In this document: one piece after another, positions 1-36,490 of the stretch | How the letters are laid out: each line of letters begins with the position of its first letter | Numbering within the stretch: the stretch's first letter is position 1 | From: a virus | Virus record (IMG/VR): IMGVR_UViG_3300020442_001285 | Location: 1-36,490 of that record | DNA: 36,490 nt | Direction: 5' to 3' (one strand) | Program-made: the position numbers and the translations under genes | The notes under the pieces: model-generated | Seen by the model: the letters and a program-made list of their open reading frames with translations, nothing else | What the model was told of the DNA's origin: nothing | The model's database searches: none

Positions 1-95
1 AGTTTTAGAACTAAGTTCCTGGGAATCTTATGAGTCGCGTTCAGTAGTGTACGTAGCGAATCAATTTCACCCTGGTCGGTTACTAGCAGTGCCAT
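1..95 (-). CDS. Putative structural protein, 5' part only
   Basis: An ATG at 95-93 opens a frame with no stop before the window edge. The visible 31 residues start MALLVTDQGEIDSL and contain LRTLLNATHKIP. A good Shine-Dalgarno (GGAG) lies about nine bases upstream, and a T4-type late promoter (TATAAATA) ends about 39 bases upstream. The reading frame, ribosome site and promoter make the gene real. The function is not recognised; its place in a late structural cluster suggests a virion protein, which is inference. Confidence 0.7.
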   Translation of the reverse strand, partial: MALLVTDQGEIDSLRTLLNATHKIPRNLVLK

Positions 96-133
96 CTAAA
101 CGATCTCCGTGTGTTTCTTACCTATGATATTGT

Positions 134-141
134 TATTTATA
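134..141 (-). promoter_or_regulatory. T4-type late promoter TATAAATA
   Basis: A perfect match to the T4 late promoter octamer in the 52-base gap between the stop at 148-150 and the ATG at 95. T4-like phages transcribe late genes from this octamer using the gp55 sigma and the sliding clamp. Transcription would be expected to start a few bases downstream, giving a leader of about 33 bases with a GGAG ribosome site. Confidence 0.8.
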
Positions 142-147
142 CAAAGC

Positions 148-873
148 TTATAGTGCCAGTTTCATAGAAACCATACACCTCTGTATATTTATAGCATAGA
201 CAACTTCAAACTGCATGATGTCGCCTGCATTGAGAGTACGGTTCCAACTTGATATAGTTGTATTTGAATTTTTTCTTGCTACGGAATTTGAAGAAATGTC
301 ACCTAATTGAGGTCTTTCGTTTCCGCAAATAGAAGAAAAATTTGGAAAATTATTGTAGTCTACTTTCTTGATGTCCAGTTGAATTTGTCCATCTTGGTCT
401 CCAATAACTGTCCATGACTGCAACTCCCCAGTCACATCTAAAGTCATTTCACCTTTAATTCCTGAAGACATGGGAGCAGATCCTGCATCAATAACAAAGT
501 TAATTGTTCTGGTTAGATCAGCAGTCGTAGAAAGACCAACAACATATACTGTATCACCAGAAGATGGTGCAGTGCTAAAAACTATATTAGTACCGCTGGT
601 AGTATAATCAATACCAGGAACTTGTACTAATCCATTAATAGCAACAATCAATTGCTGGTCATTAACAGGAGTGTATGGATCTCCTGACTGATCAACTAAT
701 GGATATCCTGTGGTTGTACCATCAAATACCCAGTTAGTAACATCAAGGATTTCATTACCATACTGTAGATACTTACTAGGAATCTCATAGTTAACACCGA
801 CATTATACTTCTGTTGTGGTTCAGAGAGTACTTTGTAATTTGATGACTTAACCGAGACGTTATAGTTAGGCAT
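148..873 (-). CDS. Tail/virion structural protein, 241 residues
   Basis: Start ATG at 873-871 overlaps the previous stop by one base (TGATG), and an AGGAG ribosome site lies about seven bases upstream, so the two genes are translationally coupled. Residues about 75-113 hold a beta-rich unit, LIVAINGLVQVPGIDY followed by IVFSTAPSSGDTVYVVGL. The same pattern (hydrophobic strand, N/D-G-hydrophobic-x-Q, later V-F-x-x-P-P) occurs three times in the giant baseplate protein of this window. The C-terminal half is beta-rich with no catalytic motif. A baseplate or fibre accessory role is inferred from context; no specific family name is recognised. Confidence 0.75.
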   Translation of the reverse strand: MPNYNVSVKSSNYKVLSEPQQKYNVGVNYEIPSKYLQYGNEILDVTNWVFDGTTTGYPLVDQSGDPYTPVNDQQLIVAINGLVQVPGIDYTTSGTNIVFSTAPSSGDTVYVVGLSTTADLTRTINFVIDAGSAPMSSGIKGEMTLDVTGELQSWTVIGDQDGQIQLDIKKVDYNNFPNFSSICGNERPQLGDISSNSVARKNSNTTISSWNRTLNAGDIMQFEVVYAINIQRCMVSMKLAL

Positions 874-1208
874 CAGACAACTCCTGGTGTTACTTCTAGA
901 GTACCTTCAATAACTCGTGTTTTTATTCCTTGAGGCGATGTTAATACAATATCGTATACATAACGCCTTGGGTCTAACCCAGCAGTAACAGTATTAGACA
1001 TGGTAATTTTTAAAATACCATTATAACGATCAACAAATCCCACAGTAAAATCTGTAGCACTAGAAGAGTAATAACTACGACGCATCTTAGCTTCTGCTGT
1101 GTATCCAGTCAGATTAAGAGGAGTTGTGTTATCTTCATTTTGGATATTAAAGGTGGCATCAAAGTCCGTTCCTTTTTCCAATAATAGATTTAGTGGGATT
1201 GCTGCCAT
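873..1208 (-). CDS. Small structural protein, BppU-N-like, 111 residues
   Basis: The protein starts MAAIPLNLLLEKGTDF and continues with a compact beta-sandwich pattern (LNLTGYTAEAKMR, then GILKITMS, DPRRYVYDIVLTS and VIEGTLEVTPGV). This layout resembles the small immunoglobulin-like N-terminal domains of phage baseplate upper proteins, where such a domain docks a fibre to the baseplate. The family link is from memory of the pattern, not a search. It begins four bases after the 56-residue gene, behind a purine-rich AAGGA that lies somewhat far upstream, and its stop overlaps the next start. Confidence 0.75.
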   Translation of the reverse strand: MAAIPLNLLLEKGTDFDATFNIQNEDNTTPLNLTGYTAEAKMRRSYYSSSATDFTVGFVDRYNGILKITMSNTVTAGLDPRRYVYDIVLTSPQGIKTRVIEGTLEVTPGVV

Positions 1209-1212
1209 GGAA

Positions 1213-1383
1213 TCATTCTTCCTTAGGTTCGTCTTTAGTAAGAAGATCTAGAGTTTCTAAACCTCCAACCAGTTTAGTTCTATATTCTTTCAATTTAGTA
1301 AGTTGCTCTTCCGCCTGAGCAATCTTTGTTTCTGCTTCTTTTAGTTGAGTTTCAAATTCAGACTTAAGTGAAACGGGGTCCAT
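1213..1383 (-). CDS. Small acidic helical protein, 56 residues
   Basis: An ATG at 1383 opens a 56-residue frame starting MDPVSLKSEFETQL and ending KDEPKEE. Residues about 7-37 are a run of Glu, Lys, Gln, Ala and Leu with heptad-like spacing (LKEAETKIAQAEEQLTKL), so a coiled coil is expected. It fills the space between a late promoter at 1408-1415 and the next gene, which starts four bases after its stop. There is no obvious Shine-Dalgarno, as for several other first genes after late promoters here. Function is unknown; a small coiled-coil connector or assembly factor for the tail is a guess. Confidence 0.75.
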   Translation of the reverse strand: MDPVSLKSEFETQLKEAETKIAQAEEQLTKLKEYRTKLVGGLETLDLLTKDEPKEE

Positions 1384-1407
1384 AATTATCAATCATGATG
1401 TCACTAT

Positions 1408-1415
1408 TATTTATT
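1408..1415 (-). promoter_or_regulatory. Late promoter AATAAATA embedded in a stop codon
   Basis: The minus strand reads GTTGAATAAATAATAG across this junction. AATAAATA matches the relaxed NATAAATA late consensus of cyanomyoviruses, and its TAA at 1413-1411 is the stop of the 58-residue gene. The ATG of the 56-residue gene follows about 25 bases downstream of the octamer. Confidence 0.65.
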
Positions 1416-1587
1416 CAACCAGTTTTGCTTCCTCTACCAATGCCAAGACACATGCATCAAAATCTGGATTAGCAGCGTAAATTTCTGCAGCACGATTACC
1501 ATCAATCAAACCAGATTGGTATTGATTTTCAGCGCATATCTCATCTACCTTATCTAAAATTGCATCAGGAACTGGTGGTAATATCAT
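1411..1587 (-). CDS. Small conserved-looking protein, 58 residues
   Basis: The ATG at 1587-1585 lies one base after the TAA of the 497-residue gene (TAAGATG). It was preferred over an upstream in-frame ATG at 1686, which would overlap that gene by about 100 bases. The product starts MILPPVPDAILDKVDEICAEN and continues QYQSGLIDGNRAAEIY and DFDACVLALVEEAKLVE. It is acidic and helical with two cysteines, and has no signal peptide or membrane segment. Its stop forms part of the next late promoter. I do not recognise a named family. Its place after a putative adhesin would fit a small fibre chaperone or cap, but that is speculative. Confidence 0.7.
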   Translation of the reverse strand: MILPPVPDAILDKVDEICAENQYQSGLIDGNRAAEIYAANPDFDACVLALVEEAKLVE

Positions 1588-1588
1588 C

Positions 1589-3082
1589 TTAATTAAAGGG
1601 TCTCTTTTCTCTATGTATTGGAATGGTTGTGGTAATTTGTGTAACACCTGGATCTCCATAATCTGTAGGTGCTGCTGTAGAAGCATACGTTGATGGATTA
1701 CTGCCTGTGGGAGCAGTTGTTGCAGTCAGAGATATATCAGTTGATGTGGTATAAGTATAATTTCCAAAGGTTGATCCTGCACCAGTACCATCTCCTGGTA
1801 TACGGAAACCTATTAACACGTGTGCATTACTGTAACTCTGAGTTTTGTTGGTTGTGTTTAGATATACCAAGTAACCATCAGTATCTACTCGTAGATAAGA
1901 TTCATTGTAGACACTTGATGAAATTTTATTATTTGCGTCACCAACCATTTTATTTTGCCACACTATCTCACCTGTGGTAACTCTAAATTTAAAAAACTGT
2001 ACTACTTGATCACTAGACGAAATTGCTGCGTATATAAAGTCTCCATCATAACACCAGTTGTTATATGTCCCTTGCCCCTCTGTTGCGGAAGCATCAGTGA
2101 ATCTCCATCCATCTATTTGATTTAAGTCTGTATCAAAAATATGCCATTGTCTAGGACCACCACCTGCTCCATCATTAAGTTGTGTTGACGCTGCAAGATT
2201 TGTTCCATTATCATCCAAACCTTCGTAAATATAGACATTAGAATTTGAACCGATGTGGGTATTTTGAATTGCAACTAATGTATCACAATCCATATTAGTT
2301 TTGATAACCGCAGATTGAGACCGACCACCAACATAAGGACTGTGTGTATAATATCCATTCATACGAATGTAAAAATGATCTGCAATTTTATGAGCGTCAT
2401 AAAAATAACAAGATCCTAATCCACCAGAACTACCAATAAAAATTCTATCTGTTAATCTCGTACCACTATTAGCGTCAAAAGCATAACAAATACCATGTTG
2501 TAAATGCCCACCAATTTCATATGGTCTGGTATAATTATATGTTCCAAAAACTACAGGGTTATCAGCATCATTAAATCGTACAGCAAACCCTGCATTGGTG
2601 TAAGATGTATTTGGATATGCCCAATGTTGCTGCCATAAAATATTACCATCCGAATCCAACTTCATTAAAAATCCATTTTGCGCTCCAGTAGTAACAATAG
2701 ATCCAGTAACGTAGATGTTACTAACAGTACCTGGATTTCCAGAAGACCCTGGTTCGTCAAAAGAAATACCTTCAACATATGTTCTAGTACCTACAGTATT
2801 GTTAGCACGAAATTCTGTAAGTGCCTTTTGCCATATTACTTCACCCTTTTTACTAACCTTTGTGAGAAATATATTACTATTGATATTAGTAGATTGATAT
2901 TTACTTGCACCGATCAACCAATTTTGTTCATTATCAAGCTCCAGTACCATTCCTGAAGTAGTCTGCGAAAAGTATCCAGGATTTGCAGGACTAGCATCGG
3001 TAGTATGATTATCACCGACAAAAAGCACCCAAGAATTAGAATCAAATCCTGGAACGTATGATAGTAGAATGGGATGCATCAT
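1589..3082 (-). CDS. Beta-propeller tail-fibre/adhesin protein, 497 residues
   Basis: After a short leader MMHPILLSYVPGFDS, residues about 50-460 show propeller-like blades with the recurring pattern hydrophobic strand, D-x-x-G-x-(I/V)-x-W-(Q/K). Examples are VSKKGEVIWQKAL, LDSDGNILWQQHW and VTTGEIVWQNK, the style of PQQ or quinoprotein-type repeats. No enzyme residues are apparent. The C-terminal 70 residues are Thr/Ser/Pro-rich. The leader (compare MMQSLLLSYSPLS) and the end of the propeller (GDGTGAGSTFGNYTYTTSTDISLTA) match the 1095-residue protein just upstream, so the two are paralogous over this domain. It starts two bases gap after that gene behind TTAAGG. Receptor binding is the likely role. 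Confidence 0.75.
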   Translation of the reverse strand: MMHPILLSYVPGFDSNSWVLFVGDNHTTDASPANPGYFSQTTSGMVLELDNEQNWLIGASKYQSTNINSNIFLTKVSKKGEVIWQKALTEFRANNTVGTRTYVEGISFDEPGSSGNPGTVSNIYVTGSIVTTGAQNGFLMKLDSDGNILWQQHWAYPNTSYTNAGFAVRFNDADNPVVFGTYNYTRPYEIGGHLQHGICYAFDANSGTRLTDRIFIGSSGGLGSCYFYDAHKIADHFYIRMNGYYTHSPYVGGRSQSAVIKTNMDCDTLVAIQNTHIGSNSNVYIYEGLDDNGTNLAASTQLNDGAGGGPRQWHIFDTDLNQIDGWRFTDASATEGQGTYNNWCYDGDFIYAAISSSDQVVQFFKFRVTTGEIVWQNKMVGDANNKISSSVYNESYLRVDTDGYLVYLNTTNKTQSYSNAHVLIGFRIPGDGTGAGSTFGNYTYTTSTDISLTATTAPTGSNPSTYASTAAPTDYGDPGVTQITTTIPIHREKRPFN

Positions 3083-3083
3083 G

Positions 3084-6000
3084 TTACCTTAACCTCGCAG
3101 AACGTTTTTGTAAAGTTGCAGTTTGCAAACTCGCATCATTAATTGGTACTCTACGTACTGGTCTTACCGCAGCAACATCATCTTTATAATATCCATATAC
3201 AAGTCCATTTCCACCTTGTGTAGGGAACCATTTTCCAGCAGTAACTAAAACACCACTATTATTGCAAGAATCTCCACTACTTGTCCAAAGTTCTCCAATG
3301 CCACTTGAAGTTCCCGCACTAGTCAAATCAAATGCTTGAGAACTATTTTGCCACCCTGTAGAATTTTTCAAATTCTTATATACTATACCTGCTTCTTGAT
3401 GAGCTGGAATATACCAATCATCAAAAACAATTCCGTTTACAGTAATTGACAATGCTTGGACTGTTTGGAAAACGGGGTGAACAGTACTATTTCCTACAAC
3501 ACTTGTATATGTGTTGAAGTATCCATCATATGATGCATTAGGAGCTGTTGTAGTTCCTGGATAAGTATGAGCACCATCACAACTCCGAGTGGTTTTATAT
3601 TGCCCTATTGATTGCGAAACAGATTTTTCTGCAATGAATATTCTATAGAAAGTTCCTGCTGGATCTAAATTATCAAATGATTCCGCTGAAGTTCTTAAGA
3701 GACCTGCATAATAACCACCTTGTTCCTCAACCCAATCTCCAATGCTATAACCATAGTAATTTGGATATACATCATCTGTTGATTGATTTGGATATTGTCT
3801 GCCTGCTCCCCAAATAATTCTTACACCGCCATGACCTTGAGGAACATTATAACTTTGTGATCCAGCAGAACCACCTCCAAAAGCAATTGATTGGGTATTG
3901 TTCATATTGTGAGGAGAGATGATCACTTCAGACGCTGTGTAACTACCAGTCTCACCACTACCAAAAGGATTTCCTCCAAATGATCCACCTGCGCCACTAG
4001 TGCCTTCTCCTTTAAGTCTTACACCACCGCCATCATATCCACCACCATAACTTCCGCCACCGCCAGCGCCACCTTGACCTGATGTTCCAGCATCTGTAAT
4101 AGTTGGTGAACTTGATCCATCTCCTCCACCTCCATTACCACCATTACCTGAATAACCACCAGCGCCACCGCCACCACCTTCATAAGATGTACCACCAGCA
4201 ATTGCTCCACCAGATCCTCCAGTGCCGCCGCCATCACCTCTCCAAGATCCACCGCCATGTCCAGCGGTATTACTTCCTTTACCACCAAAACCTGAAACAG
4301 TATTGATATTTTGGAAGTATGAATCATCACCATCATTGCCACTAGCAGGAGATCCTGCAGCACCAACTTGTAGGTCATAAGTTGATCCTGGTGATACTGT
4401 CAGACTCTGTACATAACCGAGACCACCTCCACCTCCACCGCTACCTGCTTGTCCATCTAGTTTTCCAGCACCGCCTCCACCGACACAAACAATTGAGACT
4501 GAATTTATATCCGTTGGACATGTCCAAATATAAGATCCTGGAACAACTATTTCATCTTGACCATTTTCATTATCTAATGTATAAAAGTCAAATTTATTTG
4601 TTCCAGAAGTTACTTCACCATTTTCTTTTGAAGAATCATGATTATCAAAAGTTGGAGTTCCGCTATACCAAGAAAGAGTAGAAGATGATGTGGTTAATGT
4701 AATTGCTTCATATGAATAACTGCCGTACATACCAAGACCAGATCCATCTGTAGGGAGAGATATAATAAAAGATTTATCAGTACCGTCTCCAACACCATAA
4801 CCAGAAATATCTAAAGCATTTCTAGTTGCGTTATATCTCATTTTTTTGATATAAACTGAGGGACTAGTCGTTCGTTTTAAAACTCTTGACCATTGTATAG
4901 TTTTAGTTGCAATATCAAATGCTCCAATAACCCAGGTACTTTTGCCTGTAACAATAGTTCCAATGTAATTTGCTGCAACGAAATAAACATTAGTTCCATC
5001 AGTTTCTAATATTTGGAAGTTAAGATCATTTTCGTTTTGACTACTGAAATGAATTTTAGTTGCATTTTCAATATTTCCAGTAGCATCATTAAATTCTAAA
5101 ATACCTCTTTGAGATGTTGCATCCTCTCCATATCCAACAAATATTTTTGGCGTTCCACCATATAATACATCTTCAGTTACTATTACTCCATTTGATTTTA
5201 CACCAGCAATTTGGATATTACTACTAGATGATGGAGATGTAACTCTAAAACTAGTAACATCCCCAGTAGAAATAGTAATCCAAGCACCACTATCTGCTGC
5301 TCCTGTTGTATTTGGAGAAACGGATGAACCATTTACTGTGTACGTATAGTTTGCAACATTTGCATATGCCAAATAGATTTCTACTGGACCAGTGATAGCA
5401 GGTAAAGTTGTACCTGAGTTATTCCATCCTAGGTAATCTGTATTCGTAGTTTCTGCTTTTGCAAATGTATTCAAACTACCATTGAACATGTAATCTGAGA
5501 GGTCACTCGCAACCCACCCAGAAGCTTCTACACCATCTGACCACTGATAAAGTGATCCACCAATAGGATTAGTAATACATACTCCATCTCCTCTAACACC
5601 ATTTCCCTGGTTTGACTGCCAAGTTTTTGACCATACAACTGTATTACTAGAATGATCTAGTTTAGTCCAATTAAATGTTTGATATCCAGGTTGAACGTTA
5701 TGGGAATCCAGTCCACCCATGATAACATGAGTGCCATTAGTATGGATTCTATCCCAAGTCTCTTGATAAGTACCATCGGTTTCTCCAAAAGCAGATACCG
5801 TTCCATTTGGTAGATTAATTAATATTCTACAAAACTCTTGATACGGAGCATTAATAAGACGATAAAGATTTCCACATACATTACAAATACCATCGTTTGT
5901 AACGATCATGTCCATGACATTAGGCATCCTTGCATTTAAAGGATTGCTGGTATCTTCTGCAATATAGTAATCAATAACATCACCGCTGGAAGTATTGATA

Positions 6001-6371
6001 TGACAAACAATTATTTGAGATCCATAACCACTATATCCTTCTGGTCCTCCATTTCCAGCAACTACTAGATAAGTTCCATTTGGAGAAACCGAAATATTTT
6101 TTAATCCTGCGTTATCTATATTGGTAGAAAAATATGTTGTCGGAATACTCTTTGCCCATCCCAAAGTTCCATTACTGCTTACTTTAAATATTGCATCGTC
6201 AGTAATGCCATAAACATTTCCCGAATCATCAGCAACAACGTCTCCTACACGTTTATCATCTGTAAACGTTGTGTAAAAATCATAAGCAATTGGCTGAGGA
6301 AAGGTACTACCACCACCACCCCCACCACTACTAGAAAGCGGTGAGTAACTGAGTAAAAGAGACTGCATCAT
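3084..6371 (-). CDS. Multi-domain tail adhesin: propeller, Gly-rich, Lcl-like tip
   Basis: Residues about 20-560 are propeller-like blades (FKVSSNGTLGWAKSI, ISVSPNGTYLVVAG), interrupted at about 273-397 by a lectin-like insert beginning YQWSDGVEASGW and MFNGSLNTFAKA. Residues about 637-857 are an extreme Gly-rich region that ends GGVRIIWGAGRQYP, a hallmark of marine phage fibre tips. The last 230 residues carry DWYIPAHQEAG, ELWTSSGDS and VRPVRRVP, resembling the Lcl/DUF1566 fold found in C-type-lectin-like tips. The start ATG overlaps the preceding stop (TAATG), so it is coupled to the 679-residue fibre gene. The protein is probably a distal receptor-binding fibre; the domain names are motif-level judgements. 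Confidence 0.75.
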   Translation of the reverse strand: MMQSLLLSYSPLSSSGGGGGGSTFPQPIAYDFYTTFTDDKRVGDVVADDSGNVYGITDDAIFKVSSNGTLGWAKSIPTTYFSTNIDNAGLKNISVSPNGTYLVVAGNGGPEGYSGYGSQIIVCHINTSSGDVIDYYIAEDTSNPLNARMPNVMDMIVTNDGICNVCGNLYRLINAPYQEFCRILINLPNGTVSAFGETDGTYQETWDRIHTNGTHVIMGGLDSHNVQPGYQTFNWTKLDHSSNTVVWSKTWQSNQGNGVRGDGVCITNPIGGSLYQWSDGVEASGWVASDLSDYMFNGSLNTFAKAETTNTDYLGWNNSGTTLPAITGPVEIYLAYANVANYTYTVNGSSVSPNTTGAADSGAWITISTGDVTSFRVTSPSSSSNIQIAGVKSNGVIVTEDVLYGGTPKIFVGYGEDATSQRGILEFNDATGNIENATKIHFSSQNENDLNFQILETDGTNVYFVAANYIGTIVTGKSTWVIGAFDIATKTIQWSRVLKRTTSPSVYIKKMRYNATRNALDISGYGVGDGTDKSFIISLPTDGSGLGMYGSYSYEAITLTTSSSTLSWYSGTPTFDNHDSSKENGEVTSGTNKFDFYTLDNENGQDEIVVPGSYIWTCPTDINSVSIVCVGGGGAGKLDGQAGSGGGGGGLGYVQSLTVSPGSTYDLQVGAAGSPASGNDGDDSYFQNINTVSGFGGKGSNTAGHGGGSWRGDGGGTGGSGGAIAGGTSYEGGGGGAGGYSGNGGNGGGGDGSSSPTITDAGTSGQGGAGGGGSYGGGYDGGGVRLKGEGTSGAGGSFGGNPFGSGETGSYTASEVIISPHNMNNTQSIAFGGGSAGSQSYNVPQGHGGVRIIWGAGRQYPNQSTDDVYPNYYGYSIGDWVEEQGGYYAGLLRTSAESFDNLDPAGTFYRIFIAEKSVSQSIGQYKTTRSCDGAHTYPGTTTAPNASYDGYFNTYTSVVGNSTVHPVFQTVQALSITVNGIVFDDWYIPAHQEAGIVYKNLKNSTGWQNSSQAFDLTSAGTSSGIGELWTSSGDSCNNSGVLVTAGKWFPTQGGNGLVYGYYKDDVAAVRPVRRVPINDASLQTATLQKRSARLR
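3800..4460 (-). repeat. Glycine-rich low-complexity coding repeat
   Basis: Within the 1095-residue adhesin, residues about 637-857 consist of runs such as VGGGGAG, GGAGGYSGNGGNGGGGDG and GGAGGGGSYGGGYDGGG. On the plus strand this appears as CCACCA/CCGCCA-type runs. It is not a strict G-x-y collagen repeat. It resembles the Gly-rich adhesin regions of phage tips, where polyglycine-II packing is known (for example gp38 of Salmonella phage S16). That structural parallel is inferred. Confidence 0.7.
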
Positions 6372-8410
6372 TATTTAAACCGTGTACCAGAAACATAAGC
6401 AAGGTTTGCAGCATGATACATGATAGTAACCATGCTATGAGATTCCATTGTTCTATTACCTGTAGAAGCATCGTCAGTATATCTTACTGTTATACCTGCT
6501 CCTGCTTCAATGTTTACATCTTGACTACCATTGTTGAGAATAGTAACCAGATCTCCAGGAGAGAACACTGCGTTATCTAACGTTACTGTTACAGCACCAG
6601 ATGCTCCATCAACACTAACAACTTTTCCGAGATCACTTGCTTGTAAAGTGTAGTTAGCTTGTATTGAGGTAATTCCTAGTCTCCTAACTGGACCAATTCC
6701 ATCACTGAGTGTTCCTGAAAATTGTGCATCGCCAGTGGCAGTAATTCTAGATGTCCAACCAGCAGTTCCCGTTTGTCTGCCATGCCAAATGTCACTACTG
6801 CCACCAGCAGCGATATAAATTTGACCACCGTTAGTAACACTACATCCAGAGTTTGTTGATGTAGCACTAATGGGAGTATTGTTTGGATCTGTATTGGAAT
6901 ACGAATTATACCCGAAGGGGAAAAGTACTCCAGTATCTTTTATGATTACATTAGTTATGAGGTTACTTGGAATATTAGAATCAACTGTTTTTAATTCTAA
7001 GGTAGATGTTGATGAAGATAGAGATCCACTAATTGTCAACTCTCCTGAAACCGTAGCACCAGCTGCAGTGGTTTCAAATTTAGATGTTCCTGAATAATAT
7101 AATTTTACTGCTCCGTTATATTCACCTGAAATAAATGGATCTTCTAATCCCGTCTTACCTCTTAGAAATATTTTATCGCACTGAATTTGCAATACATCAG
7201 CAGATCCAAGATAATAAATTAAAGCTTCGTCAGTATCACCAAGTGTTACACTACTTGCACCAGTATTACCAGCAGCATCTCCAAGTGATACTCCACCAAC
7301 AGAAATTGCATTGGTTGTAGTAGAACCTCTGCTAGTAATTGTATCAAGGTTATCTGCAACAGAAGATGGGGTAATCCATTCGTAATCAGTACCATTCCAA
7401 GATAGAAGTTCTCCAGTAGAAGGAGATCCTGTTCCACCTGTAGCTTGACCTAAGATAGTACCAGGATTTACATAGTCGTAACGTGATTGTGAGTCATCCC
7501 ATTGAAGTAGTTGATTATTCGTTGGGTTTAAATCAGATCTTACATCATCTAAGTGTTGGATGCTTGGGTAAGTAGCAACGAAATTAGTGCCATCATACTG
7601 AAGGAATTCATATTGAGTCGGTGTAGTAGGAATAGATACGTCAGTGAGTCCATCTAGATTTAAAGTTCCTCCACTAACAAGACCAACCCAGGCATAATCT
7701 GTTCCATCCCAACTAAGAACATAACCTTGTGTTGGATTAGATTGATTGAGGTGACTATCAACATCAGCATTTGTGTATGCATTTTTCCATTCATAATCAC
7801 CAGTGCCAGCACCACCGCCAGTTGAATTCCAACTTAAAATTTGTCCATTATTTGCAGTTGACTGGTTGAGGTGATAGTCAACGCCGTCATGGATTACTCC
7901 ACTTAAACCACCAATACTGGCACCGCTAAAACTGATGGTGCATTGACTGAAATCAAGCGAACAAGCTTGTGCATTAATTTGACCACCAATGTCAATATCC
8001 ATGCCTTGACTGGCTGCAACCTTACCATTAACATCAACACCATATACGGCATCAGTGATGTTTGCTAGTGCTGCTGGTACAATAGGTGGAGTGTATGTAA
8101 ATGCACCCGTAGTATTATCGTAACTTAGATTGGCACTCCCAGCAGCTGCAACAGTAACAGATAGATCTCCTAGCGTAAGACCACTAGTCAGATAACCTTG
8201 CGCTCCATGATCACCCCATCCATACGCTGTATCCCAGTTACTAATACTTCCAGTAGTTATATTAGCAGCAGGAGATGCTTGGAATACGGGATCTGTTTCT
8301 GAGTTTGATGACAAACCCCCATTCCACGATACCCCGTCCCAAGTCCAGGTAATTCCTCCAGATGTAAATGTATCATTCACATTGGGATTATTTGGGAAAT
8401 TAAGTGCCAT
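6371..8410 (-). CDS. Modular tail-fibre protein, 679 residues
   Basis: The N-terminus MALNFPNNPNVNDTFTSGG and TWTWDGVSWNG is a very common marine phage fibre opening. It is followed by one ASPAANIT...NWDTAYGWGDHGAQGYL module (residues about 45-75). Next come several repeats of the L-x-D-V...G-x-(V/L)-L-x-W-(D/N)-G-T-x-(Y/F) type (GYVLSWDGTDYAW, GELLSWNGTDYEW, NQLLQWDDSQS). The C-terminal 125 residues, from RRLGITSIQANYTLQASDLG to YVSGTRFK, look like a small beta-domain that caps fibres in related phages. It is the first gene after a late promoter, with about 20 bases of predicted leader and no clear Shine-Dalgarno. Confidence 0.8.
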   Translation of the reverse strand: MALNFPNNPNVNDTFTSGGITWTWDGVSWNGGLSSNSETDPVFQASPAANITTGSISNWDTAYGWGDHGAQGYLTSGLTLGDLSVTVAAAGSANLSYDNTTGAFTYTPPIVPAALANITDAVYGVDVNGKVAASQGMDIDIGGQINAQACSLDFSQCTISFSGASIGGLSGVIHDGVDYHLNQSTANNGQILSWNSTGGGAGTGDYEWKNAYTNADVDSHLNQSNPTQGYVLSWDGTDYAWVGLVSGGTLNLDGLTDVSIPTTPTQYEFLQYDGTNFVATYPSIQHLDDVRSDLNPTNNQLLQWDDSQSRYDYVNPGTILGQATGGTGSPSTGELLSWNGTDYEWITPSSVADNLDTITSRGSTTTNAISVGGVSLGDAAGNTGASSVTLGDTDEALIYYLGSADVLQIQCDKIFLRGKTGLEDPFISGEYNGAVKLYYSGTSKFETTAAGATVSGELTISGSLSSSTSTLELKTVDSNIPSNLITNVIIKDTGVLFPFGYNSYSNTDPNNTPISATSTNSGCSVTNGGQIYIAAGGSSDIWHGRQTGTAGWTSRITATGDAQFSGTLSDGIGPVRRLGITSIQANYTLQASDLGKVVSVDGASGAVTVTLDNAVFSPGDLVTILNNGSQDVNIEAGAGITVRYTDDASTGNRTMESHSMVTIMYHAANLAYVSGTRFK

Positions 8411-8433
8411 TACTGCAAATACTATCTGATAAT

Positions 8434-9114
8434 TTATTTATTATAGTAACCTCTAGGGAACTGCAAACCTCTATTTGGTCTTCTTCCTTGTAAGAATCCC
8501 CTCTCCGCAGAATGGTCTCCAGTTGTACCCTCATCAAGTTCTTCTATATTAAAACTACTAGGGGCAGATGCTGTTCCCGTAGCTCTAGTGATACTGGAAT
8601 ACGTAACGTTTACATAATTTGTATTAGTAGTTCCAACTAGTTGATTTGTATCAAATCCTGATACTGCTCCACCAGTTAAGTGTGGCATGTTTACAAGTAC
8701 AATACCATTAACTTCTACACCAAAAACCAAATAATAACTATTATCTGTAACTGGACTTCCCGCAGCACCATGTTTTTTCCAGGAAAAACTATAAAAATCA
8801 GTTACTGGAATATCCATCCACCTAGCTGGATCTGCGTGAGGTACGGTATAAGTACCTCCAGAATGCGTAACAGTACAAGAATGATCTCCTGTATTTGCTC
8901 TAATCCATGTGCCAGTGTATATTCTAAGAGAATTAATTGATGATCTCCATGGATGACCACTGGGTAATGTGAAAGTTATCTCTGGTTCTGGGACAAGATA
9001 TGTTGATGTTAATCCATCAAATATGTTATTGTATGAATCTGTTGCAAATTCTTGCAAAAAATCGCCCGATAAATATCCAGACCAATTTGATTCGTAAAAA
9101 TTAAAATCTGCCAT
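8434..9114 (-). CDS. Putative fibre-associated protein with lectin-like module, 226 residues
   Basis: Starts MADFNFYESNWSGYLSG; the ATG overlaps the preceding stop by one base (TGATG). Residues about 29-90 read NNIFDGLTSTYLVPEPEITFTLP and continue INSLRIYTGTW. This F-(D/N)-G-x-x-x-T followed by beta strands is the recurring module also inserted into the 1095-residue adhesin, reminiscent of carbohydrate-binding sandwiches. The C-terminus is strongly basic and Gly/Arg-rich (RGFLQGRRPNRGLQFPRG), which could bind nucleic acid or an acidic partner. Glycan binding is inference. Last gene of its transcription unit; its TAA is part of the next late promoter. Confidence 0.7.
   Translation of the reverse strand: MADFNFYESNWSGYLSGDFLQEFATDSYNNIFDGLTSTYLVPEPEITFTLPSGHPWRSSINSLRIYTGTWIRANTGDHSCTVTHSGGTYTVPHADPARWMDIPVTDFYSFSWKKHGAAGSPVTDNSYYLVFGVEVNGIVLVNMPHLTGGAVSGFDTNQLVGTTNTNYVNVTYSSITRATGTASAPSSFNIEELDEGTTGDHSAERGFLQGRRPNRGLQFPRGYYNK
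8435..8442 (-). promoter_or_regulatory. Late promoter AATAAATA overlapping a stop codon
   Basis: The minus strand reads TATAATAAATAAATTATC. AATAAATA overlaps the TAA stop (8436-8434) of the 226-residue gene and sits 24 bases before the ATG of the 679-residue fibre gene at 8410. Its location at a gapped junction supports function; the first base deviates from the T4 TATAAATA but fits NATAAATA. Confidence 0.65.
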
Positions 9115-11465
9115 CAGGTAGTCCTAGCTAAGAATAGTGTTCCTGTTGTTGTGTTATTGGCAATCCCATCAAAACCAGTTTGTTGAGATTCATATGAAGC
9201 AAGAATAATTGTATATACTTCAGATGCACTAATAGTGACTGTATCTCCTGGTCTAAATGATATCAATCCAGGTGTTGTTGCGACTTGTAAAATTGCAAAA
9301 TCATCTGGCAGATAATATGGACATGGAATCATTTTCTGAGATAATGGAATAGTCTTGATTGGTTTAAACCAATCAGCATTTGAACCTATTTCTTTTCCAT
9401 TATATTTGTCATATGTACTATTCCTATAGTAAACGGAAGATGTATTTCCATCAGCTGTATTAATATTATGAGTGTAAACATCAGACATATAATTGGTACT
9501 ATTATTTCCTCTCATATATCCATAGAAAGCACTTCGTGCCTGACTTTGACTAGTAACTGGTTCTTCATTTGGAGCACTTCTGCTACTATAATAAGAATAA
9601 GTGTATCCAGGCATATAAGTTGCCATCGCAAAATCGCTACCTCCAGATGAATAGTAAGAAACAACACCACCTAAAAATACATCATCTAAATCAAAAGTAC
9701 CTGCACCATATCCATCACCTGCACAAAGAGTAAATGTTGAATTAACTTGAACAACTTCATTAATTACAGAACAAAATTGAATTACGGAAAATTTAGTATC
9801 TTGAGGAGATTGTGCTCTATAAGTTCTAATTTGTAACGGATATGATGTAGGTGTTGAGTCATTTGAAACATTCCAATAGTTAGTATTAGAATGAGTAGGA
9901 CCGTAATTACTATACTGTACATCTAATCCTTGATATCCAGAGAACGCTCCAAGATTAGTGTCTGTAGTTTCTGCTGAAGCAGTTCCTGCACGATTCATCC
10001 AATCCCATCCACTACCACAACCTATGTAAAGTTTCCAATTAGTTGACGACTCTTCTTTCAATGTAAGACAATAATATCCATATCTATATTTTTTACTAGA
10101 ATCGTTTTCTATTTTTAACACAGCAAAATTGTCATTTTTCTGGAACATAGTAGAACCAGCGCCTAGAGTGGTTGTATGAATCTCTGCTATTCCATCATAT
10201 GCATTATTAGAAGTTTCTGGTGTACGTACACCAAACCGAATATCTCCTGTGGTAGCATTAAATCCAACATCTTCACCAGGAATTGTAAATACTTCCTGAG
10301 GATTCCAACCAGATCCAACGGAATGGATTGTTACATTGCCCAATCTTCCATTGTTATATCCATGCCTCCAAATTCTCAATTTAAGTTCTGACCTACTACC
10401 AGATGCTGGAACTGTATATTTCCAGTATCCATTATACCAAGTACTGTGGTTTATAAAACCAGGAAGTAAAACAATTTCTCCTTTTGCTGTTCCAGTAGAT
10501 TCACTACAGTAAATATATTTTACTGTCCCATCTTCTCCAGGTTCATTTGTAAATGATGGATTTAATTCTGATGTGGGAACTGTAGGTTCCGCTTCGGTTT
10601 GAGGACGACTAGATGTACCCCAAGTTAAACTTGCTCCTGGAACACAACTAATGTTTGTAGTGTTGGAACGATAAGATACATTAGTTTCATTTGCTGGATA
10701 AGAACCATACGTAGGATCTTGATAAACAATTCTCTGATCGTTATTAAAACCATCTGTATTCATACAGGCAGTTAAATTTGTACTATTTCCAGGAGCATTT
10801 GCAAATTCAATAACGTCACCCATGTAGACGTTAATTGTGGGATTGATATAATCAGATGCTTGCTGTGCTTCCTGTGTCCAAACATCAATAGTTGCTGAAG
10901 TAGCAGCATTGCCATCTAAATCAATCTGCGTTCCACTATTAGCATTTGCTAGTGTTGTTGCTATTTGAAAACGATCTTTACTAGTTTTAATTACATAATA
11001 TACCGTGTCAATAGTTACAGTTGTTCCTACATTGAAAATTGTGTCTGTTTGACCTTTTGCATATCTAACTGCATCTCCTGTTTCAAATCCATGGCGTCTG
11101 TAGATAAATTCATCTGACGTTTGATCAACAAATCCTGAGTAATAAGGAGCAGTGTAATTGATGATTTTTTCAACTTTATAATCTGAACCAACTTCAGTAA
11201 CTAAGTACTTTTGAGTTAATGCCCCACCGTAATTATAATCTGGTCCTTGGTCACCACCATTAGCATGATACCAGTTTGTGTTTATCTGACCATACTGATA
11301 AAAATTATTATTTGGCGTAATACATCCTTGTGGAACACCAGTTCTTTCTGTCCCTGCATTAAGACCTAATTGAGAAAACGCTGTTTCTAAAGCATCCATG
11401 ACGTTTGCTTTGGTCCAACCTGCATTACCGTTGTTTACGTCAATGATTGATGTTGCAACTGTCAT
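9114..11465 (-). CDS. Large tail/virion structural protein, 783 residues
   Basis: Starts MTVATSIIDVNNGNAGWTKA, with a helix DALETAFSQLG next. Residues about 100-200 hold TGDAVRYAKG, TVYYVIKTSKDRFQIATT and similar strands that recur in marine phage structural proteins. Around residue 212 INVYMGDVIEFANAPG resembles a cupredoxin-like first strand, but no metal-ligand set is evident. The C-terminus has FRPGDTVTISASEVYTIILASYES. A GGAG ribosome site precedes the ATG in the short gap after the 716-residue gene. A baseplate or fibre role is likely from context; no named family is secured. Confidence 0.7.
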   Translation of the reverse strand: MTVATSIIDVNNGNAGWTKANVMDALETAFSQLGLNAGTERTGVPQGCITPNNNFYQYGQINTNWYHANGGDQGPDYNYGGALTQKYLVTEVGSDYKVEKIINYTAPYYSGFVDQTSDEFIYRRHGFETGDAVRYAKGQTDTIFNVGTTVTIDTVYYVIKTSKDRFQIATTLANANSGTQIDLDGNAATSATIDVWTQEAQQASDYINPTINVYMGDVIEFANAPGNSTNLTACMNTDGFNNDQRIVYQDPTYGSYPANETNVSYRSNTTNISCVPGASLTWGTSSRPQTEAEPTVPTSELNPSFTNEPGEDGTVKYIYCSESTGTAKGEIVLLPGFINHSTWYNGYWKYTVPASGSRSELKLRIWRHGYNNGRLGNVTIHSVGSGWNPQEVFTIPGEDVGFNATTGDIRFGVRTPETSNNAYDGIAEIHTTTLGAGSTMFQKNDNFAVLKIENDSSKKYRYGYYCLTLKEESSTNWKLYIGCGSGWDWMNRAGTASAETTDTNLGAFSGYQGLDVQYSNYGPTHSNTNYWNVSNDSTPTSYPLQIRTYRAQSPQDTKFSVIQFCSVINEVVQVNSTFTLCAGDGYGAGTFDLDDVFLGGVVSYYSSGGSDFAMATYMPGYTYSYYSSRSAPNEEPVTSQSQARSAFYGYMRGNNSTNYMSDVYTHNINTADGNTSSVYYRNSTYDKYNGKEIGSNADWFKPIKTIPLSQKMIPCPYYLPDDFAILQVATTPGLISFRPGDTVTISASEVYTIILASYESQQTGFDGIANNTTTGTLFLARTT

Positions 11466-11470
11466 GTTAA

Positions 11471-13621
11471 TTATTCTCCGATTTGTAGTGCCGTTAGAGT
11501 GACTGTAATTGGGGTAGTATTGCCACTTCTATTAGTGACGGAAAGGTAAATATTATCTGTTCTAGGATTATCGTTGTTAAATCCCATAATACCAGGAGAG
11601 GTTAGAATAGATTCTGCTCCACTGGTTCTTACTTCAGCAATAACACCGCTGCCTGGGGTAGGATCTTGTCCTTCGCTACGTGTTAAATCTGCATCTCTGG
11701 ATGCATCATCAACATATACTCTTACCCATGCTGCAGTATCAACTGTAATTTTGAATAAAGTGTAAGCTTTATACCCAGTAATATTTAGTTCTGTAGTATT
11801 ATTATCAGCAACCGAACCTGTAGTTCCAGTAAGATCTTGAATCTGTGGTACAGATGATCCGCCAGTTGCGGTTAGAACACCGTTACCATCAATAGATAAT
11901 CCAGAACCAACTTTAATACCACCAAGAGTTGTTGGTGATGCTATAGGCAATGTATAAGATCCAGTGTTAGCACTAAGAACACCATCAACGTCAATACTTA
12001 AGTTAGCACCAACCTTAATACCGCCAAGTGTTCCTGCTGCAGCAATAGGAAGTGTATATGCTGGAGGAATTGTAGGTTTATTTAAAATTTCTGCTAATCC
12101 AGATGTAGCATTCCAATCGGCATTGACTGGTTCTGTACTACCAAGAGTAATTCTATTGTTAGCACCATCCCAACTTACTGTTGTACCACCACTACCAGCA
12201 ATCTCAATCTCATCATCATTATTGTTAGCATCACGGAGAGTAAGGATGGCATTGTTACTGGTGGTGTTTGATCCTAATAGATCATAGGTAGTTCCACCTC
12301 CACCACTTACAGTGACAGTTGTATCAATTGAGTTGTTTGCATCGTTATATGTAAACGTAATTCCTGAATGAGTTCCATTAGTAAACAACTGAGCAGCAGC
12401 ATCTTGTGCATCTTCTGATGTAAAAGTACCACCAGAACCAGAAGATGGCGCTCTGAATGTAATTGTATTAGCGTCAGTTCTTTCTACTGTTAATCCATCT
12501 GCACCTGCAAATTTAATACCATCAGTATTACCATCACTATCAGTCATTACGAATAATGAATCTGCGGTGCCAACAGCAGTTTCTGCAGAGATAGAATAAG
12601 TAGTATTTGTTACATCATTATCTAATTCAATTTCATCCCCAGTTCTACTGATTGATAGTCCAGTTCCTGCAACTAAAACAAGTTGATCAGTAGTGCCACC
12701 AGAATCTTCAAGTCTGATTACTTTTCTTGCAGCATTTTCTTCAGTACTGCCACCAGTGTAATCTAGAGCATTAATTGTATATGTTAATTGACTGTTACTT
12801 AATAGAGTTGCAAAATCAGATGAAGTTACACTGTTAGTTGTTACTAACCTCTGACTGGTCCAACTGACACCGTTGGAATAGTACATGGATCCAGTATCAT
12901 CTGCATATGCAAAGAGACTTTCCGATGCTCCTACTGGAGGGAATGCCGCTACGTTAGCATGTAAGATTGATGGTGGTGTAGAACTTCCACTGCCACCTGC
13001 ACCACGTGGAGTTGCGTCTGTCCATTGAGACGAATCTCCATCTTGATAAAATATTTTTAAAACTCCAGAAGTTGAATCCCACCAAAGATCTCCATCAGTA
13101 GGACTACCTGGAGCTGCATCAGAAGTAGTTACCGAAGCACCAGCAGCTCCACCATAACCATTTGGTGATGCATCCACCCATTGGATTGAATCTGCATCTT
13201 GGTAATAAATTTTTAGAACACCATCGTCAGATTTCCACCACAAGTCTCCCACCATTGGTAAACTCGGTGCAGTATTTCCAACTGTTAGTTTTGAATATTC
13301 ACTAAGATCTACTAATGGGGGAGTGTAAGTAAAACTATAAGTGTCCCCGATTCTTGCTAATTGAAGAGAACCAGATCCTGCAGCAGGATTTTGAGTTAAA
13401 CTAATATTAGTTACATAACCATTTACTGCATGGTTACCCCAAGTAAATGCAACGTCCCAATTAGATATATTGGCTGACGTTATATTAGCAGCAGGAGATC
13501 CTACGAATATCGGATCCGCCTCAGGAGTATTCGCTAGGTTGAAGAGATCCTGAGCGATTAGGTTAATTTCTTGCCTCTGCTCTTCCAGACTAAAAGATTT
13601 GGCTACATTCCTGAGTACCAT
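11471..13621 (-). CDS. Modular tail-fibre protein with MVLRNV anchor, 716 residues
   Basis: The N-terminus MVLRNVAKSFSLEEQRQEIN, then LIAQDLFNLA, is shared with the 1221- and 517-residue fibres. It continues DPIFVGSPAANIT and NWDVAFTWGNHAVNGYV. Two copies of GDLWW-(K/D)-S...GVLKI-(Y/F)-YQD-x-DS-x-QW lie near residues 122-160 and 170-210. Two copies of TLGGIKVG-x-x-LSID-x-x-GVL lie near residues 525-585. The last 120 residues (from IQDLTGTTGSV to TVTLTALQIGE) form a predicted beta-rich tip. It follows a late promoter whose octamer overlaps the previous stop, and it lacks a clear Shine-Dalgarno. Long or side tail fibre is the likely role. Confidence 0.8.
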   Translation of the reverse strand: MVLRNVAKSFSLEEQRQEINLIAQDLFNLANTPEADPIFVGSPAANITSANISNWDVAFTWGNHAVNGYVTNISLTQNPAAGSGSLQLARIGDTYSFTYTPPLVDLSEYSKLTVGNTAPSLPMVGDLWWKSDDGVLKIYYQDADSIQWVDASPNGYGGAAGASVTTSDAAPGSPTDGDLWWDSTSGVLKIFYQDGDSSQWTDATPRGAGGSGSSTPPSILHANVAAFPPVGASESLFAYADDTGSMYYSNGVSWTSQRLVTTNSVTSSDFATLLSNSQLTYTINALDYTGGSTEENAARKVIRLEDSGGTTDQLVLVAGTGLSISRTGDEIELDNDVTNTTYSISAETAVGTADSLFVMTDSDGNTDGIKFAGADGLTVERTDANTITFRAPSSGSGGTFTSEDAQDAAAQLFTNGTHSGITFTYNDANNSIDTTVTVSGGGGTTYDLLGSNTTSNNAILTLRDANNNDDEIEIAGSGGTTVSWDGANNRITLGSTEPVNADWNATSGLAEILNKPTIPPAYTLPIAAAGTLGGIKVGANLSIDVDGVLSANTGSYTLPIASPTTLGGIKVGSGLSIDGNGVLTATGGSSVPQIQDLTGTTGSVADNNTTELNITGYKAYTLFKITVDTAAWVRVYVDDASRDADLTRSEGQDPTPGSGVIAEVRTSGAESILTSPGIMGFNNDNPRTDNIYLSVTNRSGNTTPITVTLTALQIGE

Positions 13622-13653
13622 TAGATATTATAGTTATAGAACAGACTTTTTGT

Positions 13654-13661
13654 TATTTATC
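13654..13661 (-). promoter_or_regulatory. Late promoter GATAAATA overlapping a stop codon
   Basis: The minus strand reads AGCTGATAAATAACA at the end of the 1221-residue gene. The stop TGA (13662-13660) shares its last two bases with GATAAATA, a match to the NATAAATA late consensus. The ATG of the 716-residue fibre follows at 13621, leaving a predicted leader of about 27 bases. Confidence 0.65.
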
Positions 13662-16600
13662 AGCTCTTCATGATGAATGCTAATGCGTAGTATTCTGGAA
13701 TCACATTAAATGAAGTTCCATTACCTACATTTTTAGTTGATGCAGATCCTCCTGGTTGAGTTACACCAGGACCGCCAGGACTTGTGTCTCCTCCACCATT
13801 TGAACTGGTAGTTTGTGCGCCACCTTGATCAGTAGTTCCACCAGTACCACCCGTAGTTCCACCACCACCATTTCCAGTATTTCCGCTGACAGAAATTGCT
13901 GTCCAGTGAGTATGATCACGAGTAATACCTGCAGTAGTACCACCATGAGTATGGTTTCCTACTCCAGCAGTGTAAGCATCATATTCAGAGTTACACAGCG
14001 CAATGCCACTACCCTCTCCATTATGATCAGATCCAAAACTAGATCTTGCATATAAGTGAGCATGAGCTCCTGCATTACTAGTAGTAAAAGCGTGCTCATG
14101 ATTCTGACTTTGGTAGGAACTTGTAGCACTTCCTGATCCACTAAAGGAATGATAATGCGAACCAATAGAATGAGTATGATTGCCCATTCCATGGGAGTGA
14201 TTACTAACGGTATGATCGTGAGCAGTTACGGTATGAGTATGATTACCAACACCATGAGCATGTGGATCTATATCATGTGCATGAGATGGCAAGTGAGTTT
14301 CTGATAAAGAAACGGAATTTGATCCGCCCGTAGCACCAACCTCAATACCACCAGTTCCACCAGGAGCACCATGAATTGCAGAAACCTTTGAACAAGATAT
14401 ATTGCCTGGTTGTGCTGTGCAAGTTTGATCAAACTGTATGGGACCAGGAGAGTCTGAAATAACACCAGCAATACCAGTATCTAAAGTGTTAATCTTGGCG
14501 ACAAGTTTACCACCTTGAGAATGACCAAACAGATAAACATCTCCAATAGTTTTGCTACCACCCTGAGCAGAAATATATCCATTCAAGGAATTTTTAACCC
14601 ATCCAACTGCTGCTCTTGCATAAGGTAAGTTATCTCCTATTAAGAAGTCTGATTGCTCTGTACCAACGCCAGTTAAATTAAATTGTCTATCCTGAGCAAT
14701 ATGATCTTGGGGGTATGCAACAGAGAAAATAATCTTATCTCTTACATTGAGATTTGTATAATTAGCACTTGTAGTATCAGTGCCTACAAATCTCTCAAGC
14801 ATATCCGATGCTGCTTCTCCAATAGTTGAGCTTCCACCCTGTTGTAGTGTTCCGTGGAATAAAACTACAACATCAACTTGAGATGCGGACAAACCTGTAG
14901 GAACATACAATTTACCCATAACTGGATATGATGTATTACCTATAGTATGAGTTTGCCCATTTGAAGGAGCGATAGCAAACTCTACATTTGTAATTGCATT
15001 ACTACCAGCATCTGATGAAACAGCAGTTCTAATTGCTGCCTGTAGTGTAGCATCTGTTGTAAATGCATTATGTCCTCCAGTAGCAACTGTTGTGAGAGTT
15101 GCTGTAGCATTAGAACTGATTGCCTGAACAGAAGATACATAAGCTTGCAACCATGTTGGTTGGTTACCACCACCAGTATCATCATCTAGCGCCTGGAGGA
15201 ATTCTATTGGCGCATTATGTGTGCTAGTCCAACTCTCAAGACCAATTGTCTCATATACTGATGGTCCGCTTCCATCTGAACCGACACCCATAATAAATTT
15301 TTCGGTAAGATTTGGAGTTCCGTTTGTTCCATCGCAAAGATACCAACCAGCAGGTATTGTTGAAACAGCACCACTCCACATAATGATGCCTCCCGATGGG
15401 AAAGCAGAAGCGCCATTTGCTGCAGCAGTGATTTGCCCCTGAGCGTTAATAGTTATAGTCGGAGAAGAATATTCACCAGCAGTAACACCAGTGCTCGCTA
15501 AACTAAGAGTTCCTGTACTTGTTATAGGTCCGCCAGATAATCCTGCTCCAGTATCAATTTGAGTTACTGCAGATGTTAAGAAAACACTCAAGTTTGGTGG
15601 AGTATAAGTAAAAACACCACTGCTAGCATCATAACCAAGATTTGGAGTTCCAGTAGGAGAGTTCTGAACAACAGAAATATCACCTAAAGAAATTCCTCCG
15701 TTATCGGACTGAGTAATCCAAGATGTTCCATTATATTTTAAAACGTCACCCATGTTAGGAGATGATGCACTAACATCAGAAAGATCATCTACTGCTACTG
15801 ATGTTAGATAACCTTGTGCTCCATGATCTCCCCAACTATGTGCCGCGTCCCAATTACTAATTTTAGGCGATGTAATAGTTGCAGCTGCTGATGCACTATA
15901 AATTGGATCTGTTTCTGTAAATGATGTTAGATATCCTGCTTGACTGTGATCACCCCAATTGTATGCAACAGTCCAATTAAACTTATCTCCTGCTGTTGCT
16001 TGTAAGTATGGAGAAAGATCTGGGGGAATATATCTAAATGTACCAGTTGTATTATCATAACTTAAACCACCATCTCCACTTGCAGTTAAGTTACTTCCTG
16101 CAGAAAGATCCGCAAGACCAATACCGCCGCCTCCGCCACCGCCACCGCCTCCAGTGAGGTCTGATGCAGGTGACCATGTACTACCATCCCATTTAAGAAC
16201 TTGACCTACTGCAGGGTTTGGAGCGTTTACATTTCCAATGTCACTTATGCTTGCTATAAATTCTGTGCCAGGACTCCAATTAGAACCATCCCATTTCAAT
16301 ACATTTCCTACACTAGATGTAGTTGTATCTACATCACTCAGATCATTTATACTTGATGTAATTGTCAGATAATTACTGGTATTAGGTGGCGTATAAAAGA
16401 ATGTTCCTGAGATATTATCGTAGGAAAGGTTTGGTGTTCCTGGGGATGTAACCGCGACTGAAAGGTCTGTTAAAGAAATACCACCGCCACCTGATCCACC
16501 ACCTGTGAGATCGGAAGCAGGTGCCCAATTAGTACCATTGTATTTTAGAACTTGCCCTGGAGTTGGAAATGGAGCATCAACATTTTGCAGATCTCCAATA

Positions 16601-17325
16601 TCAATATTTACCGATCCACTAACAGAAAGATCACCTATAATATCTACGCCAGTGTTACTGGTTGAAAGTCTGGTGTTAGTACCAAAATAAAGTTGAACAG
16701 GTCCACCTTGAATACCTGTAATATAGGCATCACCTTGCTGAGTTTTTGGTCTAATAATTAATTGATCTGAATCAATAAATGAAGTCTGAATACCTGGAGT
16801 ACCGTCAAAATATAAACTAAGATCATTGTTAGTACCAATTTTTAGTACATCATTATCGTCAAAAGTTATATCTCCACCAGTAGTATTACCTCTGGAAACT
16901 ACTGCAGCAAGAGTATCCGATTCTGCAGTTAAATAACCAACCGCATTGTGATCTCCCCAACTATATGCTGCATCCCAATTACTAACATTTGCACCAGGAG
17001 CATACCCTGCTTGACTATGATCACCCCAACTATATGCTGCGTTCCAATTGACTATTAAAGTATTGGTGATGTTTGCAGCAGGTGATGCGTAAAATAGAGG
17101 GTCAGTTTCTGCAGTTAAATATCCAGCAGCATTATGGTTACCCCAACCATATGCAACATCCCAATTAGATATTTGTAAAGACGTTATATTTGCAGCAGGA
17201 GATCCTACAAACACAGGATCTGTTTCTGCTGTGTTTGCTAAAGTATAAACATCTTGAGCAAGAAGATTAATTTCTTGACGTTGTTCCTCAAGACTAAAAC
17301 TTTTTTGTACGTTTCTAAGTACCAT
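13660..17325 (-). CDS. gp12-like collar adhesin with inserted hydrolase-like domain
   Basis: Residues 1-30 are the MVLRNVQKSFSLEEQRQEIN anchor. Five NW-(D/N/T)-x-A-(Y/H)-x-WG-(D/N)-H repeats follow in the N-terminal half, with four L-x-DV...G-x-VLK-(W/Y)-(D/N)-G repeats and poly-Gly linkers. A phage tail-collar domain starts near residue 638 (GGIIMWSGAVSTIPAGWYLC, then NLTEKFIMGVG) and resumes near 995 (GATGGSNSVSLSETHLPSHAH). Between them lie about 300 residues resembling an alpha/beta hydrolase. The C-terminus is His-rich (HAH, HTH, HDH, HSH, HYH, HEH) and ends FNVIPEYYALAFIMKS, as in gp12-type receptor binders that trimerise around metal ions. Its start overlaps the 69-residue gene by 11 bases. 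Confidence 0.8.
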   Translation of the reverse strand: MVLRNVQKSFSLEEQRQEINLLAQDVYTLANTAETDPVFVGSPAANITSLQISNWDVAYGWGNHNAAGYLTAETDPLFYASPAANITNTLIVNWNAAYSWGDHSQAGYAPGANVSNWDAAYSWGDHNAVGYLTAESDTLAAVVSRGNTTGGDITFDDNDVLKIGTNNDLSLYFDGTPGIQTSFIDSDQLIIRPKTQQGDAYITGIQGGPVQLYFGTNTRLSTSNTGVDIIGDLSVSGSVNIDIGDLQNVDAPFPTPGQVLKYNGTNWAPASDLTGGGSGGGGISLTDLSVAVTSPGTPNLSYDNISGTFFYTPPNTSNYLTITSSINDLSDVDTTTSSVGNVLKWDGSNWSPGTEFIASISDIGNVNAPNPAVGQVLKWDGSTWSPASDLTGGGGGGGGGGIGLADLSAGSNLTASGDGGLSYDNTTGTFRYIPPDLSPYLQATAGDKFNWTVAYNWGDHSQAGYLTSFTETDPIYSASAAATITSPKISNWDAAHSWGDHGAQGYLTSVAVDDLSDVSASSPNMGDVLKYNGTSWITQSDNGGISLGDISVVQNSPTGTPNLGYDASSGVFTYTPPNLSVFLTSAVTQIDTGAGLSGGPITSTGTLSLASTGVTAGEYSSPTITINAQGQITAAANGASAFPSGGIIMWSGAVSTIPAGWYLCDGTNGTPNLTEKFIMGVGSDGSGPSVYETIGLESWTSTHNAPIEFLQALDDDTGGGNQPTWLQAYVSSVQAISSNATATLTTVATGGHNAFTTDATLQAAIRTAVSSDAGSNAITNVEFAIAPSNGQTHTIGNTSYPVMGKLYVPTGLSASQVDVVVLFHGTLQQGGSSTIGEAASDMLERFVGTDTTSANYTNLNVRDKIIFSVAYPQDHIAQDRQFNLTGVGTEQSDFLIGDNLPYARAAVGWVKNSLNGYISAQGGSKTIGDVYLFGHSQGGKLVAKINTLDTGIAGVISDSPGPIQFDQTCTAQPGNISCSKVSAIHGAPGGTGGIEVGATGGSNSVSLSETHLPSHAHDIDPHAHGVGNHTHTVTAHDHTVSNHSHGMGNHTHSIGSHYHSFSGSGSATSSYQSQNHEHAFTTSNAGAHAHLYARSSFGSDHNGEGSGIALCNSEYDAYTAGVGNHTHGGTTAGITRDHTHWTAISVSGNTGNGGGGTTGGTGGTTDQGGAQTTSSNGGGDTSPGGPGVTQPGGSASTKNVGNGTSFNVIPEYYALAFIMKS
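14341..15258 (-). other. Alpha/beta-hydrolase-like domain inside the collar domain
   Basis: Covers residues about 690-995 of the 1221-residue adhesin; boundaries are approximate. A buried strand with an HG turn (VVVLFHGT, His824) fits the oxyanion-hole region. GHSQGG (Ser936) is a nucleophile elbow of the G-x-S-x-G type after VYLFGHS. Downstream, GVISDSPG (Asp958) follows the next strand and SAIHGAPGG (His985) the one after. Those could complete a triad, but in the commonest arrangement the acid and histidine come one strand later, so the domain may be truncated or inactive. Substrate is unknown; a surface ester or lipid is possible. Confidence 0.65.
15805..17168 (-). repeat. Five-copy NWDxAYxWGDH coding repeat
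   Basis: Five copies of a 17-residue unit NWDAAYSWGDHxxxGYL occur in the 1221-residue adhesin at about 17118-17168, 17000-17050, 16931-16980, 15928-15980 and 15805-15858. Single copies occur in the 716- and 679-residue fibres. Copies two and three share the 17-base run beginning CCCCAACTATATG on the plus strand, which points to a fairly recent duplication. The unit is a common shaft element of phage fibres. Confidence 0.75.
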
Positions 17326-17524
17326 TAGACTTCAGCAATTGTTGTAATAGAGATTTGATCTCACCAATCTCACTTTTTACATAGTCTAATTCCTGTTCCA
17401 TATTCTGAAATTTAGTTCTAGACTTTTTATATTTTTCAAAAGCAGATCTGTCGGTATTTATGATTGCACCTGTATCTGTATCGCGATACAGGTGATCTTC
17501 GTTCTTCACTTTTATATGTTTCAT
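17315..17524 (-). CDS. Small coiled-coil protein, 69 residues
   Basis: The ATG at 17524 overlaps the stop of the 517-residue fibre gene (ATGA), so it is translationally coupled. The protein begins MKHIKVKNEDHLYRDTDTGA and has a helical C-terminal half, MEQELDYVKSEIGEIKSLLQQLL, with heptad spacing. Small proteins with this opening are familiar next to fibre genes in T4-like marine phages, but I know of no assigned function. Its end overlaps the start of the 1221-residue adhesin by 11 bases, which ties its expression to both fibres and would fit a fibre-trimerisation helper. That role is inferred. Confidence 0.75.
   Translation of the reverse strand: MKHIKVKNEDHLYRDTDTGAIINTDRSAFEKYKKSRTKFQNMEQELDYVKSEIGEIKSLLQQLLKSNGT
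17467..17494. repeat. Inverted repeat / 16-base perfect palindrome
   Basis: CACCTGTATC (17467-17476) and GATACAGGTG (17485-17494) are perfect 10-base arms around an 8-base loop. A perfect palindrome CTGTATCGCGATACAG occupies 17476-17491. It lies inside the 69-residue gene, in codons for YRDTDTGA, with no T-run on the transcribed side, so it does not look like a terminator. Confidence 0.6.
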
Positions 17525-19074
17525 AATGTAACCGTAAGTTGCTCACTATTATCTTCAAAACTTCCCACAATATATGTACCATTAATTTTCCAGTAACTCA
17601 TATAAATGTGAGTGTTTCCGCTTCCGCTTCCACCACGAAGTTTGAAAGTTGTAACAGTACCCGCAGTTTGAGCAGCTGAAGTTAGATCTACTTCCGTACA
17701 AGTGCTGCCGCTGTGACCAGTGCTGGAGAAACTGCCATTATTGAATGAATATTCAATAGTAAAACCATTCGGAGTTGCAAGACCCATCTTAAATTCAGTA
17801 ATACTGCCAACTCCTACACTAAACGTAAATGTCATAGTAACTGTTGTGCTACTTGAGTGAGAAACACCAGTTCTATTTGATGTACTACATGCTTGCACCA
17901 GTCCAGTTCCTTCACACCAAATATCATGAGATGAAGCTTTTGAAATTGTAGTAGTAACACTACTACTGCCACCACCACCAAAATCTACCCAATTACTTCC
18001 ATCATAAATTTTCATTTTGCTATCTGTGGTGTTATAATATTGATCTCCCTCATTCACACCAGTTGGTTCCTGTGATGATGGATAAGAACCCCAGATAATT
18101 CTATCGTTCAAATATATTGCATTAGAAACATATACATTTTTCCAACGTTTAATATTGATTCCGAGATCTTTTGAATTACCTGTAGCAGGATAAAAAGAAC
18201 CAGAATTAAATTCTGAATGTACGCTACCATTAGTTGTAAGGATCTCAAAAGTATCAGCAATAGTATTGTAATCAAAACCAGCGTTGGTACTATTGATAAA
18301 AAGTCTTCCTGATGTCATAACACCATTGGAATGAGTTTCAAACTTCTTAGTTCCATTATAATAAAGTTCTACTGCACCGTTATCATAAAATGCTGCCATT
18401 GATTGATTAATATCAGCATCGGTAAAACGAATACCGTTATCACTCTGTAACCATAATTGACCAGCAGTATTTTTTATTCTAGAATGATTATTAGATGAAT
18501 CATGGAAAATCTGTAAGTCATTAGCAGCGCCACATAAAAGTTTTTTGTTATCTAAGAGTTGTATATTATTAGATGGTTCTACATTCTGACAAAATATATG
18601 ACTGGAAAGTCTAAGACTTCTATTAAGTTCCCATTCGTCTGTGGTGCCATTATAAGTAAGGGCTGCATTAGAACCAGCGACTGTGAGACCTGCACCATTA
18701 GCAGTTCCATTATCAGTAGCATTACTAGCTACGATAATATTTTTATCTGTTATAGTAAGATTTTCAGAATTGACAGTAGTAGTGACACCATTAACCTGAA
18801 GGTTACCAGCAATAACAAGTGTACCTGTATTATCACCAACTGCTGCAGGATCAATTGTCATTGATGCTGGTCCAGCAATATATCCAGTTAATGTAAGATT
18901 ATTAAATGTAGGTGAGTCGGATGTTTCAGTTCCCTGTAAAGATTGTAGGGAGGTTACATTTGACTGGAGAGTGGTAACTTCACCGTCAATAGTGTTGACA
19001 TCATCTGCAAGAAGATTGATTTCTTGACGCTGTTGTTCAAACGTAAAGTTTGTTGCTACGTTTCTTAATACCAT
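17521..19074 (-). CDS. Modular tail-fibre protein with MVLRNV anchor, 517 residues
   Basis: Starts MVLRNVATNFTFEQQRQEIN, followed by LLADDVNTIDGEVTTLQSNV, which continues as a predicted coiled coil. Residues about 85-145 contain TLVIAGNLQVNGVTTTVNSE and NLTITDKNIIVASNATDNG, a fibre shaft module very common in cyanophages. A segment near 315-365 (RWKNVYVSNAIYLNDRI, YYNTTDSKMKIYDGSNWV) precedes a C-terminal beta-rich domain ending EDNSEQLTVTL. A ribosome site TAAGGA sits just upstream of the ATG in the 13-base gap after the DUF4815 gene. It is the first of the three paralogous-anchor fibres in the cluster. Confidence 0.8.
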   Translation of the reverse strand: MVLRNVATNFTFEQQRQEINLLADDVNTIDGEVTTLQSNVTSLQSLQGTETSDSPTFNNLTLTGYIAGPASMTIDPAAVGDNTGTLVIAGNLQVNGVTTTVNSENLTITDKNIIVASNATDNGTANGAGLTVAGSNAALTYNGTTDEWELNRSLRLSSHIFCQNVEPSNNIQLLDNKKLLCGAANDLQIFHDSSNNHSRIKNTAGQLWLQSDNGIRFTDADINQSMAAFYDNGAVELYYNGTKKFETHSNGVMTSGRLFINSTNAGFDYNTIADTFEILTTNGSVHSEFNSGSFYPATGNSKDLGINIKRWKNVYVSNAIYLNDRIIWGSYPSSQEPTGVNEGDQYYNTTDSKMKIYDGSNWVDFGGGGSSSVTTTISKASSHDIWCEGTGLVQACSTSNRTGVSHSSSTTVTMTFTFSVGVGSITEFKMGLATPNGFTIEYSFNNGSFSSTGHSGSTCTEVDLTSAAQTAGTVTTFKLRGGSGSGNTHIYMSYWKINGTYIVGSFEDNSEQLTVTL

Positions 19075-19087
19075 TATTCCTTACCCC

Positions 19088-22000
19088 TTAGTATGATGCA
19101 ACTGCTCTTAGATCCTGTACTTTAGGAACAAATGCAGGATTGCTAGATTTCATTACAATTTTAATAGCAAAGGATGAGAACTCTGGAAGATCTTCTACAC
19201 TATATGACAACTCTTGATATGAAGATTGTTTTTCTGCAATAGCACTAATTGAATTTTCTGATGTTGCAATTATATCAACATCTGGAGATCCATTTTCATT
19301 GAAATATACCCATTCAATATCTTCAAAATTTTCTTGTGAAGATGACTTCTTGAATCTATACATGACTCTAATGTTTTCAATATCGGAAACATTAACAGTT
19401 GTTTTAACATCAATTGCCGTAGCAGGATTTTCAATCGCAATCTCTTTAGTTACATACTTTGCTGCTGAAGAACTATTCTTGGATTGGGTATCTGGAATAA
19501 AGTCAATACCATCTGTATAAGTTACTTTAGATACTTCTATAAAGTCATATTCATCTGCTGGTTGATCCACATACGAAATAAGATCTCCAACTCGGAAAAT
19601 GTCATCGTCTTGCGAATCTGTACCAGCATTTCTGGTAAATTCAGCACCATTTACAATAGCACTATCGTAATCATTTGAGATTGGTTGTTTATCATTTACT
19701 ATGGTCAACTGTCCATTCTTTTGATTCCATAGAATAATTTTACCTGTAATCTTATTATCATATGTTTCTGCAAGCACCGATGGGTTTCTAGCTGTTACAT
19801 ATGTTGGAGGAACAACAGTGTTTGGAATTTGGAAAATTACCTGAGATGCCCCTGCTAAATCAACAGTGGTAGTACCAGCAAATGTTTGACCAGAGAAACT
19901 TAATTGTTCACCAGGAGTAAACGCATTAGTAGTTTTTAGTTTAACGAAGATAGTGGTTCCTGATACTTTAATGATATCTCCAGATGCGTTTGTTGTAGAT
20001 CCTTGAACAGTTTGATTATTTTGAATAATCTCAGTTTGAGTATCAATTCCAGAAACTGTAAACGTATAAACTGGATAGAACTCTAGAATTTGATTTCTTC
20101 TGCCAAATCTATCTTCTTTTCCTTTAGCATTTTCAACTTTATTTGAAATAGTTTTTACTGTAGAACGTGATAGATCAATAAGTGGAGACAGATGAGAAAC
20201 TGTACTTGATAAATCTACCTTGTAAAGTAAAGAGTTATCAATATTATTGACAATTTGATTTACTCTAGAAGCAACAACTTTTTGGTTGATGAAATATACA
20301 TCTTCATTCAAGAAAGTTTTTTCATATTCAGTCTGAGTGTATGATGTAAAGGTATTAACATTATCATCAACTGGAGAGACGTTTGTTGTTTTTACGAAGC
20401 TATTGACAGAAGTTTGTGCAAATGTTAAGGTAGGAACGATTGCATGAATCTTTTCAAACTTTCTGTTATAAGATGCTAGGATTGTATCTCCTCCACCAAA
20501 TGCATTTGTTGAAGATCTATTTGATGATGTAATAGTATAAGAATCAATTCCAGTATTTGTTACTTGGAACAATCTGCTGTTTAGTTGTGATGCAGCAATT
20601 CCACCTACATCTTTGGTGTTCTTAAAGAACACATAAGAATTACCGTATGAATCAAAACCATTATCTGCATGATTTACTTTGACGACAAAGTTATTATTTT
20701 TGAATAGTGATGATGTTGCCGAAGTATTTGATTCTGCATTTGTCTCAATACAATTTACATCTAGTCTTTCATAACCTAGATCCTCATTGGTCATAACAAT
20801 AGAGGCAGTTCTTGAAATATCAAACTCTGCACGATGCAAAGTGAACTTAACGTCTTCAAAAAGATCTTCAGTCCAATTACTAGTATTTTGAGACTTAAAC
20901 AGAGATCCAAGAGCAGGTTGTGTAGTGACGATTGTACTTGTAGCAATCTCAACTTCACCGAGTTTTGATGCCCATAGTTTATAATCAATTGAATCGGTCT
21001 CAATTACTAATGCATATTCAGTATCAGATTCTAGGAATACTGGATAATCAAACTTAAAGTTTGTTGGAGTTGTTGATGCAGTAACTCCTGATTGATCAGA
21101 AGAGATACCCATACGAACAGCAGGACTATCAATTGTAATAAATGACTCAATTTCAGCACCAGAGTTGCCAGTACCAGTTCCATTAATTACAACTGCAGGT
21201 GGTTCTGTATATTCTGAACCAGAAAGTACAATTTCAGTATGATATACTTTACCACCAGAAACTCTAACTGTAGCGGTTGAATTACCACCGCCTGGTAGTT
21301 GAGGACTCTCAATAGTTAAAATTGCAGAATCATATTCAGATCCAGTATTCTTAACTCTCAGGTCAGTAACTCTGCCAGAATCTTTTGCAATCTTGAGAGT
21401 TGATGTAGTATTGTTTAAATTATTATTTAAAGTTAGTGAAGGAATTTCTAAATTCTCATCTTGCTGGAATGATCTTCCATTATGATTGTCAAGAATCAAT
21501 GTATAAACTTGATCACTAGTCAATGTAATAACACCGATGTTTGAAGCAGTTACTTCAATGTTGTTTTTATCAAAGACCTTAGAAATTGGACCAGATGCAT
21601 TTGATAATGCTCCAGTAACATTTTCTCCTCTGGTGATAGTCAGAGTTTCATTTGCTACAACTCTCAAATAAGTTTCTGGACTTAGAACTTTTTGAGTTCC
21701 TGGAACAATATTCTTTCCTGGTTTACCACTTTGTACATCAGTCAAATAAACTCTTAAAGGAATCTTATCACTCTTAGCAGAGAAGAATAAATCAAGACTT
21801 GTCGCAAAGACACCGCCATCAAATCCTTCTACTGTAAACGTTTGTGCTAGAGGGTTAGGTTTGATTGGGTTTTCTGTATTACTGTCTGTAATTTGAATAC
21901 CTTCATTAGACTTAAAGAACGAAGGAGAAGTTGAAACAATAGATGAAGGATTTTCTGGTAAAAGACCAGTAGCATAGAACTTAACTTCTGCATAAGTATC

Positions 22001-25000
22001 TACTTCATCTTTTGAAGCATCTGTTGAACTAGATGTAAATCTAATGGTTTTTACTCCAGTAGTAAATCTGATTTCATCTGCATCGTCATCGTAAATAACA
22101 GTATCAACACTGCCAGACCATACTGCATTTTCTCTAGGTGGTTTGCCTGCTGGTACAAGAATAATACCACTAGCATTTCCATTTTCATCGGTTGTTACCT
22201 GACCGTTAAATGCAGATAAAGAATTACCTGGAATGCCAGTATATTTGAAATCAGGATTAACCCAGCGAGCAATATCTCTACCTTCCATGAAGACCGAAAT
22301 ATTAGTATTTGGTTTTAGTCTACTAATGTTAAACTTGACAGGAATACTTCTAGCAAAGAACGATAGGGAAGTTGATACTACGTTAGTTCCAACACCTTTT
22401 GTTGTAAGTCCTTTACCAATTTCATTATTTTCTGGACTGATATTAGAAGAACTGGAAACAGATGCATTTGTTACAGAAGCATCTGCCACTGTGGTATTAA
22501 CATCAGCAAATGAATTGATATTAAAGAATGATCTATTTGCACCTAACCAGTTTACTTTATATGAATTGTAGATACTTGAGAATGCGTCACGTAATTCATT
22601 CTTAGCAAGGAAAATAGAGTATAAGTTAGTATTGTTGTCATTTACCAAAGGAGCAACACTACTGTCATACCAAGAATCTACATTAGGACCTATAAATGCG
22701 TCTCCAACATATTGAAGAACAACAAATGGATTCGGATTAATTTCTTTGGTTGCAAAAGCATTTCCAAGAAGTTCTAGTTCTGTATATGGAAGTGTAACGC
22801 GATCTCCGTTTCTTACGTAACCAGAAATAGATCTTTGGTCATCTCTTTGATTAACCTCTACAAGATTCATAGAATCTTCTTTAGACTGAGGTCTCATGAC
22901 AGATTGCTGAGTGTCAATAGAACACTTGTAATCTAGGGATCTTAGCGAACCAATCTTATGGGTCTCAAAATTGTCTACAACAAAACCACTCTTGAATCTG
23001 TTGACACCAGAGGCATCAATAATTTGCATGTTCAATGCCTGTTGTTCCAGAACACTTAATAAGGTATAATATTCTAGACGCTCAATACGCTTCTCCAGTT
23101 TACCAATGTCACGCATTGTGTAACGACGGTTGTCAACTGGAGTAGTTCTTACATCTTTACTAGACTTGGTGAATGCAGGAACATACATGTAGTACAAAGG
23201 TACTGCATCACTGATAAGATCTGGTTTTGTTGGATTTAATGAAGAGTTGCCTTCCTTAACAATAAATTGTCCTTTCTTATCTAAGAAGAGGGCATCAATT
23301 CTATCAAGATATTGTTTCTGAGTAAATGAGAATGTAAACTCTAGATTTGAATCTGGCGCAGGAGTGCTCGTAATGACACCACCAGTTCCAGTAAACGACC
23401 TTGTATTAGCAGCTGATAATAAAGCGTTGTCTTGGAAACCAGAGATAATAGCATCATTATCTACTTTTGGTCTAAAATCTAAAACATCATTTAGGGAAAT
23501 TTTACCTAGCGTAGGAGAGTTATATGATGGAATATCTTCAGGTCCGACACCAGCCTCATGAAGATATGAATCAACTGTACAGAAGTCTCCTTTAGTGTGT
23601 TCAAAATAATCAAATGCAATTACAAGTTGACCCTTAGGAGGTTCGTATCCTGGTTTTACAACCAATCTAGACACGTCATATACAGTATCTCTCTGTCCGT
23701 CATCAAATGTAAATCTATTTGATACATCAGTTCCACTAACAAGATTTCCATTTCTATCAACTACTGGTGGTTCTGATGGGGAACCTTCATAAACGTATCT
23801 TAAATTGTATGCATCAGCATAGGTATAAACTGTAAGACTATCGGTATCGTAATCACTTCCACGGAAAGGAATAACACTATCACCAGGAGAATCAATAACA
23901 ATTCTCTTATTTACGACTGCAGTCTTTAATCTTGGTTTTGCTTTGGTAACTTCTAAAGTTGCTGTTAGTTTAAGTGTTGGATATTGACCACCTGTAGGAA
24001 TAGATCCGAAATAATTAGGATCTAAATCTAACTTGACACTACCAGAAGTTAATCCACTTGCAGAATCTGTAGAAGACTTAATTGAAACTTGATTTGAAGT
24101 GATATAAACAATATCACCCTTTACGATATTTGGAGCATCCCCTGGATCAAGAACTGTTACAATGAAATTACTTTCGGAGAATGAAACAAATCTCTGGGTT
24201 CCGAATGGTAGTTGTGCTGCAAATGTAATCGTTCCTGCACCACCTACACCAGTAGCAACAAAGTCTCTTCTGAGATAATATGTGATTTTAGAATTTTCAC
24301 TATCAGCAACAATAGAACTAATTTGATTAGAACCTGTTTTGTAAAGTAAAGTTCCTTGATTGAAATTATCAATTAGTGGACGAACACGTACCACACTTGT
24401 ATTACTTACATCATTAGGTAGTGATCTATCTAAGTAAATTCTAGATTTTAATACACCTTCTGGTTTAGTTGCCGATTGTACAATAGCACGAACAATAAGA
24501 TCACTAGAATCCGTAAATTGAATTAGATCTCCTTGCTGAAGGAATTTGGTAGAATCTCCTCCAAAACCATTACACTCAATATACTTTCTGCCAGTAGAAC
24601 CACTAAATGTAAAATCTGTAATTGATACAGTTTCTGCAAATTTTTCTTTGTTTACTTCAATGTCAGAAGTAAATACGTTTGAATTACCTGATCCATATTC
24701 ACAGAAGAATGACTTGACATTTTGTGGAGTGTATGTTACAATAGAGTTTCTAACAAGAACAGGTGTAATAACAGCAGCCGTTGGATTTCCACCATTATCT
24801 CCTTGAATTACATCAACAATAGGTGGTCTTGAATATTCGTTTTTGAATAGTTCTCTATTTACAACAGTTGCTGAAACAATAGAACCACTGCCAAGATTTA
24901 GTTGTACCTTTGATGAATCAAACTCTACACCGTTAATTCTTAAACGAGATCCATCAACATAATTTAAACCTCTACTATTAACAATAAAGTGAGAGATTGT

Positions 25001-27205
25001 ATTATCTTTAGCAACTCTTACCGAGAAATTATTTTCGTCACGAATTGTTTCTCCTGACTTAAAATTGCCAAACAGGGTCTTGACCATCAAGGTCTTAACT
25101 GTCGTATAGAATCCGTTGGAAGGACCCTCTACAACGCCATATGCACCGCTCTCAAGTCCATATACATATTGACCTGGAGCAAATCTTCCATCAGCAACAA
25201 TTTCTTCATCCAACATGATTTTGGTGAAGAATTGAGGATCAAAATATGATAAACCAAATGTAGTATTATATACTGGATCTCCGTTTGATAAACGACCTTT
25301 TGATACAACAGAATCTGAATCTGGGTTAAATCCAGATCCTTTTTCCATTAAAGTAAAGTTACTTGGTTTTGCTAGACCGATTACTGGAGTAATAGTTTCA
25401 TTATAGTCTACAATAGTTCCAAATGGAGTTGCTGCTGTGATAGCATCATTTTCGCTTAAGTAAATTTCTCTGTACTTAGAACCAGAAGAAGTATCATACT
25501 CTAAGAAATACTGATCTAAGAGATCTTTTCTTCCAGTTACTGTTAACTCTAAGTATGTTACTCCTGTATTTGGATTTACTTCAACTCTACGTACTTTTGA
25601 ATATGCAATAGAATTGACTGAGTTAACTACTGATGGTTCTCCAATATCAGTTCTTGATTGAACAAACCATACAGTACCTAAAGTGCTTTCAAAATTTGCA
25701 TCTGTTAAAGTAGAATATGTATTGGCATAGAATGTATCTACATTAATATAGATGGTCTTAATACCTGTATTGACATCAAAGAAAGAACCTCTACGATTTA
25801 GAGTTTGTTTTAAATCGTTAGTTCCTTCTGTATCATTGAGACCAATACTTCCATCATTAAAAGATGAGCATAAAAATACATTTGGATATGCCGTTAATTC
25901 AGCACCCTCAGCATTTAATGGAATCGTTCCATATGTATTAGTTACTTTATAAGTTGGAAGACCTTGCGTCTTCAACCTAATATCATCTCTATCTAAAGTT
26001 TCTCTTGCTTTGTTTATAGTTACATACTTGGTTTCCTTGTTTACAATCTCAAAACCTTTAATGTATGCTTTACCTGGACCAATACTAGCAACTAGTTTTT
26101 CTTTTGCTTCCTGTAGTTCTAAACCATTTACAAAACCAAATTCGTCTCTACCATATACACCTAGATTACCATTTTCTTGCAAATACTCTCTAATATCAAG
26201 AGAAAAATTATCTACGACATAATCTCCAGACTCATCGTAAGTTCTTCTAGCTAGAGTATTTTCTAGTAAATTATAATCTGTGGGAGAAATGATGCTTTGT
26301 ACAGCACCAGAACGAACTGACAGTAACTGAATAAAGTTCTTGTCAGTAATTTGATTTAGATCATACCTAACAAGATTTAGATTGATTTGTAGTCTATGTG
26401 CTCCAGGAGCAGTGTAATTACTAGACCCAATTGCATTATCATATAATGATTCATCTTCTTCTGGAGTTAAAATTACTTCTTCAATTTTAAATCCAATTTT
26501 TGCAGATGGTTTATTGTAATAACGATCAATTACTAAAAGTTGAGATTGATTTCTAACAAAGTATCCATTGACAAAATAAATTCCTTCTTCTACCTGTACA
26601 GCAGAAGCATATCCCATTGCAGAACTTTCAATGGATGTAGATTGATTTGTATCTGGATTTGATACTTGAATACTAGTAGGAAGAACACTACCGTCAGTTC
26701 CTACAACTAGCAATGGCGTATTAATGCCATCAACAACTTCTAATGTTTCACCTTGTCTGAAAGTTTCTTCATTACCAGCATCACCACTGTTAGTATAGTT
26801 TACATAAACAACATCAGCAGCAGATTCTGTAGCAGAGAATGCCTCTACAACAGTACCAATAACACCTGAAGTAAGACCTCTCAAACTTAAAGATTTAAGT
26901 TGACTTACATCATATTTCTTATATACAATCTCTCCATCTTGATTGACAGGAATTTCTGATACAGATGATAGCTTTACAAAATTAAGCTTAGTATTCAGTC
27001 CCACTTCACCAGGAATGACAAGTTCCCCTTGCTTAAAGGAGTACTTGCCAAACTGTTCAATCTGGTTTTGTAGAATAGATTGTAATTGAGTTAATTCCCT
27101 TGCCTGAATAGAATACCCAGGACGGAAAAGAACTTTGTAGAAATTTTTATCCTGGTCAAAATCGTCGTAGAATGGAGCTACGTTCAGGTTAGTCTTTTGG
27201 GGCAT
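19088..27205 (-). CDS. Giant DUF4815-type baseplate/tail structural protein, 2705 residues
   Basis: The N-terminus MPQKTNLNVAPFYDDFDQDK, then NFYKVLFRPGYSIQARELTQ and LQSILQNQIEQFG, matches the opening of the phage DUF4815 family. A helical segment near residues 1365-1400 (MRDIGKLEKRIERLEYYTLL, then SVLEQQALNMQ), the strand ARWVNPDF, the motif PLAQTFTVEGFDGG and the C-terminal FAIKIVMKSSNPAFVPKVQD LRAVASY are all typical of it. G-S-E-Y-T type repeats occur near 1957 and 2000. It sits right after gp8, where T4 has genes 9 and 10, and related proteins are sometimes labelled gp10-like. It probably forms an outer baseplate or fibre-attachment component. The ribosome site is weak. Confidence 0.75.
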   Translation of the reverse strand: MPQKTNLNVAPFYDDFDQDKNFYKVLFRPGYSIQARELTQLQSILQNQIEQFGKYSFKQGELVIPGEVGLNTKLNFVKLSSVSEIPVNQDGEIVYKKYDVSQLKSLSLRGLTSGVIGTVVEAFSATESAADVVYVNYTNSGDAGNEETFRQGETLEVVDGINTPLLVVGTDGSVLPTSIQVSNPDTNQSTSIESSAMGYASAVQVEEGIYFVNGYFVRNQSQLLVIDRYYNKPSAKIGFKIEEVILTPEEDESLYDNAIGSSNYTAPGAHRLQINLNLVRYDLNQITDKNFIQLLSVRSGAVQSIISPTDYNLLENTLARRTYDESGDYVVDNFSLDIREYLQENGNLGVYGRDEFGFVNGLELQEAKEKLVASIGPGKAYIKGFEIVNKETKYVTINKARETLDRDDIRLKTQGLPTYKVTNTYGTIPLNAEGAELTAYPNVFLCSSFNDGSIGLNDTEGTNDLKQTLNRRGSFFDVNTGIKTIYINVDTFYANTYSTLTDANFESTLGTVWFVQSRTDIGEPSVVNSVNSIAYSKVRRVEVNPNTGVTYLELTVTGRKDLLDQYFLEYDTSSGSKYREIYLSENDAITAATPFGTIVDYNETITPVIGLAKPSNFTLMEKGSGFNPDSDSVVSKGRLSNGDPVYNTTFGLSYFDPQFFTKIMLDEEIVADGRFAPGQYVYGLESGAYGVVEGPSNGFYTTVKTLMVKTLFGNFKSGETIRDENNFSVRVAKDNTISHFIVNSRGLNYVDGSRLRINGVEFDSSKVQLNLGSGSIVSATVVNRELFKNEYSRPPIVDVIQGDNGGNPTAAVITPVLVRNSIVTYTPQNVKSFFCEYGSGNSNVFTSDIEVNKEKFAETVSITDFTFSGSTGRKYIECNGFGGDSTKFLQQGDLIQFTDSSDLIVRAIVQSATKPEGVLKSRIYLDRSLPNDVSNTSVVRVRPLIDNFNQGTLLYKTGSNQISSIVADSENSKITYYLRRDFVATGVGGAGTITFAAQLPFGTQRFVSFSESNFIVTVLDPGDAPNIVKGDIVYITSNQVSIKSSTDSASGLTSGSVKLDLDPNYFGSIPTGGQYPTLKLTATLEVTKAKPRLKTAVVNKRIVIDSPGDSVIPFRGSDYDTDSLTVYTYADAYNLRYVYEGSPSEPPVVDRNGNLVSGTDVSNRFTFDDGQRDTVYDVSRLVVKPGYEPPKGQLVIAFDYFEHTKGDFCTVDSYLHEAGVGPEDIPSYNSPTLGKISLNDVLDFRPKVDNDAIISGFQDNALLSAANTRSFTGTGGVITSTPAPDSNLEFTFSFTQKQYLDRIDALFLDKKGQFIVKEGNSSLNPTKPDLISDAVPLYYMYVPAFTKSSKDVRTTPVDNRRYTMRDIGKLEKRIERLEYYTLLSVLEQQALNMQIIDASGVNRFKSGFVVDNFETHKIGSLRSLDYKCSIDTQQSVMRPQSKEDSMNLVEVNQRDDQRSISGYVRNGDRVTLPYTELELLGNAFATKEINPNPFVVLQYVGDAFIGPNVDSWYDSSVAPLVNDNNTNLYSIFLAKNELRDAFSSIYNSYKVNWLGANRSFFNINSFADVNTTVADASVTNASVSSSSNISPENNEIGKGLTTKGVGTNVVSTSLSFFARSIPVKFNISRLKPNTNISVFMEGRDIARWVNPDFKYTGIPGNSLSAFNGQVTTDENGNASGIILVPAGKPPRENAVWSGSVDTVIYDDDADEIRFTTGVKTIRFTSSSTDASKDEVDTYAEVKFYATGLLPENPSSIVSTSPSFFKSNEGIQITDSNTENPIKPNPLAQTFTVEGFDGGVFATSLDLFFSAKSDKIPLRVYLTDVQSGKPGKNIVPGTQKVLSPETYLRVVANETLTITRGENVTGALSNASGPISKVFDKNNIEVTASNIGVITLTSDQVYTLILDNHNGRSFQQDENLEIPSLTLNNNLNNTTSTLKIAKDSGRVTDLRVKNTGSEYDSAILTIESPQLPGGGNSTATVRVSGGKVYHTEIVLSGSEYTEPPAVVINGTGTGNSGAEIESFITIDSPAVRMGISSDQSGVTASTTPTNFKFDYPVFLESDTEYALVIETDSIDYKLWASKLGEVEIATSTIVTTQPALGSLFKSQNTSNWTEDLFEDVKFTLHRAEFDISRTASIVMTNEDLGYERLDVNCIETNAESNTSATSSLFKNNNFVVKVNHADNGFDSYGNSYVFFKNTKDVGGIAASQLNSRLFQVTNTGIDSYTITSSNRSSTNAFGGGDTILASYNRKFEKIHAIVPTLTFAQTSVNSFVKTTNVSPVDDNVNTFTSYTQTEYEKTFLNEDVYFINQKVVASRVNQIVNNIDNSLLYKVDLSSTVSHLSPLIDLSRSTVKTISNKVENAKGKEDRFGRRNQILEFYPVYTFTVSGIDTQTEIIQNNQTVQGSTTNASGDIIKVSGTTIFVKLKTTNAFTPGEQLSFSGQTFAGTTTVDLAGASQVIFQIPNTVVPPTYVTARNPSVLAETYDNKITGKIILWNQKNGQLTIVNDKQPISNDYDSAIVNGAEFTRNAGTDSQDDDIFRVGDLISYVDQPADEYDFIEVSKVTYTDGIDFIPDTQSKNSSSAAKYVTKEIAIENPATAIDVKTTVNVSDIENIRVMYRFKKSSSQENFEDIEWVYFNENGSPDVDIIATSENSISAIAEKQSSYQELSYSVEDLPEFSSFAIKIVMKSSNPAFVPKVQDLRAVASY

Positions 27206-27230
27206 CTCGCACGATCTCTAAATCAACTGA

Positions 27231-28991
27231 TCAGAATTCAATTACTAGCTTAATGTCCTCAATTTGGTCAGGAGCTCTAGTAATCTCTCTTCTATTCTCT
27301 ATGTATACGATTTCTCCAGAGTTTGGTTCTAGCTCTGGGGTTGCAAGACCACCAGTAAATGAAATATCTGCTAGAACAGCATTCTGTGACGTATCAACAT
27401 TTCCTGATGCGGTTGAAGTTGCACCGACAATTGCGTTTGCAGCGTTAGATTCAAATGGGAGAATCATGCCACCGTCAGTATGAACGCTTGCGGATTGATA
27501 ATACTTCAAAATACCGTTAGTTGAATCCCATGATACTACTGTACCATAAGCAGTTCCACCTGATACAGTTTGTGAAATAGTCTCATCAGCAGTATAGTCA
27601 GCAGTTGCTCCGTTCACCTTAACAACGGAAGTACCACGTAGGGTGCTAGATGAGGCAAATGTAGTGGTTCCATACTCAAATGGGTCTTGGATGATACCAA
27701 TGCGACGGAAGTCGTTATCAACAGGGAAGTCTCCTTGACCTTCATCATAGGTAAGACGAATGTTCGTCATTACTCTCTTAGCAAACAACTCATCTTCTGC
27801 ATGAGAACCATGACCACCTTCGGGAGAAATGACTGCTTCTAAAGCAGCAACACCAGTGAATGCTCCAGTAGGTGCGGTTAATCCAGAATCTGTGAATAGA
27901 GTACCAGTTTGAATAATAATGTTACCGTAAGTGTAACCAGATCCACGTGCTTCCATAGTAGCACTTGTAACTGCTCCAGTACCGTCTGTAGTGAGTTTTA
28001 CGACCGAACCACTGCCATCGCCCTTAACAGGTGTATAGAACGTTCCAGAGGCAGGTAGACCAGATCCAGCGTCTCTAATTACTGCAACATCAACAGCACC
28101 ATCAATTGCTAGACCTTCTACTGCTACTCTTGACGTTTCTCCAGCAGCAGCAATAGGCATGAAGTCTGAAGACAGGAATGATAGAACATCACCTGTAGTC
28201 AAAGTAAACATGTGCTTCCAGATATATCCAGCAGTTCCTGATGGTTCTGTGTATACACCATTTGCAAATGTTCCTTGTCCTGCAGTTGGTTGCGATTTTG
28301 GTTCGTAAGTCGCGTTCTGACCAGTTGGGTTTGCAGGATTCTCACCATTATACAGGCACTTAAATACTTCGTAATTTGAGTTCATTACATAGAACTTTGC
28401 CTGTGAAAGACTGCTGTATCCAAGAGCAGTTTCTTGTCCAATAGCACCACCGCCACCAGGAGTAGCGGAGTAGTTTGGACGATACATGTCAAACTTTGGA
28501 TTCAAAGTGAGATTCCAGTTAATACGTGGTGCTACTAGACGAGCAAAAGGACCAGTAATTCTCTTAGCAGCGATTAACTCTTCATATACAGCTTTCTTTT
28601 CAGTTAGATTGTCCAATGGCATTGGAGGAACATCTTCGGTTCCGTATCTGTATACGCCACTCTTAGCAGTTGCACTACTGGTTCCGCCAGTGATAGTAGT
28701 TCCAAAAGCGGGAGTTGCCGTAGCATTTGGAAGAATAGTATTAAGAAGCAAGCTGTTTGGATATGCTGCAGCAACTACACCGCTCCATCCACCTCCAGAT
28801 ACCGTCTCTCCAACCTGGAAAGTCCCATTGATGGAGAAGATTTCTAGATAAGCATCCCATCTAGAAGATCTTCCGACAAAGAAGTACATTTTGGTACGTG
28901 CCGCATCCGCGTCATTAGCACCTTCGCTTAGTGATTCTAAAAACTGTTTCGCGTTAAAAATCCTAAACTTTTCTGAAATAATAGCTGCCAT
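27231..28991 (-). CDS. gp8: Baseplate wedge protein gp8
   Basis: The start MAAIISEKFRIFNAKQF with FFVGRSSRWD, then PPMPLDNLTEKKAVYEELIA and RLVAPRINW, fits the T4 gp8 opening. YEVFKCLYNGENP near residue 210 and GYIWKHMFTLTTGD near 255 match the second gp8 signature. T4 gp8 (334 residues) is a dimer in each baseplate wedge; this protein is 586 residues. The extra length includes about 75 residues between RSSRWD and the PPMP segment (GTFQVGETVSGGGWSG and following), and a longer C-terminal half with GSGYT and TISQTVSGG modules. Two late promoters precede it, and the next gene follows after 25 bases. Confidence 0.85.
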   Translation of the reverse strand: MAAIISEKFRIFNAKQFLESLSEGANDADAARTKMYFFVGRSSRWDAYLEIFSINGTFQVGETVSGGGWSGVVAAAYPNSLLLNTILPNATATPAFGTTITGGTSSATAKSGVYRYGTEDVPPMPLDNLTEKKAVYEELIAAKRITGPFARLVAPRINWNLTLNPKFDMYRPNYSATPGGGGAIGQETALGYSSLSQAKFYVMNSNYEVFKCLYNGENPANPTGQNATYEPKSQPTAGQGTFANGVYTEPSGTAGYIWKHMFTLTTGDVLSFLSSDFMPIAAAGETSRVAVEGLAIDGAVDVAVIRDAGSGLPASGTFYTPVKGDGSGSVVKLTTDGTGAVTSATMEARGSGYTYGNIIIQTGTLFTDSGLTAPTGAFTGVAALEAVISPEGGHGSHAEDELFAKRVMTNIRLTYDEGQGDFPVDNDFRRIGIIQDPFEYGTTTFASSSTLRGTSVVKVNGATADYTADETISQTVSGGTAYGTVVSWDSTNGILKYYQSASVHTDGGMILPFESNAANAIVGATSTASGNVDTSQNAVLADISFTGGLATPELEPNSGEIVYIENRREITRAPDQIEDIKLVIEF

Positions 28992-29028
28992 AGCACTGGT
29001 CTCTGTATAGTAAGAGTGGAATCCGAGT

Positions 29029-29036
29029 TATTTATA
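29029..29036 (-). promoter_or_regulatory. Late promoter TATAAATA, gp8-proximal copy
   Basis: A perfect T4 late octamer in the 50-base gap before gp8, 38 bases upstream of its ATG at 28991. It is the second of two octamers in the run CTATAAATAAATATAAATAA. Confidence 0.8.
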
Positions 29037-29038
29037 TT

Positions 29039-29046
29039 TATTTATA
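29039..29046 (-). promoter_or_regulatory. Late promoter TATAAATA, gp8-distal copy embedding a stop codon
   Basis: A second perfect T4 late octamer ten bases upstream of the other. Its internal TAA (29044-29042) is the stop codon of the giant upstream gene. With 10-base spacing the two octamers are on the same face of the helix, so either could position the late polymerase. Confidence 0.75.
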
Positions 29047-32000
29047 GGGCGTTTCTTAAGTGGTCCCCTATAAGGTGCTTGGTAATAGGTGACTCGTTAA
29101 CACCTCTAGTACAACCAAGGAAACGATCTCCTAACTTAAACGCATAAGAAATCTGTTCCTTTCCTACCAAAATTGTCCCATAGTCTGGGAAATTACTGGT
29201 GTTTGCATATACAACAGCATTTGTTGCAACATAACCAGCGTCCGATTCTCCTGGTAGATCAGAAGTATCTATGCGGGATATGTAATAATTAATTGATGAG
29301 TACCCTAAGTTGAAAGGATACGCGGAAGTTGAAGATCCATCTGATGTAATTTGATATGGTTCCAATTCCGCTAGTTGAACCTCGGATACAGGAGAACCAC
29401 TAGGTGCTTTGATATCTCCAAGGTGCATGAACTTAGAATTCTGCCAATGATCAAAATTGTTAAAGAATGTCAAATTCTCAAGATCTGGACTCCACATAGA
29501 GAATCCTCCCTCAACTGTTTTAATCTTCTCAATAAGTATTGAGTGAATTGGTTGAGATACTAATGTTCTATTAAGTTCTAATATAGAAATGACATCTGCA
29601 CCTGTAGTAGTTATTGCAGGAACTGTTGCAACAATTGCATTTGGATTGAAGAACTGATATTCTCCTCGTACATGGAATACGGGTGCGTGTGAGATGATAT
29701 GCTGAATTTCAATATTGACATCTGTGTCAGCATGTTCAACTGAAACACCAAATCCTAGAACGTTATCAATAGATTTAGTAAATTCAAAGAAAGAAGCAAC
29801 ATTTACTGGTGACGCTTGACCGACTTTTGTTCCTATACCTAAAGTATGGAAAGTATCAATTTTTCTACCCGAACTCTTGATAATGTCATAACCACGAGCA
29901 GTAATAACTCTAGGTGCTTTAGTATAACCAGATCCAGGATTAGTTAAAACGATGTCTATAATTTGACCTCGTGAAACAACAACTTCCGCAGTAGCACCAC
30001 CACCATTCTGATTTACAGGAACAAAATGTAAGATTGGTGGTCTATCATAACCATAAGCAGTAGTCGGTTGAATAATACCTTCATCATATAGTAGTTGCAA
30101 GTCTTTTCTATTCCAAGTAATAGTAGTTACTTTGCCGTTTTCAATTTCACATGTTACACTAAGACCAACTCCATCAGAGTCGCCATTGTAATTTGATGTA
30201 GTTACAGATCCAAATAGATCGTTAGAAGTATCTTCTCCAGCATTATAATTTTTTGGATTAACATATCTTGGAAGACCTTTGATAGTTCTAAAGTCTTTTT
30301 CACCATCAATTCTAATTAAATCATTCTTATTAACATTGGCAAGTAAACGCATTCTTTCATAGAACGATTCATCTGCTCTTGGAGTGCCATACAACCAGTT
30401 AGCAGAATTCCTCTGCATTCTATAATCATTGTCAGTATCTCTAACAACTACAAGATCGTTTGTTGTACCTGTTAGTTCATACTCATCTGAAAACTCAGAA
30501 TCTCCAGCAAAGAAAATATTTGAAGAATCTAGATTTGGATTTGATCCAGCAAGAGTTATAATTAAGTTCCTTGGGTCAGTTGTATAAGATTTTACATTTC
30601 CAATAAATCTCTTAACACCATTTACTTTCTGATATGCAACTTGGAATTTTTCAAATGAGTTATTATACCAAGTTTTCCAGTCTGTAAATAGATTGACATT
30701 ACCACTATTACATGTAAGAATAATCTCATTGTAATAAGTATTTGATTGGAAATCAAATAAAGTTACACTTTGCTCAATATCTCTACCATATGCAATAATA
30801 ATTTCAATGTTATTGTCTCTGAAAATCTTTCTTGAGAATCTAATCGCTGGTCCATTGATTGTATATGAATCTCCTTCTCTCTGAAGAACACCATCAATAA
30901 ACACAAATGCAAATCTAGAATCGTCTACATTTTGTACTTTATTATTTTTGGAGTTTAAAATTAAGAAAGGACCACCAGATCCATCAAGAATACCAGATTT
31001 ATCAATTTCACAGCGAATATAATTTCCTATACTGTGAGCAAAGAATTTTTCAACCGCAAGTGGTTCCTGAACCTTCTTAGTATTTTCGGTTTGACCCCAA
31101 ATTGGAGGAGTTGAGAATACAACTCTATTTGGAACATATGTTCTGTCAATAGTATATGCAGCATCATGTTGCAATACACCACTTAAAGCAATGAATAGAT
31201 TTTCATTTAACTCGGTATTGACAGGTGTACCATCTTCATAATAAAGATCAAAGATAGTATTCTCTCCATCAATATAATCTGGGTATGAAAGTTGCGCTGT
31301 ATGTGGTCCAGTAGTCAAAGTTTCTCTAATATTTTCATATAGAGAATCTAATGAAGATGCAACATCTTCACACTCAGCAAGAACTCCATTAACCAAACCA
31401 GGATCTGGTAAGATATCTTGATTTGAAGATGACAATAAAGTAGTCCAATATCCAGAAGAATTTGGATTTTCAGGAAGAACTTCTATTCTGTCAGGTCCAC
31501 CTTCTAGTATATCTTCTGCAATTTGTGCTAGTGTTGTAATAGTACTCTCAATAGCTGCACATGCAGGAGTTGTTGTATCAATACGAACTAATTCATCTTT
31601 AACTGGTGCTATAATAGTAGTTCCTGAAATTTGATTAAGCATAGCCTTAATCATCAAATCTCTTGCTTCCCGATAACCGTAAATGGTTTCGGTCAACTCT
31701 CCTTTTACATGATTGAGATTACCTTTATAATAATAAGCATTTGCAAAGTCTATAATTTTTTTGTTGCCGCCAAAACGTAAACAGAAAACCATAGCATCAA
31801 CCAAGAGACCAGTATCTCTAAAGCAGAAATCTTCAGTCTCAACCCATGATGTAATACCAGTGTTCTTAGTAATAGTTGGTTTTTGATTATTTTCAATTGA
31901 GTTAATTAAAATATCAAACAGCACTGTAACTGCAGCATTTACATTACTACAACCAATGCCAGAACTGTCTGCAGTTGCAGTAACATTAGGATCTGTTACA

Positions 32001-35000
32001 GTTCCTCTGTTGTTTAATGCTTCAATACACAGTTCACGTGCATATTCAAACGCATACACAGATTCAGTTCTTTCCCCATCTAAAGCATCATGGGAATCAA
32101 AGTACATATTAGTTGTTTCAATAGTAGCAGAGTTTCCTCCTCTACCAACATCTTCTGCGATTGCTGCAACAATAATTGTAAGATCTCGTGAACACTTATC
32201 TGTAGCATATTGTGTTCCAAATACCGTTTCTAGTTCAGTAATTGTTTGAGATACAATATCAGACAAATTATTATAGATTAATCTTCTAGCATCTTTAAAT
32301 CTATAGGATTCAACAGGAGTTCTAGGATAATTAAATTTAGGGAAATTATTTGAAATCCTATGTGATACTTCCCTTTGAATATTTACTTTATTAGCTTCAA
32401 TCAATACCGAAGCATCATAGAATGTACCAGTGTTGATACCACTCCAAATAAATGCCATCTGAGAATTATCTTGAACACCAACAGCAGATAAAGGAAGAGT
32501 ATAATTAAATCCTGTTCCAACTTGTAAGAAAATATTTTCTGCTATTTGTATAGTTGATGCAGTAGAATCTACATCTTCAGTTGTTATTGTATTTTGTGTA
32601 ATTCTTAAGAAAGCATTATTATTTGATGTATTGGAAGGATTACTCGTTTTGATTGTTCTTCTATCAATAATCTCGGAAACATAAGTACCTTCTGGGAATC
32701 CAACACCAGAACTAATTTTCATTCCGATAGCAACGTTGTTAGTATCGCTTATAGTTACAATATCTGTACCAGGAGTCCATGATACTTGGCGATCTATGTA
32801 ATCCCAATTACGCATTGCTAACTTACACAATCTGACTGCATAAGCAAACGCATCAATAGTTGCTTCTAACTCACCAGAGATATAATCTAGTACACCACTT
32901 CTAAAATAAGATTCTGCTGCAGCAATAGTCTTTTCATTGCCACCAAATCTTAAATCATGCTCTAACGCATCTACAACTAAACCAATATCACGGAAACACT
33001 TTGTTCCTAGATTAGTCCATGCAAAACTAGTGTATTTGGATTGAATATAACCAAGAGTTTCTGACTGAATAAATCTTCTGTTTTGAGCTACTTGGTTTGC
33101 AGCATCAATCCAAGTTCCGCTTCTTTGGAAAATATTTCTAATTTTTCTGAGATACTTTTGATTTAAAATATCTGATTTAAATTGGAACCATCTTGCATGG
33201 AAAAGAACACCAGGAACATCCTGACCATCTTTTACAGAAGGACCCAAAGGTGGTTCTGCAAATATAATTTTATCGCCATCAAGTTCAAATGATCTTCCAG
33301 GTTCTTGTAAAATTCCGTCTAAAGTAATAGTAAGAGCTTGCTCATTATATGGAGTAATCTTATTTCCACTAGCATCTACTAAATTGAAAATAGTTTTTCC
33401 TTGTAGATTACCTTTATCACTAAAATCACCATCAAATGCTTCTGTTAAGTATACTTGATTAGAAAGAATTTCTGAATTATTGAAAGATTCAAGAGCGACT
33501 GATCCAACACCTCTTTCTACATTGATCTCTTTTACTAAGGCAATGCTCTGAGTAATTTTCTTACTAGTCTTAACAACCGAAATTTTGTTAACACTTGGAT
33601 TCCAAACCTGTAGTACACTTACACTATTGTATGCAGGTGCTTTAGGTATCGCAACATTTGAATTGGATTCAATTAAGATTTCACCAAATACTTTAAATCC
33701 AGCAGGGTGAGTAGTAGACTTAATTAAAGATCTCCAAGTATCAATAGAAGTTTTTGATTTTACAAGATATGAATAATCTTGGTAATAATATGAATCGGAA
33801 ATTTTTTGATTTTGATCACTAATTTTTCCAGAGTCAGATTGGAAATAACCTTGGTTATCATAGTATGATCTAATTTCTGGAACATACTCTGTAAATCTAA
33901 CAGAATTTAAGGTTGCAGTTTTTTTCCTAGAAAGACCTTTGATTTGCAATCCAGTTCTCAATACACCTTTAATGCGATCAACTGTTAAAATATTTGAATT
34001 AGATCTCCATGATGTTACTCTTGCTCTAGCAACTTCAGTATTGCCAAACATTTGAACAATTGTTTCGCCAACTGCAAATGAATCTGATTCAAAGTCTGAA
34101 AGAGATAGTGCATAATTTGATCTGAATGAAGAAGATAAAGTCTTATCATTATGATAAGAACCACCATTATTAATTACAGTGATATTTCTAGGAACACCAA
34201 TTTCATTACTGTCAATGTAGCACTCAACATCAGACTCAGCAATTTTAATCGTAGGTGCTTCTGTGTAGTTAGAACCAGGATCTAAAATTTCAATACCAGT
34301 AACTTTTCCTCTGTCATACAATGCAGAAAGTTTTGCATTACCTTCTACAGTAATAACTGGTTTTGTATAATTACTGCCAGTATTGCTAAGGTCAATACCA
34401 AAAATTTTACCATCCTTGATTGAACATGTAGCACGCGCTTGATAAGAGAGAGTTGGAACTACACCAAGAATTGTAGGAACTTTTTTATAGTCTCTACCAA
34501 TATTGGTAATACCTATTGTATTAATTTCTCCGATGGAAAATCTAGATCTTGAAATATACGTGATAGATCCTGTACCATCATGTGTTGCAGAGATTGGTGT
34601 ATTATAGACAACTTTAGTTGAAGTAACATAAATTGCTGTTTTACTGCCCTGCAGTGGATCTGTAATTAATTCTAAGAAAGCATCTTCAGATTGTACATTT
34701 TTATTTTTATCGTAATAAAAATACTTTGTATAAGGATTGTCAACTTTAGTGGTATAATTATTTGATGCTATTCTTGGTCCATATCCAAATTTTACATCTA
34801 CACCATTAGTGCTATAATTTACCTCAGGTGTTACAAGATTTAAATTTTTACTAGGAGAGAAGTCTAAACGTACATTACTCATTGATGAATGAGTAGTATC
34901 AAAATTATACTTGTAATTGTTTTTTAATTCTAAATTTGGATTTCTAGTAAACGATGTATTATCTAAAGAAAATTCAAAGCAAAGAGTAGGATCTGAAACT

Positions 35001-36490
35001 CTAATAATTTCTACCAATCTTTGATCAGCACTTTGATCAAAGAATACTGTGCTTAGAGTAACTTCATTAATATTTGAAAGAGTTTTATTGTAATCATAGA
35101 CAAATACTATTTCTTGAGTATCTCTATCATATGATAATACTGTAGCACCAGTTGCTAACTGGAGACCAGGACTGATATTGTATGAAGATTCATAGATTGA
35201 AACTGATGCACCATCAAAATGATCTGCAGCAGAAGTTCCATACATTCCTCTCTGAACAGTTAATGCATTTTGAGATTTTGAAATGATAGTTACAATTTCA
35301 TCATTAATCTTTAAATCATCTCCGATAGTAAATCCAAGAGAACTATCAACATTCAATACTGCATTTTGAAGTGCAAAACCACTATGATCAACACTCAGTT
35401 GAAGTTTTGGTGAAGATGCATCTGTTTTAGATAATGCGGTATCCCCAACTGTCAAAATATCAAACTTAGAATATCCTGATCCTTTATCAGTAATAGTGAT
35501 ACCATTGACAGATCCTGTAGATGATACTACGATAGTTGCTTTGGCACCAGTACCAGATCCACCAGACAGTGCAATATCAATGTAAGTGTTTGGAGTGTAG
35601 TCATTACCACCATTTAAAATTGCAACTCTACCAATACCAGTGTCACTCAAAACCCTAGTCACACCAATGGTTTTCAGCAGTGCTTCTTGATAAATTCTAG
35701 AACGTACATAATATGTTGTTGTAGAAATAGAATCATCTGGATTGATATCAATATCAATAATATCAGAGTTAGCTACTCCATGGGCATCTGCAGTTTCTAA
35801 AATAGCAACATTGTCAGTAATTTCAAAAATACTAAGGTTATCGCTTAAAAGACTAATAGATACAATTTTAGATCCAGTGGTATTGATAAGATCAGAACTT
35901 CTTAAGAATAAATCCGAATCAACAACAAAGTTTCCAGAAAGAACCTTAATTTTTACAGTATTTTGATTAGTAGTAGTTTCTAATACTTCTGCAGTAGCAA
36001 CAGGTAATGCAACACCATCTGATAGTTCTAATGTTGCACCTTTAGTGTAAGATGAATTTTGATCAAGTATTAAACTAATTACCTTGGTACTAGAAGATAA
36101 AGTATCTCCTAAATTAAAATTGCCAGAAACATTACGTAAGGCAAATCTGGTAGATGAAAATACATTTCCTACAATCTCTCCCGAAGCACCTGATAATGCT
36201 TGAGTGATTGTATCTCCTTCAAATAGATAAGCAGTTGTTTTTAATTGAATAAACAACGCTTTCGTATCTTGAGATTCAATATTTTGAACTACTCTTCCTT
36301 TTACTGAAGAAACTTCTGCTTGTGCGCCAAATCCTTCAGTATAAGAATCATCAACACATACCTCAGAACCTACAGAGAATGTATTGACACTATTATAAAC
36401 AGAGACTGAAGAGATACTTCCTCTATTGACATCATCAATTCTTGCAATTGCCAAATCTCCATTTTTAGGAGTATCATTAGTTCTTAGACG
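29042..36490 (-). CDS. Giant baseplate/tail structural protein, 5' end outside the window
   Basis: The frame stays open to the window edge: residues RLRTNDTPKNGD precede the TTG at 36454, so that TTG is not a supported start and the true start lies beyond 36490. At least 2482 residues are present. Repeats of G-(S/R)-(G/N/D)-Y-(T/K/S) lie near residues 285-330, 655-730 and 2176. A segment near 890-930 has DSYYYQDYSYLVKS and HPAGFKVFGEI, a recurring phage baseplate motif. Three helical CxRD/RGGN repeats lie at about 1135-1610, and three DGxxQ units near 1040, 1755 and 1853. Its position before gp8 is that of T4 gene 7, but homology to gp7 is not evident by eye. Confidence 0.75.
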   Translation of the reverse strand, partial: RLRTNDTPKNGDLAIARIDDVNRGSISSVSVYNSVNTFSVGSEVCVDDSYTEGFGAQAEVSSVKGRVVQNIESQDTKALFIQLKTTAYLFEGDTITQALSGASGEIVGNVFSSTRFALRNVSGNFNLGDTLSSSTKVISLILDQNSSYTKGATLELSDGVALPVATAEVLETTTNQNTVKIKVLSGNFVVDSDLFLRSSDLINTTGSKIVSISLLSDNLSIFEITDNVAILETADAHGVANSDIIDIDINPDDSISTTTYYVRSRIYQEALLKTIGVTRVLSDTGIGRVAILNGGNDYTPNTYIDIALSGGSGTGAKATIVVSSTGSVNGITITDKGSGYSKFDILTVGDTALSKTDASSPKLQLSVDHSGFALQNAVLNVDSSLGFTIGDDLKINDEIVTIISKSQNALTVQRGMYGTSAADHFDGASVSIYESSYNISPGLQLATGATVLSYDRDTQEIVFVYDYNKTLSNINEVTLSTVFFDQSADQRLVEIIRVSDPTLCFEFSLDNTSFTRNPNLELKNNYKYNFDTTHSSMSNVRLDFSPSKNLNLVTPEVNYSTNGVDVKFGYGPRIASNNYTTKVDNPYTKYFYYDKNKNVQSEDAFLELITDPLQGSKTAIYVTSTKVVYNTPISATHDGTGSITYISRSRFSIGEINTIGITNIGRDYKKVPTILGVVPTLSYQARATCSIKDGKIFGIDLSNTGSNYTKPVITVEGNAKLSALYDRGKVTGIEILDPGSNYTEAPTIKIAESDVECYIDSNEIGVPRNITVINNGGSYHNDKTLSSSFRSNYALSLSDFESDSFAVGETIVQMFGNTEVARARVTSWRSNSNILTVDRIKGVLRTGLQIKGLSRKKTATLNSVRFTEYVPEIRSYYDNQGYFQSDSGKISDQNQKISDSYYYQDYSYLVKSKTSIDTWRSLIKSTTHPAGFKVFGEILIESNSNVAIPKAPAYNSVSVLQVWNPSVNKISVVKTSKKITQSIALVKEINVERGVGSVALESFNNSEILSNQVYLTEAFDGDFSDKGNLQGKTIFNLVDASGNKITPYNEQALTITLDGILQEPGRSFELDGDKIIFAEPPLGPSVKDGQDVPGVLFHARWFQFKSDILNQKYLRKIRNIFQRSGTWIDAANQVAQNRRFIQSETLGYIQSKYTSFAWTNLGTKCFRDIGLVVDALEHDLRFGGNEKTIAAAESYFRSGVLDYISGELEATIDAFAYAVRLCKLAMRNWDYIDRQVSWTPGTDIVTISDTNNVAIGMKISSGVGFPEGTYVSEIIDRRTIKTSNPSNTSNNNAFLRITQNTITTEDVDSTASTIQIAENIFLQVGTGFNYTLPLSAVGVQDNSQMAFIWSGINTGTFYDASVLIEANKVNIQREVSHRISNNFPKFNYPRTPVESYRFKDARRLIYNNLSDIVSQTITELETVFGTQYATDKCSRDLTIIVAAIAEDVGRGGNSATIETTNMYFDSHDALDGERTESVYAFEYARELCIEALNNRGTVTDPNVTATADSSGIGCSNVNAAVTVLFDILINSIENNQKPTITKNTGITSWVETEDFCFRDTGLLVDAMVFCLRFGGNKKIIDFANAYYYKGNLNHVKGELTETIYGYREARDLMIKAMLNQISGTTIIAPVKDELVRIDTTTPACAAIESTITTLAQIAEDILEGGPDRIEVLPENPNSSGYWTTLLSSSNQDILPDPGLVNGVLAECEDVASSLDSLYENIRETLTTGPHTAQLSYPDYIDGENTIFDLYYEDGTPVNTELNENLFIALSGVLQHDAAYTIDRTYVPNRVVFSTPPIWGQTENTKKVQEPLAVEKFFAHSIGNYIRCEIDKSGILDGSGGPFLILNSKNNKVQNVDDSRFAFVFIDGVLQREGDSYTINGPAIRFSRKIFRDNNIEIIIAYGRDIEQSVTLFDFQSNTYYNEIILTCNSGNVNLFTDWKTWYNNSFEKFQVAYQKVNGVKRFIGNVKSYTTDPRNLIITLAGSNPNLDSSNIFFAGDSEFSDEYELTGTTNDLVVVRDTDNDYRMQRNSANWLYGTPRADESFYERMRLLANVNKNDLIRIDGEKDFRTIKGLPRYVNPKNYNAGEDTSNDLFGSVTTSNYNGDSDGVGLSVTCEIENGKVTTITWNRKDLQLLYDEGIIQPTTAYGYDRPPILHFVPVNQNGGGATAEVVVSRGQIIDIVLTNPGSGYTKAPRVITARGYDIIKSSGRKIDTFHTLGIGTKVGQASPVNVASFFEFTKSIDNVLGFGVSVEHADTDVNIEIQHIISHAPVFHVRGEYQFFNPNAIVATVPAITTTGADVISILELNRTLVSQPIHSILIEKIKTVEGGFSMWSPDLENLTFFNNFDHWQNSKFMHLGDIKAPSGSPVSEVQLAELEPYQITSDGSSTSAYPFNLGYSSINYYISRIDTSDLPGESDAGYVATNAVVYANTSNFPDYGTILVGKEQISYAFKLGDRFLGCTRGVNESPITKHLIGDHLRNAL
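31630..33050 (-). repeat. Three-copy helical CxRD...RGGN repeat domain
   Basis: Within the giant protein, about 80-residue helical units lie at roughly 33050-32810, 32270-32005 and 31860-31630. Each has C-(F/S)-RD-x-(G/T)-hydrophobics, then (R)-(F/R)-GGN, a Y-(F/Y)-containing helix, and (A/R)-(R)-(E/D/L)-L-x-I/L-x-A-(M/L)-x-N. Examples are KCFRDIGLVVDAL, DKCSRDLTIIVAAI and DFCFRDTGLLVDAM. Spacing between copies one and two is larger because a beta-rich segment is inserted. Confidence 0.75.

Follow-up and report, generated by a model that had tools for sequence, protein, structure and literature searches.

A predicted, circularly permuted alpha/beta-hydrolase domain in the collar of a marine phage tail fibre and in many other virion proteins

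The tail fibre gene considered here raises the question of what a hydrolase-like domain is doing in the middle of a phage tail collar. The gene lies in a stretch of 36,490 nucleotides of phage DNA (IMG/VR record IMGVR_UViG_3300020442_001285), which is called the window below. The phage resembles the T4-like cyanophages, its wedge protein matching that of S-B43 at 60%. The gene encodes a collar-type fibre of 1221 amino acids on the minus strand (13660-17325, including the stop codon; tail fibre phrog_9729, E 2e-96), and its reading frame is open over the full length with no stop or shift at either joint of the insertion. The first half of a gp12-like collar occupies residues 644-689 (15259-15396, minus strand) and reads SGGIIMWSG...KFIMGVGSDGSGPS; the collar is taken up again at residues 996-1017 (14275-14340, minus strand) with VGATGGSNSVSLSETHLPSHAH. 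Between them are the 306 residues of the insert (residues 690-995; 14341-15258, minus strand), whose conserved core extends over approximately residues 691-988, the remainder being linker. The split collar scores 16.9 bits against PF07484, the phage tail collar domain, for which the Pfam cut-off is 24, and fibre residues 630-689 match the collar and tail fibre families phrog_1800 and phrog_5795 with E values from 2e-12 to 4e-14. When the two flanks were joined and used as a single query, 38 of 50,697 phage records matched, and all of the matches listed were one uninterrupted piece. One of these is S-TIP37 (47% over 78 amino acids), in which FVVGAGNSYS is followed directly by VGDTGGSTST; these align with FIMGVGSDGSGPS and VGATGGSNSV on either side of the 306-residue insert. 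The corresponding empty site of S-SKS1, FVVGAGNNYA followed by VDATGGS, aligns to the same joint. The collar sequence is thus continuous in its homologues and split in the window fibre. The original prediction, that an in-frame domain sits inside a gp12-like collar as part of one chain, is confirmed by the open frame, the PHROG-matching flank and the uninterrupted empty sites, and its placement at 14341-15258 was correct to within a few residues.

The AlphaFold2 (AF2) model of the inserted domain has a pLDDT of 77 and a pTM of 0.82, with low confidence at the termini and in two loops. In a Foldseek search of the PDB its five best matches were all engineered proteins, namely HaloTags in circularly permuted form and a sensor built on HaloTag (named matches 8b6o, 6u2m, 8b6p and 8b6n). 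A relative with the canonical strand order, L025, gave a better model (pLDDT 94.5, pTM 0.93) and 1181 PDB matches at E<=1e-3, headed by acylaminoacyl peptidases and esterases. The models contain the central beta sheet with flanking helices of the alpha/beta-hydrolase superfamily. A serine-hydrolase-like domain had been proposed, with structure prediction and Foldseek as the check and a non-hydrolase fold as the refutation; the fold came out as alpha/beta-hydrolase, and the residues of a complete triad are conserved. The proposed nucleophile is Ser936, in the motif GHSQGG (14518-14520, minus strand; position S247 of our alignment A1), the proposed catalytic acid is Asp715, in QALDDD (15181-15183, minus strand; D26), and the proposed catalytic histidine is His752, in TGGHNAF (15070-15072, minus strand; H63). 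The aspartate is kept in all copies that cover it; the histidine is lost, and the serine replaced by threonine, only in one degraded copy, L041. A motif resembling an oxyanion loop, FHGT (residues 823-826; 14848-14859, minus strand), includes the HGT (824-826) that is found in nearly all copies and is HGD in L041. With L041 excepted, serine, aspartate, histidine and HGT are retained in every tabulated copy that covers them, down to about 40% identity. The original prediction had chosen Ser936 correctly, whereas its partners Asp958 and His985 do not hold: the first is mostly asparagine in relatives and the second is tyrosine in several. Two cysteines, Cys969 and Cys978, likewise do not vary in A1, and a disulphide between them is possible.

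Asp715, His752 and Ser936 do not follow one another in the nucleophile-acid-histidine order of the superfamily, because the chain is circularly permuted. Relatives of the same family with canonical order do follow it, their motifs running HGT ... GHSQGG ... QALDD ... GGHxAF. On the evidence of the models, the window domain is thus a permuted rather than a standard member of the fold. The last strands, once suspected to have been lost, are present and shifted to the N-terminus. Three circular orders were found. Order P1, that of the window, was recognized by a straight-through match to the window domain and is shared by 19 other rows of the tree described below; copies in other orders match as two swapped pieces. 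Order P3 runs from about domain residue 95 round to about residue 80, which is the usual alpha/beta-hydrolase order, and order P2 (S-SCSM1, L015 and L018) starts near residue 42 and ends near 46-55. When alignments allow for rotation all copies agree, and rotating the secondary structure predicted for L025 gives that of the window domain. The join of the canonical C-terminus to the canonical N-terminus falls at residues 769-786 (14968-15021, minus strand), as judged from the canonical-order copies L025 and L042. A similar join is present in P2, and P1 and P2 share a linker of the form GSTNPxGPIANxQFTI, which would fit a common origin in a tandem duplicate that was trimmed differently in each. 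Breakpoints are confined to a few loops, and the linkers at the junctions vary between host proteins. The circularly permuted alpha/beta-hydrolases known so far are mainly products of engineering, and the literature that we searched yielded nothing relevant on phage enzymes of this fold that are permuted in nature.

Relatives of the insert were sought in other phages, and dozens of IMG/VR contigs and one cultured phage carry the domain, in varied virion proteins. Successive scans of IMG/VR gave 25, 39 and 48 loci, many common to several scans, and in all approximately 50 relatives on marine phage contigs, with insert identities of about 40-72%, a similarity far above what chance would give. 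A tblastn search of 50,697 phage records found the domain in a single cultured phage, Synechococcus phage S-SCSM1 (two entries for the same phage; 59%). Plasmid and distant phage matches with E values of 0.3 or worse were regarded as chance-level. All 23 records searched (23/23), among them S-SCSM1 (228,827 bp) and a contig of 250 kb, contain a single complete copy, split matches being read as the two halves of permuted copies. Since many of these records are fragments, a count of one per phage can be taken as firm only in S-SCSM1 and as likely in the 250-kb contig. An apparent second piece in L022 (2-195), which might have been a tandem copy, was a misalignment into the host protein. Ratios of dN/dS between close copies (0.13-0.45) indicate, at the level of sequence, that the domain is under purifying selection. 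L041 (L041:6001-6864), which lies inside a wedge-like protein of 4706 amino acids, combines HGD, GHTQGG and GGQNAY, and this copy is probably catalytically dead.

The host proteins are diverse. BLAST clustering with the domain masked separated them into 17 clusters, of which some can be joined manually, and from these we count at least 12 families of virion protein, unrelated to one another, that carry the domain. Named from their PHROG and Pfam matches, the hosts include, among others, the collar fibre phrog_9729 (the window and L033), a tail fibre, phrog_529, with Peptidase_S74 (L002 and others), a short tail fibre, phrog_4924 (L028), an Ig-like/collar protein (L006), a baseplate wedge protein, phrog_2885 (L035), a protein of wedge-fibre connector type (L037) and a virion structural protein, phrog_30655 (L013). 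In L005 (L005:1965-2846) the domain is in a T7-like nozzle protein (Phage_nozzle, PF25675), and the module is therefore not confined to myoviruses. The hydrolase is also inserted in virion subtilases of the Peptidase_S8 family (L011:4033-7020 and L012:5593-8394); in L011 it splits the cupredoxin-like C-terminal part of the subtilase, which places two enzymes on one chain. The S74 fibre offers a comparison within one host type: one site is occupied by P1 in L007 and by P3 in L021, L022 and L025 and is empty in L002, while a second site is occupied by P1 in L002 and empty in L022. An enzyme nested in a receptor-binding tip is thus a fair description of the window fibre and not a speciality of such tips.

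A first genome scan returned no cellular relatives. A second scan, with divergent members as queries, found 16 cellular loci, mostly from Bacteroidota, and with these lipoprotein-like relatives and a broader alignment the idea of a phage-only family was abandoned. Most of the full-length cellular relatives are stand-alone proteins of ~280-320 amino acids with a lipoprotein-like start and canonical order, and they keep the same serine, aspartate, histidine and HGT residues. The nearest that we found are secreted lipoprotein-like hydrolases of Bacteroidota type (e.g. that of Flavobacterium difficile, L072), which are 33-39% identical to the canonical-order phage copies and share the HGT, GHSQGG, Asp and His motifs; they differ in being mostly stand-alone, with a signal-peptide-like start, a lipobox-like cysteine and canonical order, outside virions. 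In two Bacteroidota MAGs (L083:2582-4663 and L078:2594-4702) the relative is not a short lipoprotein but part of a fusion, preceded by a long N-terminal region in which repeats look dockerin-like by eye. In a tree of the rotated domains, one branch (100/100) carries the 13 cellular rows, and every phage copy falls on the second branch. Rooted on the cellular clade, P3 is basal among the phage copies and P1 and P2 are nested; P2 forms one clade, and P1 requires at least two changes, since L031 is separate from the rest. Because the cellular relatives are mostly of canonical order, the permutations arose inside phages, at least twice. Host types are interleaved in the tree: the window copy groups with that of L006, whose host is Ig-like, and with those of L028-L030, which are carried by a short fibre.

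Given the conserved triad residues and the alpha/beta-hydrolase fold, an enzymatic role is likely. We consider it probable that the insert has all that an alpha/beta-hydrolase needs for catalysis, that it is most likely an esterase, and that it is displayed on the virion and acts on a surface or extracellular ester at adsorption. When the particle meets a cell, such an enzyme could hydrolyse esters on a surface or extracellular polymer, such as the acyl groups of LPS or polysaccharide, a lipid or a polyester. Display on the virion can be compared with S-SCSM1, whose protein SSCSM1_235 (QFG06499.1) has the same domain at 59% identity with a conserved triad; it differs from the window fibre in being nearly stand-alone (368 amino acids) and of order P2. 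It is annotated as 'tail fiber protein (virion protein)', with no reference to its hydrolase nature. The record holds 33 such '(virion protein)' notes and 15 products named 'virion protein', 48 in all, and mass spectrometry identified 45 virion proteins (PMC9602691); the two counts are three apart, but this copy was probably among the proteins detected. Deacetylation of O-polysaccharide by phage spikes during infection is known, e.g. for the PP99 gp55 tail spike (PMC6989608); the likeness lies in the proposed role, de-esterification of a surface polymer at adsorption, and gp55 differs in being one dedicated tail spike. The variety of those proteins points to no particular step of infection. 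In the literature searched we found no description of this virion hydrolase domain.

Two other functions were weighed, each of which we judge unlikely. The domain could be a binding or decoration module that keeps a hydrolase fold and sticks to cell surfaces, with catalysis incidental. The domains known so far to roam among virion proteins are mainly binding folds, of which the Ig-like domains, one domain type in many unrelated virion proteins, are an example. The hydrolase roams in the same manner, sometimes within the same proteins (L006 and L034), and L041, without serine, histidine or oxyanion motif, could at least there have a binding role. However, the triad and HGT are kept in all other tabulated full-length copies despite their divergence, as well as in the cellular relatives, which argues for catalysis. 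Ig-like domains are usually appended and are not permuted enzymes nested in loops. The domain could also be a peptidase, whose task would be to cut back a protein of the host cell surface or, in the course of maturation, one of the virion itself. The acylaminoacyl and prolyl-oligopeptidase-type enzymes among the top Foldseek matches, the weak scores of the cellular relatives to Peptidase_S9 and the virion subtilases among the hosts would be consistent with this. Yet the Foldseek scores of esterases, feruloyl esterases and carbohydrate esterases are about as good, there is no propeller domain, and the sequence matches lean to Abhydrolase_3, BD-FAE and lipases, so that an esterase is preferred here.

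The wide distribution of the hydrolase might also be explained by selfish spread as a mobile DNA element or intein-like parasite, perhaps by way of circular DNA, which would account for the permutations. This we regard as very improbable. It would suit the many insertion sites, the clean in-frame boundaries, the circular orders and the single copy per record, but neither target duplications nor a shared junction motif were seen. At most of the 14 P1 junctions compared the longest direct matches are near the level of shuffled sequence, one match, TGGTGGTGGT, lying in glycine codons, and neither terminal repeats beyond about chance length nor a recombinase were found. The insert encodes a hydrolase only, with no endonuclease, integrase or splicing motif. 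The restriction of breakpoints to a few loops and the differing junction linkers also argue against such an element, and the similar linker of P1 and P2 is what tandem duplication followed by trimming would be expected to leave. An intein in the strict sense was rejected, since inspection revealed no splice motif at either joint and the fold is that of a hydrolase rather than Hint. A dedicated mechanism of mobility is thus unsupported, and the spread is most simply explained by ordinary recombination together with selection for a single displayed copy. That the window insert is an assembly or recombination artefact of a single contig, a failure that the original prediction had allowed for, can be dismissed: most of the loci are of metagenomic origin, but dozens of contigs and a cultured phage genome carry the domain, the frame is clean across both joints, and the insert has the composition of its host gene (GC 0.40 vs 0.40; GC3 0.19 vs 0.18).

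In the preferred reading, the phage domain would share a common stock with the secreted, stand-alone bacterial lipoprotein-like hydrolases of canonical order, would have entered marine tailed phages and would then have passed, always in frame, from one kind of virion protein to another. In the lineage of the window the strands bearing the proposed catalytic aspartate and histidine now precede the first strand, and a short linker joins the old termini. The new termini would lie together at a single loop, which would let the enzyme fit as a unit into a loop of the host protein, in this fibre the collar loop flanked by FIMGVG and GATGG. A broader proposal, that marine phages are selected to carry one hydrolase copy anywhere on the particle and that permutation, by joining the termini, allows nesting in almost any loop, has somewhat less than an even chance in our estimation. 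The permuted topology of the window domain is shared by the permuted HaloTags (8b6o, 8b6p and 8b6n) and HaloCaMP (6u2m), which differ in being man-made derivatives of a haloalkane dehalogenase with ~10% identity to it. This apparent enzyme roams among no fewer than 12 virion proteins that are unrelated to each other, and does so in three circular orders that arose naturally; empty sites, relatives of canonical order and a putatively dead copy are at hand for comparison. It thereby makes testable how a circular permutation originates, whether it is kept for its fit to loop insertion, and which ester marine phages need to cleave.

Annotation of such fibres with profile libraries overlooks the enzyme, since the domain is not covered by any Pfam, NCBIfam or PHROG model: none scored above its curated cut-off, and the sub-threshold matches were to Abhydrolase, Chlorophyllase and esterase models only. 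A match to phrog_8469 that seems to enter the insert arises from the collar half only, as residues 690-790 alone match no PHROG. Beyond the second half of the collar, the window fibre has a His-rich region of HxH repeats (residues ~1018-1130; 13936-14274, minus strand) that may be compared with the metal-binding region of gp12-type fibres. A paralogous fibre of 716 amino acids (11471-13621, minus strand) has neither collar nor hydrolase and shares the N-terminal module MVLRNVxKSFSLEEQRQEIN with the 1221-residue fibre.
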